A stretch of 64,000 nt of DNA. Origin: Catenulispora sp. EB89 (GTDB lineage: Bacteria; Actinomycetota; Actinomycetes; Streptomycetales; Catenulisporaceae). Of this stretch, positions 1 to 64,000 are shown piece after piece. The DNA lies in assembly GCF_041261445.1 (NCBI RefSeq), contig NZ_JBGCCU010000005.1, forward strand, positions 434,001 through 498,000. Reading direction: 5' to 3'. Within the stretch, counting starts at the first letter, position 1; every line of letters begins with the position of its first letter. The notes below the pieces were generated by a model. That model was not told the origin of the DNA, ran no database searches, and saw only the letters and a list, made by a program, of their open reading frames with translations. The translations under genes were made by a program, and so were the position numbers.

Positions 1-575
1 GGACGGATATATGGGGACGTACTTCTATCCCGCGCTTGTACGCGTGTGGAGAGGCCGCCTGTACCGGAGTGCACGGAGCGAACCGCTTGGCGTCCAACTC
101 TTTGTTGGAAGGACTCGTCTTCGCAGAGCGCATCGGTGCGGATCTCGCCAAGCGTCTGCCGTGGACGGAGACTCCGGTTCCGGTAGAGGCTCCTGAGGAC
201 GTGGAAGACGTTCTGCTGGAGCCGTCGGTGATGGCCGAGGTGCAGCACACCATGACCGCCGGCGCAGGTGTCCTGCGCAGTGCGCAGTCGCTGGACCGTA
301 CCGCCGGCGAACTGGAGCAGCTGGCCGGGCACGCCTCCGAGGCCCCGCACCTGGAGGCGTGGGAGGCGACGAACCTGCACCTGCTGGCCAGCGCGCTGGT
401 GAAGGGTGCGGCTCTGCGCAACGAGACTCGCGGGTCGCACTGGCGTGAGGACTTCCCGGACAGCGGGGACCGCTGGCTGGTGCGCCTGGCGACGCGTTTG
501 GATCCCGGGACCGGGAAGCTGGTCACTGAGAAGCAGCCGCTGCGCAGTGCAGAAATGGATGGAGTGAAGCCCTGA
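1..575 (+). CDS. nadB: L-aspartate oxidase NadB, C-terminal part
   Basis: This is the 3' end of the flavoenzyme that oxidises L-aspartate to iminoaspartate, the first step of de novo NAD synthesis. The frame is open from base 3. The visible part begins in the FAD-binding region with the family signature [20 protein letters not shown], followed by [12 protein letters not shown]. The helical C-terminal domain follows (about 130 residues), ending at the stop at 573-575. That stop overlaps the nadC start in an ATGA junction, so the genes are translationally coupled. The catalytic N-terminal part lies outside the window. The identification is secure from the signature and from the nadC neighbour. 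Confidence 0.95.
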
Positions 576-1483
576 TGAGCTCGTTGTCCCCGGACGTCGC
601 CAAGGCGCTGATCGATGGTGGGCTGGACCCGGAGTACGTGGCTTCGGTGATCATGATGGCCCTGGACGAGGACCTGGCCGACGGGCCGGACGTCACGACC
701 GAGGCGACGGTCTCGGCCGACGCGATGGACACCGCGGACTTCGCGGCGCGCGCGCCGGGCGTCGCCGCGGGGGTTCCGGTGGCCGCGGCGGTGTTCGACC
801 TCGTGTCGCAGGGCACGGCGAAGATCCAGCAGGTGGTGAAGGACGGCGACCGGGTGGAGCCCGGCACTGTCCTGTTCACTGTCACCGGCGCTACGCGGGA
901 TCTCCTTACTGGCGAACGCACTGCGTTGAACCTCCTGTGTCACCTCTCAGGGATCGCTACGCAGACCCGCCTCTGGGTGGACGCGGTAGAGGGCACAGGC
1001 GCGAAGATCCGTGACACCCGTAAGACGACGCCCGGGCTGCGTTCTCTGGAGAAGTACGCAGTGCGGTGCGGCGGCGGCGTGAACCACCGCATGACGTTGT
1101 CCGACGCCGGTCTGGTGAAGGACAACCACGTGGTGGCCGCCGGCGGCGTCGTGCAGGCCTTCGAGGCGGTGCGCAAGGCGCACCCGGGGCTGCCGATCGA
1201 GGTCGAGATCGACTCGCTGGAGCAGCTGCCCGGGGTGCTCGCGGCCGGCGCCGAGCTGATCCTGCTGGACAACTTCACGCCGGAGCGGATGCGCGCGGCG
1301 GTGCAGATCACCGGGCGCAACGAGCTGTACGGCCGGACTCGGCTGGAGGCGTCCGGCGGGCTGACGCTGGACCTGGCCCGCGCCGTCGCCGAGACCGGGG
1401 TCGACTACCTCTCGATCGGCGCGCTGACCCACTCGGCGCCGATCCTGGACATCGGCTCGGACTTCCGCGAAGAAGGGAAGTAG
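575..1483 (+). CDS. nadC: Nicotinate-nucleotide diphosphorylase (carboxylating)
   Basis: Quinolinate phosphoribosyltransferase converts quinolinate and PRPP to nicotinate mononucleotide with loss of CO2. The 302-residue length is normal. Visible family motifs are ERTALNLL near residue 115, DTRKTTPGLR, EKYAVRCGGG with NHR, KDNH, the EVE/LLDN barrel strands and the C-terminal EASGG and SIGALTHS phosphate-binding segments. The ATG overlaps the nadB stop. The stop is 4 nt before the coaX GTG, so nadB-nadC-coaX form one cofactor operon, an order common in actinobacteria. Confidence 0.97.
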   Translation: MSSLSPDVAKALIDGGLDPEYVASVIMMALDEDLADGPDVTTEATVSADAMDTADFAARAPGVAAGVPVAAAVFDLVSQGTAKIQQVVKDGDRVEPGTVLFTVTGATRDLLTGERTALNLLCHLSGIATQTRLWVDAVEGTGAKIRDTRKTTPGLRSLEKYAVRCGGGVNHRMTLSDAGLVKDNHVVAAGGVVQAFEAVRKAHPGLPIEVEIDSLEQLPGVLAAGAELILLDNFTPERMRAAVQITGRNELYGRTRLEASGGLTLDLARAVAETGVDYLSIGALTHSAPILDIGSDFREEGK

Positions 1484-1487
1484 CTCT

Positions 1488-2276
1488 GTGCTTCTGACCA
1501 TTGACGTCGGCAACACGCAGACCGTTTACGGGCTGTTCGAGGGCGAGGAGATCGTCGACCACTGGCGGGTGGCCACGGATCCGCGCCGGACGTCCGACGA
1601 GCTCTCGGTGATGACGCAGGGGCTGCTGAGCCAGCACCCGACGGCGGGCAAGCCCGGCGGCCTGACCGGGCTGTCGATCTGCTCCACGGTGCCGTCGGTG
1701 CTGCACGAGATGCGGGACATGAGCAAGCGGCACTACGGGGACGTCCCCACGGTGCTGGTGGAGCCCGGAGTGAAGACCGGCGTGCCGATCCTGGTCGACA
1801 ACCCGAAGGAAGTCGGCGCGGACCGGATCATGAACGCCCTGGCCGCGCACTACCTCTACGACGGCCCGGTGATCGTGGTCGACTTCGGGACGGCGACGTC
1901 CTTCGACGCGGTCTCGGCCAAGGGCGAGTTCCTCGGCGGCGCCATAGCGCCCGGGATCGAGATATCGGTCGAGGCGCTGGGGATGCGCGGGGCGCAGCTG
2001 CGGAAGATCGAGCTGACCAAGCCGCGGAGCATCATCGGGAAGAACACCGTCGAGTGCATGCAGTCCGGGATCCTCTACGGGTTCGCGGGGCAGGTCGACG
2101 GAGTGGTGCACCGGATGGCCGAGGAGATGGCCGAGGATCCGGACGACGTGACGGTGGTCGCCACCGGCGGGCTGGCGTCGCTGGTGCTGGACGAGTCCGA
2201 GGTCGTGGACGTGCACGAGCCGTGGCTGACGCTGGTCGGGCTGCGGCTGGTCTATGAGCGGAACAGCGGGAGCTGA
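1488..2276 (+). CDS. coaX: Type III pantothenate kinase
   Basis: This enzyme phosphorylates pantothenate in the first committed step of coenzyme A synthesis. The 262-residue protein has the ASKHA-fold marks of type III kinases: DVGNTQTVYGLF at the N-terminus (Asp6), GADRIMNALAAHYLY, the VDFGTATSFD phosphate segment and GGAIAPGIEIS. GTG at 1488 is chosen because it gives the complete DVGNT motif. It has an AGAAGGGAAG ribosome-binding site inside the end of nadC. It is the last gene of the operon and is followed by a strong hairpin. Confidence 0.95.
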   Translation: MLLTIDVGNTQTVYGLFEGEEIVDHWRVATDPRRTSDELSVMTQGLLSQHPTAGKPGGLTGLSICSTVPSVLHEMRDMSKRHYGDVPTVLVEPGVKTGVPILVDNPKEVGADRIMNALAAHYLYDGPVIVVDFGTATSFDAVSAKGEFLGGAIAPGIEISVEALGMRGAQLRKIELTKPRSIIGKNTVECMQSGILYGFAGQVDGVVHRMAEEMAEDPDDVTVVATGGLASLVLDESEVVDVHEPWLTLVGLRLVYERNSGS

Positions 2277-2290
2277 TTCCTCAAGAGTGC

Positions 2291-2331
2291 GCGGGACAGC
2301 GGGACAAGCGGGACAGCGGGACAAGCGGGAC
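2291..2331. repeat. 17-bp tandem repeat after coaX
   Basis: Two perfect copies of GCGGGACAGCGGGACAA lie at 2291-2307 and 2308-2324. A partial third copy (GCGGGAC) leads straight into the terminator stem. It lies in the untranslated tail of the operon. No function is visible; slippage during replication could explain it. Confidence 0.8.
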
Positions 2332-2366
2332 GGCGGGCGACCGGAAACGGTTCGGCCGCCGTCCCG
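2326..2366 (+). terminator. Hairpin terminator of the nadBC-coaX operon
   Basis: An 11-bp perfect stem pairs CGGGACGGCGG (2326-2336) with CCGCCGTCCCG (2356-2366). The loop folds again as ACCG-GAAA-CGGT (2340-2351), a GNRA-type tetraloop. There is no U tract, which is usual for actinobacterial terminators. It sits 50 nt after the coaX stop. Confidence 0.75.
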
Positions 2367-2488
2367 TTCGCGTGTTGCGTGGCGATCGCCGAGATCCTGG
2401 CAGCGCCCGCGAACACCGGCCGGAGTCACCCCGACCGCCCCGCCGCCTGGACCGGCCGGCGACGCCCCGCCCGCCACGTGGTATTCGG

Positions 2489-2519
2489 TTGCGACCCGGT
2501 GAACCCGGCCAAGTAGCCT
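2489..2519 (+). promoter_or_regulatory. Candidate lysS promoter, leaderless
   Basis: TTGCGA (2489-2494) and TAGCCT (2514-2519) are separated by 19 nt. The -10 ends 6 nt before the lysS ATG, which would make the transcript leaderless or nearly so. Confidence 0.45.
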
Positions 2520-2525
2520 TGACCC

Positions 2526-4046
2526 ATGACCGAAACCACCCCGCCTCCGGCGCAGCCCGAGTCCGACCTCCCCGAGCAGATCCGCATCCGCCGGGAGAAG
2601 CTGGACAAACTGCGCGAGCGCGGCGTGGACCCGTATCCGGTCGGGTATCCGCGGACCGCGACCATCGGGGAGCTGCGCGCCGAGTACGGCGACCTGGAGG
2701 CGGACACCGCCACCGGGCAGCGGGCCGGGATCGCCGGGCGGGTCGTGCTGTCGCGGACCGGGGGCAAGCTCTGCTTCGCCACGCTGCGGGAGGGCGAGTT
2801 CGAGATCCAGGCGATGTTCTCGCTGGACCGGCTCGGGGCGGAGTCGCTGGAGGAGTGGAAGGGCGACGTCGACCTCGGGGACCTGGTCGGGGTCACTGGT
2901 GAGATCATCACCTCGCGGCGCGGGGAGCTCTCCATCATGGTCGAGAGCTGGGCCATCACCTCGAAGTGCCTGCGGCCGCTGCCGGACAAGCACAAGGGGC
3001 TCACCGACCCCGAGGCGCGGGTGCGGCAGCGCTATGTCGACCTGATCGTGAACCCCGAGGCGCGGCGGATGCTGTTCACCCGCTCGGACCTGGTGCGCTC
3101 GCTGCGCTCCAGCCTCGCCGAGCGCGGGTACACCGAGGTCGAGACGCCGATGCTGCAGCCGATCCACGGCGGCGCCAACGCCCGGCCCTTCGAGACGCAC
3201 ATCAACGCCTACGACATGAAGCTCTACCTGCGCATCGCGCCGGAGCTCTACCTCAAGCGGCTGCTGGTCGGCGGGGTGGAGAAGGTCTTCGAGATCAACC
3301 GGAACTTCCGGAACGAGGGTGCGGACTCCACGCACAGCCCCGAGTTCACCATGCTGGAGGCCTATGAGGTCTACGGCGACTACGACGTCATGCAGAAGCT
3401 GACGCAGTCGGTGATCCAGGAGGGCGCCGCGGCGATCTTCGGGTCGCAGGTGGCCCGGCGGGTGAACGCCGAGGGCGAGGTCGAGGAGTTCGACATCAGC
3501 GGCGACTGGAAGTCCGTCACGGTCAACGACGCGATCTCCGCCGCGCTCGGCGAGGAGGTCTCCGCGGACACCGAGATCGGCGCGCTGAAGAAGCTCTGCG
3601 ACGCCGCGGGCATCCCCTACGCGCCGGGCTGGACCCGCGGCCAGGTGGTGCTGGAGATGTACGAGCACCTGGTCGAGGACAAGACCGTGCAGCCGACGTT
3701 CTACCGGGACTTCCCGAAGGACGTCTCGCCGCTGACCCGGGCGCACCGGCGGGACCCGCGCCTGGCCGAGCGCTGGGACCTGGTCGGCTGGGGCGCGGAG
3801 ATCGGCACCGGCTACTCCGAGCTGATCGACCCGGTGGACCAGCGCGAGCGCTTCACGGAGCAGTCGCTGCTGGCCGCCGGCGGCGACCCGGACGCGATGC
3901 AGCTGGACGAGGACTTCCTGCGCGCGCTGGAGTACGCCATGCCGCCGGCCGGCGGCATCGGGGCGGGTATCGACCGGATTCTGATGGCGCTCACCGGCCG
4001 CCTGATTCGGGAGACCATCCTGTTCCCGTTCGTGAAGCCGGCGTAG
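2526..4046 (+). CDS. lysS: Lysine--tRNA ligase, class II
   Basis: This enzyme charges tRNA-Lys with lysine. The 506-residue protein has the class II architecture: an N-terminal OB-fold anticodon-binding domain (about residues 50-165), then the catalytic domain. Motif 2 is visible in FEINRNFRNEG followed by HSPEFTMLEAY. Motif 3 is visible in GIGAGIDRILMALTG followed by RETILFPFVKP at the C-terminus. The ATG is supported by a -10 hexamer just upstream and by the usual short polar N-terminus. No paralogue or fused domain is seen. Confidence 0.96.
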   Translation: MTETTPPPAQPESDLPEQIRIRREKLDKLRERGVDPYPVGYPRTATIGELRAEYGDLEADTATGQRAGIAGRVVLSRTGGKLCFATLREGEFEIQAMFSLDRLGAESLEEWKGDVDLGDLVGVTGEIITSRRGELSIMVESWAITSKCLRPLPDKHKGLTDPEARVRQRYVDLIVNPEARRMLFTRSDLVRSLRSSLAERGYTEVETPMLQPIHGGANARPFETHINAYDMKLYLRIAPELYLKRLLVGGVEKVFEINRNFRNEGADSTHSPEFTMLEAYEVYGDYDVMQKLTQSVIQEGAAAIFGSQVARRVNAEGEVEEFDISGDWKSVTVNDAISAALGEEVSADTEIGALKKLCDAAGIPYAPGWTRGQVVLEMYEHLVEDKTVQPTFYRDFPKDVSPLTRAHRRDPRLAERWDLVGWGAEIGTGYSELIDPVDQRERFTEQSLLAAGGDPDAMQLDEDFLRALEYAMPPAGGIGAGIDRILMALTGRLIRETILFPFVKPA

Positions 4047-4099
4047 GTAGTCTGGCCGCACCGACAAACGCCTCGTTCAGCCGAGGGGGAAGCGACACG

Positions 4100-4288
4100 A
4101 TGATGGGCAATCTGGGCCTTTACGTTCCGTCTTTTGTAGTGGCGGTGGCGTTCATCTACGTCATCAGGCTCATCGTCGTGTCGCAGAACCCTCAGAAGCG
4201 TGCGGAGGCTCGCGCGCGCGAGCTGGAAGCAGAGCGTAATGATCCGCGCTTTGGTTCGAAAGACGGGACTCGCTCTGACGCTGCTTAG
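4100..4288 (+). CDS. Small single-pass membrane protein
   Basis: This 62-residue protein has one hydrophobic helix (about residues 6-27). A charged, helical cytoplasmic tail follows, rich in Arg and Glu (AEARARELEAERND). It has a clear ribosome-binding site (GAGGGGGAAG) upstream of the ATG at 4100; the second Met at 4103 is an alternative. I do not recognise a family. Its place after lysS and before the globin gene gives no firm functional hint. It is a credible gene because of the RBS, the coherent membrane topology and the lack of a competing reading frame. Confidence 0.7.
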   Translation: MMGNLGLYVPSFVVAVAFIYVIRLIVVSQNPQKRAEARARELEAERNDPRFGSKDGTRSDAA

Positions 4289-4309
4289 CGTCCTGTTAAT
4301 GTCGTGCGC

Positions 4310-5677
4310 GTGACGGAAGCTCTGGCTGTGGACGGCGAAAACCTCAACGACGATCTGCTGGCCGGCCGCGCACAGGCGCTGGCTTTGGTCCGGCAGGGGT
4401 TCGCGGCAGTCAGTGCCCGGCCCGAAGTTTTTACCAATTCTTTGTACGAGGACTTCTTCACCTCCAACCCGCGATACCGGAAGTACTTCGCGGCCGGGGA
4501 CGAGGCGCGGCGCGACGAGCGGACGCTGGAGGCCGCGACCCGGGTCGTGGCCGGCCTCGACCGGCCCGGCGCGCTGCTGCCGCTGCTGCGCAGACTCGCT
4601 CTGGAGTACCGCAAGTACGGGGTGCGCGAGCCGCACTACCGCGCCTTCGCCGGGTCGGTGATGACCGCCCTGGAGCGCACCATAGGCGAGGCCTGGACCT
4701 ACGAGGCCGCGGTCGCGTGGGTCGACGAGCTGACCATGGTGGCCTCGGCGATGCTCGGCATCGCCGCCGAGGCCGACGCGCAGGGGCCGGCCTACTGGGA
4801 GGCCGAGGTCGTCGCGGTCGACCGGATGGCGGAGGACGTGGTCCGGCTGCGGGTCCGCACCGCGTTCCCGTACCCCTACCAGGCCGGACAGTACGCCGCG
4901 ATCGAGCTCGGCCGGCTGCCGTGGGTCTGGCGGGACTTCTCCTTCGCGGCCGCGCCGCAGGCCGGCCCGGAAGACCCGGAGCACTCGGTCCTGGAGTTCC
5001 ACGTCCAGCGCACCGCCGACGGCCGCCTGAGCAACGTCGTCCACGACGAGCTGGAGCTCGGCGACCGCATCCGGATCGCCGCCCCGGCCGGTGACCTGGC
5101 CTTCCCGGCCGGGGCCTCGCGGCTGATCGCGGTCGGGCACGGCACCGGGCTGGCGCCCATCGCCGCGCTGCTGCAGGACGCCGCCGCGGCCGGGGACGAC
5201 CGGCCGGTGCACGTCGTGGTGGGGAACTCGCTGAACGCGGCGAAGCCCGCCAAGAAGACCGCCGCGGCCCAGAAAGCCCAGAAGGCCGCCAAGGCCGCGG
5301 GTAAGGCGGCGGCTCCGGGCTCGGCAGGCTCGGCGGCGGCCAAGAAGGCCCAGCAGGCGGCGAAGGCGGCCGCTGAGAGCGCCGAGGCCGCCGCGGGCAC
5401 AGAGGGCACAGAGGGCGCCGACCAGGAGCACTACCTCACCGAACACCTGGCCGAGCTGGCCGCCGCGCACGGCAACGCCACGGTGGTCTTCGTCGGTGCC
5501 GCCGAGGAATTGCCTCAGCATCTGGACGAGTACGTCAAGCGCCTGGCCGACGGCGGGACACTGTCCGGGTGGGGCGGCGTGGCCGTCGGCTCGACCGGCA
5601 CGGTCCAGGCCTGCCTCGGCGTCCTGGCCGCCGCCGGGGCCGATCCCGCCGACGTGAGAAGCGACCTTTTCGGATGA
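4310..5677 (+). CDS. Globin-flavoreductase (flavohaemoglobin-like) with a variant haem site
   Basis: The first ~150 residues align with the globin domain of flavohaemoglobins. A ferredoxin-reductase-type FAD domain (RDFS in place of RxYS) and an NAD domain with GHGTGLAP follow. Family members detoxify nitric oxide. Aligned by eye with E. coli Hmp (ALLPAVEKIAQKH), this protein reads ALLPLLRRLALEY, so the proximal haem His is replaced by Tyr; the distal-side Tyr (LYEDFF) is kept. The NAD domain is interrupted at about residues 305-370 by a low-complexity Ala/Lys/Glu stretch resembling histone-H1-like tails. GTG 4310 is preferred over 4304 because TAATGT (4297-4302) lies 7 nt upstream of it. The stop overlaps the next gene (ATGA). 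Activity as a nitric oxide dioxygenase is uncertain. Confidence 0.85.
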   Translation: MTEALAVDGENLNDDLLAGRAQALALVRQGFAAVSARPEVFTNSLYEDFFTSNPRYRKYFAAGDEARRDERTLEAATRVVAGLDRPGALLPLLRRLALEYRKYGVREPHYRAFAGSVMTALERTIGEAWTYEAAVAWVDELTMVASAMLGIAAEADAQGPAYWEAEVVAVDRMAEDVVRLRVRTAFPYPYQAGQYAAIELGRLPWVWRDFSFAAAPQAGPEDPEHSVLEFHVQRTADGRLSNVVHDELELGDRIRIAAPAGDLAFPAGASRLIAVGHGTGLAPIAALLQDAAAAGDDRPVHVVVGNSLNAAKPAKKTAAAQKAQKAAKAAGKAAAPGSAGSAAAKKAQQAAKAAAESAEAAAGTEGTEGADQEHYLTEHLAELAAAHGNATVVFVGAAEELPQHLDEYVKRLADGGTLSGWGGVAVGSTGTVQACLGVLAAAGADPADVRSDLFG

Positions 5678-6192
5678 CATCCTCCCTGTCCGCCGCCGAT
5701 ATCACCGTGCGGCGGGCCCGCACCGACGATGTCGGGGCGATCCGCGAACTCCTGGGCCGTTACAAAGGCATCCTCCTGGACAAGCCGGACGTCACGCTTT
5801 TCGAGGACATCCAGGAGTTCTGGGTGGCCGAACACGACGGCGACGGCCGGGTGATCGGATGCGGCGCCTTGCACGTCATCTGGCTGGATCTCGCGGAAGT
5901 GCGCACGCTGGCGGTGGACCCGGAATGCCGGGGTATGGGAGTCGGCGCGCGAATCCTTGACAAACTAGTCCGTACCGCCGCGCGCATCGGTGTTCGCCGG
6001 CTGTTCTGCCTGACGTTCGAAGTGGACTTCTTCGCCGCGCACGGATTCTCCGAGATCAGCGGCGTCCCGGTCCCGCCGCAGATCGAAGCCGAACTGTCGA
6101 AGTCGCCGGACGGCGGGGTCGCGGAGTTCCTCGACTTGGAGCAGGTCAAACCCAACACTCTGGGCAATACGCGCATGCTGCGGATCTTGTAG
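5674..6192 (+). CDS. Amino-acid N-acetyltransferase, GNAT (N-acetylglutamate-synthase type)
   Basis: This 172-residue protein has the GNAT fold. VRRARTDDVGAIREL starts the fold, LAEVRTLAVDPECRG is strand 4, and GMGVGARILDKLV is the acetyl-CoA pyrophosphate loop. The C-terminal VKPNTLGNTRML motif is characteristic of the short actinobacterial ArgA-like enzymes that acetylate glutamate for arginine synthesis. ATG 5674 overlaps the preceding stop. A longer open frame upstream is read-through inside the flavoreductase gene and lacks a start that would suit this family. Confidence 0.85.
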   Translation: MTSSLSAADITVRRARTDDVGAIRELLGRYKGILLDKPDVTLFEDIQEFWVAEHDGDGRVIGCGALHVIWLDLAEVRTLAVDPECRGMGVGARILDKLVRTAARIGVRRLFCLTFEVDFFAAHGFSEISGVPVPPQIEAELSKSPDGGVAEFLDLEQVKPNTLGNTRMLRIL

Positions 6193-6291
6193 GACCCGTC
6201 CGCGGCTCCGGCATGGGATTTGATTTCATCACCGGAATGCGCTTTGCTGACTGGAGGTATATCCCAGAACTGGAGAAAGGCGGGCCGCCCG

Positions 6292-6630
6292 ATGGCCAAG
6301 CGCACCATTGAGGTGTTCCACGACGACCTCGACGGCTCCGAGGGTGCGAGCACTGTGAAGTTCGGCCTCGACGGGAAGTCCTACGAGATCGACCTGTCCG
6401 AGGCGCATGAGAAGGAATTGCGCAAGGCGCTCGAGAAGTACGTCGGTGCCGCGACGCAGGTGACGGCGTCCTCCGCCTCTGCCTCCGGCCGCCGGAAGTA
6501 CGGCACGGGCCCCACGCGCCGCGACACGAAGCACATCCGTGAATGGCTGCGGAACGTCGAGGGCGTGGAAATCAGCGACCGCGGTCGTATTCCCACCGAC
6601 CTGATGAATCGCTACAACGCCGCTCACTAA
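6292..6630 (+). CDS. lsr2: Nucleoid-associated protein Lsr2
   Basis: Lsr2 is an H-NS-like xenogeneic silencer that binds AT-rich DNA in the minor groove and bridges it. The 112-residue length is typical. The N-terminal dimerisation domain begins AKRTIEVFHDDLDGSEG. The C-terminal DNA-binding domain ends with the RGR core in DRGRIPTDLMNRY. ATG 6292 is chosen over an in-frame ATG at 6220 because family members begin MAKR or similar, and GGAGAAAGG precedes 6292. TATATC (6258-6263) is a plausible -10 for a promoter in the upstream gap. Confidence 0.95.
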   Translation: MAKRTIEVFHDDLDGSEGASTVKFGLDGKSYEIDLSEAHEKELRKALEKYVGAATQVTASSASASGRRKYGTGPTRRDTKHIREWLRNVEGVEISDRGRIPTDLMNRYNAAH

Positions 6631-6690
6631 TAACGCCACGGCGCGGTCGGGCCCCCGTCCCCGGCCGACGTCGCGGCGGGTGGGCCCCGT

Positions 6691-7278
6691 TCAGCGCGCG
6701 GCGGCCACCGCCAGCCGGTGGCAGGCCGCGGCGAGGGTGGCCAGCAGGGCGATCAGCTCCGGGGCTTCGGGCAACCCCGGGGTCGGGTAGGAGGGGCGGC
6801 GTGCCGCGCCGTCCGCCCGGGCAGAGCCCTCGGGACCCTCAACGTCTTCAGTTTTCCCGGCCTGGAGTTTCCCGGCCTGGAGCGCCGCACCGGCGCCGTT
6901 GTGCAGGGCGTCGGTGTCATCGGCGGCAGGGGTGGCACGGGTAGCGGCGGCAGCGGCCGCAGCCGTGGCGGCGCCGGCCGGGCCACCCGGGCCACCGGGA
7001 CGCTGCATCGGCACCGTGGCCGGATGCAGCCAGCGGACCGGGGGATCGGTCAGCTGTTCGACCGGCACCGCGGTGAGATCCAGCCGGACGCCGCCCCAGT
7101 CCAGCCATTCCAGCAGCTCGGGCAGGTCTTCGGCGCCGCCGGCCGCGACGTAGAACAGCACCCGGCCGCCGGCGGACAGCGCGACCGGTCCCGGCGCCAC
7201 CGCCGGCTGGCCGTATCCCAGCAGTCTGGCCAGCGCTTCGCGCCCCGCGGCTTCCGGTACGGAGACCACGTCCGGCAT
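6691..7278 (-). CDS. Conserved actinobacterial protein of unknown function between lsr2 and clpC
   Basis: This 195-residue protein has an N-terminal half (FYVAAGGAEDLPELLEWLDWG) that looks folded. A low-complexity Ala/Gly linker follows (about residues 95-160), then a helical C-terminal segment (ELIALLATLAAACHRLAVAA). From memory, a small minus-strand gene of this kind (SCO3374-like) lies between lsr2 and clpC in Streptomyces; that position is the main support. A longer plus-strand frame over the same bases runs into clpC and looks like a GC shadow. Its first codon is divergent from clpC across 334 bases of control region. Confidence 0.7.
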   Translation of the reverse strand: MPDVVSVPEAAGREALARLLGYGQPAVAPGPVALSAGGRVLFYVAAGGAEDLPELLEWLDWGGVRLDLTAVPVEQLTDPPVRWLHPATVPMQRPGGPGGPAGAATAAAAAAATRATPAADDTDALHNGAGAALQAGKLQAGKTEDVEGPEGSARADGAARRPSYPTPGLPEAPELIALLATLAAACHRLAVAAAR

Positions 7279-7294
7279 GTGGATCGACCTCCCC

Positions 7295-7308
7295 GTTCGC
7301 TCTTGGCG
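7295..7308. promoter_or_regulatory. Candidate ClgR operator
   Basis: GTTCGCTCTTGGCG fits CGC-Y-N3-R-GCG, the core of the ClgR site as I recall it from corynebacteria and Streptomyces. It differs only at the middle base (T for A). ClgR activates clp genes in actinobacteria, so the place upstream of clpC is apt. It could also act on the divergent gene, whose start is 17 nt away. Confidence 0.35.
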
Positions 7309-7341
7309 TACACCCTATTCGGGTCTGGTGCCCCGGTACCG

Positions 7342-7368
7342 GGAACACCACGTCAGAGGCGGCGAGTT
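7342..7368 (+). promoter_or_regulatory. Candidate sigma-R-type promoter of clpC
   Basis: GGAAC (7342-7346) and GTT (7366-7368) are 19 nt apart. This is close to the GGAAT-N18/19-GTT pattern of the thiol-stress sigma factor SigR, whose regulon includes clpC in Streptomyces. One base of the -35 differs. It would give a leader of about 240 nt. Confidence 0.3.
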
Positions 7369-7612
7369 GGACTAACGGAAGGCCTTGGGAGGAGCGACCG
7401 CCCCGCGGACAACGGGGAAGTCACCCCACCTGCGAGGGAAGGCGGGACTAGCATCGGTTGCGAGCCCGCCTGCCGACCAGGAGGCGAGCTTCTGGTTTGG
7501 CACCGCACGGAACTAGCAACACACCAGGGCAAGCGCACGATCTGTACTGGCGAGCAACCAGTAGTACTTCGATCCATACGTCAGCCCGCGACGCTCCGGG
7601 GAGCGATGAGGA

Positions 7613-10165
<2,553 letters not shown>

Positions 10166-10182
10166 TCGGCTGCGGCTGATCC

Positions 10183-10220
10183 GCTGAGGCTGATGCTGAG
10201 GCTGACTGGCTGAGGCTGAT
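10183..10220. repeat. 12-bp direct repeats after clpC
   Basis: GCTGAGGCTGAT or GCTGAGGCTGAC occurs at 10183-10194, 10195-10206 and 10209-10220. A degenerate GGCTGCGGCTGAT stands just before. The repeats sit between the clpC stop and its terminator. No role is evident. Confidence 0.7.
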
Positions 10221-10248
10221 GGTCTGACCGGCCAGACGGCACGACAAC

Positions 10249-10280
10249 GGCCGCTCATCCCGTTCGCGGGGTGGGCGGCC
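10249..10280 (+). terminator. clpC terminator hairpin
   Basis: GGCCGCTCATCCC (10249-10261) pairs with GGGGTGGGCGGCC (10268-10280) over a six-base loop. The stem contains G-T pairs near its middle. It lies 84 nt after the clpC stop. Confidence 0.7.
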
Positions 10281-10357
10281 GCTGCCGTGTCCGGCGGCGT
10301 TTCGTGTTTGCGGCGGGGGCCGGCGCGCGATTATCGTTCAGCTGAGTTCGTTTCCGA

Positions 10358-10504
10358 GCGCTGTCGCAGCGCACGACCTGAGGAGGTGAGTCCGATTTCC
10401 ACTAACGATCGGGTGCTCACCCCTTCGCGCCGGAGCCTTTAAGCGCTTCGCCGCCGTCGGTCCCTGGGCACCCGTACCTCGGATGCCCTGAAGGGGACCC
10501 AAAG
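10358..10504 (+). promoter_or_regulatory. Structured 5' leader of the patatin-like gene
   Basis: Three stems can be drawn. GCGCTG/CAGCGC lies at 10358-10372 with a three-base loop. GGTGAG-T-CCGAT pairs with ATCGG-GTG-CTCACC (10385-10421). A composite GGTCCC...GGGACC stem encloses GGGCA/TGCCC (about 10461-10500). The last stem overlaps the AAGGGGA ribosome-binding site of the gene at 10507. I cannot match it to a named riboswitch. Reading these as a regulatory leader is inference; chance pairing in GC-rich DNA remains possible. Confidence 0.35.
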
Positions 10505-10506
10505 AC

Positions 10507-11493
10507 ATGTCGCAAAATCTTGAATCGCTTCCGTCGTCCTGCGCGCTGGTCATCGGCGGTGGCGGAGCTGCCGGGAACGCCTGGGCGGTCGGCGTCGTCG
10601 CCGGACTCGCGGAAGGCGGCCTCGACCTGACCCAGGCCGCTGATCTGGTGATCGGAACTTCGTCCGGAGCCACCACCGCGGTGCTGGTGCGCAGCGGTGT
10701 TCCGGCGGCCGAACTGCTGGCCTCGGTCTTGTCCGAACAGCACGGCCGGCCGGGCGGACCGCGCAGGGATGGCCAGGGCAACGGCGAGGGCCGGGGGAAC
10801 GCGGAACGGCCGGCATCGCTGCCGATGGCGACAGTGTTCGAGCGGATGCGGACCATCGGCGCCGCCGCCACGTCGGCGATCGAGCTCCACCGGGCCATGG
10901 GGGTGTTCGGATTGGAGAGCGACGCCGTCATCGGCTGGAGCGCGGGGCAGCGGCGCGAGATCGTCGCCGCCAGGCTGCCTCGGGCCGAGTGGCCGGAGCG
11001 GCCGATGATCGTGACGGCGATGGACGCGCGGACCGGTGAGCCGGCCGCGTTCGACCGCGACTCCGGCGTGGAGTTGGTGGATGCGGTCACGGCGAGCACC
11101 GCGATGCCCGGCATGGCTCCGACGGTGAGTATCAAGGGGAACCGCTATATCTCCGGCGGTGTGCGCTCGGCCGACAACGCCGACCTCGCTGCCGGGTATG
11201 CGAACGTCGTGGTGCTCTCGCCGCTGGCGCCGTTCCGGGGCGAGGTGCGGCCGGCCGGGAGCGCGGACCCGTCGGGGCAGTTCGAGGGGCTGCGCAGAAT
11301 GCCCGGCGCGGATCTGGAAAGCCAGGTCGAGGCCCTGCGTGCGCGGGGCAGCCGGGTCGAGGTGATCACTCCGGACGCCGATTCGCAGGCCGCGATGGGC
11401 ACGAACCAGATGGATCCGACGACTCGCGTCCCCTCGGCCCGCGCGGGCTACGCGCAGGGCAAGCAGGCGGCGGCGCGGATCCTGCCGCTGTAG
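10507..11493 (+). CDS. Patatin-like phospholipase family protein with a variant active site
   Basis: This 328-residue protein has the patatin oxyanion loop (GGGGAAGN, residues 17-24) and the nucleophile elbow GTSSG (50-54, Ser52). Patatins hydrolyse acyl esters with a Ser-Asp dyad, where the Asp is in a DGG or DGA motif. Here the matching segment reads NRYISGGVRSADNADLAAG, with Ser216 where Asp is expected. The rest of that motif is intact. Activity may be altered or lost. A Gly/Arg-rich loop (about residues 80-102) is inserted after the elbow. The ATG is preceded by AAGGGGA. The gene converges on the chaplin gene across a strong terminator. Confidence 0.85.
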   Translation: MSQNLESLPSSCALVIGGGGAAGNAWAVGVVAGLAEGGLDLTQAADLVIGTSSGATTAVLVRSGVPAAELLASVLSEQHGRPGGPRRDGQGNGEGRGNAERPASLPMATVFERMRTIGAAATSAIELHRAMGVFGLESDAVIGWSAGQRREIVAARLPRAEWPERPMIVTAMDARTGEPAAFDRDSGVELVDAVTASTAMPGMAPTVSIKGNRYISGGVRSADNADLAAGYANVVVLSPLAPFRGEVRPAGSADPSGQFEGLRRMPGADLESQVEALRARGSRVEVITPDADSQAAMGTNQMDPTTRVPSARAGYAQGKQAAARILPL

Positions 11494-11501
11494 ATGGAAA
11501 G

Positions 11502-11544
11502 GCCGACGGCCGCCCACCCCGTACGTGGGTCGGCGGCCGTCGGC
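11502..11544. terminator. Bidirectional terminator between the patatin-like and chaplin genes
   Basis: A perfect 13-bp stem pairs GCCGACGGCCGCC (11502-11514) with GGCGGCCGTCGGC (11532-11544). An inner CACCC/GGGT pairing shortens the loop. It starts 8 nt after the patatin stop. It can also serve the converging chaplin gene. Confidence 0.8.
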
Positions 11545-11681
11545 GTGTCCAGTGTCCTGACCACGGGCCCGTTCCGGAGTGACGTCGGCTCCGGCTGGGG
11601 GCGTCCCCGTGGTTGCGCTGCTGGACTCATTGCGGGTGGAACCGGCGGCCGACGCTCACGGCCGCCGCGGGGTGACGCGGG

Positions 11682-12536
11682 TCAGGCCACCGGCGGGGCC
11701 GGCATCGGCGGCGCGGGGGTCTCCGCCGGGGGCGCGGGGATTCCCGTCGAGGGGGGCGTGGTGTCCTCGTCCGAGGGCGGCGTGCTGGTGTCGCCGTCCG
11801 CCGGCGGGGCCCAGCTGTCGGCCGGCGGGCACGGGGCCGGGGGCGGCGGCGGGCAGGTGGTCACCGGCGGGGGGCAGGTCACCGGCGGCGGCTCCGGGCA
11901 CGGCGCGCCGGGCGGGCACTCCACCGGCGGCGGGGCCATCACCGGCGGGGCCAGCTCGGGGGCGCCGTTCACGCAGTGGTTGTCCTTGGCGCCGGTGGCG
12001 AAGGCCAGCAGCCCGACCGAGTCGCCGCAGGCCTGCACCGGGACGTCCGCGGACAGCTGCAGGACGTTGCCGGAGACCAGCCCGGGGGAGTCCGCCGCCG
12101 CGCCCTCGGCCAGGGCGTGCGTGCCCTCGTCCACGCAGTCGTTGTCGTGCGCCGTGACGTCGGCGGCCAGCGCGCCCGCGGCCAGCCCGCAGGCCTGGAC
12201 CGGGACGTTCGCGGCGACCGAGGCGACGTTGCCGGAGATCGCGCCGGGGCTGTCGGCGGCGGCGCCGACGGCCTTGGCCGTGGCGTCCTTGGTCCAGCAG
12301 TCGTTGTCGCGGGCTCCGACCAGGGCGCCGCCGGCCGCGCCGGCGTCGCCGCAGACCTGGACCGGGACGTCGGCGGGGACCTGCGCGACGTTGCCGGAGA
12401 CCGCGCCGGGGCTGTCGCTCGCGGCACCGCGCGTGGTGGCGGAGTCGCCCTGTGCCGCCGCGGTGCTCGCGTAGCCCATGACCAGTGCGCCGGTGGTGGC
12501 CGACAGCAGCAGGCCCTTCCTTACAAAGGCGTGCAT
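11682..12536 (-). CDS. Chaplin-family secreted protein with three chaplin domains and a Pro-rich tail
   Basis: Chaplins are secreted amyloid-forming proteins that coat aerial hyphae. The 284-residue product has a signal peptide (about residues 1-28). Three chaplin domains follow, each with SGNV, a DVPVQ or NVPVQ strand, a CG motif and a terminal DNDC or DNHC Cys. They lie at roughly residues 40-80, 90-133 and 140-185. Each keeps the paired cysteines. The last ~95 residues are Pro-rich. I see no LAXTG sortase motif or C-terminal membrane helix, unlike the long chaplins ChpA-C. ATG 12536 has a GAGGT site 7 nt upstream. A BldN-like promoter lies about 50 nt upstream. Confidence 0.88.
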   Translation of the reverse strand: MHAFVRKGLLLSATTGALVMGYASTAAAQGDSATTRGAASDSPGAVSGNVAQVPADVPVQVCGDAGAAGGALVGARDNDCWTKDATAKAVGAAADSPGAISGNVASVAANVPVQACGLAAGALAADVTAHDNDCVDEGTHALAEGAAADSPGLVSGNVLQLSADVPVQACGDSVGLLAFATGAKDNHCVNGAPELAPPVMAPPPVECPPGAPCPEPPPVTCPPPVTTCPPPPPAPCPPADSWAPPADGDTSTPPSDEDTTPPSTGIPAPPAETPAPPMPAPPVA

Positions 12537-12590
12537 GGATGTACCTCAGATGTCGTCGAATTCGAGGAGCCGAAGGTCGGCTCTCGGGCC

Positions 12591-12619
12591 TCAACGACGC
12601 CTTCGGAGCTCCGGTAACG
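12591..12619 (-). promoter_or_regulatory. Candidate BldN-type promoter of the chaplin gene
   Basis: On the minus strand CGTTAC (12619-12614) and CGTTGA (12596-12591) are 17 nt apart. From memory the sigma-BldN consensus in Streptomyces is CGTAAC-N16-CGTTGA, so the -10 matches fully and the -35 five of six. Chaplin genes are known BldN targets, and a bldN gene lies in this window. Confidence 0.5.
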
Positions 12620-12735
12620 GACATCCGGCCGATGGACGGTCGAATGTCCACCATCCGGCAGATACCCGAGGTTTTTGTTACAGGATCAGGGGATCAGTGC
12701 TGGGCGATCGCTACTTCGCGACTACTGCTGTGCGG

Positions 12736-13335
12736 TCAGTGCTGGGCGTCCACGGTCATCTGCGCGTAGCCGATGATGTGCTGCCCCAGGACGAACCCGG
12801 AGTAGGCGGTGCTGGTCCCGGCGCTCGGCAGGCCGATGCTCGCGGTGTCCAGGGCCAGGACCCGGATCTGGTAGTGGTGCACGGGGTCGCCGGCCGGCGG
12901 GCAGGGGCCGTCGAAGGAGGCGTCGCCGAGGTCGTTCACGCCGACCACGGTCCCGGCCGGCGGCGTGGCCGTGCCCCCGAAGGTGCGCGCGGTCGCCGGG
13001 ATGTCCCAGGCGCGCCAGTGCGAGAACCCGCTGCCGGTCGGGGCCTGCGGGTCGAACATCTCCACGGCGAAGCTCTTGGTGCCGGCCGGAGCCCCGGACC
13101 AGGTCAGGTGCGGCGCCGTGGTGAACCCGGTGCAGATCTCGTCAGCCGGGAAGGTGCCGTGGTCGGCCAGATCGGGGGAGCTGACGCGGAAGTGCGCGGC
13201 GTCGCGCGGGATGCCGCTGCGCACCGGGCTGTAGCCGAAGCGGTCGTGGACGGCGGCGTATGCGGTGGCGGCTCCGGCGGCGAACATGGCCGCGGACGCA
13301 ACCCCGGCAATGGTGATCTTCGTCTTCTTCTGCAT
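12736..13335 (-). CDS. Secreted YbhB/YbcL (PEBP) family protein
   Basis: This 199-residue protein has a signal peptide (KKTKITIAGVASAAMFAAGA, cleavage near AYA). A phosphatidylethanolamine-binding-like fold follows, with the family marks FTTAPHLTWSGAP, a DPQAPTGSGFSHW segment and a GPCPP loop before HHYQIRV. Bacterial members are of unclear function, possibly small-ligand binding or protease inhibition. The start codon (13335-13333) overlaps the start of the divergent XRE regulator. This makes shared control likely. Confidence 0.9.
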   Translation of the reverse strand: MQKKTKITIAGVASAAMFAAGAATAYAAVHDRFGYSPVRSGIPRDAAHFRVSSPDLADHGTFPADEICTGFTTAPHLTWSGAPAGTKSFAVEMFDPQAPTGSGFSHWRAWDIPATARTFGGTATPPAGTVVGVNDLGDASFDGPCPPAGDPVHHYQIRVLALDTASIGLPSAGTSTAYSGFVLGQHIIGYAQMTVDAQH

Positions 13336-14266
13336 GGGTCAAAAGCTTCGGGGAGAAGTCGCGCCGCCGGGAGATTCTTCGAGTCCTGGTATTCCGCGTA
13401 CCACCCGCCAGAGCACACTCGGGGAGTTCCTCACCGCGATGCGCGGCCGGCTCGCGCCGGAGGACGTGGGCCTGCGCAGCGTCGGCCGCCGCCGCACGCC
13501 GGGCCTGCGCCGCCAGGAGGTGGCCGAACTCGCCGCGGTGAGCATCGACTGGTACATCCGGCTGGAGCAGGGGCGCGCCGGCGCGCCGGGCTCGGCGGTG
13601 CTGGACGCGCTCGCCGCGGCGCTGCGCCTGTCCCCGGTCGAACGCGAGTACCTGCACCTGACGGCACGCGGCGAGGCGCCACCGCGACCGCTGCCGGACC
13701 GGCCCGAGGGCGTGAGCACGTCGCTGCGCGCGATCCTGGACGGGATGCCGGCGCTGCCGGCGTACGTGCTGGACCACAGCTTCGACGTCCTCGCGCACAA
13801 CGCGGCGGCCACGGCCATGTTCGGCGACGGATTCGGCCACGGCACGGGCGCCAACGCGGCACTGCTGCTGTTCCTGGACGGCGCGACCCGCAGCAGCCAG
13901 CTGTCCTGGGAGCAGATCGCCCGCGAGACCGTCGGGGCGCTGCGTGCCAACGCCGCGAAGTACCCCGACGACCCGCGCCTGCAAGCGGTGATCGCCCGCC
14001 TGCGCGCCGGCAACCGCGACTTCGCCACCTGGTGGGACGACCACACCGTCGGCGAGCGCAGCAGCGGGGTGAAGCGCGTGGCGCATCCGGCGGCGGGGGT
14101 GCTGACGGTGGCGTACGACGTGCTGACCGCGCCGGGCGCCTCGGAGCAGCGGCTGGTGGTGCTGACGCCGGTCGGTGCGGAGACGGAGCAGCGGTTGCGG
14201 GGGCTGGTGGCGGCGCATTCGCGGCGGGTCGCGGGGGCGGGGGTGGAGGCTGCGTTGGCGGGGTGA
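13334..14266 (+). CDS. XRE-family transcriptional regulator with MmyB-like ligand domain
   Basis: The N-terminal helix-turn-helix contains RRTPGLRRQEVAELAAVSIDW with YIRLEQGR. The C-terminal ~170 residues match the MmyB-like PAS/ligand-binding region (LPAYVLDHSFDVLAHN). This is a common actinobacterial regulator type. Only two ATG starts are available: 13334 and 13439. The later one would remove the first helix, so 13334 is preferred although it overlaps the start of the divergent PEBP gene. The adjacent divergent gene is its most likely target. It converges on the DinB-like gene with a 21-nt gap. Confidence 0.85.
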   Translation: MGQKLRGEVAPPGDSSSPGIPRTTRQSTLGEFLTAMRGRLAPEDVGLRSVGRRRTPGLRRQEVAELAAVSIDWYIRLEQGRAGAPGSAVLDALAAALRLSPVEREYLHLTARGEAPPRPLPDRPEGVSTSLRAILDGMPALPAYVLDHSFDVLAHNAAATAMFGDGFGHGTGANAALLLFLDGATRSSQLSWEQIARETVGALRANAAKYPDDPRLQAVIARLRAGNRDFATWWDDHTVGERSSGVKRVAHPAAGVLTVAYDVLTAPGASEQRLVVLTPVGAETEQRLRGLVAAHSRRVAGAGVEAALAG

Positions 14267-14287
14267 GGGGTGCGCGGCAGCGTGAAG

Positions 14288-14890
14288 CTATCCAGCGGTT
14301 GAGCGAGCGCGATCAGCCGCCTTCGCCGCAGCCTCGATCCGCGCACGCAGTGCCTTGCGCGCGGCGTCGTCGATCGGCTCCTCGTACCGTTCCGCCACGC
14401 CGGTGCGGCCGTCGAGTTGTTCGCGCAGGATGTCGGCGTGGCCGGCGTGGCGGGTGGTGTCGGTGAGCAGGTGGACCAGGATGGTGAACAGGTCGGTGTC
14501 GGGCTGCGGCCACCAGGGCACGTGGCCGGGTGCGTCGGGCGGCAGTGTGCTGATCGTCGCGTCCGCGTGCGTCGATGCCCGGCGGTAGAAGGCGATGATC
14601 TGCTCGCGGGTCTCGTTCTCGGTCGCCCAGAGGTCGCTGCCGTCAGAGTCCTGCCAGCGCGGCAGCGCCTCGGGATACGGGCGGTCGAAGACTTCGCCGA
14701 AGTAGCGCGCTTCCCACGTCGCCGCGTGTTTGACCAGGCCCAGGAGGTTGGTGCCGGTCGCGGTCAGGGGTCGGCGCGCGTCGTACTCCGACAGGCCGTC
14801 GAGTTTCCAGATCAGGACCTCGCGGATGCTCTTCAGCTTCGCGTGCAGATACGCCTTCGCAGTCTCGGCGGTCTCGGCGATCTCAGTCAT
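14288..14890 (-). CDS. DinB-superfamily protein (DUF664, mycothiol-dependent type)
   Basis: The 200-residue protein has the four-helix DinB fold. The metal-binding His residues are visible in LVKHAATWEARYF, in the central WATENETREQIIAFY region and in VHLLTDTTRHAGHADILREQLDG. DUF664 members act as mycothiol- or bacillithiol-dependent S-transferases, so a role in thiol-dependent detoxification is likely. The start at 14890 is supported by TAGGCT on the minus strand 8 nt upstream. That hexamer overlaps the end of mutY. Confidence 0.85.
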   Translation of the reverse strand: MTEIAETAETAKAYLHAKLKSIREVLIWKLDGLSEYDARRPLTATGTNLLGLVKHAATWEARYFGEVFDRPYPEALPRWQDSDGSDLWATENETREQIIAFYRRASTHADATISTLPPDAPGHVPWWPQPDTDLFTILVHLLTDTTRHAGHADILREQLDGRTGVAERYEEPIDDAARKALRARIEAAAKAADRARSTAG

Positions 14891-14901
14891 GGCGCAGGAG
14901 C

Positions 14902-15834
14902 CTAATGCGCCAGCGCGAACATCTCCCCGTCCACCTCCGTCACCAGCCCGTCGCTCACCAGGCTCGCCAGCGCCCGCTCCCGCTGCGTCACGTCACGCGT
15001 CCACGCCGCCTCCAGCTCTTCGCGCGGCACCGGTCCGTGGGTGTCCCGGAGCACCGCCAGCAGCCGCCCGCGCGCCTGGCGGTCCGTGCCCTCGTACGTC
15101 TGGCCGCGGCGCGGCGGGCCGTCGTACGCGGGCCTGCCGTCCGCGACCCAGCGGCACAGGTCCGCGACCGGGCACGCCTCGCAGCGGGGCGCGCGTGCCG
15201 TGCACACCACCGCGCCGAGTTCCATGCTCGCGGCGGCCCACTGCGCGGCGTCGGGGGCGGCGGCCGGGAGCAGAGCGGTGGCGATGCGGCGGTCGGCCGG
15301 GGTGGTGGCGGGCGCCGGGAACTCCGTGCCGGTCACCACGCGGGCCAGGACCCGGCGCACGTTCGTGTCGAGCACGATGTGCCGCTTCTGGTACGCGAAC
15401 GACGCGATCGCCCCCGCCGTGTACTCCCCGACGCCCGGCAGCGCCCACAGGTCCTCGTACGTGTCCGGCACGACGCCGTCGAAGGCCTCTTCGATGGCCG
15501 TGGCGGCCGCGTGGAGCCGCTGCGCGCGCCGCGGGTACCCCAGGCGCCCCCAGGCCCGCACGGCCTCGCCCACGGGCTCCGCGGCCAGCGCCGCCGGCGT
15601 CGGCCAGCGGGCGAGCCAGGCTTCGTAGACCGGCAGCACGCGGACCACCGGGGTCTGCTGGAGCATGAACTCGCTGACCATCACCGCCCACGCCGAGGCG
15701 TCCGGGCGGCGCCAGGGGAGGTCGCGGGCCTCGGCCCGGAACCAGTCGACGACCCGTTCGACCAGTTCAGCTCCTTGTTCGAAGGCTGCGAGGTCGGTGC
15801 GGTCGATGCTGCGCGTGGTCGTTCTTTCCGCCAT
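14902..15834 (-). CDS. mutY: A/G-specific adenine glycosylase MutY
   Basis: MutY removes adenine mispaired with 8-oxoguanine. The catalytic Glu is in SEFMLQQTPV. The helix-hairpin-helix is LPGVGEYTAGAI and the catalytic Asp is in VLDTNVRRVLARV. A [4Fe-4S] cluster motif follows as C-x6-C-x2-C-x5-C. After it comes a short, helix-rich C-terminal region instead of a full NUDIX-like 8-oxoG domain, as in other actinobacterial MutY proteins. ATG 15834 is chosen over an in-frame codon at 15864 because TACGAT lies 6 nt upstream of 15834 and overlaps the longer version. Confidence 0.95.
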   Translation of the reverse strand: MAERTTTRSIDRTDLAAFEQGAELVERVVDWFRAEARDLPWRRPDASAWAVMVSEFMLQQTPVVRVLPVYEAWLARWPTPAALAAEPVGEAVRAWGRLGYPRRAQRLHAAATAIEEAFDGVVPDTYEDLWALPGVGEYTAGAIASFAYQKRHIVLDTNVRRVLARVVTGTEFPAPATTPADRRIATALLPAAAPDAAQWAAASMELGAVVCTARAPRCEACPVADLCRWVADGRPAYDGPPRRGQTYEGTDRQARGRLLAVLRDTHGPVPREELEAAWTRDVTQRERALASLVSDGLVTEVDGEMFALAH

Positions 15835-15896
15835 CTGACGATCGTACGGCGAGGCGCGCCGCACACCGCGGCACCGGCCCCGTAGAGTGACCCCTC

Positions 15897-16730
15897 GTGG
15901 GTTCGCTTCGAAATCCCGTCGGATCTCTCGCGCCCGCCGTCTATTGGCGGCGGCGCGTTTTAGTTGTGCTGGCCGTCGTCGCGGTGTTGGCGCTGGTCCT
16001 CTACGCGTGCTCGGGGTCGGGCTCCAAGAAGAAGCAGTCCGCCGGGGACGGTACGGGCAGTCCGACCGCGTCGCAGTCCTCGGTCCCGACCGCGAGCGGT
16101 TCGCAGACCGCAGCCAGCGGCGGGGCGTCCGGCGGCCCGTCCTCGGCCAACGGGAGCGTGCCCTCCGGCAGCGCCGGCGGGGCCAGCGGCTCGGCTTCGG
16201 GGTCCGGCGGCACCAACGGCGGCAGCAACGGCGCCGCCGGCGGCGTCAACGGCGGCGCGAACAGCACCGGGGGAACCGGGGGAACCGGCGGCACGGGCGG
16301 CACCGGCGGCTCCACCAGCGGCCCCGGCTGCCAGCTCAGCCTGAGCCTGACCTCGCAGTCCCCGGCCTACGCCAACGGCGTGGACCCGCAGTTCACCGTC
16401 GCCGTGGTCAACAAGGGCACCGCCGACTGCGACGTCGACGTCAGCCCGAAGTCGCTGGTCCTGAACGTCTACTCCGGCCCGGACCACGTCTGGTCCTCGG
16501 CGGACTGCGCGACCGGCGGCAAGGACCTGCGCGGCATCGCCCCCGGCGGGGTCCAGACGATCACGTTCAGCTGGAACCGCACCCGCTCCTCCCAGGGCTG
16601 CACCGCCGGCAGCTCCTCGGCCAAGCTCGGCATGTACTTCGGCGTGGTGAGCCTGGGACCCGGCAGCGGCTCGAACGCCCCGGCCGCGCAGAGCCAGCCG
16701 AAGAGCTTCGAGCTGAAGACCGGCAGCTAA
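15897..16730 (+). CDS. Membrane-anchored surface protein with Ser/Gly linker and DUF4232-like domain
   Basis: The 277-residue protein begins with a basic segment and a transmembrane helix (about residues 18-38, ending in YACSG, possibly a lipobox). A long Ser/Gly/Thr linker follows, including repeated GGT triplets (about 16267-16315). The C-terminal β-rich domain has four Cys and resembles DUF4232 of actinobacterial exported proteins. No enzyme motif is seen. GTG 15897 is preceded by TAGAGT with an 8-nt gap. The gene is divergent from mutY. Confidence 0.75.
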   Translation: MGSLRNPVGSLAPAVYWRRRVLVVLAVVAVLALVLYACSGSGSKKKQSAGDGTGSPTASQSSVPTASGSQTAASGGASGGPSSANGSVPSGSAGGASGSASGSGGTNGGSNGAAGGVNGGANSTGGTGGTGGTGGTGGSTSGPGCQLSLSLTSQSPAYANGVDPQFTVAVVNKGTADCDVDVSPKSLVLNVYSGPDHVWSSADCATGGKDLRGIAPGGVQTITFSWNRTRSSQGCTAGSSSAKLGMYFGVVSLGPGSGSNAPAAQSQPKSFELKTGS

Positions 16731-16740
16731 CCAGCGAGTC

Positions 16741-16773
16741 CACGGCTCGCCGAGAAGAATTCGGCGAGCCGTG
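16741..16773 (+). terminator. Terminator hairpin after the surface-protein gene
   Basis: CACGGCTCGCCGA (16741-16753) pairs perfectly with TCGGCGAGCCGTG (16761-16773) over a 7-base loop. It starts 11 nt after the stop of the gene ending at 16730. Confidence 0.85.
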
Positions 16774-16840
16774 TAGAGAATGCGGGGTCGGCTCCGACAA
16801 CCGGGTGACGCAACCAAGAGCTCACTCCCCAGGAGATGCC

Positions 16841-17644
16841 ATGACCGAGCACATCACCTCCCGCGACGGCAGCACGCTGGCCGTGGACCGCGTCGGCGAG
16901 GGCCCCGCCGTGATCCTCGTCGGCGGCGCCTTCAACGACCGCAGCACGGTCGCCGGCCTGGCCGCCGAGCTGGCGTCGAACTACACCGTCCTCACCTACG
17001 ACCGCCGTGGCCGCGCCGAGAGCACCGACAAGGCGCGCGAGGCCGGCGGGGACTTCGACCCCGCGAACGAGCTCGACGACCTCGCGGCCGTCCTCGAGCA
17101 CGCCGGCGGGCACGCGCACCTGTTCGGCCATTCTTCCGGGGCGATCCTGGTCCTGGAAGGCGCGATGCGCGGCCTGCCGGCCGACTCGGTGGCCATCTAC
17201 GAGTCGCCCTTCCGCGCCGACCCGGACCTGCCGCACCCACCGGCCGATCTGCTGGACCGGCTCACCGCGCTGGCCGAGAAGGGCGACCGGGACGGCGCCG
17301 CGAGCCTGTTCCTGGCCGAGGCCATCGGCCTGCCGCCGGAGATCGTGTCGGGCATGAAGCACGGCCCGGTGTGGGCCTTCTTCCTCGGCAACGCCCTGAC
17401 GCTGCCTTACGACGTGGGCTTCTCCCGGCCCTCGGAGCTCGTCGACCGGGACCGGCTGGGCACGCTGACGATGCCGGTGCTGGCCGTCTACGGCGACCGG
17501 ACGTCGCCCAACCTGGCGGCCGGCGCGAAGGTGGTGGCCGAGTCCGTGCCCGGCGCACGGCTGGCCGTGCTGCCCGGCGAGGACCACGGCGTGCTTCAGC
17601 ACCCGCAGGCGCTGGCGCCGACGCTGATCGAGTTCTTCGGCTGA
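16841..17644 (+). CDS. Alpha/beta-fold hydrolase
   Basis: The 267-residue protein has the α/β-hydrolase core: the oxyanion loop near LVGGAFNDR, the nucleophile elbow GHSSG, the acid in VYGDRTSPN and the catalytic His in GEDHGVLQHP. The substrate cannot be inferred. ATG 16841 has a good AGGAGATGCC ribosome-binding site. An upstream in-frame extension overlaps the previous gene and its terminator, so it is not real. It converges on disA. Confidence 0.88.
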   Translation: MTEHITSRDGSTLAVDRVGEGPAVILVGGAFNDRSTVAGLAAELASNYTVLTYDRRGRAESTDKAREAGGDFDPANELDDLAAVLEHAGGHAHLFGHSSGAILVLEGAMRGLPADSVAIYESPFRADPDLPHPPADLLDRLTALAEKGDRDGAASLFLAEAIGLPPEIVSGMKHGPVWAFFLGNALTLPYDVGFSRPSELVDRDRLGTLTMPVLAVYGDRTSPNLAAGAKVVAESVPGARLAVLPGEDHGVLQHPQALAPTLIEFFG

Positions 17645-17708
17645 GCTGAGACCCGGAGGCCGGCCTTGAGAGGGTCAAGCGGCCAGGCGGAAGGCGCTCC
17701 CGCGGTCC

Positions 17709-18797
17709 CTACACGTACCGCTCAAGGATCGACGACTCCGCCAGCCGCGACAGCCCCTCGCGCACCGACCGGGCCCGGGTCTCCCCGACGCCCTCGACCC
17801 GCTGCAGGTCGTCGATCGACGCCGCGAGCAGCTTCTGCAGGCCGCCGAAGTGCTCCACCAGCCGGTCGATGACCGTGCCGGGCAGCCGCGGCACCTTGGC
17901 CAGCAGCCGGTACCCGCGCGGCGACACCGCCGACTCCAGCACCTCGACGCCGCCGCTGAAGCCCATCGCCTTGGCCGTCTGCAGCAGATCCAGCAGCGCC
18001 GTGCGGTCCAGGGCGCCCAATTCCTCCGAGACGTCGGCCACGCTGCGTGCCTTCTTGCCGGTGCGCTCGGGCAGGTAGTCGCGGGCGATCAGATCGCGGT
18101 CCGGGTCCACGCCGGCCATCAGCTCGTCGAGCTGGAGCGACAGCAGCCGGCCGTCCACACCCAGCTGCACCACGTAGCCGGCCACCTCGTCGGCGATGCG
18201 GGTCACCATCTCCAGCCGCTGCGCGACCGCCGCCACGTCGCGGACCGTCACCAGGTCCTCGATCTCCAGCGCCGACAGCGTGCCGGTGACCTCGTCCAGC
18301 CGCAGCTTGTAGCGCTCCAGCGTGGCCAGCGCCTGGTTCGCCTTGGACAGGATCGCGCCGGAGTCCTCCAGGACCACGCGCTGGCTGCCCAGGTAGAGCG
18401 CGATGATGCGCATCGACTGGGAGACCGACAGCACCGGGAAGCCGGTCTGCTTGGCGACGCGGTCGGCGGTGCGGTGCCGGGTGCCGGTCTCCGCGGTCGG
18501 GATCGCCGGGTCCGGGACCAGCTGCACCCCGGCCCGCACGATGCGGCTGCCGTCGGTGGAGACCACCACGGCGCCGTCCATCTTGCACAGCTCGCGCAGC
18601 CGCTGCGGGGAGAACTCGACGTCGAGCACGAAGCCGCCGGTGGCCATCTCGTCGACCAGCTTGTCGAAGCCGAAGACCACCAGGCCGCCGGTGTTGCCGC
18701 GCAGGATGCGCTCCAGACCGTCGCGCAGGACCGTGCCCGGCGCGACGCTCGACAGGATCGCCGACAGGGCGGCGCGTTCGGAGGCCTCACCTGTCAC
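17709..18797 (-). CDS. disA: DNA integrity scanning protein DisA, diadenylate cyclase
   Basis: DisA makes cyclic di-AMP and scans DNA for branched structures. The 362-residue protein has the DAC domain with DGA (residues 74-76) and RHR (107-109), the two active-site motifs. A helical spine follows, then a C-terminal helix-hairpin-helix region (IDDLQRVEGVGETRARSVREG). The length is usual. GTG 18797 is used; no earlier start gives family-like residues. radA lies 120 nt upstream on the same strand. Co-transcription is probable, since that gap shows no strong hairpin. Confidence 0.97.
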   Translation of the reverse strand: MTGEASERAALSAILSSVAPGTVLRDGLERILRGNTGGLVVFGFDKLVDEMATGGFVLDVEFSPQRLRELCKMDGAVVVSTDGSRIVRAGVQLVPDPAIPTAETGTRHRTADRVAKQTGFPVLSVSQSMRIIALYLGSQRVVLEDSGAILSKANQALATLERYKLRLDEVTGTLSALEIEDLVTVRDVAAVAQRLEMVTRIADEVAGYVVQLGVDGRLLSLQLDELMAGVDPDRDLIARDYLPERTGKKARSVADVSEELGALDRTALLDLLQTAKAMGFSGGVEVLESAVSPRGYRLLAKVPRLPGTVIDRLVEHFGGLQKLLAASIDDLQRVEGVGETRARSVREGLSRLAESSILERYV

Positions 18798-18800
18798 TGT

Positions 18801-18878
18801 GCGATTCCCATCCTGCTCTCGTGCTCCTCATTCGCGATGCCCAGCCCCCACGCGCCGCGCGATTCCGATCCTGATCTC
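18801..18878. repeat. Imperfect 20-bp direct repeats between radA and disA
   Basis: GCGATTCCCATCCTGCTCTC (18801-18820) and GCGATTCCGATCCTGATCTC (18859-18878) match at 18 of 20 positions. Their starts are 58 bp apart. They lie in the radA-disA spacer, the first almost touching the disA GTG. No protein-binding motif is recognised. Confidence 0.7.
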
Positions 18879-18917
18879 CCCTGAGGGCGGGAATCAAACG
18901 GTCGTAGTGACTCAACC

Positions 18918-20324
18918 TTACCGGCGCGCGCCCGTCGCCACGGCGTGAAGCGCTGCCCGGACGTCGCCCACTTCGACGATCGACAGCCCCGCAAGGTTCC
19001 CTCCGTAGTCCTTGCCGTCCGGATCCGGCGGGACCAGCGCGGTCTTGAAGCCCAGCCGCGCGGCCTCGGTCAGCCGCCGCCGCACCCCGGTCACCGGCCG
19101 CACCTCGCCGGCCAGCCCCACCTCGCCGATCGCCACCACGCCCTCGCCGACCGGCTCGTTCACCGTCGCCGAGGCCAGGGCCAGCAGCAGCGCCAGGTCC
19201 GCGGCCGGCTCGGTGAGCCGCACGCCGCCGACGGTCGCGCTGTAGATCTCCGAGCTCGCCAGCCCGGCGATGCCGCCGCGCTGCTGGAGCACGGCCAGGA
19301 TCATCGCCACCCGGTTGGTGTCCAGGCCCGAGGAGGCCCGGCGCGGGGTCGGCGCGCTGGTCTTGGTGACCAGCGCCTGCACCTCGGCGACCAGCGGCCG
19401 CCGGCCTTCCAGGGTGACGGTGACGCAGGTGCCCGGGACCGGGACCGGCCGCCGGGACAGGAACAGGCCCGAGGGGTCGGACAGGCCGCGGATGCCGGTG
19501 TCGTGCATCTCGAAGCAGCCGATCTCGTCGCTGGCGCCGTAGCGGTTCTTCACGGCCCGGATCAGGCGCAGCGAGGAGGCCCGGTCGCCCTCGAACTGCA
19601 GGACCACGTCGACCAGGTGCTCCAGGATGCGCGGGCCGGCGATGCTGCCGTCCTTGGTGACGTGCCCGACCAGCACGCACGCCATGTTGCGGTCCTTGGC
19701 GTCCCGGATCAGCGAGGCCGCCACCTCCCGGACCTGCGTCACGCCGCCGGGGGTGCCGTCCACCGCGGCCGAGGCGATGGTCTGCACCGAGTCCACGATC
19801 ACCAGCCGCGGCTGCACCGCCTCGATCTGCCCGAGCACCGAGCCCAGGTCGGTCTCGGCGGCCAGGAACAGGTTCGGGTGCAGGGCCTTGATCCGGTCTG
19901 CGCGCAGCCGGACCTGGGCCGCCGACTCCTCGCCGGTGACCACCAGGGTGCGGGCCCCGGAGGAGGCGTACGCGGCGGCGGCCGCCAGCAGCAGCGTCGA
20001 CTTGCCGATGCCGGGCTCGCCGGCCAGCAGCACGACGGCGCCGGGCACGACGCCGCCGCCCAGGACCCGGTCCAGCTCGCTGACCCCGGTCGGGACCGCG
20101 GCCGCGTCGTCCACCGCGACGTCGCCGATCGGCCGGGCCTTCTGGGTCGGCATGGTGGCGACGGTCTTCGGCGCGGACTTGGCCGCGCCCCGTTCCTCAA
20201 CGCTGCCCCAGGTTTGGCACTCGCCGCAGCGGCCGACCCATTTCGCGTACTGTGTGCCGCACTCGGTGCACTGGTACGTGGCCGCCGGTTCGGCCTTCCG
20301 GGCGCGGGAGTTGGCGGTCGGCAT
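18918..20324 (-). CDS. radA: DNA repair protein RadA
   Basis: RadA is a RecA-like ATPase that helps branch migration in recombination. The 468-residue protein has an N-terminal zinc ribbon (Cys19, 22, 33, 36) and Walker A GEPGIGKST (102-110). It carries the RadA-specific KNRYG motif (usually KNRFG) and a C-terminal Lon-protease-like domain (EGVVAIGEVGLAGEVRPV). It is upstream of disA on the same strand, a pairing seen in many bacteria. ATG 20324 has TACCGT 6 nt upstream on the minus strand, consistent with leaderless transcription. Confidence 0.97.
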   Translation of the reverse strand: MPTANSRARKAEPAATYQCTECGTQYAKWVGRCGECQTWGSVEERGAAKSAPKTVATMPTQKARPIGDVAVDDAAAVPTGVSELDRVLGGGVVPGAVVLLAGEPGIGKSTLLLAAAAAYASSGARTLVVTGEESAAQVRLRADRIKALHPNLFLAAETDLGSVLGQIEAVQPRLVIVDSVQTIASAAVDGTPGGVTQVREVAASLIRDAKDRNMACVLVGHVTKDGSIAGPRILEHLVDVVLQFEGDRASSLRLIRAVKNRYGASDEIGCFEMHDTGIRGLSDPSGLFLSRRPVPVPGTCVTVTLEGRRPLVAEVQALVTKTSAPTPRRASSGLDTNRVAMILAVLQQRGGIAGLASSEIYSATVGGVRLTEPAADLALLLALASATVNEPVGEGVVAIGEVGLAGEVRPVTGVRRRLTEAARLGFKTALVPPDPDGKDYGGNLAGLSIVEVGDVRAALHAVATGARR

Positions 20325-20496
20325 GAGGCCACGGTAGCGGTCGGCGCCGACACCGGGCGGCCGACCATCCGCCGGCCATCCGCCGACGGGTATCGGTATA
20401 AACAGGGTGATTCCAGGATGACTTCGGCGGCAACCTCTGGTCGAATGCCCAGATCCACTGGCTAGTTGTCGCTCGAATGGCTTAACGTCTGAGGCC

Positions 20497-21795
20497 GTGA
20501 CAGACCGGGAAATGGTGACGGCGCTGCGCGCGGGGGATCAGCTCGCCATCGGGCAGATCTACGACACATACGGCGCGCGCTTGTATGCATATTGTTACGA
20601 CCTGCTCGCCGATCATGAGCTGGCCGCTGACGCGCTGCGTGACGCGTTCATCGTCGCCAACAACCGGATCCGCGAGCTGGCCAACCCCGACGAGCTCGGC
20701 GCCTGGCTCTACGCGCTGAGCCGGGCCGAGGCGCTGCGCCTGGGGGTCTCCGACGACATCCCCGCCGACGCCGCGCAGGGCACCCGCAACGACCGGTTCG
20801 CCCGGGCCGCGCTGGACGTCTACGCGATGCTGCCGCCGGAGACCCGGGAGATCCTCGACCTGGCCTTCCGGCACCGCATGGTGGACGGCGACCTGGCGCT
20901 GGTCATGGACATGTCCGAGGAGCAGATCGGGCAGGTCGTCCAGGACGCCCAGGACGACCTGGAGAACGGTCTGACCGCGGTGCTGGCCAACCGGGTCGGC
21001 GACCCGCGCTGCGCGGAGATCGCCGAGCTCGGCAAGCGCTTCGACCGGCTGGACGGCAAGGCCGTCGAGCCCTGGCTGGACGCGGTCTCCCGGCACGTGA
21101 AGACCGACCAGGCCTGCGCCGACCACATCGAGAACCGGCGGCCGCTGCGGCTGTTCGAGGAGCTGCCGCACGCCTTCGTGCCGCCGGGCGTGCGCGCCCG
21201 CGTGCTGGACACCCTGCGCGACCCGGCCGGTGCGGCGTTCTGCCAGCGCATCGCGGCCCGGGCCGGGGCCTTCGACGAGTCCGGGTTCCCGGCGGCCGGC
21301 GGCAAGACCGGCGTCGGCGGCGCCCGCAAGCTGCTGCCCATCGCGGGCATCGTACTGGTGGTGCTGGCGGTCGGCGGCGTGGCGGTGGCGATGGTCGGCG
21401 GCGGGGGCGGCAAGTCCGGCTCGGCCGGGACCGGGACCGGTGCCACGACGTCGACGACCTCCTCCTCGGCGTCCTCCGCGGACACCAGCGCGGCGTCCTC
21501 GGCGGGCTCCACCTCGGCGCCGACGCAACAGGCCACCGATTCCGCGACGGGCTCCTCGACCGACAACGGCGGCGCGCCGAGCGGCGGCGGGCAGACGGAC
21601 ACCGGCGGATCGACGCACCACACCTCGTCGACCTACCGGCGCACCACCCCGTCGTCGCACAGCTCCACGCCGAGCAAGAAGCCGACGACCACGACCGAGC
21701 CCACGACGCCCTCGACGTCGACGTCCCTTCCCACCGGTCCCGGCCTGCCGAGCAACACCGAATCGACGAGTTCTCCGACCAGCTCTTCCAGCTGA
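20497..21795 (+). CDS. Membrane-anchored ECF-sigma-like protein
   Basis: The first ~170 residues look like a degenerate ECF sigma factor. A region-2-like part (MVTALRAGDQLAIGQIYDTYGARLYAY) is followed by a region-4-like part (LPPETREILDLAF). A helical segment with a His-Cys-His cluster (HVKTDQACADH) then resembles part of a zinc-binding anti-sigma domain. One transmembrane helix (about residues 284-306) leads to a long Ser/Thr-rich extracellular tail. Such fusions would tether a sigma-like domain to the membrane. It is paralogous to the next gene: the segment before the membrane helix (RPLRLFEELPHAFVPPGVRARV) aligns with it. GTG 20497 has TAACGT 8 nt upstream. Confidence 0.75.
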   Translation: MTDREMVTALRAGDQLAIGQIYDTYGARLYAYCYDLLADHELAADALRDAFIVANNRIRELANPDELGAWLYALSRAEALRLGVSDDIPADAAQGTRNDRFARAALDVYAMLPPETREILDLAFRHRMVDGDLALVMDMSEEQIGQVVQDAQDDLENGLTAVLANRVGDPRCAEIAELGKRFDRLDGKAVEPWLDAVSRHVKTDQACADHIENRRPLRLFEELPHAFVPPGVRARVLDTLRDPAGAAFCQRIAARAGAFDESGFPAAGGKTGVGGARKLLPIAGIVLVVLAVGGVAVAMVGGGGGKSGSAGTGTGATTSTTSSSASSADTSAASSAGSTSAPTQQATDSATGSSTDNGGAPSGGGQTDTGGSTHHTSSTYRRTTPSSHSSTPSKKPTTTTEPTTPSTSTSLPTGPGLPSNTESTSSPTSSSS

Positions 21796-21964
21796 TCGGC
21801 AGCCCCCCGCGCCGATCGGCGCACCGGATGACCGGGCGCGCGCAAGTCGCCCGGTCGAGTGATACCGACGTTTGGTCACGGCCCGGGTCGCAGAACCCCT
21901 CGAAGGTGGCAACCTGGGCCGATTCTCTGATCAGCGCACCGGCACATGTCTAACGTCGGCTGGT

Positions 21965-24900
21965 GTGAAAGACCACGACTCGAACGCCACGGATCCCCGC
22001 GATCCCGCGGACCCGGTGAACCGGGACAGCGTCTCCGACAGCTGGGGGCGCGCGGCGGCCTACGACGCCTACGCGGACGGTCTGCACACCTACGCCCTGG
22101 GCGGCCTGCGCCACCACGAGGCCGCGTCCTCGGCGGTGTACTGCGCCTTCGTCGCCGCCGACCACCATGTGGCGCACCTCGGGGACGCCGAGATGCTGCG
22201 CCCGTGGCTCTACGCGATCACCCGGCACTACTGCCGCGCCGGCAAGCTGCCGCGCCTGCGCCTGACGGCCTCCTCGGCGCCGGTCCCGGCCCCCAAGGAC
22301 GCCGCGATGGCCGAGCTGGAGCGCACGCTGCTGGCGGCGGAGCTGGCCTCGCTGGACTGGCCGGACACCGACGGACTGAGTGCGGCGCACCGTGAGGTTC
22401 TTGAGCTTTCGGTCCGCCACGGGATGGAGAGCCGCGCGGTCGGGATGATGCTCGGCAAGCCCGCGGCGGAGTCGTTCGAGGTGCTGTCCGAGGCCTGGCA
22501 CGAGCTGGAGCGCTCGCTGGCGGCGCTGGCCCTGCTGCGCACCTCGCGCTCGCACTGCCCGGACCTGGCGGCGCTGGCCGAGGGCTGGTCCGGCCGGCTC
22601 ACGGCCCAGCGCCGGGAGCCGCTGGTCGCGCACGTGGACGCCTGCTCACGCTGCCAGTACCACCTGCACAAGGTCATCGGGGCCCCGCAGGCCCCGTCGA
22701 TCCTGCCGCACGTCCCGGCGCCGCAGGAGCTGCGCGACCGGGTCCTCGGCGACCTGCTGGACAGCAGCCCGGAGAAGGCGGCCGAGAAGACCGCGATCGC
22801 CGGCCGGCTCACCCGGTTCGACCGGTCCGGGTTCCCGGCGATAGCGACGATGCGGCTGCCCGCGCTGCCCCAGCAGCAGCAGCAGCTGCAGCCGCACCCG
22901 CGCTCCGCCGCGCCGATGCCGGTGGAGCGCCGCCAGCGGCGCCTCGGCGCGCTGCTGGCCGGCCGCGTGTCGTCGGCCGCCGCGGAGGCGGTGGCGGGCG
23001 AGGTGGCCTCGGCCCCCGAGCGATTACGCACCCCGGTGTCGGCGTCCGTGGACGCGAAGACACCGGCGAACACGATGAACGAGGGAAGTGGTTTCGATGA
23101 TTCTGCTCTGAGCGCCATGAGCACGGGAGGCGACCGGCGCCGGTGGCTGCGCCGGGCGGCGGAGGCCTCGGCGGAGCCCGACGAGGGCCCGATCGCGCCG
23201 CGCCGGGGACTGGCGGCGCCGGCCGAGCCGCAGCGACGGGGCGGTGCTGCGGACGGCGACCCGCTCGGAGGACTGGTGACAGCTCTGCCGCGCGATGAGA
23301 GCAGGCGCGGCGCGGGATCGCACGCCGAGGAGTCGTTCACCGCGAATTCCTCGACCGAAGTCCTCGCGGCGCTGCGCTCCGAAGACCGGTCCGACGACCT
23401 TGCTGAAGACCGTGCCGAAGACCCTGCTGAGAACCGCGGCGAAGACCGGGGGGCCCTGCGTCCCGAAGACCTCGACGCGTCCTTCGGTCCGCGCCGCTCT
23501 TCCTCTCTCGAGGACACCCTGATCACGGCCGGCGTCTTCGAGGACGTCCGCCCGGCCCGCCCCGTGCCCTCCCGCGGCCCGGTCCCGCGCAACTCCGTGG
23601 CCGCCGCCGTCGAGGGCCGGCGGCGGGGCGTCGAGGACGTGCGGCGCGGCGCCGCGCCGGTCGGCGACGCCTATGAGGCCGCGGCAAGCGTGGCGGCCGC
23701 GATGGCCGCCGGGAACGCCGGTGCGCAGGTGCCACCGATCGCACCGGCCGCGTCGGTCGCCTCGGCCGCGTCGGTCGGGCAGGCCGCATCGGTCGGGCAG
23801 GCCGCGCCGACCGCGCCGGTCGGGGTCATGCCGACCTCCGTCATGCCGCTGGGCATGGTGCCCGGTCGGCGGGTGCCGCGGGACAGGGACCGGGACCGAG
23901 ACAGAGACCGGGACGCCACGCGGGTCTTCGCGCGCCCCGTCGGCACCTCGCCGGAGCAGCGCAGGCGGAAGTCCGGCGTGAAGTCCGCGATCGCCAGCTC
24001 CGCCGTGCTCAGCGGCGTCGGCGCGGCCGGGGTGACGGCGTTCGTGCTCTTCGTGCCGTCCTCGCCGAGCGGCAACAAGACGCTGTTCACGCCGCCGGAC
24101 ACCGGGGGCAACGCCTCGCAGACGCCGGACTACCCGCGCCCCAGCTCCACCTCGGACGCCGCCGGGCCCGCGCTGCCGGTCGCCGGCAAGGTGCACTCCG
24201 CCGGGCTTCCCGGCGGCGACACCGTGACCGCGCAGGTGGTCGCGGCGGTGCTGCCGACGACGCCCTCCTCCTCGGCGCCCAGCACGGTCGGCGCCAGCCT
24301 GCCGTTCAACGGCCCGGTGAACCCGCTGCCGTCGCAGAGCGGCGACTCCCCGTCGCAGGACCCGAGCGGGGACGGAGAGCTGCACATCAGCGTGACGCAG
24401 CGCTCGAACGACCCGAGCGACGTCGTCGTCACCCTCTGGAACTCCGGCACCTCGCCGGTCAGCTGGACCGCGAGCCCCGACGAGCCCTGGCTCAGCCTCA
24501 GCGCCACCTCCGGCATGGTCGCCGGCGGTGGCCAGACCTCGATCCACGTCCTGGTGGACTCCGCGGCCGAGCCCGGCGGCGCGTGGACCGCGCACGTGCG
24601 CTTCGACCCGAGCGGCCAGATGGTCTCGATCAACGGCGTCGGCGGCTCCGGCGGCGGTCCGAGCAGCACGCCGAGCACGTCCCCGTCCAGCGGCCCCACG
24701 ACGCCGTCCTCGCCGTCCTCACCGCCGTCCTCGTCGCCGAGCGGCACGCCCTCGGGCACGCCGACCAGCCCGGTCAGCACCCCGAGCACGCCGCACAGCT
24801 CGCCGTCGAGCGTGAGCGGCAGCGGGGCGTCGAGCGGCAGCGCGAGCAGTCCGGGTAGCCCGGGTAGCCCGAGCAGCCCGGGCAGCCCGAGCTCGTCGGG

Positions 24901-25033
24901 CGGCGGGCCGTCGCGCGGCCCCAGCTCGCCGAGTACGCCGGGGTCCTCGGGCTCCTCGGCCTCTTCGAGTTCTCCGGCGTCTTCAAGCGCCCCGAGCTCT
25001 GGGCCCGGCAAACCCACCAAGCGCCGTCACTGA
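21965..25033 (+). CDS. Large membrane-anchored sigma-like protein with zinc-finger-like and BACON-like domains
   Basis: This paralogue of the preceding gene is about 1022 residues long. Its N-terminal ~220 residues are sigma-like. A HVDACSRCQYHL segment (H-x3-C-x2-C) matches the core of zinc-binding anti-sigma domains. A long low-complexity, charged cytoplasmic linker follows, including an Arg-Asp repeat near 23880-23920. One membrane helix (SSAVLSGVGAAGVTAFVLFV) leads outside to a β-domain (WNSGTSPVSWTASPDEPWLSLSATSG, split over two strands) that resembles BACON domains, then a Ser/Pro/Gly tail. GTG 21965 is chosen because TAACGT ends 8 nt upstream, exactly as in the paralogue. Codon 23024-23026 is TTA, rare in such genomes. 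Confidence 0.7.
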   Translation: MKDHDSNATDPRDPADPVNRDSVSDSWGRAAAYDAYADGLHTYALGGLRHHEAASSAVYCAFVAADHHVAHLGDAEMLRPWLYAITRHYCRAGKLPRLRLTASSAPVPAPKDAAMAELERTLLAAELASLDWPDTDGLSAAHREVLELSVRHGMESRAVGMMLGKPAAESFEVLSEAWHELERSLAALALLRTSRSHCPDLAALAEGWSGRLTAQRREPLVAHVDACSRCQYHLHKVIGAPQAPSILPHVPAPQELRDRVLGDLLDSSPEKAAEKTAIAGRLTRFDRSGFPAIATMRLPALPQQQQQLQPHPRSAAPMPVERRQRRLGALLAGRVSSAAAEAVAGEVASAPERLRTPVSASVDAKTPANTMNEGSGFDDSALSAMSTGGDRRRWLRRAAEASAEPDEGPIAPRRGLAAPAEPQRRGGAADGDPLGGLVTALPRDESRRGAGSHAEESFTANSSTEVLAALRSEDRSDDLAEDRAEDPAENRGEDRGALRPEDLDASFGPRRSSSLEDTLITAGVFEDVRPARPVPSRGPVPRNSVAAAVEGRRRGVEDVRRGAAPVGDAYEAAASVAAAMAAGNAGAQVPPIAPAASVASAASVGQAASVGQAAPTAPVGVMPTSVMPLGMVPGRRVPRDRDRDRDRDRDATRVFARPVGTSPEQRRRKSGVKSAIASSAVLSGVGAAGVTAFVLFVPSSPSGNKTLFTPPDTGGNASQTPDYPRPSSTSDAAGPALPVAGKVHSAGLPGGDTVTAQVVAAVLPTTPSSSAPSTVGASLPFNGPVNPLPSQSGDSPSQDPSGDGELHISVTQRSNDPSDVVVTLWNSGTSPVSWTASPDEPWLSLSATSGMVAGGGQTSIHVLVDSAAEPGGAWTAHVRFDPSGQMVSINGVGGSGGGPSSTPSTSPSSGPTTPSSPSSPPSSSPSGTPSGTPTSPVSTPSTPHSSPSSVSGSGASSGSASSPGSPGSPSSPGSPSSSGGGPSRGPSSPSTPGSSGSSASSSSPASSSAPSSGPGKPTKRRH

Positions 25034-25075
25034 CGACGGCCCCAAGCCGCTCCGGCCCCCGCCGTGCCGGAGCCA

Positions 25076-25117
25076 CGGAAGGCGCTCGACGTGTCCCAGC
25101 CCGTCGGGCGCCTTCCG
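25076..25117. terminator. Terminator between converging genes
   Basis: CGGAAGGCGC (25076-25085) pairs with GCGCCTTCCG (25108-25117), with inner CGAC/GTCG pairing. A second hairpin, GCTCCGGC/GCCGGAGC, lies just before it at 25049-25073. Together they separate the converging sigma-like and sialidase-fold genes. Confidence 0.75.
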
Positions 25118-25124
25118 CTGTCCG

Positions 25125-26648
25125 CTACCGATTCAGCGACCGCACCGCGTGCGACGGCAGCACGGTACGTGCCGTGGCCGTCGCGCCGCTGTTCCCGGCT
25201 GCGGAGAACGGTCCGACGAACACCCCGCTGTACACGTCGGTGGCGTGCTGAGGCGCGTTCAACGAAGCCACGAACACGTTCTGCTCCCCGAGCGGACCGG
25301 CCGCCGCCATGCCCTCGTAGTCCCCGAGCATGTACCCGCCGGCGTTCGGCGCCAGCAGCCAGTCGAAGGCCGGGGTCAGCTGCCGCTCGGTGGCCAGCCG
25401 CGGATCGCCGAACGGCAGGACCTTCAGGAACCGCGCGGTCGGCAGCGTCGTGGTGTCGCCGGCCGGCAGGTAGCGCAGGTCGTAGTACGACAGGCTGACC
25501 GTCCCCAGCGCGTCCACCGAGACCACCGGGGTGAAGGCCGGCACGCCGGGCCTGCTCACCAGGGTCGGCGCCGACCACGTCCGGCCGTCGTCCCCGGAGG
25601 ACACCAACTCGACCTGGTCGTATTTGCCGGCGCTGAAGTCCGAGCCCTCATACGTCATCCAGATCCGGCCGGTCACCGGGTTCACCGCGACGGCCTCCAG
25701 GCCGCCGCCGGCCCGCAGACCCTTGTTCGGGTCGTTCGGGTCCACCTCGGCCACCGAGGAGTCGGTGGCCACCGGCGTCGGCGCGGACCATGTGGCGCCC
25801 TCGTCGGTGGAGGTGGCCATGGAGTACGTCGAGCCGATCGGGGTGTTCCCGGTCGCGTCGGTGTACTCGGTCATGTTGAAGAAGTCGTGGAGCGTGCCGT
25901 TCGGCTCCTCGACCACGATGTTGCCGATGGTCTGGGTGAACGGCGCGACCGCCGCGGTGTCGACCAGCTTCGCCGGGGCCGACCAGGTCTTGCCGTGGTC
26001 GTGGGTGACGGAGATCATCGCCGGTCCGGTGAAGCTGTTGTTGGAATTGTCCAGCCGGTCCCACACCTGGTATGCGACGCCGGGATGCAGCTGGTCGGCG
26101 GTGACGGAGTTCTTGTCGTCACCGAAGTCCGGGTCGTTGTCGGCGATGACCGGCTGCGCGTACTTCCACGTCGCGCCGCCGTCGAAGGAGGTCGCGGCGC
26201 CGACGCCGGAGCGCGGCGTGTTCTCGTCGAACTGCAGGGCGCTGCTGTAGGCGACGCCGTCCGGACCGAAGCTGACCCACAGGTCGGAGATCCGGTGGTA
26301 GTCGTTGGCCCCGGAGCACTGGCCGAACGGCAGCGTGCCCTCGGTGTAGTGCCGGCCGTCGGAGGTCCAGGCGTAGCCGCCGGAGTGCGAGCCGCCGTCG
26401 CTCCAGCGGTCCTGCTGCCAGGTGACGATCGCGCGCCGGGGCTGGCGCGGGTCGACGGCGACGAAGGGCTCGGTGGTGCTGTTCGGATACAGGGTGCCGG
26501 AGGCCGCGCCCGCGGTACAGGCCGCCACCGGGTTCGTCGGGGAGACCCGTTGTACCGGGCCGGGGCTGGCGCTCGCGAAGGACGCTGAGGTGGCCAGGGC
26601 GGTCAACAGCGCCGTTGCCGCGACCGCCGTTTTGTGGGCTCTGCGCAT
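25125..26648 (-). CDS. Secreted sialidase-fold (Asp-box) protein
   Basis: A signal peptide (MRRAHKTAVAATALLTALA, cleaved near ASA) precedes a ~480-residue β-propeller. The propeller carries Asp-box motifs: SFDGGATW, THDHGKTW, STDEGATW and SGDDGRTW. Such exo-sialidase-like proteins include true sialidases and many proteins of unknown glycan specificity. I do not see a clear catalytic Arg triad, so no substrate is given. ATG 26648 is preferred to an in-frame start 12 codons earlier because it begins a normal signal peptide and TAGTTT lies 7 nt upstream on the minus strand. Confidence 0.83.
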   Translation of the reverse strand: MRRAHKTAVAATALLTALATSASFASASPGPVQRVSPTNPVAACTAGAASGTLYPNSTTEPFVAVDPRQPRRAIVTWQQDRWSDGGSHSGGYAWTSDGRHYTEGTLPFGQCSGANDYHRISDLWVSFGPDGVAYSSALQFDENTPRSGVGAATSFDGGATWKYAQPVIADNDPDFGDDKNSVTADQLHPGVAYQVWDRLDNSNNSFTGPAMISVTHDHGKTWSAPAKLVDTAAVAPFTQTIGNIVVEEPNGTLHDFFNMTEYTDATGNTPIGSTYSMATSTDEGATWSAPTPVATDSSVAEVDPNDPNKGLRAGGGLEAVAVNPVTGRIWMTYEGSDFSAGKYDQVELVSSGDDGRTWSAPTLVSRPGVPAFTPVVSVDALGTVSLSYYDLRYLPAGDTTTLPTARFLKVLPFGDPRLATERQLTPAFDWLLAPNAGGYMLGDYEGMAAAGPLGEQNVFVASLNAPQHATDVYSGVFVGPFSAAGNSGATATARTVLPSHAVRSLNR

Positions 26649-26713
26649 GGTGCGCAAACTAGGGCAGGCAGTGGGGTGTGGCAATGCTTTGATTCGTGGA
26701 GAACCCGTGAGAA

Positions 26714-26753
26714 AACCACCGGAATCCAGCCCCTGGGGCGGACTCCGGTGGTT
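26714..26753 (-). terminator. Terminator of the Cys-rich conserved gene
   Basis: AACCACCGGAATCC (26714-26727) pairs with GGACTCCGGTGGTT (26740-26753) with one mismatch. The loop folds as GCCCC-T-GGGGC. It is 28 nt past the stop at 26781 in the minus-strand direction. Confidence 0.85.
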
Positions 26754-26780
26754 CGGTCGTGCGGGTCGGGTCGGGTCGGA

Positions 26781-27524
26781 TCAGGCCGGGTCGGCGGGGT
26801 GCGGGGCGACCAGGACCCGGGCGGCGTCCCGGGCCTCGCACATCCCCACCAGCACCTCGTAGGCCTTCTCGCCCATCATCTCGGTCAGCTCCGGGCCGTA
26901 GGACACGTAGACGGGCTCGCGCCCCACGTGCGCCTCGGTCGCCCCGGTGCACCACCAGTTCAGGTCGTGGCCGCCGCCGCCCCAGCCGCGCCGGTCGTAC
27001 TCGCCGATCGAGACGACGAGCACCTCGGTGCCGTCCGGCCGCTCGACGCGGTCGTACGACCGGCGCACTGGCAGCTGCCAGCAGACGTCCGGCTTGGTGG
27101 TCAGCGGATGCACGTCCTCGCGCAGCGCCAGCGCGTGCAGCGCGCAGCCCTCGCCGCCGGCGAAGCCGGGACGGTTCAGGAAGACGCAGGCCCCCTCGAC
27201 GACCCGCGTCTGCTTGTCGCCGTCCTCATCCTTCTGAGTGATTCCGAGTTCCTGACCCACCGAGCGGAACTGCCAGGTCTCGTCGGTGAGCCGCTCGGCG
27301 GCCTTCTCGACGCGCTTTCTGTCGGCTTTGTCCGAGTAGTGCGCACCGAGGGTGCAGCAGCCGTCGGAGGCCCGGCCGGGGCGGATGCCGCCGCAGCCCG
27401 CGCCCCAGATGCAGGTCCAGCGCGAGCACAGCCAGGTCAGGTCGGCCCGGTAGAGCTGGGCGGCGTTGTCGGGGTCGGTGAACTCCACCCATTCGCGGGG
27501 GAAGTCGAGCGGTACTTCAGGCAC
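26781..27524 (-). CDS. Conserved actinobacterial Cys-rich protein of unknown function
   Basis: The 247-residue protein has a dense N-terminal cysteine pattern ([15 protein letters not shown], then [12 protein letters not shown]). More cysteines follow in [11 protein letters not shown] and PDVCWQLP. The spacing suggests a metal- or iron-sulfur-binding fold. It resembles a widely conserved actinobacterial family that I recognise by pattern but cannot name with a function. GTG 27524 is supported by TAGGCT 6 nt upstream on the minus strand. It is divergent from the Ppx/GppA gene with 59 nt between starts. Confidence 0.8.
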
Positions 27525-27583
27525 CGGGCAAGCCTATGCGGTCGGCGCGCTTGGCCGTGGGAGGCCGGGTAACGTATCGCGAT

Positions 27584-28513
27584 ATGCGCCTTGGAGTGTT
27601 GGACGTCGGATCGAACACGGTCCACTTGCTGTTGCTGGACGCGCACGCCGGTGCCCACCCGATCCCGGCGTTCTCGCACAAGGTCGAGCTGCACCTTTCC
27701 CAGCTCACGGACGAGCAGGGGGCCATCGTCCCCAGCGGTATCGAGCGCCTTTGCTACGTCGTCGCGAACGCGCTGCGCATCGCCGAGGACAAGGGCTCCG
27801 AGGAGATGCTCGCCTTCGCGACCTCCGCGGTGCGCGAGGCCGCCAACGGCGACGAGGTGCTGGCCAAGGTCCGCGAGGAGACCGGGGTCAAGCTGGAGGT
27901 GCTGCCCGGCCCGGACGAGGCGAAGCTGACCTTCCTGGCCGTGCGCCGCTGGTTCGGCTGGTCCGCCGGCCGGCTGCTGGTGCTGGACATCGGCGGCGGC
28001 TCGCTGGAGATCGCGGTCGGCCTGGACGAGCTGCCGGACGTGATGGAGTCCCTGCCGCTGGGCGCCTCGCGGCTGACCCACGACCGCCTCAAGGGCGACC
28101 CGCCCGGCCCGGAGCAGATCCGGGAGCTGCGCCGGTACGTGCGGCACGAGATCGCCAAGGGGGTCTCCCGGGTGGCCCGGGCCGGCCGTCCGGACCGGGT
28201 GGTGATCACCTCCAAGACTTTCCGGCAGCTGGCCCGGATCGCCGGGGCCGCGCCCTCGGCGCAGGGCCTGTACGCCCCGCGCTCGCTGCGCGCCCGGGAC
28301 CTGACCGAGTGGGTGCCGCGGCTGTCGCAGATGTCGACCGCCCAGCGCGCCGGGCTCCCCGGGGTCTCCACCGGCCGGGCCGAGCAGCTGCTGGCCGGCG
28401 CCGTGGTCGCCGACGCCGCGTTCGACCTGTTCAACGTGGAGGTCGCCGACCTGTGCCCGTGGGCGCTGCGCGAAGGCGTGATCCTTCGGCGGCTGGACAC
28501 CCTTGTAAGCTGA
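27584..28513 (+). CDS. Ppx/GppA family phosphatase (exopolyphosphatase-like)
   Basis: The family hydrolyses polyphosphate or pppGpp. The 309-residue, two-domain ASKHA protein has [16 protein letters not shown] at the N-terminus, [11 protein letters not shown], the [10 protein letters not shown] phosphate loop and the catalytic Glu in the TSAVREA region. It lacks the C-terminal HD-like domains of longer Ppx, as do the short mycobacterial-type enzymes. ATG 27584 is chosen because it starts the family N-terminus and TAACGT lies 8 nt upstream. The next gene starts 6 nt after the stop. Confidence 0.9.
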
Positions 28514-28518
28514 GCGGC

Positions 28519-29430
28519 GTGACCTTCGTGACCGACCGCGCCGGGACGACGGAGCAGGTCACCACACCGAAAGTGGGCCTGTCGACGTCCTCGGTCTACC
28601 CCGAGCCCACCCGCTACGCCTTCGACGTGGCCAACCGGCTCGGCTACGACGGCGTGGAGGTCATGGTCTCGATCGACCCGGCGAGCCAGCACCCGGACAA
28701 GATCCTGGAGTACGTCGACGAGTACCAGGTCCCGGTGCTGTCGATCCACGCCCCGACGCTGTTCTGGCTGAACCTGAAGCGGGTCTGGGGCTCGGACCCG
28801 TGGGAGAAGCTGAAGAAGTCCCGCGAGGCCGCCGAGCGGGTCGGCGCCAAGGTCGTCGTGGTGCACCCGCCGTTCCGCTGGCAGCAGCCCTACGCCGAGG
28901 AGTTCGCCGAGGGCATCAGGCAGCTGAATCAGGAGTCGGAGGTCCGCTTCGCGGTGGAGAACATGTACCCCTGGCGCGCCTCCACCCCCGACATCTTCGG
29001 GCGCCTGCCGCGCATCAAGCTGCCGCGCGTGGAACGCGAGGGCGAGGCGTACTTCCCGGGCTGGGACCCCACCGAGACCGGCTACGAGCACTATGTCCTG
29101 GACCTGTCGCACACCGCGACCGCCCGCAACGACGCCCTGGCGATGTACGAGCGCATGGGCGACAAGCTGGTCCACCTGCACCTCGCCGACGGCTCCGGGC
29201 AGAACAAGGACGAGCACCTGGTCCCCGGCCGCGGCACCCAGCCCTGCCAGGAGATCCTGGAGCGCATCGCCCGGCGCGGCCTGGCCGGCGCCGTCATCCT
29301 CGAGGTGAGCACCCGGCGCGCGGAGAGCGACCTCCAGCGCGAGGAGGACCTGCGTGACTCCCTGGTCTTCGCCCGCCGCGCGCTGGCCCGGGTGAGGGAA
29401 GAGCCGCGCGCCTTGCCGGTCTCGGAGTAG
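28519..29430 (+). CDS. Sugar phosphate isomerase/epimerase-like TIM-barrel protein
   Basis: The 303-residue protein belongs to the AP-endonuclease-2/xylose-isomerase-like TIM-barrel family. Strand and metal-site segments are VGLSTSSVYPEPT, GVEVMVSID, VLSIHAPT, VVVHPPFRWQ, AVENMYPW, LDLSHTATA, LVHLHLADGSG and AVILEVST. The substrate is unknown. GTG 28519 has TAAGCT (28506-28511), which overlaps the end of the upstream gene, 7 nt before it. It is probably expressed with the Ppx/GppA gene and also from its own start site. Confidence 0.85.
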   Translation: MTFVTDRAGTTEQVTTPKVGLSTSSVYPEPTRYAFDVANRLGYDGVEVMVSIDPASQHPDKILEYVDEYQVPVLSIHAPTLFWLNLKRVWGSDPWEKLKKSREAAERVGAKVVVVHPPFRWQQPYAEEFAEGIRQLNQESEVRFAVENMYPWRASTPDIFGRLPRIKLPRVEREGEAYFPGWDPTETGYEHYVLDLSHTATARNDALAMYERMGDKLVHLHLADGSGQNKDEHLVPGRGTQPCQEILERIARRGLAGAVILEVSTRRAESDLQREEDLRDSLVFARRALARVREEPRALPVSE

Positions 29431-29453
29431 CACAAGCACACAGGGGAGATGCG

Positions 29454-30218
29454 TTGGCCGAGTCATCGAAGTTCGACACCCTGGCGTCCGCGTACGCCAA
29501 GTCCCGCCCGACCTATCCCGACGCGCTCTTCGACGCGCTGCAGGAGCTCTCCGGGCACGCGCTGTCCGGCGCCCGGGTCGCCGACGTGGGCGCCGGGACC
29601 GGGATCTCCTCCCGGCAACTGCACGAGCGCGGCGCGGCGGTGACCGCGGTCGAGCTCTCCGAGCCGATGCTGCGCCAGCTGGTCTCGCAGTCCCCGGGGG
29701 TCGGCGCGGTGATGGGCAGCGCCAACGCCCTGCCGCTGCGCGCGGCCTCGGTCGACTTCGTGACCTTCGCCCAGGCCTGGCACTGGGTGGACCCGGAGCT
29801 GGCGGTCCCGGAGGTCATCAGGGTCCTGAAGCCGGGCGGCGCGCTGGCCTGCTTCTGGAACATGCCGTTGGCCGACGCGCCCTGGCGGCTGGGCTACAAC
29901 GACCGGATCAGGGAGCTGATCGGCGGCGAGCCCGACTACGGCAACGACAGCACGGCCCTGGACCAGGAGCCGCGGATCGAGCTCGGAGGCCGGTTCGCCG
30001 GCCTGCCGGTGCACGTGGTCGAGACGCCGTGGTCCCGGACGGTGCCGCTGGAGCACCGGATCACCAACGTCATGTCGCGGTCGTACGTCAGCGACGTGGA
30101 GCCGGAGCGGCTGGCCGCGTTCCTGGACCGGGAACGGGCGTTCCTGCTGAGCCACTTCCCGGACGGGATGGTCGTCGAGGAGTACTCGGCGTGGCTCGGG
30201 GTGGTGCGGCGGCCTTAG
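29454..30218 (+). CDS. Class I SAM-dependent methyltransferase
   Basis: The 254-residue protein has the SAM-binding motif I ADVGAGTGISSRQL, motif II VTAVELSEPML, GSANALPL, and the VTFAQAWHWVD motif of the Methyltransf_11 group, followed by VLKPGGALACFWN. The substrate cannot be told. The start is TTG 29454: GGGGAG lies 5 nt upstream and no ATG or GTG in this frame is suitably placed. It follows the TIM-barrel gene by 23 nt, so co-transcription is likely. Confidence 0.85.
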   Translation: MAESSKFDTLASAYAKSRPTYPDALFDALQELSGHALSGARVADVGAGTGISSRQLHERGAAVTAVELSEPMLRQLVSQSPGVGAVMGSANALPLRAASVDFVTFAQAWHWVDPELAVPEVIRVLKPGGALACFWNMPLADAPWRLGYNDRIRELIGGEPDYGNDSTALDQEPRIELGGRFAGLPVHVVETPWSRTVPLEHRITNVMSRSYVSDVEPERLAAFLDRERAFLLSHFPDGMVVEEYSAWLGVVRRP

Positions 30219-30405
30219 GCGGCCGCCGGCTGGTACCGCGCGGGCTCGGGGAAGGCCTCGGGGCGGGCACGGGGCAGGCTCGGCGCGGCCTCGCGGCGCC
30301 TTGAGCGGCCCCGGGTACCCCGCGCGGCTCACCGGCCCGGCCCCGTCCCCGAAGTAGTCCTAGGCTTGCCCCACTGGGCTCCACACTCCTCGAGGAGGCA
30401 CCGCG

Positions 30406-31335
30406 GTGTTGCGTCGGACCTTGCTGGCGGCGGCGGGCAGTGATCGCACCCGCGCCCTGGTCGAGCGCTCGCCGGGCTCGCGCCAGGTGGTGAAGCGCTA
30501 CGTCGCCGGTCCCGCCACCGACGACGCGGTGGCCGTGGCCGACGCGCTGATCGAGGACGGCCTGCTGGCCACGATGGACCATCTGGGCGAGGACACCACC
30601 GACGCCAACCAGGCGATTCTGGTCAAGGAGGCGTACCTGCTGCTGCTGGAGCGGCTGGCGGCGGCCGGGCTGACCCCGCACGCCGAGGTGTCGGTGAAAC
30701 TCTCGGCCATCGGCCAGTCGCTGAGCAACGACGGCGAGAAGATAGCCCTCGAACACGCGCACGCCATCTGCGAGGGCGCGCAGCGGGCCGGCACCACGGT
30801 GACCTTCGACGCCGAGGACCACACCACCACCGACTCGACCCTGAAGATAGTCTCCGAGCTGCGGCGGGACTATCCGTGGGCGGGCCTGTGCCTGCAGGCC
30901 TACCTGCGGCGCACCGAGGCGGACTGCAAGGACTTCGCGACCACGGGATCCCGCGTCCGGCTGTGCAAGGGCGCCTACCGCGAGCCGGAGTCGGTCGCCT
31001 ACCAGGACACGCAGGAAGTCGACCTGTCCTTCGTCCGCTGCATGCGCACCCTGATGGCCGGCGAGGGCTACCCGATGCTGGCCACCCACGACCCGCGCCT
31101 GATCGAGATAGGCGGCGCGCTGGCCGTCCGCAACGGCCGCGGCATCGGCAGCTACGAGTTCCAGATGCTCTTCGGCGTCCGGCCGCACGAGCAGAAGCGC
31201 CTGGCCTCCGCCGGCGAACGCATGCGGGTGTACGTGCCGTACGGGAGCGAGTGGTACGGCTACCTCATGCGACGATTGGCGGAGCGCCCCGCGAACCTCG
31301 GCTTCTTCGCCCGGTCGCTGCTCTCGAAAGACTGA
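30406..31335 (+). CDS. Proline dehydrogenase
   Basis: This monofunctional FAD enzyme (309 residues, the short PutB type) oxidises proline to pyrroline-5-carboxylate. Visible signatures include VSVKLSAIGQ, FDAEDHTT, LQAYLRRTEAD, RLCKGAYREPE, LATHDPRLIE and EFQMLFGVRPHEQKRLA. GTG 30406 has AGGAGG 7 nt upstream, and TAGGCT (30361-30366) is a plausible -10. The next gene, proC, catalyses the opposite-direction step, so the pair may balance proline and P5C. Confidence 0.92.
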   Translation: MLRRTLLAAAGSDRTRALVERSPGSRQVVKRYVAGPATDDAVAVADALIEDGLLATMDHLGEDTTDANQAILVKEAYLLLLERLAAAGLTPHAEVSVKLSAIGQSLSNDGEKIALEHAHAICEGAQRAGTTVTFDAEDHTTTDSTLKIVSELRRDYPWAGLCLQAYLRRTEADCKDFATTGSRVRLCKGAYREPESVAYQDTQEVDLSFVRCMRTLMAGEGYPMLATHDPRLIEIGGALAVRNGRGIGSYEFQMLFGVRPHEQKRLASAGERMRVYVPYGSEWYGYLMRRLAERPANLGFFARSLLSKD

Positions 31336-31368
31336 GCCTTTGTGGCGGATGTGAGGAGACCGGACCCC

Positions 31369-32175
31369 ATGACCCAGCGCGTCGCCGTCCTCGGCACCGG
31401 AAAGATCGGCGAGGCTCTGGTCTCCGGCCTCCTGCGGGCCGGCAAACGGCCCGGCGAGGTGCTGGTGACGGCCCGGCGCCCGGAGCGCGGGGCGGCCCTG
31501 CACGCCACGTACGGCGTCGAGGTGGTGAGCAACGCCGAGGCGGCCGCGAAGGCCGACACCCTCATCCTGATGGTCAAGCCGCAGGACATGGCCGCGCTGC
31601 TGGAGGAACTGGCCCCGCACGTCCCGGCCGGCCGGCTGGTGATCACCGGCGCCGCCGGCATCACCACCCACTTCATCGCCTCGCGGCTGGCCGAGGGCAT
31701 CCCGGTGGTCCGCGTCATGACCAACACCCCGGTCCTGGTCGACGAGGCCATGTCCGCGATCTCGGCCGGCGCGCACGCCACCGAGGAGCACCTGGTCCGC
31801 ACCGAGGAGATCTTCTCCCCGGTCGGCAAGACGATCCGGGTCCCGGAGGCCCAGCAGGACGCGGTGACGGCGCTGTCCGGCTCCGGTCCGGCGTACTTCT
31901 ACTACCTGGTCGAGGCCATGACCGACGCCGGCATCCTGCTCGGCCTGCCGCGGGCCGCCGCGCACGACCTGATCGTGCAGGCCGCGATCGGCGCCGCGGT
32001 CATGCTGCGGGACTCCGGCGAGCACCCGGTGAAGCTCCGCGAGGCGGTCACCTCCCCGGCCGGCACCACCATCTCCGCCATCCGCACCATGGAGGACCAC
32101 GGAGTGCGCGCGGCGATGATCGCCGCGCTGGAGGCCGCCCGGGACCGGTCGCGGGAACTCGCCTCCGGGCAGTGA
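31369..32175 (+). CDS. proC: Pyrroline-5-carboxylate reductase
   Basis: ProC reduces P5C to proline with NAD(P)H. The 268-residue protein has the Rossmann motif VLGTGKIGEALVSGL, MVKPQDM, and the family signature SGSGPAYFYYLVEAM with LREAVTSPAGTT near the C-terminus. ATG 31369 has GAGGAGA upstream; an in-frame GTG at 31342 is less likely. It follows the proline dehydrogenase gene by 33 nt. Confidence 0.95.
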   Translation: MTQRVAVLGTGKIGEALVSGLLRAGKRPGEVLVTARRPERGAALHATYGVEVVSNAEAAAKADTLILMVKPQDMAALLEELAPHVPAGRLVITGAAGITTHFIASRLAEGIPVVRVMTNTPVLVDEAMSAISAGAHATEEHLVRTEEIFSPVGKTIRVPEAQQDAVTALSGSGPAYFYYLVEAMTDAGILLGLPRAAAHDLIVQAAIGAAVMLRDSGEHPVKLREAVTSPAGTTISAIRTMEDHGVRAAMIAALEAARDRSRELASGQ

Positions 32176-32229
32176 TGCAGCGCCGGGGGTGAGTCGTTCC
32201 GTCCTACCTTCTGAAGGGGAGGACGGACG

Positions 32230-32751
32230 ATGCGAGATTCCGCTGAAGCGGAGTACAAGCGATACGTCACGGCGCGTTCCCACGCGCTGTGGCACACCGC
32301 GTTCCTGATGTGCGGCGACGCGCATCAGGCCGAGGACGTGGTGCAGACCGCTTTGCTGAAGCTGTACGTGGCCTGGCACCGGGTCGAGCGCGCCGAGAAC
32401 CGCGACGCGTACGTGCGCCGCGTCCTGGTGCGCTGCGTCATCGACGAGAAGCGCCGCGGATGGCGGCGCGAGCGCGTGGTGGCGACGGTGCCGGAATCGG
32501 CGGCTGATGACGGTCCGGACATAGGGGAGCGGGACGCCGCTCTTCGAGCCTTGGCGCTTCTGGCGCCGCGCCAACGAGCCACATTGGTCCTCCGGTTCTG
32601 GGAGGACCTTTCCGTCGAGCAGACCGCTGAGTTGCTCGGGTGTTCACCCGGCACCGTCCGTTCGCAGACCGCGCGAGGGTTGGCCACCCTGCGCGGGATC
32701 CTCCTCGACCAGCAGGCGACGGCCTCCGGCCGCGTGGAGAAGGAGCGGTGA
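32230..32751 (+). CDS. ECF sigma factor, SigE family
   Basis: The 173-residue protein has region 2 (HTAFLMCGDAHQAEDVVQTALLKLYVAW) and region 4 (LAPRQRATLVLRFWEDLSVEQTAELLGCSPGTVRSQ, here given only in outline). These are characteristic of the actinobacterial SigE-family ECF group. The ATG has GGGGAGGACGG upstream, and TACCTT near 32207 may be its -10. The stop overlaps the next ATG (TGATG), so it is coupled to a membrane protein that is probably its regulator. Confidence 0.88.
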   Translation: MRDSAEAEYKRYVTARSHALWHTAFLMCGDAHQAEDVVQTALLKLYVAWHRVERAENRDAYVRRVLVRCVIDEKRRGWRRERVVATVPESAADDGPDIGERDAALRALALLAPRQRATLVLRFWEDLSVEQTAELLGCSPGTVRSQTARGLATLRGILLDQQATASGRVEKER

Positions 32752-33734
32752 TGGCAGGGTTCGATGATCGAGACGACTTCGGGGCCGAGGGGTACGAGGC
32801 CGAGGGGTACGGGGTCGGGGAGTACAGGGTCGGGGGGTACGGGGCCGGGCCGGTCGGCGATGCCGATGGGAACGGTGCCACCGAGAGCGGGGCCGACGAG
32901 AGCGGGGCCGAGGCCCGCGAGGTGTTCGCGCGTACCGTGACCGGTGCCGGGGACCGGCCGCGGCTGGGTTTCACGGCCGAGGACCTGGTGCTCGGCGGGC
33001 GTCGGCGGGTCCGGCGTCGGCGGGTGGGCGCGGCTTTGGCGGGTACCGCCTCGGTCGCGGCGGTGGCCGTGGCCGCGACGGCGATCGGCGTCGGCCGCGC
33101 GGCGTCACCCGCCTCGGACTCGAGTCCCGCGGCGCGGGACGCGAAACTCGCGAACGCGGCCATCGGCAAGATCTACGACGAACTCGACCCCCGGGGGAAC
33201 CACCTCAATGCCGGCGGCAACAAGCGCGATGTGGACTATTTCCTGCAGTCCGGTGGCGGCCAGTGCGACGTCACGGCACACGTCCTGGACGCCTACGGCT
33301 TCGAGGAAGCCTGGACCGCGGACGGCAAGGGCGTCGGCCCGCGCAACGGCAGCGACACGTCGCCGTGGGTGCACGTCACGGTACTCATAGCGGCGTCCAG
33401 CGGACAGGTCGGGCAGTTCCTGCCGGGCGCGGGCTGGGGGCCGGTCTTCAAGGAGACGATGGCCGACGACGGTTCCGTGGTCCAGATGGCCTCGGCCGCC
33501 GGAGGGCACGAGGTGAAGGCGGTCCGGACGTTCACCGACCAGCGTCAGGTCATCGTGATGGCCGAAGACGAATCGGTCGTGACGCCTCCCGCCGGGGCGC
33601 CGGCGGCCAAGCCGACGGAACCGTTCCCCTTCACCGCGGACAAGCTCGGCGCAGTCGTCGCCGGACTGTCGCAGCCGCTGCCCTTCGCCGACGGCTATCG
33701 GCCCCCGGGGCCGTGCGGCGCGGGAGGCCGGTGA
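32751..33734 (+). CDS. Membrane protein coupled to the SigE-family sigma factor
   Basis: The 327-residue protein has an acidic, Gly/Glu-rich N-terminal part, a basic patch (GRRRVRRRRVGA), one transmembrane helix (about residues 95-115) and a secreted C-terminal domain of ~200 residues with GGGQCDVTAHVLDAY. There is no zinc-finger anti-sigma motif. By position it is the likely partner or anti-sigma factor of the upstream sigma factor, but its fold is not recognised. ATG 32751 overlaps the sigma gene stop; earlier in-frame starts lie inside that gene. Confidence 0.72.
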   Translation: MAGFDDRDDFGAEGYEAEGYGVGEYRVGGYGAGPVGDADGNGATESGADESGAEAREVFARTVTGAGDRPRLGFTAEDLVLGGRRRVRRRRVGAALAGTASVAAVAVAATAIGVGRAASPASDSSPAARDAKLANAAIGKIYDELDPRGNHLNAGGNKRDVDYFLQSGGGQCDVTAHVLDAYGFEEAWTADGKGVGPRNGSDTSPWVHVTVLIAASSGQVGQFLPGAGWGPVFKETMADDGSVVQMASAAGGHEVKAVRTFTDQRQVIVMAEDESVVTPPAGAPAAKPTEPFPFTADKLGAVVAGLSQPLPFADGYRPPGPCGAGGR

Positions 33735-33800
33735 TTCCGTGACGCATCTGACAGCGGCTCGCGAGGGCGTGGTGCGTGGGCCGTGGCTACTGTGCTGAGC

Positions 33801-35282
33801 ATGGATGATCTCGGTCTGCCATCGGTGTTCCGGGTGGGGGAGTTCGCGGCGTGGGCGGTGTCCGCCGCGCACACGCAGGCGGCGGCGTTCTTCGCGACGC
33901 GCAACGGCCTGCCGGCGGCGCCGCAGGTGCGGGTCGGCGTGCGGGAGGCGGCCATCGCCTTTCGGAGCGAGCGGTATCTGCGCGTGGACGGCGAGGCCGC
34001 GTTCGAGTGGGCCCCGCTGTCGGGGGACTACGAGGCGGCCGACGGCTGGGTGCGGCTGCACTGCAACTTCGAGCACCACGCCGAGATCGCGTGCCGGGTC
34101 CTCGGCGTCCCGCAGGAGCGCGCGGCGGTCGAGGCCGCGGTCCGCCGACGCGGGCGCTTCGAGCTGGAGGACGCGATCGCCGACGCCGGCGGGGTCGCGG
34201 CGGCGATGCGGACGCGGGCGGAGTGGGTGGCGCATCCGCAGAGTGCGGCGGTGGGCGGGCGGCCGGTGGTCGCGATGGGGGCTTTGGCCGGGGGCGGGGT
34301 TTTCGGTGGGCAGGCGGGGCGGTCCGGGGGCGGGGGTCGTGCTGGTGCCGGTGTTGGTGCGGAGAGCGGGGCGGAGGCGGTTGGTGACTCAGCGGCTGGA
34401 TCAGCTGCGCGGCTGGCTGACGAATCGTTTGGCGGTTCGGCTGGCGAGCCGGCTCCCGGCTGGGGCGCTGGTTCGGTTGGCAGGCTGGTTGGTGAGCGAG
34501 CTGCCGGCTTGGCTGCCGGCTCCGCCACCCGGCCGCTGTCCGGTATCCGCGTCCTCGACCTGACCCGGATCATCGCCGGTCCGAACGCCGGGCGCGTGCT
34601 GGCCGGCTACGGCGCCGACGTCACCATGGTCCGTTCGCCCCTGCTGCCCACCATCCGCGGCCTCGACCTGGATCTCAACGTCGGCAAGGCGTTGCGGTTC
34701 CTCGACCTGCGCAGCGACGCGGGCCGGGAGGCGTTCCTCGACCTCGTCCGCGAGGCCGACATCGTGCTGCAGTCCTATCGGCCCGGTGCACTGGCGGGGC
34801 TCGGCCTGGGTCCGGCCGACCTGGCCGCCGTCAAGCCGAACCTGGTCCACGTCTCGATCTCCGCCTACGGTCCCGACGGTCCGTGGGGCGGCCGGCGCGG
34901 CTTCGACTCGCTGGTGCAGATGGCGGTCGGGATCGCGGAGGAGGGGATGCGCGCGGCGGGTTCCGAGCGTCCCGTGCCGCTGCCCGCGCAGGTGCTGGAC
35001 CACGGCGCCGGCTGGCTCGCGGCCGCCGGGGCGATCGAGGCGCTGCGGCGCGGCGGCGGGCTGGCGGTCGAGGTGAGCCTGGCCGGGGTGGGGCACGCGC
35101 TGGACGCGTTCGGCCGCCTCGATCCGGCGGTCGGACTGGCGGTCGCCGACCCGACGCTGTCAGACGTCGACGATCTTCTGCTGCGCGGTCCGAGCGCTGC
35201 CGGGACCCTGACGCGGGTGCGTTTCCCCGGCAGCGTGGCGGGTGCGACGCTCGGCTGGGCGGGGCCGCCGCCGCACGCGTGA
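33801..35282 (+). CDS. CoA-transferase family III (CaiB/BaiF) protein with low-complexity insert
   Basis: The C-terminal ~240 residues match family III CoA-transferases: PLSGIRVLDLTRIIAGPNAGR, LQSYRPGALAGLGL, VHVSISAYGPDGPW and GFDSLVQMAVGIA. The N-terminal ~155 residues resemble the small-domain region found in actinobacterial members. Between them lies a ~90-residue Gly/Ala/Ser-rich stretch (about 34270-34540) not usual for the family. Acyl-CoA substrates cannot be assigned. ATG 33801 is chosen because TACTGT (33788-33793) lies 7 nt upstream; an in-frame GTG at 33783 overlaps that hexamer. Confidence 0.8.
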   Translation: MDDLGLPSVFRVGEFAAWAVSAAHTQAAAFFATRNGLPAAPQVRVGVREAAIAFRSERYLRVDGEAAFEWAPLSGDYEAADGWVRLHCNFEHHAEIACRVLGVPQERAAVEAAVRRRGRFELEDAIADAGGVAAAMRTRAEWVAHPQSAAVGGRPVVAMGALAGGGVFGGQAGRSGGGGRAGAGVGAESGAEAVGDSAAGSAARLADESFGGSAGEPAPGWGAGSVGRLVGERAAGLAAGSATRPLSGIRVLDLTRIIAGPNAGRVLAGYGADVTMVRSPLLPTIRGLDLDLNVGKALRFLDLRSDAGREAFLDLVREADIVLQSYRPGALAGLGLGPADLAAVKPNLVHVSISAYGPDGPWGGRRGFDSLVQMAVGIAEEGMRAAGSERPVPLPAQVLDHGAGWLAAAGAIEALRRGGGLAVEVSLAGVGHALDAFGRLDPAVGLAVADPTLSDVDDLLLRGPSAAGTLTRVRFPGSVAGATLGWAGPPPHA

Positions 35283-35318
35283 TCGCACAGTACGCCTTCA
35301 GATCAAACTTCGTCCGGT

Positions 35319-35336
35319 GCTCACCGCGTGTTCACC
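35319..35336 (+). promoter_or_regulatory. PHO-box-like direct repeat upstream of the acid phosphatase gene
   Basis: GCTCACC (35319-35325) and GTTCACC (35330-35336) are spaced as 11-bp units (7 bp plus 4). This is the format of Streptomyces PhoP sites (GTTCACC repeats). The pair ends 21 nt before the -10 TAGCGT (35358-35363), so it would overlap the -35 region. Confidence 0.55.
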
Positions 35337-35370
35337 CAGCGGGGTCAGGCCTCTGGCTAGCGTCCCCGGC

Positions 35371-37002
35371 ATGACCGATCGGATGCCCGTCGACCGTCGT
35401 ACCGCTCTGCTCGCCGCCGGCACCGCCGGCGTCGCGCTCGCCGCCACGCCGCTGGTGGCCTCGCCGGCCGCCGCCGCGGAGGCCCCGTCCGCCCCGGCCC
35501 CCGCACCGTCCGCCCCGGCTTCGTCCGCCCCGGCCCAGGCCGCGTCGCCGCTCCTGCTCACGACCCCCGGCGCGCTCGGCGCCCCGCCGGTCGACGGCCT
35601 GCACCTGACCTTCGGCGCGGACCCGGCGCGCGAGATGTACGCGTCCTGGACCACCACCGCCTCGGTGCGCCGGCCGCGCGTGCGCTTCGGCACCGTCGAC
35701 GGCGGCCACGGCGACACCGTCCAGGCCGAGACCCGCACCTACACCGACGGCGCCTCCGGCCGCGAGGTGTACGTCCACCACGCGCACATCAGCGGCCTGC
35801 GTCCAGACTCGACCTACATCTACAGCGCCATGCACGACGGCGTCCTGCCGGACTCGGCCGCCTTCCGCACCGCGCCGTCCGGCCGCAAGCCCTTCACCTT
35901 CACCAGCTTCGGCGACCAGGCCACCCCCGGCACGACCTGGGCCCCGGCCACCGGCGGCGGCTTCACCTCGGTCCCGGCCACCATCGCCACCCCGGCGGCG
36001 TCCGACATCGTGGCCGGCGTCGAGCAGGTCGCGCCGCTGTTCCACCTCCTCAACGGCGACCTGTGCTACGCCAACATCAACCCGGACCGCCTGCGCACCT
36101 GGGACTCGTTCTTCCAGAACAACACCCGCTCGGCCCGCTTCCGCCCCTGGATGCCGGCCGCCGGCAACCACGAGAACGAGAAGGGCAACGGCCCGCTGGG
36201 CTACTCGTCCTTCCAGACCCGCTTCGCCCTCCCGCCCAACGGCGAGGACGCCGAGTTCGCAGGCCTCTGGTACGCCTTCACCGTCGGCGCGGTCCGCTTC
36301 GTGGTCCTCCAGAACGACGACGTGGCGCTCCAGGACGGCGGCGACACCTACGTCAGCGGCTACAGCGCCGGCCGCCAGCGCGCCTGGCTGGAGCGCACCC
36401 TGAAGGCCGCCCGCCGCAGCCAGGGCATCGACTGGATCGTGGTCTGCATGCACCAGGTGATGATCTCCAGCTCCGACGCCAACGGCGCCGACATCGGCAT
36501 CCGCGAACAGTGGGGCCCGCTGTTCGACAAGTACGAGGTCGACCTGGTCGTCTGCGGCCACGAGCACGACTACGAGCGCTCCCACCCCGTCCGCGGCGTG
36601 GTGTCCGGCAGCCAGACCCTGACCCCCAACCCGGTGGCGACCGACACCAGCCACATCGACACGTCGAAGGGCACCGTCCACATGGTCCTCGGCGGCGGCG
36701 GCACCTCCAGCCCCAGCAACCAGAAGTTCTTCGCGGGCAGCAAGGCAAAGGTCCTGATGGGCGTCGGAGCCGTAGGCGCAAGCGGAAAGAAGACGCCGAC
36801 CTACGTCTTCGAGGACGCACCCTGGATCGGCGTCCGCGACGAGCAGCACCCGTACGGCTTCGCCGCCTTCGACGTGGACCCGGGCACCTGCGCCGGCGGC
36901 GAGACACGGATCCACGTGACGTACTACGTGGTGGGGCAGCCGGACGGGAAGATCGCCCCGCTGGAGACGTTCACGTTGAGCCGGAAGCGGAGCGACGGCT
37001 GA
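35371..37002 (+). CDS. Tat-exported purple acid phosphatase family metallophosphoesterase
   Basis: The 543-residue protein starts with a Tat-type signal (VDRRTALLAAGTAGVALAA) and a Pro/Ala linker. A fibronectin-III-like N-terminal domain then precedes the metallophosphoesterase domain. The metal-ligand motifs are in order: SFGDQA, NGDLCYAN, GNHEN, VCMHQ and CGHEHDYERS. This pattern fits secreted purple acid phosphatases that release phosphate from organic esters. ATG 35371 has TAGCGT 7 nt upstream, consistent with leaderless expression. A PHO-box-like repeat suggests induction by phosphate starvation. It converges on the NACHT-LRR gene with only 19 nt between stops. Confidence 0.9.
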   Translation: MTDRMPVDRRTALLAAGTAGVALAATPLVASPAAAAEAPSAPAPAPSAPASSAPAQAASPLLLTTPGALGAPPVDGLHLTFGADPAREMYASWTTTASVRRPRVRFGTVDGGHGDTVQAETRTYTDGASGREVYVHHAHISGLRPDSTYIYSAMHDGVLPDSAAFRTAPSGRKPFTFTSFGDQATPGTTWAPATGGGFTSVPATIATPAASDIVAGVEQVAPLFHLLNGDLCYANINPDRLRTWDSFFQNNTRSARFRPWMPAAGNHENEKGNGPLGYSSFQTRFALPPNGEDAEFAGLWYAFTVGAVRFVVLQNDDVALQDGGDTYVSGYSAGRQRAWLERTLKAARRSQGIDWIVVCMHQVMISSSDANGADIGIREQWGPLFDKYEVDLVVCGHEHDYERSHPVRGVVSGSQTLTPNPVATDTSHIDTSKGTVHMVLGGGGTSSPSNQKFFAGSKAKVLMGVGAVGASGKKTPTYVFEDAPWIGVRDEQHPYGFAAFDVDPGTCAGGETRIHVTYYVVGQPDGKIAPLETFTLSRKRSDG

Positions 37003-37021
37003 GCGATGGCTTGAGGCGGAG

Positions 37022-40000
37022 CTAACGCACGATCAGCTCGATGTCGGGGCGGGCCTGGAAGGGACTCAGGTCCGCCCACGGCATGTGAAGCAGTTCGAGC
37101 TTCCTGAGCTGGGGGAGCGTCGCGAGGACCGACAGGTCCGAGTCCGGCATCGAACGCAGGACGAGGCGGCGGAGCCTCGGCAAGACGGTGAGTTCGGCCA
37201 GCTGGACCCGGGTTTCGCTCAGTTCCAACTGCTCGAGGTTGGGCACGGCGTCGAGCGGCACGTAGGCCATGCGATGCAACCGCAGCCTGCGTAGCTCGGG
37301 CAGGACTTGGAGGGCGTGAAAATCCAAGTCCGGTACGGTCATGAGGTTGAGAAAGGCCAGAGCGGGCCACGCAGCGAAATCCTCGACGCGCACTCCGGCG
37401 ACCCCGTTGAGGCCAAGGCATTCGATGGTGGGAACAGAGGCGAATGCCGACAGGCCGCAGGCCGGTAGCGTCTCCACGTTGAGACCGCGAAGAGTCGGCA
37501 ACGTCGCGAGGGTTTCGGGCGACACCTCCGAGAAGTCTCCGTAGAGGGTGAGCTCGGCATCCTGCGGCAGCCATTCCGGCCGGGGAATCAACCTTGTATC
37601 GAGCAGCAGACTCTTTAGAGCCTTTAGACGACTCAGTCCGGGCCGATCAAAGTGCTTCACGCGGTAGACGAACAGGTCCCTGAGATTCGGCAAACGGGTG
37701 AGAGGTTCGATGTCGATGGAGTAGGTGTCGGCGATCTCGATGCTGGTGAGCGCCGAGAAGGCAGCCAGACCTCGGAGGTCGACGTCCTCCGCCATGCCGA
37801 GAACCAGGCTGGCGATCCGATCGCCGTTCACAAGCTTGGCCAAGGGGGGTTCGATCGCCTTCCAGAGTTCCAGCCGTTGGAGCTGTGGGATCTCTGGGAG
37901 CCGGTCCAGCGTTCGGCCCGACATTCGATGAAGGTCGAGCTGTCGCAGGCGCGACATCAAGGGCAGCTCGGCGAGAACGCGGTGGGATGGGCGGTTCAGA
38001 CTGAGCTTTGAGACCGCCAGCGCGTCGAGGTCGATCACGGTGGCGTTTTCCGAGCCTCGCAGGTTCAGATGGTCCAGATGAGGCATGGCGGTCAGCGGCG
38101 CGGCGTCGACTTCTTGCAGGCCTCGCAACGCCAACGTGGTGACCTCGGAAAGCTGGACGCAGGAGCCTGCGCGCCGGTGCTGGCTGCGAGTCACGAGCGT
38201 GTTCAGTCTGGGGAACGCCCTGTCCGTGTCGTCGTGGAACTCGTCGACCTCGAGCCGGAAGACCTGAGGGAGCGGTTCGCGTGCGGTGAAACGGGAAGCC
38301 CCGAGTGTCACGCTGGTCAAAGTGGCAAGGCCCGCCAACGGAGTCAGGTCGACCGGTTCGGCTGATTCCACCGTCAGGGTGTGAAGGGTGGGTACGGCGC
38401 TGAGCGCCGTCAGGTCCACTTTCGGCATGTCTGTCATGGCCAGAGAGGTCAGTTTCGGCAGTGCCGCCAGCGGTCTCAGATCCGGGTCTGTGGCATGTGC
38501 CAGACGCACCGTTGTGACGTCGCCGAAGCGTTCGATGCCCTGCAGCATCGAGGACTCCGGGTGTCCGAGGTCCAGCATTCGCAGGTTGGGGTAGTCAGGC
38601 AGAGCTTTGATATGGGTTCGGCCGGCTGCGACCGAGACGAGGGCGACGGCGGTCGGTGGACCAGCGACGTGTTCGGCGATTCTGAGCCGCTCCATCCCGG
38701 GGAGCCCGTCCACCAGAGGCAGGAGATCGTCGCTGTTGATCAAGACTGTCACGTCGCTGAAATCCCCGTGGGCCAGCACCTCGTCGCGGAAGGCGCGCGG
38801 GTCCTGCGTCTGATGCCAGGCCGAGATCAGCTCGGGTCCGATCCGGTTGCCGTAGCGCTCGGCGAGGGATCGCAGAATCCGCATCCCCACATCTCCGCCG
38901 CCGCCCATCAGGGAGATCGCCTCCACCGTCGCCACCGCCTCGGCGACTGTGGGCTTACGGGTCCGCCCCACATCGGCGAGCAGGTCGAGAGTGAACTCCC
39001 CGGCGGCTGCCAGCACCTGCGCTTCGCGGCTGCTCCGCGGAGGCAGCAGGGCCCGGGTCTTCGTCTGGACCAGCTTCACCCATTTCGGGTCGACCATGCC
39101 GGCGTCGGCGAGGCATGCCGCTGCCAGCAGGTACAGCTGCCGCGACTGCTTGGCGTCCCGTTTCGCGCGCTCAACGAGGCGTTCCAGCAACTCGTTCTGA
39201 CGGTCGCGGTCGTTCTGGACCTGGCTGACCGCCATCACCGCGACGTCCTGGTACATCGCGTCGTGGGCGTTCTCGATCAGGTGTGGGAGGTAGGCCTTCT
39301 GGAACACGCTCTTGGCCGCCAGGAAGTCCTGGAAGCTCGGGTGCACGAACTCCAGCAATTCCATCGTGGGTTCCTGCAACATGCCGGAGCGCACGACGAG
39401 GTGCCGCAGCAAGCCCTCGGCATCCGGCTTCCATCTTGTCGGTGCGTCTTGTATCTGAAGCCGCGGCAGCACGTCGGCGACCAGTCGCAGGGCATCCAGG
39501 CGTGGAATACTCCGTTGTTTGTTGACCAACATCCACAGCGCGATCTCGGTCAGGAAGGGCTCGATCTGCTCCCTTGTCAGTGTTACGGGGAAGGTCTGGA
39601 TCCGCTGTTGTGTGTCCCGCTTTTCCAGCAGCATCGCGCACGCACGCTCGTACAGGGCAGTGCGGTTCCGCGGCAGAGCCCGGTTGTCCGCGTGATACAA
39701 GGCGCACACCATCGCGCACAGCAGCGGCGTGGTCGTGATGTGTGCCAGGTCGCGACGCCAGCGGACGGTGTGTTTCAGGGAATCCGCGTACTCCCGCAAC
39801 TCCTCCGTGTCGGTGTGGGGCCGTCCGACGGCGGCTTCGTGCCAGCGGTCGATGAACGTCGACACCTGGAGTGCCGACATCGGATTGATGGTCGCCCTGG
39901 TGAAACCGAGCGTCGTGACCAGACGGCGGCGGCCGGGTTCGTTCAGGCCCGCGGGGCGTGTCGTCACCACGAAACAGGCGTGGGGGTACGCGGTCACCAG

Positions 40001-41137
40001 ATCCGCGAGCCATTGAAGGGCCTCGGCGCGAAGCTGTTCGGGGATCTCGTCGATGCCGTCGAGCAGCACCGCGGCCCGGCCGGTGGCGAGAAGGTCCATC
40101 TCCCAGCCGGGCAGCCGGCCGGCGTACGCCGGGGCCAGCCTGGCGACGAAGTCGAGGGGGCGCGGCAGCTCCAGCCGCTGGCCGCCGGCGAACTCGCGCA
40201 GCCGGATCAGGAAGGGAAGCGGGGCGTGGTCGGGCGTCTTCAGCCATGTGAGCGTCAACCACTGCGCCAGCGTCGACTTGCCCGAGCCGGCCGGACCTTC
40301 CAACAGGACCCGGCGCCGCTCGGTGGCCAGGGTGTCCATCCGGTTCCAACTGACGTGCTCCGACGCCTGGTCGGGGTCGCCGGTCCGGTCCGGACCCTCG
40401 GTGGCTTCGACGGGGTCGGTGGCCTGGATGGTCAGATCGACGAAGCCGGTCATCAGGTCGTACGCCTGATCGTCCTCGTGCAGGTCCAACCCGATCAGCC
40501 GGATCTTGTGCGATTTCTCGCGCACCAGCCGGGCGTAGCCGGCCAGCAGCTCGGCCTCCTCTTCGGGCCGGTGCCTGCGTGCACTCTGCTTCAACAGCTC
40601 CAAGCCGGCCGCCGCGCCGAAGGTCTCCCGGGTCGTGAAGAACTCGACGATGTGCTCGCACACCACGCCGACCAGTTCGTCCAGCACCGGGCGCCAGACG
40701 TCGCCGACGGCTGGCGTGGCCGACGGCAGCGCCGCCCGCATCCGGTCGGCCAACACCTCCGGCTCGCCGTGCGCCTCCAGCACGGCGGCCATGTCGACGC
40801 GGGCGTGGGACAGCGTCGACATCAGGATCCCGACGGCGGTCACCAGCGAGTCGATGTCGGCGGCCGGGATTTCCAGCCGCCGCGGCGCGGACTTGCCCGG
40901 ACGCGTGAACTGCTGCCCCGAAACCCGCTCCAGGATCTTGCGAGCGAACCGCTCCGCGTCTTCCGCCCCGATCGTCTGCTTCCGACGCTCCCGGCCCGGA
41001 ATCCGGCTGGTGCGCAGCGGTTTGTCGACCGAGCCGGCGCCGGGGGCGGGGCCGGTCAGTGCCGCCTTGCCGAGCGCGCTCGCGGCCTTGTGCAGGCCGT
41101 TCTTGAGCACGGCGATCTCAGCGCCGGTGAACACCAT
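37022..41137 (-). CDS. NACHT-domain STAND NTPase with C-terminal leucine-rich repeats (bacterial NLR-like)
   Basis: This 1371-residue protein has three parts. The helical N-terminal region (about residues 1-250) begins VFTGAEIAVLKNGLHKAASALG and resembles NACHT N-terminal helical domains. The NACHT NTPase has Walker A GPAGSGKST (281-289) and Walker B AAVLLDGIDE (356-364). Winged-helix and helical regions follow, with FVHPSFQDFLAAKSVF. From about residue 800, roughly 20 or more short leucine-rich repeats run to the C-terminus (LPELRRLRLHRM, VPNLEQLELSET, LPRLRRLVLRSM). Bacterial NACHT proteins include anti-phage sensors. No nuclease, TIR, protease or membrane effector is visible. ATG 41137 is preferred to TTG 41149. 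TAGCCT (41175-41170, minus strand) may be a -10. The repeat part is visibly less GC-rich than the NTPase part. Confidence 0.88.
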   Translation of the reverse strand: MVFTGAEIAVLKNGLHKAASALGKAALTGPAPGAGSVDKPLRTSRIPGRERRKQTIGAEDAERFARKILERVSGQQFTRPGKSAPRRLEIPAADIDSLVTAVGILMSTLSHARVDMAAVLEAHGEPEVLADRMRAALPSATPAVGDVWRPVLDELVGVVCEHIVEFFTTRETFGAAAGLELLKQSARRHRPEEEAELLAGYARLVREKSHKIRLIGLDLHEDDQAYDLMTGFVDLTIQATDPVEATEGPDRTGDPDQASEHVSWNRMDTLATERRRVLLEGPAGSGKSTLAQWLTLTWLKTPDHAPLPFLIRLREFAGGQRLELPRPLDFVARLAPAYAGRLPGWEMDLLATGRAAVLLDGIDEIPEQLRAEALQWLADLVTAYPHACFVVTTRPAGLNEPGRRRLVTTLGFTRATINPMSALQVSTFIDRWHEAAVGRPHTDTEELREYADSLKHTVRWRRDLAHITTTPLLCAMVCALYHADNRALPRNRTALYERACAMLLEKRDTQQRIQTFPVTLTREQIEPFLTEIALWMLVNKQRSIPRLDALRLVADVLPRLQIQDAPTRWKPDAEGLLRHLVVRSGMLQEPTMELLEFVHPSFQDFLAAKSVFQKAYLPHLIENAHDAMYQDVAVMAVSQVQNDRDRQNELLERLVERAKRDAKQSRQLYLLAAACLADAGMVDPKWVKLVQTKTRALLPPRSSREAQVLAAAGEFTLDLLADVGRTRKPTVAEAVATVEAISLMGGGGDVGMRILRSLAERYGNRIGPELISAWHQTQDPRAFRDEVLAHGDFSDVTVLINSDDLLPLVDGLPGMERLRIAEHVAGPPTAVALVSVAAGRTHIKALPDYPNLRMLDLGHPESSMLQGIERFGDVTTVRLAHATDPDLRPLAALPKLTSLAMTDMPKVDLTALSAVPTLHTLTVESAEPVDLTPLAGLATLTSVTLGASRFTAREPLPQVFRLEVDEFHDDTDRAFPRLNTLVTRSQHRRAGSCVQLSEVTTLALRGLQEVDAAPLTAMPHLDHLNLRGSENATVIDLDALAVSKLSLNRPSHRVLAELPLMSRLRQLDLHRMSGRTLDRLPEIPQLQRLELWKAIEPPLAKLVNGDRIASLVLGMAEDVDLRGLAAFSALTSIEIADTYSIDIEPLTRLPNLRDLFVYRVKHFDRPGLSRLKALKSLLLDTRLIPRPEWLPQDAELTLYGDFSEVSPETLATLPTLRGLNVETLPACGLSAFASVPTIECLGLNGVAGVRVEDFAAWPALAFLNLMTVPDLDFHALQVLPELRRLRLHRMAYVPLDAVPNLEQLELSETRVQLAELTVLPRLRRLVLRSMPDSDLSVLATLPQLRKLELLHMPWADLSPFQARPDIELIVR

Positions 41138-41222
41138 GAAGCCCCCCAAGCCGTCGGCCCGAATGTTTCAGGCTACTGACTCGGAGGGCTCGTATGGTGA
41201 CGAAGCGTGATTCCCGCCCCGC

Positions 41223-42365
41223 CTACTTCCCGTTCTCGATCTGCACCCGCTCGATCACCTGCGGCTTCGCCGCCTCCTTGCCGGTCTCCTCGCTGAGGCC
41301 CTTCTTCACCGAGTCCAGGATCGCCAGGCCCTGGCCGACCAGGCCGGCGGCGATCTCGGACAGGCCGTCGGCGCCGTTCAGGACGTTGATGTTGGCGCCG
41401 TTGAGGCCGCCGGCGGCCTTCTCGACGATCAGTGGGAGCTGGTCGATGATCATGCGGTCCAGGGCCACGCGGTCGTAGCTGGCGGCGGCTTCGGCCTGGA
41501 CGCGCATGCGCTCGGCTTCGGCGGCGGCGGTGATGCGGACCCGCTCGGCTTCGGCTTCGGCCGGCTTGACGACTTCGGCGACCAGTTCCTGCTGGCGGAG
41601 TTCGGCGTTGCGCTGGGCCAGTTCGGTCTGGGCCATCAGCACCTCCTGCTGGGCCTTGGCCTGGGACAGGGGGCCGGCCTGGGCCGCTATGGCCTGCGCC
41701 TGGTCGACTTCGGCCTTGTACTGGGCCTGGACGATCGCCGTGTGGCGGGCGTACTCCGCCTTGTTGCGCTCGGCTTCCTGCTGGGCCTCGACCGAGGCCT
41801 GGGTGGCCTGGGCCTGGGCGATCTGGGCCTGGCGCTGGATGGCGGCCTTGTGCGGGGCGGCCATGGCGTCGATGTAGCCGGTCTTCATGTCGTCGATCGA
41901 CATGATCTGCAGGGAGTCCACGGTGAGGCCGATCTTGGCCATCTCGGACTTGGAGGTGTCCAGGACCTCCTCGGCCAGCTTCTGGCGTTCGGTGACGATC
42001 TCCTCGACCGTCATCGAGCCGATGATGGAGCGGAGGTGGCCGGCGAAGATGCGGGCGGTCAGCGTCGACATCTGGTTCTGGTCGGACAGGAAGCGCTGGC
42101 CGGCGTTGACGATGCTCTCGGTGTCGTTGCCGACCTTGAAGGCGATGACCGCGGTCACCGTCAGGGCGATGCCCTGCTTGGTCACGCAGGTCTCGGAGAC
42201 CTCCGCCTCCTGCATGGACAGCGTCAGGAACCGGGTCTTGCGGAACACCGGGAGGATGAACTTGCCGTGGCCGGTGACGACCCGGAACGGGGCGCCGCCC
42301 TGCCCCCGGCGGCCGCCGGAGATGAGCATCGCCTGGTCAGGGGCGGGCACTCTGTAGCCGAACAT
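41223..42365 (-). CDS. Flotillin-like SPFH/Band-7 protein
   Basis: The 380-residue protein has an N-terminal SPFH domain (GYRVPAPDQAMLISGG, then VTKQGIALTVTAVIAFKVG). A long coiled coil rich in Ala, Glu and Gln follows (about residues 185-310, including the EAERNKAEYA and AEAEAERVRITAAAEAER segments). Flotillins organise membrane microdomains. There is no long N-terminal membrane helix, so it is probably attached peripherally. A GAAGAAGG site precedes the ATG. The NfeD-like gene lies 37 nt upstream on the same strand, the usual flotillin-NfeD partnership. Confidence 0.92.
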   Translation of the reverse strand: MFGYRVPAPDQAMLISGGRRGQGGAPFRVVTGHGKFILPVFRKTRFLTLSMQEAEVSETCVTKQGIALTVTAVIAFKVGNDTESIVNAGQRFLSDQNQMSTLTARIFAGHLRSIIGSMTVEEIVTERQKLAEEVLDTSKSEMAKIGLTVDSLQIMSIDDMKTGYIDAMAAPHKAAIQRQAQIAQAQATQASVEAQQEAERNKAEYARHTAIVQAQYKAEVDQAQAIAAQAGPLSQAKAQQEVLMAQTELAQRNAELRQQELVAEVVKPAEAEAERVRITAAAEAERMRVQAEAAASYDRVALDRMIIDQLPLIVEKAAGGLNGANINVLNGADGLSEIAAGLVGQGLAILDSVKKGLSEETGKEAAKPQVIERVQIENGK

Positions 42366-42402
42366 GGTGGTCAGCCTTCTTCCCGTGAGCTGAGATGGAT
42401 GT

Positions 42403-42645
42403 TCACAGCCTGTCCAGTTCGTCCAGCGGGTCCTCGGCGTCCGGGAAGGCGATCACGTCGACGGCGCGCGCCCCGCGGGATTCCACGACCAGGATCCGGG
42501 TGCCTTTCGCCAGCGGCTGCTCCGACCAGGCCAGGAACGCCTCACTGCCGCCTCGCACCTTCACCACCGCCTCGCCGGGCCCCCGTTGGCCGCGCGTTCC
42601 GACGTGCAGCACGCCCACGCATCCGATCACCGCGTCGTCTGGCAC
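42403..42645 (-). CDS. Short NfeD-like OB-fold protein
   Basis: The 80-residue product matches only the soluble C-terminal OB-fold of NfeD proteins (GCVGVLHVGTRGQRGPGEAVV, then KGTRILVVESRGARAVDVI). It has no membrane or protease domain. NfeD proteins pair with flotillins, and here the flotillin gene follows directly. GTG 42645 is preferred over the in-frame GTG at 42654 because TAACGT on the minus strand (42658-42653) would overlap the latter and sits 7 nt from the former. Confidence 0.75.
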   Translation of the reverse strand: MPDDAVIGCVGVLHVGTRGQRGPGEAVVKVRGGSEAFLAWSEQPLAKGTRILVVESRGARAVDVIAFPDAEDPLDELDRL

Positions 42646-42725
42646 TTTCCGCACGTTACACCCGTGCCCGGACCTGGACCACGCAACCCCTTCCCATTGA
42701 AGATCACGTCGCCTACGCTGCGGGC

Positions 42726-43964
42726 ATGCCGCAGGGAGAGCCGGGCGTTTTGACCCGGAACCGGATAGCGACCTTCGTCTTCTTCGGGGTGCAGGGCTTC
42801 GCGTTCTCGCTGCTCACCTCGAAGGTGTCGGTCATCCAGAAGCAGCTGCACGTCTCCGACGGCACGCTGTCCATCCTGCTCGCCCTGGTCCCGATCCTGG
42901 CCGGGGTCGGCTCGGTGCTGGCGGGCCTGGCGATGCGCTGGACCACCTCGGCCGCCGTGCTGCGGATCGCCGAGCCGACCGTGGTCGGCGTACTGGTGAT
43001 AGTCCCGCATACGAGGAACCTCTACCAGGCGATGCCGATCCTGATGCTCTTCGGCCTGGCCGTCGGCGCCGCCGACGCCACGATGAACATGCAGGCCTGC
43101 GGGCTGGAGCGGCGCTACGGCCGGTCGATCATCCTGGCGTTCTTCGGCGTCTGGGCGGCCGGCGCCATCGTCGGCTCCGCCTGGGGCGCCCTGGGCTCGG
43201 CGGCCGGCTGGCACCTGAGCCTGACCTACCTGGTCGCGGCCGTCGTCGGCGTCGCGGCGACCCTCTACGCCGGGCCGATGCTGCTGAAGAACCTGCGCGA
43301 CGAGACCATCGTCAAGGACGCCGACGGCAAGCTGCCGCACATCCCCTGGCGCCCGATGATCCTGCTCTGCGTGGTCATGACCCTGGCCTACATCGGCGAG
43401 TCCAGCGTCACCGCCGCCGGCAGCGACTACCTCACCAAGGGCCTGAAGTCCTCCGACACCTTCGGCGGCCTCGTGGTCGGCGCCTACACCGTGGGCCAGG
43501 TCCTCGGCCGGTTCCGCGGCGACCTGGCGATCCAGCGCTTCGGCAGCGTGAAGGTGGTGCGCGCCGGCGCGGTCGTGTGCGCGGCCGGGTTCGCGATCGT
43601 GGTCGGCGCCTCGGGCCCGTACATGGCGCTCGTCGGCTTCCTCATCGCCGGCTTCGGCCTGTCCCCGCTGGTCCCGGTGGCGTTCACCGCCGCCTACGCC
43701 AACGACCCGACCGGGTCCGGCGTCGCGGTCGCGCGCATCAACGTCTTCAACTACCTGGGCTTCCTGCTCGGCGCGCCGCTGGTGACCGGGCTGTGGGGCG
43801 CGGGCGTCAGCCACCGGGAGGGCATGGCCGTCCCGATGGTGATGATCGCCGTCATCGTCGTGCTCGCCTACGCCTTCGACCCGAGGCGCGCACCGGTCCA
43901 CGGCGGCCCACTCCAGACCCCGGCCGTGGGCGGCGCGGAAACGGTACCTACATTGGGGACGTGA
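42726..43964 (+). CDS. MFS transporter
   Basis: The 412-residue protein has about 12 hydrophobic segments and the layout of the major facilitator superfamily, with a cytoplasmic loop (KNLRDETIVKDADGKLPH) between the two halves. The substrate is unknown. ATG 42726 is supported by TACGCT (42714-42719), 6 nt upstream. The stop overlaps the GTG of the next gene by three bases, so it may be co-expressed with the export operon that follows. It is divergent from the NfeD-flotillin genes. Confidence 0.88.
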   Translation: MPQGEPGVLTRNRIATFVFFGVQGFAFSLLTSKVSVIQKQLHVSDGTLSILLALVPILAGVGSVLAGLAMRWTTSAAVLRIAEPTVVGVLVIVPHTRNLYQAMPILMLFGLAVGAADATMNMQACGLERRYGRSIILAFFGVWAAGAIVGSAWGALGSAAGWHLSLTYLVAAVVGVAATLYAGPMLLKNLRDETIVKDADGKLPHIPWRPMILLCVVMTLAYIGESSVTAAGSDYLTKGLKSSDTFGGLVVGAYTVGQVLGRFRGDLAIQRFGSVKVVRAGAVVCAAGFAIVVGASGPYMALVGFLIAGFGLSPLVPVAFTAAYANDPTGSGVAVARINVFNYLGFLLGAPLVTGLWGAGVSHREGMAVPMVMIAVIVVLAYAFDPRRAPVHGGPLQTPAVGGAETVPTLGT

Positions 43965-45352
43965 CCAAACGCGGCACGGTAACAGCGGGGATAGTTCTCA
44001 GTTCTCTACTCGTCGCCGGATTGAGCGCCTGCAGTAGCGGCGGTCCTTCCGGGATCACCAAGGCGCCGGTGGCGTACGGACAAGTCACGCAGGTCGTCGA
44101 GGCACCGGCGAGCGTGACGCCGAAGTCGCAGATCACGGTGAACGCCACGGCCGCCGGCTCCATCGCGCAGCTGATGGTCTCCGACGGCCAGCACGTCAAG
44201 GCCGGCCAGACCCTGCTGCGGATCGACTCCCCGGACGCCCAGGCGCAGCTGGCCTCGGCGAAGGCGGCGGACGCGCAGGCCGCGTCGCAAGGCAAGAACT
44301 CCTCGGGCGGCACCAGCGTCCTGGACTTCTCCCAGTCGGAGTCCGAAGCCGACGCCAACGCCCAGAAGGCCTTCGACGCCGCGCAGGCGACAGCGAACCA
44401 GATCGCCGATCCGTCGATCAAGGCGTCGATCCTGGAGCAGATCACCAGCGCGCGCACGCAGTACGCCACAGCGTCCTCCGATGTACGGACCACTATCGCG
44501 AACTTCAACAACGGACTCGCCTCTGCGTCGGACGTCCTCGGTTCGCTCAGCGATGCGCAACGGACGCAGACACAGGCCGCGGTCGCTATAGCGCAGAAGA
44601 CAGTCGACTCCCTCACTATTAAGGCCTCTATATCCGGGGACGTCTCTCTGCGCAGCGGAGTAGGAGGGGCAACCGCTTCAGGAGTGGACGTCTCCTCACT
44701 GCTGTCCCAACTCGGCGGGAGCCTGGGTTCGCTGGCCGGTGCCGCAGGGGGCAGTCTTGGGTCGGCCGCGTCCGGGGGCAGCGGAGGCACCGACTCAGGG
44801 GCCGATACGGTGATCTCGCAGGGCTCCCCTGTGGACTCCGGAGCGCCGCTGCTCGTCATCACCGACTCCTCGACGCTGACCGTGACCGCGCAGGTCGACG
44901 AGACCTCCATCCTCCAGGTCTCTCCGGGCATCACCGCGGACGTGCAGCTGGACGCCGTCCCCGACGGCGACTACCCGGCGACCGTCATCTCCATAGACAG
45001 CCAGGGCCAGGCCTCCAGCCGGGGCGGCGTCACCTACCGGGTCCGGCTCTCCCTCGGCGCGGGGACGCTCGGGGACGGCTCCGCGGCCCCGGTCCCGCGT
45101 CCCGGGATGAGCGCCGTCGCGGACCTCAACGTGGCGAACAAACCGCACGTCCTCGCCGTCCCCTCGGCGGCGATCGTGCACGACGGCAACCAGGACACCG
45201 TGTGGCTGGTGACCTCAGGGGTCGCCCACCGGCAGGTGGTCCGGCTCGGCGCGCAGGGCGACACCACCGTGGAGGTCTCGGCGGGCCTGAACGCCGGGGA
45301 CCTGATCGTGACCTCGGGGGCCGACAAGGTCCACGACGGGCAGAAGCTCTAG
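43961..45352 (+). CDS. MacA-like periplasmic adaptor (HlyD family) lipoprotein
   Basis: The 463-residue protein starts with a lipoprotein signal (GIVLSSLLVAGLSAC, lipobox LSAC). A barrel-sandwich or lipoyl half-motif follows (AAGSIAQLMVSDGQHVKAGQTLLRID), then a helical hairpin, a Gly/Ser-rich insertion (about residues 245-285) and the β-barrel domain. It is the adaptor subunit for the ABC exporter encoded next. In Gram-positive bacteria such adaptors act outside the membrane with MacB-type permeases. GTG 43961 is used, with TACATT 6 nt upstream. The ATPase gene starts 3 nt after the stop. Confidence 0.87.
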   Translation: MTKRGTVTAGIVLSSLLVAGLSACSSGGPSGITKAPVAYGQVTQVVEAPASVTPKSQITVNATAAGSIAQLMVSDGQHVKAGQTLLRIDSPDAQAQLASAKAADAQAASQGKNSSGGTSVLDFSQSESEADANAQKAFDAAQATANQIADPSIKASILEQITSARTQYATASSDVRTTIANFNNGLASASDVLGSLSDAQRTQTQAAVAIAQKTVDSLTIKASISGDVSLRSGVGGATASGVDVSSLLSQLGGSLGSLAGAAGGSLGSAASGGSGGTDSGADTVISQGSPVDSGAPLLVITDSSTLTVTAQVDETSILQVSPGITADVQLDAVPDGDYPATVISIDSQGQASSRGGVTYRVRLSLGAGTLGDGSAAPVPRPGMSAVADLNVANKPHVLAVPSAAIVHDGNQDTVWLVTSGVAHRQVVRLGAQGDTTVEVSAGLNAGDLIVTSGADKVHDGQKL

Positions 45353-45354
45353 CG

Positions 45355-46041
45355 ATGGCTGAAATAGAAGCCGTCGGGGTTACTCGCTCGTATCGCATGG
45401 AGGGCGTCTCTGTAGACGCCCTGCGCGGTGTCTCCCTGACCATCGAAGAGGGTGACTACGCGGCCATCATCGGGCCGTCCGGCTCCGGGAAGTCCACGCT
45501 GATGCACCTGCTCGGCTGCCTGGACCGGCCGACCACGGGCACGCTCCTGATCCGGGGCCGCGACGTCGGCTCCCTGGACGACAGCGAGCTGGCCGAACTC
45601 AGGAACCAGACGATCGGGTTCGTCTTCCAGTCGTTCCAACTCCTCGCGCGTACGACCGCTCTGGAGAACGTCGCTTTGCCGCTCGTCTATAGGGGAGTAC
45701 GCAGAGCCGAACGCAGAAGGCGCGCGGCAGAGGCCCTGGAGGCGGTGAACCTCGGACACCGCGTCGGACACAAGCCGACGCAGATGTCCGGCGGAGAGCA
45801 GCAGCGCGTCGCTATAGCGCGCGCTCTAGTGGGGGAGCCTGCGGTGCTTCTGGCGGACGAACCCACAGGGAACCTCGACACCGTCAACGGCGACGAGGTG
45901 ATGGCGATCCTCGAACGGCTCAACAAGGAACGCGGAGTCGCCGTCGTCCTGGTGACCCACGAGGCCGACATCGCGGCGCGCGCCCGGCGGATCATCCGCG
46001 TGCGGGACGGCCTCATCGAAGAAGCACCGGAGCTCCTGTGA
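45355..46041 (+). CDS. MacB-type ABC transporter ATP-binding protein
   Basis: The 228-residue ATPase has Walker A GPSGSGKST, a Q-loop in FVFQSFQLL, the signature MSGGEQQRVAIARAL, Walker B LLADEPTGNLD and the H-loop in LVTHEAD. It belongs to the LolD/MacB/FtsE type that couples to FtsX-like permeases. The start is 3 nt after the adaptor gene. The stop overlaps the permease GTG (GTGA), a tightly coupled operon. Confidence 0.95.
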   Translation: MAEIEAVGVTRSYRMEGVSVDALRGVSLTIEEGDYAAIIGPSGSGKSTLMHLLGCLDRPTTGTLLIRGRDVGSLDDSELAELRNQTIGFVFQSFQLLARTTALENVALPLVYRGVRRAERRRRAAEALEAVNLGHRVGHKPTQMSGGEQQRVAIARALVGEPAVLLADEPTGNLDTVNGDEVMAILERLNKERGVAVVLVTHEADIAARARRIIRVRDGLIEEAPELL

Positions 46042-47222
46042 GAGTCACCGAATCCTTCCGCGTCGCCTTCGACGCGCTGCGCGCCAACCGCCTGCGCTCG
46101 CTGCTGACCATGCTCGGCGTGGTGATCGGTGTCGCCGCGGTGGTGGTCCTGGTCGCCATCGGCGGCGGTGCGAAGCAGCTGGTCACCTCCGAGGTCGAGG
46201 GCCTGGGGTCGAACATCGTGTTCGTCGCGCCCGGCAAGTTCCAGCTCGGCACCACCCCGGCCATCTCCCGGCTCCAGCTCTCCGACGCCGACTACCTGGA
46301 CCGGGTGCTCGGCCGGCCCGACGCCGTCGCCGTCTCCCTGGCCTCGGCCGAGAACCTGCGCGCCGGGACCAACACGTTCTACGCGACGGTGCAGGGGACC
46401 ACGGCGAACGTGGTCGACGTCTTCGACCGGCCGGTCGCCGAGGGCCGCTACGTCTCCAAGGCCGACATCGCCACCGCGCGCCGGGTGATCGTCCTGGGCC
46501 CGGACGCCGCGAACGCGCTGTTCCCCGGGGCCGACCCGATCGGCCGGCAGGTGGACATGGGCGGCGTCGAGTTCCGGGTGATCGGGCTGTTCCAGGCCAA
46601 GGGCGGGGCCTTCGGCCTGAGCCCGGACAGCGAGGTGCACATCCCGGTCACCGCCGCGCAGCGGCTGTTCGGCATGCAGACCATCTCCGGCTTCGCCACC
46701 AAGGCCGACACCCCCGGCGACGTGGACGCCACCGGCGCCAAGATGGTCGCCGCGCTGAAACAGAAGTACCGGGGCGACGAGTTCACCGCGGTGTCCCAGA
46801 CCCAGATCCTGGGCACCATCGGCAGGATCCTCTCGCTGCTCACCCTGGTGCTCGCCGCGATCGCCGGCATCTCGCTGCTGGTCGGCGGGGTCGGGGTGTC
46901 CAACATCATGCTGGTCTCGGTGCGCGAGCGGACCAAGGAGATCGGGCTGCGCAAGGCGCTCGGCGCGCGCCAGCGGGACATCCTGGCGCAGTTCCTTTTG
47001 GAGGCCGTGATGCTGACCAGCATCGGCGGCATCATCGGGATCGGGCTGGGGGTCGGTGCCTCCTTCATCCTGTCGTCCTTCACACCGCTGCCCGCGGTCC
47101 TCGCGTGGTGGTCGATCGTGCTCGCGTTCGGGGTCTCGGCGGCCGTGGGGGTGTTCTTCGGCGTGATGCCGGCGCGGCGGGCCGGAAAGCTCGATCCGGT
47201 GGTGGCTCTTCGGACCGAATAG
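46038..47222 (+). CDS. MacB-like ABC transporter permease (FtsX family)
   Basis: The 394-residue protein has one N-terminal membrane helix (LRSLLTMLGVVIGVAAVVVLVAI), a large extracellular MacB periplasmic-core-like domain and three C-terminal helices. It ends with the conserved RERTKEIGLRKALGA coupling segment and the final ARRAGKLDPVVALR motif. MacB-type exporters move peptides, lipids or drugs mechanically across the outer face rather than through a channel. The substrate is unknown. Confidence 0.93.
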   Translation: MRVTESFRVAFDALRANRLRSLLTMLGVVIGVAAVVVLVAIGGGAKQLVTSEVEGLGSNIVFVAPGKFQLGTTPAISRLQLSDADYLDRVLGRPDAVAVSLASAENLRAGTNTFYATVQGTTANVVDVFDRPVAEGRYVSKADIATARRVIVLGPDAANALFPGADPIGRQVDMGGVEFRVIGLFQAKGGAFGLSPDSEVHIPVTAAQRLFGMQTISGFATKADTPGDVDATGAKMVAALKQKYRGDEFTAVSQTQILGTIGRILSLLTLVLAAIAGISLLVGGVGVSNIMLVSVRERTKEIGLRKALGARQRDILAQFLLEAVMLTSIGGIIGIGLGVGASFILSSFTPLPAVLAWWSIVLAFGVSAAVGVFFGVMPARRAGKLDPVVALRTE

Positions 47223-47290
47223 GTGTCGGGTACATGTGATGTAGGCACAAGGAGCAGCGCTGGTATGCATACGCGGGTTACCTTCTCCTC

Positions 47291-48115
47291 ATGACCGCCG
47301 CACCCGCTCGCGACGAACTCCGCGATCACCTCCTGACGCACCGCATCGCGGGCGCCGTGGCCACTCCGCGGGAGGACAACCTCCGGAAGTACGCGATGTT
47401 CGCGGAGCGGGACCCCTATCACCTGTTCGGGCTGGAGCCCGAGCGCGTGTGGACGCAGGGGGACGTCGTGAAGCTGATGGCCGACCGCGCCGGGGTGTCG
47501 GCGGACCCGAAGTACCGGTCCGGGCAGGACCACATCGACGTCGATCTCACCCTGGACGCCCTGGACCGGTTCGCCGACCGGCTCGGGCAGGCCCGCGAGC
47601 TCCGCCAGCGCGTCCTGCTCGCCACCGGGCATCCCAGCACCCTGCTGGCCGTGCACCTGGCGTTCGCCGCCGGGCTGCGCGAGGCCGGGTGCGAGGTGAT
47701 AGAGGCCGGCGCCGGCTGGTCGTATCAGGCCTCGGCACAGGTCGGGCGCAAGCGCAGGTCCATCGCCTACTTCGGCGGGGTGGGGGTGACCGCCGAGGGC
47801 GGCTCCCTGGTGCACACGCACTCCGCGCGCCCCATCCGCGCCGCGCTGGCCTCGCTGGCCGGGGACGGCGAGCCGCTGCCGGACCTGGTGGTCGCCGACC
47901 ACGGCTGGTGCGGCGGCGCGGGCCAGGCCGGGATCGACGCGATCGGGTTCGCCGACTCCAACGACCCGGCGCTGTTCGTCGGCGAGGCCGAGGGCGTGGT
48001 GCAGGTGGCGGTGCCGCTGGACGACGGGATCGCGCCGCGGCACTACACGCCGATGTCACGGTACGTACTCGCCCGGGCCGGGCTCGCCGGGCCGACGGGC
48101 TGGTACGGGGCTTAG
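47291..48115 (+). CDS. Conserved actinobacterial protein, phosphatase-like annotation
   Basis: The 274-residue protein is strongly patterned, with DPYHLFGLEPERVWT, ATGHPSTLLAVHLAF, VHTHSARP, VVADHGWCGGAGQAG and FADSNDPA. Relatives in Streptomyces are, as I recall, labelled phosphatases, but I see no classical phosphatase motif and do not assign a reaction. The His- and Asp-rich motifs suggest a metal or phosphate site. ATG 47291 has TACCTT 6 nt upstream. It stands next to the excisionase-like HTH and bS22 genes. Confidence 0.75.
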   Translation: MTAAPARDELRDHLLTHRIAGAVATPREDNLRKYAMFAERDPYHLFGLEPERVWTQGDVVKLMADRAGVSADPKYRSGQDHIDVDLTLDALDRFADRLGQARELRQRVLLATGHPSTLLAVHLAFAAGLREAGCEVIEAGAGWSYQASAQVGRKRRSIAYFGGVGVTAEGGSLVHTHSARPIRAALASLAGDGEPLPDLVVADHGWCGGAGQAGIDAIGFADSNDPALFVGEAEGVVQVAVPLDDGIAPRHYTPMSRYVLARAGLAGPTGWYGA

Positions 48116-48153
48116 GCCTGCGGCGTCGCCGGCTCAGTGTGTTGAGCAAGGCT

Positions 48154-48208
48154 GTGCTCGGGCTGTGCTCCGCCTGTACTCGGGCTGGGCTCAGGCCGTG
48201 CTCAAGCC
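48154..48208. repeat. Five tandem 11-bp direct repeats
   Basis: The units are GTGCTCGGGCT, GTGCTCCGCCT, GTACTCGGGCT, GGGCTCAGGCC and GTGCTCAAGCC, from 48154 to 48208 without gaps. The consensus is GTGCTCNGGCY. The 11-bp period equals about one helical turn. They lie between the phosphatase-like gene and the HTH gene, about 130 bp upstream of the -10 of the latter. Confidence 0.8.
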
Positions 48209-48351
48209 CGCCGCGCCAGGGGCGGAACCGGCCGGCGCGTGTGCGGCGCGCCACGGCGGGTAAGCGGGCCACCCCAGGTGTAACAGTCCGCAAATCACAC
48301 GAATGCCGCATCCTCTTCCCCATATGTATCATCCACCCCTATCCTCATAAC

Positions 48352-48597
48352 ATGGCTTCTGAGATATCCGACATGCACGGGAGCGCTCGCACGGGCGGCG
48401 ACGCCGCGCGGCTCTCCGAGGTCAAGTTCCTCACGGTCGCCGAAGTCGCCCAGGTCATGCGGGTGTCCAAGATGACCGTGTACCGCCTGGTACACAGCGG
48501 GGAACTGCCCGCGGTCCGCGTGGGCCGCTCGTTCCGGGTCCCCGAACAAGCCGTGCAGGAGTACCTGCGCGACGCCTACGTGGCGGAGACCCTTTAG
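48352..48597 (+). CDS. Excisionase-type helix-turn-helix protein
   Basis: The 81-residue protein has the MerR/excisionase-like winged HTH: FLTVAEVAQVMRVSKMTVYRLVHSGELPAVRVGRSF, given in outline, then RVPEQAVQEYL. Such small proteins (BldC-like in size) bind DNA cooperatively at direct repeats in Streptomyces. ATG 48352 has TATCCT (48340-48345) 6 nt upstream. The longer in-frame extension lies in noncoding sequence. The array of 11-bp repeats upstream is a possible binding platform for it. Confidence 0.88.
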   Translation: MASEISDMHGSARTGGDAARLSEVKFLTVAEVAQVMRVSKMTVYRLVHSGELPAVRVGRSFRVPEQAVQEYLRDAYVAETL

Positions 48598-48734
48598 CCT
48601 CCCGAAACCTTCCCCCGACCGCTCGCCGCGGCCTCGCCGGACCCCGGCGCCGACGGGCGTTTGGTGGCGGGGCCGGACGACCAGGTACTCTTGGCCAGTC
48701 GCGAATCCCGTCAGAAGTGAGCGAGGGCACCCGA

Positions 48735-48836
48735 GTGGGCTCAGTCATCAAGAAGCGCCGTAAGCGTATGGCCAAGAAGAAGCACCGCAAGCTGCTCAAG
48801 AAGACGCGCATCCAGCGTCGTAACAAGAAGAAGTAG
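48735..48836 (+). CDS. Small ribosomal subunit protein bS22 (AURKAIP1/COX24 domain)
   Basis: This 33-residue, very basic protein begins with GTG and reads GSVIKKRRKRMAKKKHRKLL, then KKTRIQRRNKKK. It matches the actinobacterial bS22 small-subunit protein, known from mycobacterial ribosome structures and annotated elsewhere as an AURKAIP1/COX24 domain protein. GAGGG precedes the GTG. The epimerase gene follows 27 nt later. Confidence 0.93.
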   Translation: MGSVIKKRRKRMAKKKHRKLLKKTRIQRRNKKK

Positions 48837-48863
48837 CCGGCGCGTCGGGGGGTTGGCCGCGGC

Positions 48864-49850
48864 ATGACCGGTGCGGGTCGGACTCGGACGGACGGCAGGA
48901 CGTCCGGCAGCCGCCGCGTGCTCGTGATCGGTGCGGACGGCCGACTGGGCCTGTCCGTCGTCGAAGCCCTGCGGGAGACCGGACGCGTCCGGTTCGTCGC
49001 CGGGGCCGACGGGGCCGACGCCTCCGGCTCCCCCGCGATCGCCCGCCTCATCGCGGACGCGGACCCCGACACCGTGGTCCACCTGGGCCTGGAGCCCCGG
49101 CCCTCGAGTGCCGGCGGCCGGGCGGCGATGAAGGAACGCAACGTCATCGGGACCATGCAACTGCTGGCCGCCGCCTCCAAGGCGCCCGGGCTCAAGCGGC
49201 TGGTCGTCAAGTCCAGCGGTGCGGTCTACGGCTGCGCGCCCCGGGACCCGGCGCTGTTCGCCGAGGACACACCCCCGCATCGGCCGCCGACGTCCGGCTA
49301 CGGCAAGGACGTGGCCGAGGCCGAGGGGTACGTCCGCGGGTTCGCCAGGCGCCGCCCCGACGTGGCGGTGTCCGTGTTGCGCTTCGCGCCGTTCGCCGGT
49401 CCCGGCGTGGCCTCCCCGCTGCTGGACTACCTCACCCTGCCCGTGGTGCCCACGGTGCTGGGCTACGACCCGCGCCTGCAGTTCGTGCACATCGACGACG
49501 CGGTGCGGGCGCTGGTGCTGGCCGCGCTGGGCGGCCACCCGGGCACCTACAACGTGGCCGGCGACGGCGCCATGCCGCTGTCCCAGATCAGCCGCCGCCT
49601 GGGCCGCCCGACGTTCCCGGTGGTGTCCTTCGGCGCCGGCTTCTTCGGCGGCCTGATCCGCCGGGCCGGGATCGTCGACTTCACGCCCGACCAGGTCGAC
49701 CTGGTGCGCTACGGCCGGGTCCTGGACACCGCGCGGGTACGGGCCCGCCTGGGCTGGGAGCCGGGGCACACCACGGCCGAGGCGCTGCGGGCGCACGCCC
49801 AGGCCGTCGGGCTCAAGCCGATCGTGCCCGGCTGGACGAAGGGGTACTGA
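48864..49850 (+). CDS. NAD-dependent epimerase/dehydratase (SDR family)
   Basis: The 328-residue extended SDR has the nucleotide-binding motif VLVIGADGRLGLSVVEAL, VVKSSGAVYG, the catalytic Tyr and Lys in SGYGKDVAEAEGYV, and FVHIDDAVRALVLA. The N-terminal ~18 residues are disordered. The substrate is not clear. The acyltransferase gene starts 1 nt after the stop, so the two form an operon that may act on a lipid-linked sugar or membrane lipid; that link is inference. Confidence 0.87.
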   Translation: MTGAGRTRTDGRTSGSRRVLVIGADGRLGLSVVEALRETGRVRFVAGADGADASGSPAIARLIADADPDTVVHLGLEPRPSSAGGRAAMKERNVIGTMQLLAAASKAPGLKRLVVKSSGAVYGCAPRDPALFAEDTPPHRPPTSGYGKDVAEAEGYVRGFARRRPDVAVSVLRFAPFAGPGVASPLLDYLTLPVVPTVLGYDPRLQFVHIDDAVRALVLAALGGHPGTYNVAGDGAMPLSQISRRLGRPTFPVVSFGAGFFGGLIRRAGIVDFTPDQVDLVRYGRVLDTARVRARLGWEPGHTTAEALRAHAQAVGLKPIVPGWTKGY

Positions 49851-49851
49851 G

Positions 49852-50865
49852 GTGGCGGACGAGCCCCGAGTGGCGGACGAGGCCACGGCGGCGGATGGGA
49901 CCGAGGCCGACGGCGCGAGCGGGGCCGCGGACGAGACCCAGGCCGCGGCCGACGGCAAGACCGCGGCCGGGGACGAGCGAAAGCCCGAGGACGAGCCCGA
50001 GCGCGCCCCGCAGGCCGCCTCGCGCGGCGGCTGGGAGGACAAGGCCGCCGGCGCCCTGGCCTTCCTGCGCCGCCGGATCAACGGCGAGTACGAGGTCGAC
50101 GAGTTCGGCTTCGACCCGGACCTGAACGACAACGTCCTGATGGGCGTCCTGCGCCCGCTCTACGACAAGTACTTCCGCGTCGAGGTCTCCGGCATCGAGA
50201 ACGTCCCGGCCGAGGGCGGCGCGCTGATAGTCGCCAACCACTCCGGCACGGTCCCGGTGGACGCGCTGATGACCCAGGTGGCGCTCCTGGACCACCACCC
50301 GGCCGGACGCCACCTGCGGATGCTGGCCGCCGACCTGGTCTTCACGCTGCCGTTCGTCGGCGAGCTGTCCCGCAAGATGGGCCACACCCTGGCCTGCAAC
50401 CCCGACGCCGAGCGCCTGCTGCGCGGCGGCGAGGTGGTGGCGGTGTTCCCCGAGGGCTTCAAGGGCGTCGGCAAGCCCTTCTCGCAGCGCTACCGGCTCC
50501 AGCGCTTCGGCCGCGGCGGCTTCGTCTCCGCCGCGCTGCGCACCGGCGTCCCGATCATCCCGGTGTCCATCGTCGGCGCCGAGGAGATCTATCCCAAGAT
50601 CGCCGACCTGAAGCCGCTGGCGCGCCTGATCGGGCTGCCGTACTTCCCGATCACCCCGACCTTCCCGCTGCTCGGCCCGCTCGGGCTCGTCCCGCTGCCG
50701 ACGAAGTGGCACATCGCCTTCGGCGAGCCGATCCCCACCAGCGGGTACGACCCCAGCGCGGCCGACGACCCGATGCTCGTCTTCGACCTGACCGACCAGG
50801 TGCGGGAGACGATTCAGGACACGTTGTACCGGCTGCTTCTGCAGCGGCGTTCGGTTTTCTTCTAA
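49852..50865 (+). CDS. Lysophospholipid acyltransferase family protein (PlsC-like)
   Basis: The 337-residue protein has an acidic, low-complexity N-terminal ~60 residues. The acyltransferase domain follows with NHSGTVPVDALM (catalytic His; the acid is six residues on, as in this subfamily), VFPEGFKGVGK and PIIPVSIVGAEE. It probably acylates a glycerolipid precursor at the membrane. GTG 49852 directly follows the epimerase stop. Confidence 0.88.
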   Translation: MADEPRVADEATAADGTEADGASGAADETQAAADGKTAAGDERKPEDEPERAPQAASRGGWEDKAAGALAFLRRRINGEYEVDEFGFDPDLNDNVLMGVLRPLYDKYFRVEVSGIENVPAEGGALIVANHSGTVPVDALMTQVALLDHHPAGRHLRMLAADLVFTLPFVGELSRKMGHTLACNPDAERLLRGGEVVAVFPEGFKGVGKPFSQRYRLQRFGRGGFVSAALRTGVPIIPVSIVGAEEIYPKIADLKPLARLIGLPYFPITPTFPLLGPLGLVPLPTKWHIAFGEPIPTSGYDPSAADDPMLVFDLTDQVRETIQDTLYRLLLQRRSVFF

Positions 50866-50921
50866 ACGGTCGGTGTTCTTCCATCGGTTGGTGCCCCTCT
50901 AAAAGGCTGGTCGCGGAGGCG

Positions 50922-50955
50922 TTCCACCCTGGGGTGGAAACCCGGTTTCCACCCC
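50922..50955. promoter_or_regulatory. Three-half-site palindrome, operator or terminator
   Basis: GGGGTGGAAACC (50931-50942) and GGTTTCCACCCC (50944-50955) form a perfect 12-bp dyad with one central base. A further half-site TTCCACCC (50922-50929) pairs in the opposite sense with GGGTGGAA (50932-50939). It ends 15 nt before TTGACG (50971-50976), a -35-like hexamer of the gene at 51011. It may be an operator for that gene, a terminator of the acyltransferase operon, or both. Confidence 0.55.
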
Positions 50956-51010
50956 CGTCCCACCTCCGGGTTGACGTGGCGACAGGCCTCTGGCCTGGAT
51001 AGTCGTAGCC

Positions 51011-51565
51011 ATGACGACAACCGACTGGATCATCGACATCGCCCTCGTCCTGATCGTCTTCCGCCAGCTGCGCGAGGAGCGGATCTCCAAGGCCACGTTC
51101 ATCGTGCCGCTCGCCATGATCACCTTCGCGGCGAAGAACTACCTGCACGGCATCCCCACCGCCGGGAACGACCTGGTGCTCATAGCCCTGATGACCGGCG
51201 TGGGCGTCGTCTTCGGACTGTTCGGCGGGCTGCTGACCCGGGTGCGGACCCTGCAGGGCCACGTGCACATCAAGGCGACGGCCGGCGCGGCGGCCCTGTG
51301 GGTGGCCAGCATGGGCTTCCGGCTGGGGTTCGCGGTGTGGTCCACGCACCCCTCCGGCCAGGCGCACCTGACCAGCTTCTCCGCGGCCCACCAGATCACC
51401 AGCGGCCAGGCCTGGGTCGACGCGCTGATCCTGATGGCGTTCGGCGAAGTCGTGGTCCGGCTGGGCACCATCGGCATCCGTGCCCTGATCCTGTCGTCCC
51501 GCGGGAGCCGGACCGGGGCCCGGACGCAGACCGAGACCGGGGCTCGCGCACTCGTGACGCGGTGA
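51011..51565 (+). CDS. Multi-pass membrane protein of unknown function
   Basis: The 184-residue protein has about four to five membrane segments (IIDIALVLIVFRQL, ATFIVPLAMITFAA, LVLIALMTGVGVVFGLFGGLL, AAALWVASMGFRLGFAV, ALILMAFGEVVVRLG) and a polar Thr/Arg tail. The arrangement resembles DUF1453-type actinobacterial proteins. No function can be given. GATAGT (50998-51003) ends 7 nt before the ATG. A strong terminator follows. Confidence 0.78.
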   Translation: MTTTDWIIDIALVLIVFRQLREERISKATFIVPLAMITFAAKNYLHGIPTAGNDLVLIALMTGVGVVFGLFGGLLTRVRTLQGHVHIKATAGAAALWVASMGFRLGFAVWSTHPSGQAHLTSFSAAHQITSGQAWVDALILMAFGEVVVRLGTIGIRALILSSRGSRTGARTQTETGARALVTR

Positions 51566-51591
51566 CCCGGAAAACAGATGGCGCTCTTCTT

Positions 51592-51618
51592 CAGAAGGCT
51601 CTCGCAGAGAGCCTTCTG
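51592..51618 (+). terminator. Terminator hairpin after the membrane-protein gene
   Basis: CAGAAGGCTCT (51592-51602) pairs perfectly with AGAGCCTTCTG (51608-51618) over a five-base loop. It starts 27 nt after the stop at 51565. Confidence 0.9.
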
Positions 51619-51698
51619 CGCCATTCGCCGGGTGCGGAATATGGCCATTCTCCGGCTATCCCGCCAATCCGTCGTCCGCGGCGTTTCCGTTCCTCGCG

Positions 51699-51714
51699 TG
51701 TGAGCACTGACACA
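51699..51714. promoter_or_regulatory. CRP-like dyad
   Basis: TGTGAGCACTGACACA matches the CRP pattern TGTGA-N6-TCACA at nine of ten positions. It lies about 250 bp upstream of the -10 of a Crp/Fnr-family gene. The recognition helix of that protein does not look like classical CRP, so the binding protein may be another Crp. Confidence 0.4.
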
Positions 51715-51795
51715 CCCCTTCCCGCCGCGTGTCCCTATCAGATGACGTGGTTTCCCCTCAGGGAAAAGCCGAGGATAGTCGGCGTCGCGCCTGCG

Positions 51796-51902
51796 GAGGG
51801 GGGAGTCCGGGGGGACCTGCGGGCGCGGCCGGGGGGACACGGGGGATACGGGGACCGGGATCCGTGGGGGATGCCGGGGGGTACACGGGGTCACGGGGGC
51901 AC
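51796..51902 (+). repeat. G-run-rich segment
   Basis: About ten runs of three to six G residues occur in roughly 100 nt, often as GGGGGGAC, ACGGGGG or GATACGGGG units. The runs are on the strand of the downstream gene. They could form G-quadruplexes in DNA during transcription. The segment ends about 60 nt before the -10 of the Crp/Fnr gene. Confidence 0.6.
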
Positions 51903-51977
51903 AATTCGTCTTCGTCGGACGCGCCATTCCTCAGGCCGAGCTTTGCCTACGGGCCGGGCTCGGCTAGTTTGCGGGGA

Positions 51978-52655
51978 ATGGCGCGCGACGAAGACGGCAG
52001 CAGGTTCTGGGATCTCCTCGACGCTATGGCAGCCGAGGAGATCCGGGCACGGACCGTCTACCAGGTGTTCCGGACCGGCGACTCGCTGACCGGCGAGGGG
52101 GAGGACACGCATCGCGTGTTCTTCATCCAGTCCGGGTGGGTTTCGGTGATCCAGCACAGCACCGTCGGGGCCACCCGGATCCTCGCGGTCCGCGGCCCCG
52201 GAGACGTGGTGGGGGAGCTGGCCAGCCTGTCCGAGCGGCCGCGCAGCGCCACCGTCAGGGCCCGCAGCACCGTCGAGGCGCGCGGGATGAGCGGGGAGGC
52301 CTTCATCGACCTCGCCGAGCGCACCCCCTCCATAGCCCGGGCGCTCTTCCGCATCCTCGCCGACCGGCTCCACGACGCCGACCGGCACCGCACCCAGCTG
52401 CACGGCTCCGTGGCCCTCGGCGCGGTCGCCGACAAGCTCCTGGAGATCCACTCCTACGCCGGCAACGGTCAGGACCGGCCGGTGTTCACCCAGGAGGAGA
52501 TCGCGTGCTGGGCCGGGGTCAGCGTGCCGGCCCTCGCGCGCTCGCTGCGCACGCTCCGGGAAGCCGGCGTCATCCGCAGCGCCCGGCAGCGCATCATCGT
52601 GCTCGACGAAAAAGCACTGGGCGTCGTCGCACAAAACGGTCGAGTCGCTGACTGA
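51978..52655 (+). CDS. Crp/Fnr-family transcriptional regulator
   Basis: The 225-residue protein has an N-terminal cyclic-nucleotide-binding β-roll. Its phosphate-binding cassette is GELASLSERPRSATV, where Glu and Arg-Ser are the cNMP-contact residues of the family. A dimer helix and a C-terminal winged helix (TQEEIACWAGVSVPALARSLRTL, in outline) follow. The recognition helix SVPALARSL differs from that of classical CRP (RETVNKAL), so the DNA site probably differs. ATG 51978 is chosen because TAGTTT ends 7 nt upstream. The next gene encodes a nucleotidyl-cyclase-like protein, a plausible source of its ligand. Confidence 0.88.
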   Translation: MARDEDGSRFWDLLDAMAAEEIRARTVYQVFRTGDSLTGEGEDTHRVFFIQSGWVSVIQHSTVGATRILAVRGPGDVVGELASLSERPRSATVRARSTVEARGMSGEAFIDLAERTPSIARALFRILADRLHDADRHRTQLHGSVALGAVADKLLEIHSYAGNGQDRPVFTQEEIACWAGVSVPALARSLRTLREAGVIRSARQRIIVLDEKALGVVAQNGRVAD

Positions 52656-52827
52656 TAACTATCCAGCAACGCTCTGCGGGCATCCGCCGGGACGTTCGCC
52701 TCTCGCACACCTCGGGCACAGTTCGCGGCCGGTACTTGTGACTTCGTGAAACGGCATGTGCGGGTCCTGGGAAGCCCGGGTTTGTCAGTGCCGACCGATA
52801 GCTTTATTTCTGAACGGATCCGTTTCC

Positions 52828-52849
52828 GCACTAGTGAAAACACTGGTGC
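52828..52849. promoter_or_regulatory. Inverted repeat at the cyclase-like gene promoter
   Basis: GCACTAGTG (52828-52836) and CACTGGTGC (52841-52849) are inverted copies with one mismatch and a four-base AAAA spacer. The dyad ends 20 nt before the -10 TATCTT (52870-52875), so it covers the -35 region. The 5-4-5 core spacing is that of Fnr-type sites, making the upstream Crp/Fnr protein a candidate binder. A separate 12-bp palindrome AACGGATCCGTT lies at 52813-52824. Confidence 0.5.
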
Positions 52850-52882
52850 GGAGATCTTGCGCATCGGAGTATCTTGCGATAC

Positions 52883-53905
52883 ATGTCGGGGGGCACGGAG
52901 GGTCGTCATCAAGGGCCTGTTCTCATGAATCCGTCGCTGGAACCGCGTAGTCGCGCTGGTAGGACGCCGCGCAGCTTCCACGGGCGGTATGCGCAACCGA
53001 TCAGCCACCAACCACTTCCGCAAGCCGTCACCAATCTCCCCACCCACCGGTCGATCGTCGTCGTGGACGTGGTCTCGTTCACGCGGCCGGACAGGGACAA
53101 CGTCGATCAGTTGGCTATTCGCGCCGCGCTTTACGACACGCTGCGCGACGCATTCGAGGATTCCGGAATCCCGTGGCGGCAGACCGTCCGGGAGGACCGC
53201 GGCGACGGCGTGCTCATCTTCGTCTCCGCCGAGGTCTCCAAGGTCCTGCTGCTCGGCCCGATGCCGGCGCGGCTGGCCGAACTGCTCGAGCGCGGCAACA
53301 CCGGGCGCACCACACGCCAGCGGTTCCGGCTGCGGGTGGCGGTGCACGCCGGAGAGGTGCACCACGACGCGCACGGCTACGCCGGGTACGACGTCAACCT
53401 GGCCTTCCGCCTGGTCGACGCCCGGCCGCTGCGCGAGGCGATGGAGCACAGCACGGCGGCCCTGGGGCTGGTCGTGTCCGAGGGCGTGCACGACGGCGTG
53501 CTGCGTCATGGCTACGGCGGTCTGGACGCCGCGGCTTTCGAGCGGGTCCGGGTGCAGGTGAAGTCCGCCGACGTGCCCGGCTGGATCCAGCTGTTCGCCG
53601 GCGGCGCGGTGCTGCCGGTGCCGCGCCAGGTCGCGCGGTCGGTGCCGGGGATGGAGCCGGACGGCGGGAACGGGAACGGACTCGGGAACGGAGACGGACT
53701 GGGAGGTGGACTCGGGAGCGGGATCGGACGCGGCGACGAGGGACCGGTGGCGGTCCTGCTCGCCGACGAGGCCTCGCTGCTGGACGAGCTGGCCGGCCTC
53801 GGGGTGCGCACCGTGGTCCTGGTCGGCGGGGCGGCCGGACTGGCGGCCGGGCTTGCCCCGATAGCTCGACAGCCGATATATATCGACCATGAGTTCATCG
53901 AGTAG
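52883..53905 (+). CDS. Class III nucleotidyl-cyclase-like (CHD) signalling protein
   Basis: The 340-residue protein has a class III cyclase homology domain. VVVDVVSFTRPDRDN supplies the first metal Asp and REDRGDGVLIF the second. GYDVNLAFRLVDA contains the Asn and Arg of the transition-state pair. The domain therefore looks catalytically complete, but purine or pyrimidine specificity cannot be read with confidence. A Gly/Asn/Asp-rich linker (about residues 255-280) precedes a short α/β tail with VVLVGGAAGLAAGLAP. ATG 52883 has TATCTT 7 nt upstream; ATG 52925 is an alternative. It lies between a Crp/Fnr gene and a padR gene whose start overlaps its end by 17 nt. Confidence 0.78.
   Translation: MSGGTEGRHQGPVLMNPSLEPRSRAGRTPRSFHGRYAQPISHQPLPQAVTNLPTHRSIVVVDVVSFTRPDRDNVDQLAIRAALYDTLRDAFEDSGIPWRQTVREDRGDGVLIFVSAEVSKVLLLGPMPARLAELLERGNTGRTTRQRFRLRVAVHAGEVHHDAHGYAGYDVNLAFRLVDARPLREAMEHSTAALGLVVSEGVHDGVLRHGYGGLDAAAFERVRVQVKSADVPGWIQLFAGGAVLPVPRQVARSVPGMEPDGGNGNGLGNGDGLGGGLGSGIGRGDEGPVAVLLADEASLLDELAGLGVRTVVLVGGAAGLAAGLAPIARQPIYIDHEFIE
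53853..53882 (+). promoter_or_regulatory. padR promoter inside the end of the cyclase-like gene
   Basis: TTGCCC (53853-53858) and TATATA (53877-53882) are 18 nt apart, and the -10 ends 6 nt before the padR ATG. The -10 is part of GATATATATC (53875-53884), a perfect palindrome and unusually AT-rich here. PadR-type repressors often autoregulate at such dyads. Confidence 0.55.
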
Positions 53906-54245
53906 CCGGACGGAGCAGACGTTCCAGATCCTCACCGCGCTCGTCGACGGACCTCTGCACGGTTACGGGATCATCCAGGAAGTGGGCCGCTTGTCGGACG
54001 GCCGGACCAGGTTGCGCGTGGGCACGCTCTACGGCTCCCTGGACCGGCTGTCCGGCGAGGGCCTGCTGGTCCTGGACCGTGAGGAGACGGTCTCCGGGCG
54101 CCTGCGGCGCTACTACCGCCTCACCGACGCCGGTGCGCAGGTGCTCGCCGAGGAGGCGGAGCGGATCGCCCGGCAGGCGGCGGTGGCGCTCGAACGGCTG
54201 AAGAAGCGGGGGACGCCCCGTGCGTCCCTGGGAGGGACGGCATGA
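53889..54245 (+). CDS. PadR-family transcriptional regulator
   Basis: The 118-residue protein has the PadR winged helix (ILTALVDGPLHGYGIIQEV, then LRVGTLYGSLDRLSGEGLL) and a short C-terminal helix for dimerisation (PadR-s2 type). PadR proteins usually repress neighbouring genes and are released by a ligand. It overlaps the cyclase-like gene end by 17 nt. Its stop overlaps the ATG of the next membrane-protein gene, which is its probable target and partner. Confidence 0.92.
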   Translation: MSSSSSRTEQTFQILTALVDGPLHGYGIIQEVGRLSDGRTRLRVGTLYGSLDRLSGEGLLVLDREETVSGRLRRYYRLTDAGAQVLAEEAERIARQAAVALERLKKRGTPRASLGGTA

Positions 54246-55294
54246 GCGGCGAGCAGGAAGACCAGAGCGAACACAGCGAAGGGCTTGAGCGGCGCTATAG
54301 AAGGCTTCTGCGCATACTGCCGAAGCGCTATAGGGAGGCGCGCGCAGAGGAACTCCTCAGTGTGCTGATGGAGACCTCCGCGCAGGGGCGCCGGTGGCCG
54401 GAGGTCCGGGAGGCGTTGAGCCTGGCGCGGCTCGGCATACGGGTCCGGATGGGACGCGAGTCCGGCGGGGCCGTCGTGGACACCCGGGCCGGAGCGATGG
54501 CGCGAGCCGTGGGGATCACCGGGACCATGCTGCTGGCGTTCATCGGAGCCACCTCGCTGGGCCAGCTGATGGGGAACCTCATGCAGCCCCCCGGCCTGGT
54601 GGTCTGGACGTATTGGCACCCGTTCACCTGGACGATCGCCCATGGGCAGCCCTACCCCTTCGGCCTGGAGAGCGAGATCGGGCACCAGGCGGTCCCGGCC
54701 GGCTGGCTGCTCGTTCTGGGGCTCCTCGCGCTCGGCTGGTGGCGGGCGGCCAGAGTGGCGGGCCTCGCGCTGTTCCTGGTGTCGGCCTACCTGACCGTGG
54801 GGACGGAGACGATCCTGCACGAGGAGACGGTGCTGGCCGGCGTCGTCACCGCCGCGCTGTTCGCGGTCCGCGGCGTTCACGCCAGGCCGGTGCGGTTGGC
54901 GGGCTCCGTCGGGTTCGCGGCCGTGCTCGGCACCGCCTACTGGGCGTTCAAGCTGCATTCCGGACTCGAGCTCAAGGCCGTCCTGGCCCTGCAGGGCTGG
55001 GGAATCACGGACGACACTCACGCGCTCGCCATGGTCGCGGCCGCGATGGTGGTCCTCGGCATCGTGGCCTACCGCTCCGCGGTGTGGCCGGTGGCGCTCG
55101 CGGTCGTCGGCACCGCGGCTCTCGGGCCGGTCCTGGTACGGGTGTCGGTCCACCCGAATCTTCAGGGTTCCGACCTGGTGCCGCTGGCGTTCCTGGCCGG
55201 CTCGCTGGTGCTGGTCGCCGGTCTGGCCGTGGTCAAGGAGGGGCGCACGGGGCGTACCGTGCGCGGCGGGCGGCCGGCGCTGCCGATCAGCTGA
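54242..55294 (+). CDS. Multi-pass membrane protein coupled to PadR
   Basis: The 350-residue protein begins with a charged cytoplasmic segment containing RRYRRLLRILPKRYREARAE, typical of PadR-associated permease-like proteins. Roughly eight membrane helices follow. No transporter or enzyme motif is recognised. The ATG overlaps the padR stop, so the two are made together. It ends before a strong bidirectional terminator. Confidence 0.8.
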   Translation: MSGEQEDQSEHSEGLERRYRRLLRILPKRYREARAEELLSVLMETSAQGRRWPEVREALSLARLGIRVRMGRESGGAVVDTRAGAMARAVGITGTMLLAFIGATSLGQLMGNLMQPPGLVVWTYWHPFTWTIAHGQPYPFGLESEIGHQAVPAGWLLVLGLLALGWWRAARVAGLALFLVSAYLTVGTETILHEETVLAGVVTAALFAVRGVHARPVRLAGSVGFAAVLGTAYWAFKLHSGLELKAVLALQGWGITDDTHALAMVAAAMVVLGIVAYRSAVWPVALAVVGTAALGPVLVRVSVHPNLQGSDLVPLAFLAGSLVLVAGLAVVKEGRTGRTVRGGRPALPIS

Positions 55295-55314
55295 CCGTCG
55301 CGGAAGAACGGGGG

Positions 55315-55355
55315 GCCGGAGGGGCCGGGTGCGATGCGCACCCGGCCCCTCCGGC
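55315..55355. terminator. Perfect 19-bp bidirectional terminator
   Basis: Bases 55315-55333 pair perfectly with 55337-55355 around a three-base loop; the stem starts GCCGGAGGGGCC. It separates the plus-strand PadR-linked gene from the minus-strand DUF5667 gene that converges on it. Confidence 0.9.
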
Positions 55356-55373
55356 ACAGTCCTGGCCGAACCC

Positions 55374-56573
55374 CTAGTTCGGGTTCGGGTCCGTGTTCGG
55401 CGGCCCGCCGGTCGTCGGCCCGGTGGCCGGCGCGGTGTTCCCGAGCGTGATCCCGATCGGCGGCAGCCCGCTGATCAGCGGCGGCACTGTGACCGTGGTG
55501 TCGGTGGAGCCGATCGGGACCTGAAGGTGCACGCTCGACGGGTCGCTGGACGGGGTGCCGCTCGGCGCCGTGCTCGGGCCGCCGGAGTCGGTGCCGGTCG
55601 GGCCGCCGGAGCTCGGCGTGCGCGGGCCCGGTGCGGCGTGCGAGGACGACGGCGTGCCGGTCGGCGTCGGGGTGGACGGCAGGCTCGCGCGGTGCGAGGT
55701 GCTGCCTGCGTTGGTCGGCTGCTGCACGGCGGCGCGCTGCTTGTCCAGGTTCGCCTGCGCGACGACCAGCCGGGAGTGCAGCCCGTCCATCAGCGCCACC
55801 AGGCGGCGCGCCTGGTCCTGGGTGTCCGGGGCCAGCAGCGTCTCCAGGTCCTGGACCTGCGGCTCGTAGGTGTCCAGGAAGTTCTGCAGGTTGCCCAGCG
55901 CCTCGGTGTTCCCGGACTCGGCCAGCGGCGCCAGCAGCCGGCCGGCGCTGTCCACGTCGTTGTACAGGTTGTCCGTGGTCTGGGCGATGAGCTTGCTGGT
56001 GTCCGAGCCGTCGACGTTGGAGTCGTGCCGGCCCAGCAGCTTGTGGATCTCCTCCAGGCGGGTCTTGGCCTGCCCGAGGTACTGCTCGCCGCGCTCCAGG
56101 TCGGAACCGGAGACCGAGACCCGCATGTTCTCCAGGCTGCGCTTGACGCCGTACAGCGGGTCGCCCGGCAGCGCGCTGGACGCCGCCCACGCCACTCCGC
56201 CCAGGCCGCCGGACAGCACGCCGACCGCGACCCCGCCGCCGATCAGCCGCCGCCGCCACGGACCCCGGCCCCGGGCCAGCACGTCGCCGTCACCCGGGCC
56301 GCCGTCCACGTCGGCGTTGAACAGGACCAGGAAGTCACGGTGCAGACGGGCCCCGAGCTGCTCGCGGAACTCCGGCGTCGCCGTCGGGGCGTGGAACCGG
56401 CCCTCGTCGATCACGCTCTCGACCACCCGCAGCATCGCTGTGAGCTCGGGGTCACCCTTCTGGGGCGGGATCAGCGTGGCGACACCGGAGCCGCCGTCCC
56501 GCGAGCCGTCGAGGCCGTCGAGCAGCCTGGCGAACTGCTCGGCCCGCTGGCGCTCGCCGAATGCTGCGGCCAT
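55374..56573 (-). CDS. DUF5667-type single-pass membrane protein downstream of bldN
   Basis: The 399-residue protein has a ~105-residue cytoplasmic N-terminal domain, one membrane helix (LIGGGVAVGVLSGGLGGVAWAA) and a DUF5667-like helical domain (SSALPGDPLYGVKRSLENMRV, about residues 130-290). The C-terminal region is Pro/Ser/Thr-rich. In Streptomyces the anti-sigma factor RsbN is encoded next to bldN; this protein has the same position and a cytoplasmic domain plus membrane anchor, so it is a candidate BldN regulator. That role is inference. An AGGAAGGAAG ribosome-binding site precedes the ATG. Confidence 0.8.
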   Translation of the reverse strand: MAAAFGERQRAEQFARLLDGLDGSRDGGSGVATLIPPQKGDPELTAMLRVVESVIDEGRFHAPTATPEFREQLGARLHRDFLVLFNADVDGGPGDGDVLARGRGPWRRRLIGGGVAVGVLSGGLGGVAWAASSALPGDPLYGVKRSLENMRVSVSGSDLERGEQYLGQAKTRLEEIHKLLGRHDSNVDGSDTSKLIAQTTDNLYNDVDSAGRLLAPLAESGNTEALGNLQNFLDTYEPQVQDLETLLAPDTQDQARRLVALMDGLHSRLVVAQANLDKQRAAVQQPTNAGSTSHRASLPSTPTPTGTPSSSHAAPGPRTPSSGGPTGTDSGGPSTAPSGTPSSDPSSVHLQVPIGSTDTTVTVPPLISGLPPIGITLGNTAPATGPTTGGPPNTDPNPN

Positions 56574-56837
56574 GTGTCTTCCTTCCTGTCCCGTACGCAG
56601 GGAAGCCCCACCCGTCGCCCACCGCCGCCCAGCCGTCAGGTGACGATGCTCGCCGCAGTGTTAGACACCGACAGACGACAAAGGTTGTGCCCCCGGCTTC
56701 CACCGGCATGTCTTTCGGCCCTTCATTCACCCTTCAGAGTGAGTTGTTGGACCGCTACATGGAAAACGACCGTCCCAGTTTGATGGTTACGGCGTGTCCC
56801 GCATACGGGTGGTCCGCGTTTAGGAGTATTAGAGGCT

Positions 56838-57692
56838 CTAAAGGGCTTCTGCCGGCAGCAATCGCGCAAGCGTACGAACAGCGCGGTACTGGAGCGTCTT
56901 GATCGCGCCCTCGTTCTTGCCCATGATGTCGGCCGTTTCCGCCACCGACAGCCCCTGCAGGAAACGCAGCGTGACGCACTCGCGCTGCTGGTCGTTGAGC
57001 CGGTGGACGGCGTCCAGCAGCGCCTCGTTCGACAGGTGCTCCAGCACCGAGTCCTCCGGGGACGCCTCGACCTCGTTGGAGTCGAGCATCTCGCCGGTGG
57101 AGACCTCCATGCGGTGCCGGCTGGACTTGAAGTGGTCGGCGACCAGGTTGCGGGCGATGGTTACCAGCCAGGCCCCGAAGTCCCGGCCCTGCCAGCTGAA
57201 GGTGGTGATGCGGCGCAGCGCGCGGACGAAGGTCTCGCTGGTCAGGTCCTCGGCCAGGGCCCGGGTGGAGACGCGGTAGTAGATGTACCGGAAGACGGTG
57301 TCGCAGTAGATGCGGTAGAGCTCGCCGAAGGCGTCGGCGCTGCCCTCCTGCGCCTGGTGGACCAGGTGCACCATGGCCTCGGACTCGCCGTCGCCGGCGA
57401 CCGGGCCGCCGGGGCGGTCCGCGGCGCCGGACCCCGAGCCGCCGCCGTGCCGGGCGCCGCCGGAGCGGGTGCCGGCCGCGTGCGCGCCGCGCCCGCCGCC
57501 ATCTCCGGCCACGACCCGGATCGCCTCGCGCAGCATGAGCAGGCCGCGCTCCTGGCGGTCCAGCAGGGGTGCCGGCACCGGCATCGGCACATGCGTGGAC
57601 AGCACCTGCGTGGACAGCGCGCCGGTGCCGGCGAACGGGTCGCCCCCCACCTTGGCGCTGTAGCCGTTGAGTCCGAAGTTGTCCCGGTACAC
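56838..57692 (-). CDS. bldN: BldN-type ECF sigma factor
   Basis: The C-terminal ~180 residues are very close to Streptomyces sigma-BldN: region 2 FGELYRIYCDTVFRYIYYRV, then TFSWQGRDFGAWLVTIARNL, VADHFKSSRHR, TGEMLDSNEVE, and region 4 CVTLRFLQGLSVAETADIMG ending in KNEGAIKTLQYRAVRTLARLLP. A long, poorly conserved Gly/Ala-rich N-terminal extension precedes it. In S. coelicolor such an extension is removed by proteolysis. BldN directs chaplin and rodlin expression. GTG 57692 (GGGAGA upstream) gives a Met-Tyr start like Streptomyces BldN; GTG 57776 in the same frame is the alternative. Confidence 0.92.
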   Translation of the reverse strand: MYRDNFGLNGYSAKVGGDPFAGTGALSTQVLSTHVPMPVPAPLLDRQERGLLMLREAIRVVAGDGGGRGAHAAGTRSGGARHGGGSGSGAADRPGGPVAGDGESEAMVHLVHQAQEGSADAFGELYRIYCDTVFRYIYYRVSTRALAEDLTSETFVRALRRITTFSWQGRDFGAWLVTIARNLVADHFKSSRHRMEVSTGEMLDSNEVEASPEDSVLEHLSNEALLDAVHRLNDQQRECVTLRFLQGLSVAETADIMGKNEGAIKTLQYRAVRTLARLLPAEAL

Positions 57693-58018
57693 GTGTCTCC
57701 CGTGGCTCGGTTCTTTAGCGGGCCTGGTTCGCTCTTTGAGAAGCCTCTTAGTAGCAGAGTGTTCCGCCTCGATCACCGATCGTAGGGTTCACCATCGTAC
57801 GTAATGAGGGTGGACCCGTGCGGGTGATTCCGGCTATTACACCCACAGGAAACACCCTCCTGTACAGGAAGTCCGGTTTAGGTCCGCTCACTGGACCACG
57901 TGTGTCCGCAGGACTTTAGAGGACTTCGAGGGGTCCTGTGCAAGGGTTGCGCAGGGGACCTTCGGGAGGTCGGAGCCCATGCACATATCAATAGACGGAC
58001 AGTAACGAGCCGTCGCTC
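57693..58018. other. Intergenic region upstream of bldN
   Basis: There are 326 bases between bldN and the HAD-phosphatase gene, both minus strand. It contains possible -10 hexamers on the minus strand: TACGAT (57784-57779) and TAATAG (57839-57834). It also has three ACAGGA half-sites: 57845-57850, and the perfect palindrome TCCTGTACAGGA at 57858-57869. No clear BldD box was found by eye. An open frame around 57900-58136 on the plus strand has no coding character. Confidence 0.5.
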
Positions 58019-58816
58019 TCAGTCGCGGTCGCCCGACCAGTGTGCCGCAGCCGCGGCCGCTCCGGCGGCAACCGCGCCGACCGCCGCGGCGGCGCCGGCC
58101 ACCGGAACCTTCCGGGTGTGGCGCGTCGTCCGGTAGTCGACTATCGCCCAGTCATGAAGCCGCGCGTGTCGCCGCAGGGCGCGGTCCGGGTTCACCGCGA
58201 CCGGGTGTCCGACCAGCGACAGCAGCGGCAGGTCGTTCGCGGAGTCGCTGTAGGCGTAGCTGTGCGCCAGGTCCAGGCCGCGCTCGCGGGCCAGCCGGGA
58301 GACCTCGTGGGCCTTGTCAGGACCGTGCAGCAGCGGGCCGGCGATGCGGCCGGTGTAGCGGCCGTCCACGGACTCCGGCCGGGTCCCCAGCGCGCCGGTC
58401 AGCCCGAGCCGGCGGGCGATCACCTGGGCCAGTTCTATCGGCGCGGCCGTGACCAGCCACACCTCTTTGCCGTTGAGCAGGTGCGCCTCGCTCAGGGCGC
58501 GGGTGCCGGGCCAGATCTTGTCCGAGAGGTAGTCGTCGAACACCGCCTCGCAGATCTTCTCCATCCGGGCCACCTCGTGGCCCTTGACGAAGTCCAGCGC
58601 GTGCTCCTGCACGTCGTCGAGCAGGCCGGACTGTTCACCGAAGACCCGGAAACGGACCTGGCGCAGGGCGTGGCCGGCGATCTCGCGCTTGCTCACCATG
58701 CCGTGCGCGGTCAGGCCGCGGGCGAGATGGAAGAGCGAGGCGCCCTGGACCAGAGTGTTGTCCAGGTCGAAGAACGCCGCGGAGTGCACAGTGCGCCCAG
58801 CAGTCTCGGTGCCCAT
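58019..58816 (-). CDS. HAD-IB family hydrolase (phosphoserine-phosphatase-like)
   Basis: The 265-residue protein has the HAD motifs FFDLDNTLVQG (I), WLVTAAP (II), the Lys in GPDKAHEV (III) and YSDSANDLPLL (IV). The C-terminus carries an Ala/Gly-rich hydrophobic stretch that could be a membrane anchor. Actinobacterial members of this group include lysophosphatidate and phosphoserine phosphatases; the substrate is open. ATG 58816 has TAGGCT 7 nt upstream on the minus strand. Confidence 0.9.
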   Translation of the reverse strand: MGTETAGRTVHSAAFFDLDNTLVQGASLFHLARGLTAHGMVSKREIAGHALRQVRFRVFGEQSGLLDDVQEHALDFVKGHEVARMEKICEAVFDDYLSDKIWPGTRALSEAHLLNGKEVWLVTAAPIELAQVIARRLGLTGALGTRPESVDGRYTGRIAGPLLHGPDKAHEVSRLARERGLDLAHSYAYSDSANDLPLLSLVGHPVAVNPDRALRRHARLHDWAIVDYRTTRHTRKVPVAGAAAAVGAVAAGAAAAAAHWSGDRD

Positions 58817-58883
58817 GGGGCCAAGCCTATGCCCCGTGCGTGACCGTCAGATGTCGAGTGCGTGTTCTCCGTAGGCTTTTGCC

Positions 58884-59174
58884 GTGATAAGACTCCGCAA
58901 GCGCTCCGGGAGCGCCCCCGTGACCGTGACCCTCGTCGGCAAGCCCGGTTGTCATCTGTGTGACGACGCGCGCGCGACCGTCCAGGCCGTGGCCGCCGAG
59001 ACCGGCGCGGCCGTCGAGGAACTGGACATCACCGCCGAGGACTTCGACCCGGCTCTGAAAGCGGAGTACTGGGAACAGATCCCCGTCACTCTGGTGAACG
59101 GGAAGCGACACGACTTCTGGCGGGTCGACGCGGACCGTCTCCGCAAGGCGATCGCGCAGGCCGCCAGGGGCTGA
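58884..59174 (+). CDS. Glutaredoxin-like (DUF836) thioredoxin-fold protein
   Basis: The 96-residue protein has the redox motif KPGCHLCDDA in a thioredoxin-like fold and a cis-Pro region EQIPVTLVNGKRHDFWRVD. It probably reduces a disulfide or mixed disulfide in the cytoplasm. GTG 58884 has TAGGCT 6 nt upstream; it is divergent from the HAD gene, and both starts carry the same hexamer. It stands before the redox regulator gene rex. Confidence 0.9.
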   Translation: MIRLRKRSGSAPVTVTLVGKPGCHLCDDARATVQAVAAETGAAVEELDITAEDFDPALKAEYWEQIPVTLVNGKRHDFWRVDADRLRKAIAQAARG

Positions 59175-59508
59175 CGCGGGGCCCGCGCGGCGCGGAGGAA
59201 ACCTCTGGAGCAGAGTGATCCACGGCACTCCCATGCCCGGTTTGGTAACTATTCGGCCTTCAGTTGTGCCGACAATTGGGACATCTGGCCATCTGGTGAC
59301 CGCCGAGACTTTGTGCGTGCGTTCACAAACGCCTATCGTGCATGACGAGAGGAACAAGCGCGCAAGCGCGGCGCGGAAGCCTCTCGGGCCAGCGTGGCCC
59401 GGGCACCCGGTACGGGGCCCGAGGCTCGCGGTGGCGTGAGCTCCACCACGGGGAACACTGATCCACAGCACGACGGCAACGCCGAGCGCGAGCGCGATGA
59501 GGAGCAGC
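59175..59508 (+). other. Intergenic control region upstream of rex
   Basis: There are 334 bases with no gene. The main feature is the Rex operator with its promoter (59311-59339). A leader of about 160 nt follows and ends in GAGGAG before the rex GTG. No other element was recognised. Confidence 0.65.
59311..59339 (+). promoter_or_regulatory. Rex operator (ROP) and promoter of the rex-hemACD operon
   Basis: TTGTGCGTGCGTTCACAA (59311-59328) matches the palindromic Rex site TTGTGAACGCGTTCACAA at 15 of 18 positions. Its first six bases also serve as a -35 (TTGTGC), 17 nt before TATCGT (59334-59339). Rex bound here would block the promoter until NADH rises. Confidence 0.8.
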
Positions 59509-60351
59509 GTGGCCAGCACGAGCAACAACGCGTCGGGCGGCACCAATTCGGACTCCCGTTCCGGCAACGGAGCCTCGCTGCGCTCGCACCGGCAGGGCAT
59601 CCCGGAGGCCACGGTCGCGCGCCTCCCGGTCTACCTGCGAGCCCTGATAAGCATGCAGGAGCGGGGGATCATCACGGTCTCCAGCGAGGAGCTCGCGGTC
59701 TCGGCGGGGGTCAACTCCGCCAAGCTCCGCAAGGACTTCTCCTACCTCGGCTCCTACGGCACCCGCGGCGTCGGGTACGAGGTGTCCTTCCTCGTCTACC
59801 AGATCTCCCGGGAGCTGGGCCTGACCCAGGACTGGGCCGTGGCCATCATCGGCATCGGCAACCTGGGCCACGCCCTGGCCAACTACGGGGGGTTCGCCTC
59901 CCGCGGCTTCCGGGTGGCGGCCCTGTTCGACGCGGACCCCGCCCTCACCGGCTCGGTGGTGGCCGGGGTGCGTGTCCGGCATACGGACGAACTGGAATCG
60001 GCGATCCGCGGCCTTGGAATCTCGATCTTCGTGATCTCCACCCCCGCCCCCGCCGCCCAGGCCGTCGCCGACCGTCTGGTCGCGGCCGGGATCACCTCGA
60101 TCCTGAACTTCGCCCCGGTGGTCTTGAACGTGCCCGAGGGAGTGGACGTGCGCAAGGTGGACCTGTCCATCGAGCTGCAGATCCTCGCCTTCCATGAGCA
60201 GCGCAAGGGCGGGCACGCGCTGCCGCAGGCCGGCGAGGAGCCGGCGGCCACCGACGGCGGCGGGAAGACCGCCGGCGGACCGGCCGCGAGCGCCCCGCCC
60301 GACCGATCAGCGCTGGACCCTTCCTTGATCGACACCGGGATCCCCTCGTGA
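59509..60351 (+). CDS. rex: Redox-sensing transcriptional repressor Rex
   Basis: Rex senses the NADH/NAD ratio and represses respiratory and haem genes. The 280-residue protein has an N-terminal winged helix (RLPVYLRAL, SAKLRKDFSYLGSYGTRGVGY) and a Rossmann domain (IIGIGNLGHALANY). A C-terminal domain-swap helix and a disordered Gly/Ala/Pro tail follow. GTG 59509 is preferred over ATG 59497 because GAGGAG lies just upstream of it. The stop overlaps the hemA GTG. An autoregulatory ROP lies upstream. Confidence 0.95.
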   Translation: MASTSNNASGGTNSDSRSGNGASLRSHRQGIPEATVARLPVYLRALISMQERGIITVSSEELAVSAGVNSAKLRKDFSYLGSYGTRGVGYEVSFLVYQISRELGLTQDWAVAIIGIGNLGHALANYGGFASRGFRVAALFDADPALTGSVVAGVRVRHTDELESAIRGLGISIFVISTPAPAAQAVADRLVAAGITSILNFAPVVLNVPEGVDVRKVDLSIELQILAFHEQRKGGHALPQAGEEPAATDGGGKTAGGPAASAPPDRSALDPSLIDTGIPS

Positions 60352-61670
60352 GCCTTCTAGCCGTAGGACTGTCCCACCGGTCCGCACCCCACGCGCTCCT
60401 GGAGCGCGCGGCCCTGAGCACCGAGCGCACCGGCAAACTCCTGGCCGACCTCGCCGCGTCCCCGAACGTGCACGAGGCCGCGGCCCTGGCCACCTGCAAC
60501 CGCATCGAGGTCTACGCCGGCGTCGACAAGTTCCACGCCGCGGTGACCGAGATCACCGAGCTGCTCTGCTCGCACACCGGCGTCGAGCCCGGCGAGCTGA
60601 CCCAGCACCTGTACGTGCACTACGACAACCGCGCGGTGCAGCACCTGTTCACCGTCGCCTGCGGCCTGGACTCGATGGTCGTCGGCGAGCCGCAGATCCT
60701 CGGCCAGATCCGCACCGCGCTGGCCACCGCCCAGGACCACGGCACCGCCGGGCGCGCGCTGAACGACGCGATGCAGCAGGCGCTGCGGGTCGGCAAGCGC
60801 GCGCACAGCGAGACCGGCCTGGACCGGGCCGGGCAGTCGGTGGTGTCGGTCGCGCTGGACGCCGCGTACCGGGCGCTCGGCGTGGACGGCCCGAACGGCC
60901 TGCGGGTGCTGATCGTCGGCGCCGGGTCGATGGCGGCGCTGGCCGCCGCGTCACTGAATCGCGCCGGGGTTCGTCATATGGTCGTGGCGAATCGGACCCA
61001 GGAGCGCGCGGACCATCTGGCCTCGCAGTACGGTGCCGCCGCGGTGCCGATGGCGGAGATCGTGCCCGCGCTCGGCGAGGCCGACCTGGTGGTCGCCTGC
61101 ACCGGCGCGCCCGGGCACGTGATCACCGGCGAGATGCTGAACCGCGCCGCGCACAGCCACCCGGTGGCGCTGGTCGACCTGGCGCTGCCGCGCGACGTCG
61201 ACCCGGCGGTGCGCGAGCTGGCCGGGGTGCACGTCGTGGACCTGGAGCGGGTCGCCGAGGACGGCAGCGCGCAGGCCGCGGGCGCCGCGCAGGAGATAGC
61301 CGCGGTCCGCGACCTGGTGCTCGGCGAGGTCGAGGCGTACGCCGCCGCGCAGCGCGCGGAAGCCGTCGCGCCGACCGTCGCGGCGCTGCGGGTGATGGCC
61401 GCCGACGTGGTCCGCGCCGAGCTGGAGCGGCTGCGCGGCAAGACCCCGGGACTGAGCGACAAGGACCGCGCCGAGGTCGAGCGGACCGTGCGGCGCGTGG
61501 TCGACAAACTTCTTCACGTGCCCACGGTGCGCGTGAAACAGCTCGCCGGCGCGCCCGGCGGGTCCTCCTACGCCGAGGCGCTGCGTGAGCTCTTCGGCCT
61601 CGATCCGGCCTCGGTGGAGGCCGTCAGCGCGGCGAACGCCGCGGGCACGACGAATGAGGTGTCAGCATGA
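60348..61670 (+). CDS. hemA: Glutamyl-tRNA reductase
   Basis: HemA reduces glutamyl-tRNA to glutamate-1-semialdehyde, the first step of C5 tetrapyrrole synthesis. The 440-residue protein shows GLSHRSAPHALLERAAL, the catalytic Cys in ALATCNRIEVYAG, SMVVGEPQILGQI, the NADPH-binding VLIVGAGSMAALAAASL and the ALVDLALPRDVDP segment, then a C-terminal dimerisation helix. GTG 60348 overlaps the rex stop, and the stop overlaps the hemC ATG. Confidence 0.97.
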   Translation: MSLLAVGLSHRSAPHALLERAALSTERTGKLLADLAASPNVHEAAALATCNRIEVYAGVDKFHAAVTEITELLCSHTGVEPGELTQHLYVHYDNRAVQHLFTVACGLDSMVVGEPQILGQIRTALATAQDHGTAGRALNDAMQQALRVGKRAHSETGLDRAGQSVVSVALDAAYRALGVDGPNGLRVLIVGAGSMAALAAASLNRAGVRHMVVANRTQERADHLASQYGAAAVPMAEIVPALGEADLVVACTGAPGHVITGEMLNRAAHSHPVALVDLALPRDVDPAVRELAGVHVVDLERVAEDGSAQAAGAAQEIAAVRDLVLGEVEAYAAAQRAEAVAPTVAALRVMAADVVRAELERLRGKTPGLSDKDRAEVERTVRRVVDKLLHVPTVRVKQLAGAPGGSSYAEALRELFGLDPASVEAVSAANAAGTTNEVSA

Positions 61671-62620
61671 GCGGGACTCCGGCGGACCAAGGATCGCCAG
61701 CGCCCGGTCCCGGCGGGGCGTTACGGCTGGGCACGCGCGCCAGCGCCCTGGCCCTGGCCCAGTCCGGGATGGTCGCCGAGGCGTTGACCGCGGCCACCGG
61801 GCGCCCCGTGGAACTCGTCCACGTGACCACGTACGGGGACACCTCGCGCGAGGCCCTGTCGGTGATCGGCGGCACTGGCGTGTTCGTCAACGCCCTGCGG
61901 GACGCGCTGTACGCCGGCGAGATCGACTTCGCGGTGCACTCGCTCAAGGACCTGCCGACCGCGGCGCCCGAGGGCCTGCACCTGGCGGCAGTGACCGAGC
62001 GCGCGGCGGTGAACGACGCGCTGGTGGCGCGGGACGGCCTGAAGCTGGCCGACCTGCCGGCCGGGGCGAAGATCGGGACCGGCGCGGCGCGCCGGATGGC
62101 GCTGCTGAAGATGATCCGGCCGGACCTGGAGGTCGTGCCGATCCGCGGCAACGTCGACACCCGCGTGAAGAACGTGAGTTCCGGCACCCTGGACGCGGTG
62201 GTCGTGGCGCTGGCCGGACTGCAGCGGCTGGGCCGCGCCGAGGAGGCGACCGAGGTCTTCGGACCCGACGTGATGCTGCCCTCGCCCGGGCAGGGCGCCT
62301 TGGCCGTGGAGTGCAAGGACGACGAGCTGGCGGGTGTGCTGGCGGTGCTGGACGCGCCGCTCACCCGGGCCGCCGTGGTCGCCGAGCGCACCATGCTGGC
62401 GGTGCTGGAGGCCGGCTGCTCGGCTCCGGTGGGCGGCCACGCCGTCGTCTCCGATGACAACGTTTTGTCGTTGACCGGCCTGGTTGCTACCGTCAGCGGG
62501 TCCCGCGGCCTGCGGCTTTCCCACAGCGGAGCGGTTTCCGAGCCGGAGGCCCTGGGACGGCGGGTGGCCGAGGCGCTGCTCGCCGAGGGCGCGGCCGAGC
62601 TGATGGAGGCCGGCGCGTGA
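61667..62620 (+). CDS. hemC: Hydroxymethylbilane synthase (porphobilinogen deaminase)
   Basis: HemC joins four porphobilinogens into hydroxymethylbilane. The 317-residue protein has LRLGTRASALALAQS, DFAVHSLKDLPT, IGTGAARRMALL, RGNVDTRV and the dipyrromethane cofactor Cys in LEAGCSAPVGGHA. Codon 19 (61721-61723) is TTA, rare in such genomes. Overlapping stop and start codons join it to hemA and to the next gene. Confidence 0.97.
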   Translation: MSGTPADQGSPAPGPGGALRLGTRASALALAQSGMVAEALTAATGRPVELVHVTTYGDTSREALSVIGGTGVFVNALRDALYAGEIDFAVHSLKDLPTAAPEGLHLAAVTERAAVNDALVARDGLKLADLPAGAKIGTGAARRMALLKMIRPDLEVVPIRGNVDTRVKNVSSGTLDAVVVALAGLQRLGRAEEATEVFGPDVMLPSPGQGALAVECKDDELAGVLAVLDAPLTRAAVVAERTMLAVLEAGCSAPVGGHAVVSDDNVLSLTGLVATVSGSRGLRLSHSGAVSEPEALGRRVAEALLAEGAAELMEAGA

Positions 62621-64000
62621 CGGAGATGGTGAAGGTCCTCGAAGTCCTGGAGGGCGCCGCGGGCGGCGTCCGAGGGGTTTCCGCGCAAGATGACAAGACG
62701 GACGGTGGGGGTGAGGCAGGCATGGTGACGACTACTCAGCGAGGTTCGGCCTCTGCGCTCGATACCTGTGCGACGACGGCGTTGCTGGCCTTCGTCGGCG
62801 CCGGCCCCGGTGACCCGGAGCTGCTGACCCTGCGCGCGGTGACGCTGTTGCAGGGCGCTGACGTGATCGCCGCCGAGGCCGGGCTGCTGGCGCGGCTGGC
62901 CACCCACCTGAACCCGGACGCCACGCTGGTGCCGGTGGTGGAGAGCGAGCGCGGCGAGCTGGGCGAGCTCGGGGACGCGACGGTGTCGCTGACCCCGGCC
63001 TCGCGGATGAAGAACCTGCTGGCCGAGGTCGCCGCCGGCCGCCGGGTGGTGCGCCTGACCTCCGGCGACCCGGGCCTGTCCGGCGTGGTGGCGGCCGAGG
63101 CCGCGCTGTGCGCCAAGGCCGGCGTGGTCTACGAGATCGTCCCCGGCGTCGCGGTCTCCACCGCGGTGCCGCTGTACGCCGGCATCCCGCTGGGCCGCTC
63201 CTCGGGCCAGGGCGGCATCCGGATCCGGTCGCTGGCCGACGTCGCGGACTCGGCCGGCAAGCCCGGCGCCGGACCGCTCGGCGCGCACGAGACCCTGGTG
63301 ATGGTGGGCCCGGCGCACCTGCTGGAGGCGGCCGCGGCCGCCCTGCAGGCGACCGGCCTGGCCAAGGCGACCACCCCGGTCGCGGTCACCGCCGACGGCT
63401 CGATGACCACCCAGCGCACGGTGGGCTCCACCCTGGCCCGGGTCGCGATCGAGGCCTCGGCGCTGATCGCCGCGGGCGGCGAGGTGGTCGTGGTGGTCGG
63501 CGCGGCCGTGGCCGACCGGGCCGCGCTGTCCTGGTACGAGACCAAGCCGCTGTTCGGCTGGAAGGTCCTGGTGCCGCGGACCAAGGAGCAGGCCGAGGGC
63601 CTGTCCAACCGGCTGCGCACCTACGGCGCGGTCTCGCACGAGGTGCCGACCATCGCCGTGGAGCCGCCGCGCACCCCGCAGCAGATGGAGCGGGCCGTCA
63701 AGGGCCTGGTCACCGGCCGCTACGAGTGGGTCGCGTTCACGTCGCAGAACGCTGTGAAGGCGATCCGCGAGAAGTTCGAGGAGTACGGCCTGGACGCCCG
63801 GGCGTTCGCCGGGATAAAGGTCGCGGCGGTCGGCGAGCAGACGGCGCAGGCCCTGGTGGCCTTCGGCGTGCAGCCGGACCTGGTGCCCTCCGGCGATCAG
63901 TCGGCGGCCGGGCTGCTGGAGGACTTCCCGGCCTACGACCCGGTCTTCGACCCGATCGAGCGGGTCTTCCTGCCGCGCGCCGACATCGCCACCGACACCC
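62617..64000 (+). CDS. hemD: Uroporphyrinogen-III C-methyltransferase / uroporphyrinogen-III synthase fusion, 3' end missing
   Basis: The frame is open from GTG 62617, which overlaps the hemC stop, to the window end (461 codons, no stop). The first ~40 residues are non-conserved; ATG 62722 is another possible start. The SAM methyltransferase domain begins LLAFVGAGPGDPELLTLRA and includes RLTSGDPGLSG and YEIVPGVAVSTAVPLYAGIP. The uroporphyrinogen-III synthase domain follows at GWKVLVPRTKEQA with WVAFTSQNAVKA and KVAAVGEQTAQAL. This CobA-HemD type fusion is usual in Streptomyces rex-hem operons. It feeds both haem and sirohaem/cobalamin branches. Confidence 0.93.
   Translation, partial: MTEMVKVLEVLEGAAGGVRGVSAQDDKTDGGGEAGMVTTTQRGSASALDTCATTALLAFVGAGPGDPELLTLRAVTLLQGADVIAAEAGLLARLATHLNPDATLVPVVESERGELGELGDATVSLTPASRMKNLLAEVAAGRRVVRLTSGDPGLSGVVAAEAALCAKAGVVYEIVPGVAVSTAVPLYAGIPLGRSSGQGGIRIRSLADVADSAGKPGAGPLGAHETLVMVGPAHLLEAAAAALQATGLAKATTPVAVTADGSMTTQRTVGSTLARVAIEASALIAAGGEVVVVVGAAVADRAALSWYETKPLFGWKVLVPRTKEQAEGLSNRLRTYGAVSHEVPTIAVEPPRTPQQMERAVKGLVTGRYEWVAFTSQNAVKAIREKFEEYGLDARAFAGIKVAAVGEQTAQALVAFGVQPDLVPSGDQSAAGLLEDFPAYDPVFDPIERVFLPRADIATDT

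Follow-up and report, generated by a model that had tools for sequence, protein, structure and literature searches.

Tandem membrane proteins beside radA in Catenulispora join a decayed ECF σ factor to a zinc anti-σ module

In the 64-kb window, i.e., the whole stretch of DNA analyzed, two adjacent genes (P1 and P2) encode tandem relatives in which a σ factor is fused to its own inhibitor within a membrane protein. This architecture is already known from the ECF48, ECF52, and ECF53 fusions; what is new is a conserved branch in which the σ factor has decayed. As the best overall explanation, which we hold with moderate confidence, both proteins would descend from an actinobacterial ECF σ factor that was joined to its own zinc anti-σ domain and became a single-pass membrane protein. 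By analogy with PhyR, we consider it somewhat probable that they now act as membrane-anchored pseudo-σ sensors that signal via a protein partner.

Architecture and promoters of the gene pair

P1 and P2 share one layout, composed of ECF-like σ2 and σ4 domains, a zinc anti-σ (ZAS) module, a GFP cap, one membrane helix, and a Ser/Thr/Pro-rich exterior, and their N termini are ∼30% identical. For P2, GTG 21965 was judged the best start, while the mechanical open reading frame opens at TTG 21872. The features of the locus are as follows.

17709..18797, minus strand: disA, conserved neighbor
18918..20324, minus strand: radA, conserved neighbor, divergently transcribed
20483..20488, plus strand: TAACGT, −10-like box 8 bases before the P1 GTG, probable leaderless promoter
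20497..21795, plus strand: P1, σ2-σ4-ZAS-membrane helix-S/T/P tail protein, 432 aa, GTG start
20497..20742, plus strand: P1 σ2-like domain, aa 1-82; Sigma70_r2 21.6 or 24.7 bits; region 2.3-2.4 net charge −2
20785..20991, plus strand: P1 σ4-like domain, aa 97-165; recognition segment strongly acidic, net charge −7
21010..21132, plus strand: P1 anti-σ-like zinc module, aa 172-212, ligands C-H-D-C
21271..21291, plus strand: P1 conserved cap motif ending GFP, from the alignment
21340..21396, plus strand: P1 membrane helix, aa 282-300, from hydropathy
21397..21792, plus strand: P1 extracellular tail, 60% S+T+P by composition; dN/dS 0.48 for membrane helix plus tail
21951..21956, plus strand: TAACGT, −10-like box 8 bases before the P2 GTG, probable leaderless promoter
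21965..25033, plus strand: P2, σ2-σ4-ZAS-long linker-membrane helix-BACON-tail protein, 1022 aa, GTG start
22022..22243, plus strand: P2 σ2-like domain, aa 20-93; AlphaFold model resembles ECF σ2-σ4
22343..22543, plus strand: P2 σ4-like domain, aa 127-193, from the AlphaFold model; net charge −3
22556..22678, plus strand: P2 zinc anti-σ-like module, aa 198-238, C-H-C-C; zf-HC2 11.6 bits, cutoff 22.2
22814..22837, plus strand: P2 RFDRSGFP cap motif, aa 284-291, from the alignment
22841..23998, plus strand: P2 cytoplasmic linker, aa 293-678, fast evolving, dN/dS 0.45
23999..24055, plus strand: P2 membrane helix, aa 679-697, from hydropathy
24392..24598, plus strand: P2 BACON_2 domain, aa 810-878; Pfam 29.7 bits, cutoff 25
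26781..27524, minus strand: conserved neighbor on the other side, DUF3109 match below cutoff

The preliminary description had ascribed to both proteins a His/Cys cluster similar to anti-σ zinc domains, which holds in full for P2 only. Its ligands are intact, and C-H-C-C is present in every row for P2 (7/7), for Streptomycetaceae (42/42), and for the remaining proteins (26/26), while Catenulispora P1 is short of one zinc cysteine (all four rows read C-H-D-C). The H-x3-C-x2-C motif preceded by another Cys or His is present in P2 and the Streptomycetaceae proteins and absent from Catenulispora P1. An ECF domain, a zinc finger, and a membrane helix occur in a single chain in P2, and in P1 with its C-H-D-C site. 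The cap reads GFP or GYP in all 54 rows of the family alignment. In the Streptomyces-type proteins examined, the membrane helix follows soon after it, unlike in P2 with its long linker.

Hydropathy places a single membrane helix in each protein, as had been described, followed by the long extracellular tail (Ser/Thr/Pro-rich also in P2). The BACON-like domain proposed for P2 was recovered by Pfam, and BACON_2 also scored above the cutoff in all five P2-type orthologues scanned with their exterior. The extension beyond the ECF part amounts to ∼270 residues in P1 and ∼830 in P2, the latter exceeding the up to 400 residues described for the regulatory extension of fused ECF groups in the parts of PMC8999054 consulted.

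The shared TAACGT-N8-GTG start, also noted earlier, occurs exactly twice in the 64-kb window, at P1 and P2 (20483 and 21951; 0.07 expected), and none of 100 shuffles contained two copies. The idea that it is a special coregulation signal was dropped, since it is an ordinary leaderless promoter box, of a type near-universal in family genes. A TAnnnT box lies 5 to 9 bases before the start codon in 84 of 86 family genes, compared with a mean of 5.2 and a maximum of 9 of 86 in 20 block-shuffled controls, and the P1 genes of loci L087 to L092 carry it at the same spacing (6/6). Such boxes are a known pattern of leaderless actinobacterial promoters, according to part of PMC3160421, and from their sequence the TAACGT boxes of P1 and P2 are probably leaderless promoters.

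Fold and degeneracy of the σ-like domains

The ECF-like character of the N termini was confirmed by weak sequence matches, by the family profile, and by structure models containing both σ domains. P1 matched 38 NCBIfam models at E values up to 10 (best 3.7e-8), of which the best 25 were all under their curated cutoffs; against a Pfam cutoff of 24, its Sigma70_r2 score was 21.6 bits in the protein scan and 24.7 bits in a six-frame genome search. P2, scanned singly, gave no Pfam σ match and weak NCBIfam matches (8e-4). The family profile reached E values as low as 3e-12 with ECF σ structures and 2e-4 with the anti-σ factor RsiW. Among relatives, Actinospica P1 passes the Sigma70_r2 cutoff (30.3 bits; P2, 13.6 bits), none of the six Streptomycetaceae orthologues that were scanned singly matched Sigma70_r2 at an E value of 1, and one Streptomycetaceae σ4 scored above the cutoff (34.4 bits). 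The PhyR σ-like model matched 7 of 54 family members at an E value of 0.01, with all PhyR-family scores among those listed under the cutoff. Scanning whole P1, P2, and orthologues with Pfam brought up no receiver domain, and no clear homology of the N terminus to an unrelated family emerged from the Pfam, NCBIfam, or profile scans.

A comparison with σ structures had been proposed beforehand as a check, and it revealed similarity; neither of the two outcomes named in advance as refuting the σ-like reading (no structural resemblance, or an N terminus from an unrelated family) was seen. The AlphaFold model of P1 (pLDDT 80.8, pTM 0.79) superimposes on CnrH (4cxf) with a Z score of 13.7 (2.3 Å over 149 residues) and on SigW/RsiW (5wur) with a Z score of 13.2 (3.0 Å over 150 residues); the N-terminal P2 model (88.3 and 0.84) matches CnrH with a Z score of 11.6 (3.1 Å over 145 residues). 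In this comparison, which covered σ chains only, the top PDB matches of both models were σ factors from anti-σ complexes, with both σ domains covered. Other anti-σ complexes fit less well (SigK/RskA only at 8.4 to 9.5 Å; AlgU and SigE complexes over σ2 only), RNA polymerase-bound ECFs fit only at 21 to 28 Å in rows with both domains aligned, and PhyR structures appeared at Z scores of 7 to 9. The modeled σ2-σ4 arrangement of P1 and P2 thus matches the closed one of anti-σ complexes, which AlphaFold may favor because the deposited structures are closed.

The impression that these domains are degenerate was upheld. Among the 127 σ2 matches listed in its own genome (150 of 182 candidates scored), P1 ranks 126th, and P2 is absent, which could be because only 150 of the 182 candidates were scored. 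The net charge of P1 is −2 in region 2.3-2.4 and −7 in region 4.2, while 30 σ factors from the same genome average +3.7 and +1.9; these are the 30 best of the 127 σ2 matches, and their charge ranges are broad because the set includes several non-ECF factors (group 1 or 3), some with truncated segments. P1 lies outside their region 4.2 range of −2 to +8. P2 is as basic as real σ factors in region 2.3-2.4 (+5), and its σ4 (−3) is just below the lowest of the 30 (−2). The Streptomycetaceae proteins are likewise as basic in region 2.3-2.4 (mean +3.3) and inside the range for σ4 (mean −0.1), the Actinospica P1 σ4 has a charge of only −2, and 26 rows of less degenerate relatives are also low-charged (means +1.7 and +0.9). 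P1 has lost the DNA-contact character of both segments, and P2 that of σ4 together with a recognizable σ2; given its basic region 2.3-2.4 and a σ4 just outside the range, P2 may still contact DNA. The region 2.2 helix has a core-binding role in σ factors, and P1 retains its D and F.

Distribution, descent, and selection

The family profile matched in all 147 genomes sampled from the order of Catenulispora and Streptomyces, and less degenerate relatives are present in other Actinomycetes. The survey of the pair next to radA, suggested earlier, showed radA adjoining a family gene at 79 of 80 loci and P1-P2 pairs in all 14 genomes from the source genome's own family plus one other genome; locus and genome counts are not independent because of shared contigs, as the six pair-bearing loci lie on the same contigs as 6 of the 14 genomes and the overlap extends to at least one Streptomyces locus.

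P1 and P2 had been called tandem paralogues. Their N termini bear out the kinship, but a recent local duplication is rejected, since the AU test excludes a single clade of P1 and P2 in the Catenulispora/Actinospica family (P = 0.014). Orthology of P1 to the first of the f3 family copies is compatible with the test (P = 0.286), and the test does not discriminate between one decay shared by Catenulispora-type P2 and the Streptomycetaceae proteins, with the f3 copy outside, and an independent decay of each (P = 0.483); these tests are weakened because the groups were defined only once the tree had been inspected. The σ2 cutoff trait, an arbitrary line, requires at least six changes over the 25 of 51 tree rows of known state.

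RadA of Streptomyces coelicolor is SCO3351 (PMC3897704, in part), so by gene order the P2 orthologue should be SCO3350. In the open-access article texts searched, we found no study of the radA-adjacent Streptomyces gene and no mention of SCO3349 or SCO3350; the portions of PMC11256431, PMC4255298, and PMC9130861 covered hold nothing on the radA-adjacent gene, the last using sco3352 RNA as a control.

The σ-like parts are under strong purifying selection, about as strong as that on radA and disA, while linkers and exteriors evolve fast. Compared with genome G004, dN/dS was 0.12 for the P1 σ part (at a low dS of 0.07), 0.04 for the P2 σ part, 0.11 for radA, and 0.10 for disA, as opposed to 0.45 to 0.73 for the P2 linker, BACON domain, and tail; the outside part of P2 gave 0.59 to 1.03, with repeat-rich tails that align poorly. 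Pseudogene decay of P1 and P2 is ruled out by these values. The σ part is poorly equipped for DNA reading but strongly conserved beside the same DNA repair gene in relatives from Catenulispora and Streptomyces, and its mode of signaling is therefore probably unlike that of a normal σ factor.

Possible function and relation to known systems

As membrane-anchored pseudo-σ sensors, P1 and P2 would carry a cytoplasmic σ-ZAS module held closed by its own ZAS part. On an envelope signal sensed by the S/T/P-rich or BACON exterior, and possibly through proteolysis, this module would open or be freed and would then bind a protein partner instead of recognizing a promoter; candidate partners are core RNA polymerase or another ZAS anti-σ factor, as PhyR titrates NepR. 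The earlier idea that they are membrane-tethered regulators sensing the cell surface is plausible. More tentatively, and with a rather less than even chance, the core family beside radA and disA in the Catenulispora-Streptomyces order as a whole may consist of membrane-spanning pseudo-σ receptors. In this view, the ability to read promoters was lost in P1 independently of the P2 lineage, the proteins survived as protein interaction modules, and σ mimicry would control transcription across the membrane in actinobacteria.

We regard it as unlikely that P1 and P2 are still-working fused ECF σ factors, freed by proteolysis to recognize an unusual promoter. Their architecture is that of ECF48, ECF52, and ECF53, which are proposed to be released by proteolysis, and SCO4117 has been shown to affect transcription (PMC8999054 and PMC5826349, in part); relatives with a σ2 over the cutoff exist, region 2.3-2.4 of P2 is basic, and the D and F in P1 persist. 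However, the P1 σ4 recognition segment is strongly acidic, and Pfam fails to recognize σ2 in P2 and in the six Streptomycetaceae proteins scanned singly. Less likely again is a σ-ZAS module that is a structural or anchoring remnant, a stable plug, while the exterior does the work by binding wall or glycan; the large S/T/P-rich exterior with its BACON domain fits this, but the σ-like part is the most constrained and the exterior evolves faster. Marginally less probable still is an anti-σ factor acting in trans, whose ZAS, with the pseudo-σ as a lid, captures a different ECF σ factor at the membrane: ZAS ligands are retained where σ residues decay, RsiW and, as a weak match, RslA are recovered by the ZAS profile, and at least 127 σ2 matches in the genome offer many possible clients, but Catenulispora P1 lacks one zinc cysteine.

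Fused ECF-anti-σ membrane proteins have so far been treated as σ factors awaiting release. The branch in the Catenulispora-Streptomyces order appears to keep the σ fold under strong selection with much of the DNA-reading chemistry lost. If the pseudo-σ sensor reading is true, σ mimicry, known from PhyR, would also exist in a membrane receptor form, and the widespread Streptomyces gene beside radA and disA would allow a direct genetic test.

The closest known systems, from the parts of PMC5826349 and PMC8999054 consulted, are ECF52 (SCO4117), ECF48, and ECF53 of Actinobacteria, which like P1 and P2 combine an ECF domain, a zinc anti-σ-like domain, a membrane helix, and a long low-complexity exterior. 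SCO4117, encoded beside atrA, is described as a transcription activator whose ECF domain is conserved (86% average similarity) and which carries a carbohydrate-binding module, whereas P1 and P2 adjoin radA, their σ part is degenerate, and their exterior holds BACON in P2 and no recognized domain in P1. SCO4117 is called the sole ECF52 of S. coelicolor there, so the radA neighbor was apparently not counted as one. IutY (ECF243, Pseudomonas putida) also unites σ and anti-σ factor in one membrane protein (PMC8999054), but it serves iron starvation cell surface signaling with a working σ factor freed by proteolysis. SigW/RsiW shares with P1 and P2 the fold, the closed σ2-σ4 arrangement of the models, and a related ZAS profile, and SigL/RslA a weak ZAS profile match; both, however, are pairs of separate proteins with a working σ factor, in contrast to the fusion in cis seen here. 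Finally, the σ-like domain of the alphaproteobacterial PhyR has a correct ECF fold with degenerate promoter and core RNA polymerase regions, as stated in part of PMC8103513. P1 and P2 resemble it in their degenerate σ-like domain, and family members match its model weakly, but PhyR works as a response regulator, titrating NepR, whereas P1 and P2, in which no receiver domain was found, carry a ZAS module and span the membrane.

Architecture of the tandem proteins and their neighborhood

P1 and P2, the tandem fusion proteins, are encoded co-directionally and come next after the divergent radA-disA pair in the window. Both share an N-terminal module (∼30% identity between their N-terminal parts) consisting of σ2, σ4, a zinc anti-σ-like segment (ZAS) and a cap, a conserved motif ending in GFP. 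The features are as follows.

15897-16730 (+), small protein, membrane-bound or secreted, located beyond disA
20497-21795, P1, 432 aa; membrane helix at aa 282-300 (hydropathy)
21965-25033, P2, 1022 aa; membrane helix at aa 679-697 (hydropathy), BACON_2 domain at aa 810-878, then tail
22841-23998, cytoplasmic linker of P2, 386 residues
25125-26648 (-), BNR/sialidase-like protein between P2 and the DUF3109-like gene
26781-27524 (-), DUF3109-like protein (DUF3109 match below cut-off)

The tail of P1 is 60% S+T+P. Applied to 86 family proteins, the hydropathy rule used for P1 and P2 predicts a single membrane segment in 81, none in three and two segments in two. The ZAS ligands are C-H-C-C in all P2 (7/7), Streptomycetaceae (42/42) and other rows (26/26; 21 from outside the order or other paralogs, 5 from families f1 and f3), while four of the five P1 group members carry C-H-D-C and the Actinospica row C-H-C-C. 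The cap is found in 54/54 rows of family alignment A3. The P2 linker contains acidic repeats and DR-dipeptide repeats; the Streptomyces-type proteins examined have a short linker or none. The BNR/sialidase-like protein has the same placement in locus L089 and no match in L013. By gene order, the 15897-16730 protein is possibly the counterpart of SCO3353, a glycoprotein in a listing within an excerpt of PMC6593405.

Of 86 genes, 84 have a TAnnnT box 5-9 bases before the start, whereas 20 block-shuffled controls average 5.2. Since such a box close before the start is the pattern of leaderless genes, as described in part of PMC3160421, the start signal of P1 and P2 is ordinary.

A σ fold under selection with loss of DNA-contact character

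From single sequences, the Pfam evidence for σ ancestry is weak: P1 reaches 21.6 bits with Sigma70_r2 (cut-off 24), and no σ model matched P2. The PDB matches of a 22-row family profile (A1) include ECF σ factors, the best at 3e-12, together with RsiW (2e-4) and RslA (0.006). In the AlphaFold models (pLDDT 80.8 for P1 and 88.3 for P2), both σ domains match CnrH, SigW and RpoE from anti-σ complexes in register (similarity score Z of 13.7, 13.2 and 11.6 for P1; 11.6, 10.7 and 10.1 for P2), bearing out the ECF-like N terminus proposed in the preliminary description; the best Foldseek E-values are modest (4.9e-4 and 0.05, respectively). Because RNA-polymerase-bound ECFs, in rows aligning both domains, fit only at 21-28 Å, the modeled arrangement is a closed one, a form that the AlphaFold training set may have favored. 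This arrangement is not common to all anti-σ complexes: SigK/RskA fits at 8.4-9.5 Å, and AlgU or SigE anti-σ complexes fit over σ2 only.

The σ-like regions had also been described as looking degenerate, which the analysis supports. With 150 of 182 candidates scored, P1 ranks next to last among the 127 σ2 matches of the genome (24.7 bits), and P2 is not among them. Net charges in regions 2.3-2.4 and 4.2 are -2 and -7 in P1, +5 and -3 in P2, and -2 and -2 in Actinospica P1. For comparison, the 30 σ factors of the same genome that score best, several of them not ECFs, average +3.7 (range, 1 to 7) and +1.9 (range, -2 to 8). Both DNA-contact charges are thus lost in Catenulispora P1; P2 retains a basic region 2.4, with a σ4 charge just outside the reference range. 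Averages are +3.3 and -0.1 for 42 Streptomycetaceae rows and +1.7 and +0.9 for the 26 rows from elsewhere in the family. Among six Streptomycetaceae orthologs scanned singly, none matched σ2 at E 1 and one had σ4 above the cut-off. At E 0.01, the 54-row alignment contains 9 members matching Sigma70_r2, 21 Sigma70_r4_2, 7 PhyR_sigma-like and 4 zf-HC2. The fused ECF-ZAS members of a further actinomycete family, f17, have a weak σ2 (under the cut-off in L071, L073, L082 and L085, just over in L074) and in some cases a good σ4.

Decay of P1 and P2 is ruled out, since the σ-like part is the most constrained one. Comparison with G004, the nearest complete genome, gives dN/dS values of 0.12 for the σ part of P1 and 0.04 for that of P2 (radA, 0.11; disA, 0.10). 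The ZAS parts come to 0.22 and 0.24 and the P1 tail to 0.48; in P2, the linker has 0.45, the BACON domain 0.59 and the end 0.73. The more distant L089 agrees (P1 σ, 0.13; P2 σ, 0.16; radA, 0.14; disA, 0.17; ZAS parts, 0.24 and 0.29; remaining parts, 0.41-1.03).

Distribution and history of the two copies

The 11.9-Mb genome has its nearest named relatives in Catenulispora (88% in the best segment, C. pinistramenti), in a search that may exclude the genome's own records. Family and order are codes of the genome collection: f1 comprises Catenulispora and Actinospica, to which NCBI assigns two families within Catenulisporales, and f2 is taken as Streptomycetaceae. At E 1e-10, the family profile finds a match in all 147 sampled genomes of the order; in 139 the E-value is better than 1e-60, and the weakest is 8.7e-14. 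These are profile matches and do not imply radA adjacency. At 1e-25, matches occur across the class in 67 of 296 genomes, belonging to 23 of 106 genera.

The preliminary description had proposed surveying the pair next to radA. Two adjacent profile matches occur in 14/14 f1 genomes and in the one f3 genome (G015). Among the best 80 of 527 named relatives found, the gene is present in 80 loci, radA in 79 (the distant, partial match of L121 was left out), disA in 79 and the DUF3109-like neighbor in 66; some contigs end before the latter, and it is absent from L103, L151 and L163. The pair stands in all six Catenulispora or Actinospica-type loci of these 80, the same six being among the 14 f1 genomes, and radA is adjacent in 28/28 f2 loci (L039-L066). 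Outside the order, radA was not found within the stretch examined in 15 of 17 loci, the exceptions being L067 and L068. At L068, radA lies ∼4 kb from the family gene. At L067 (G153), an ECF-ZAS-membrane fusion with good σ2 (42.4 bits) and σ4 adjoins the DUF3109-like gene, radA and disA, possibly a picture of the locus before degeneration. In another genus, L076 and L077 contain ECF-ZAS-membrane fusions that are less degenerate and arranged as tandem pairs; radA was not matched within the stretch examined.

In a 51-row tree, f1 P2, the second f3 copy and the Streptomycetaceae form one clade (100/100) and P1 a separate one (100/100). Rejection of a single clade of f1 P1 and P2 (p 0.014) makes it probable that degeneration occurred independently in P1 and in the P2 lineage; the tree tests do not support more detailed statements on this history. 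The f3 copy of P2 still has σ2 above the cut-off (28.5 bits).

Proposed mechanism and known systems

Most likely, the cytoplasmic module is a pseudo-σ predicted to be kept closed in cis by its own ZAS, coupled to an exterior that would touch the envelope, sense and bring about release, and acting on what would be a protein partner. Of the elements of this reading, the σ fold, the weakened DNA-contact character and the purifying selection are established by the analysis. Our confidence in the pseudo-σ reading is slightly lowered because the charges of P2 and the Streptomycetaceae overlap those of working σ factors. The architecture is that of the fused groups ECF48, ECF52 and ECF53, for which regulation by proteolysis is expected according to a portion of PMC8999054; SCO4117 influences development and antibiotic genes (excerpt of PMC5826349). 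A precedent for a σ fold lacking promoter and polymerase regions is PhyR, which titrates an anti-σ factor, as stated in a section of PMC8103513.
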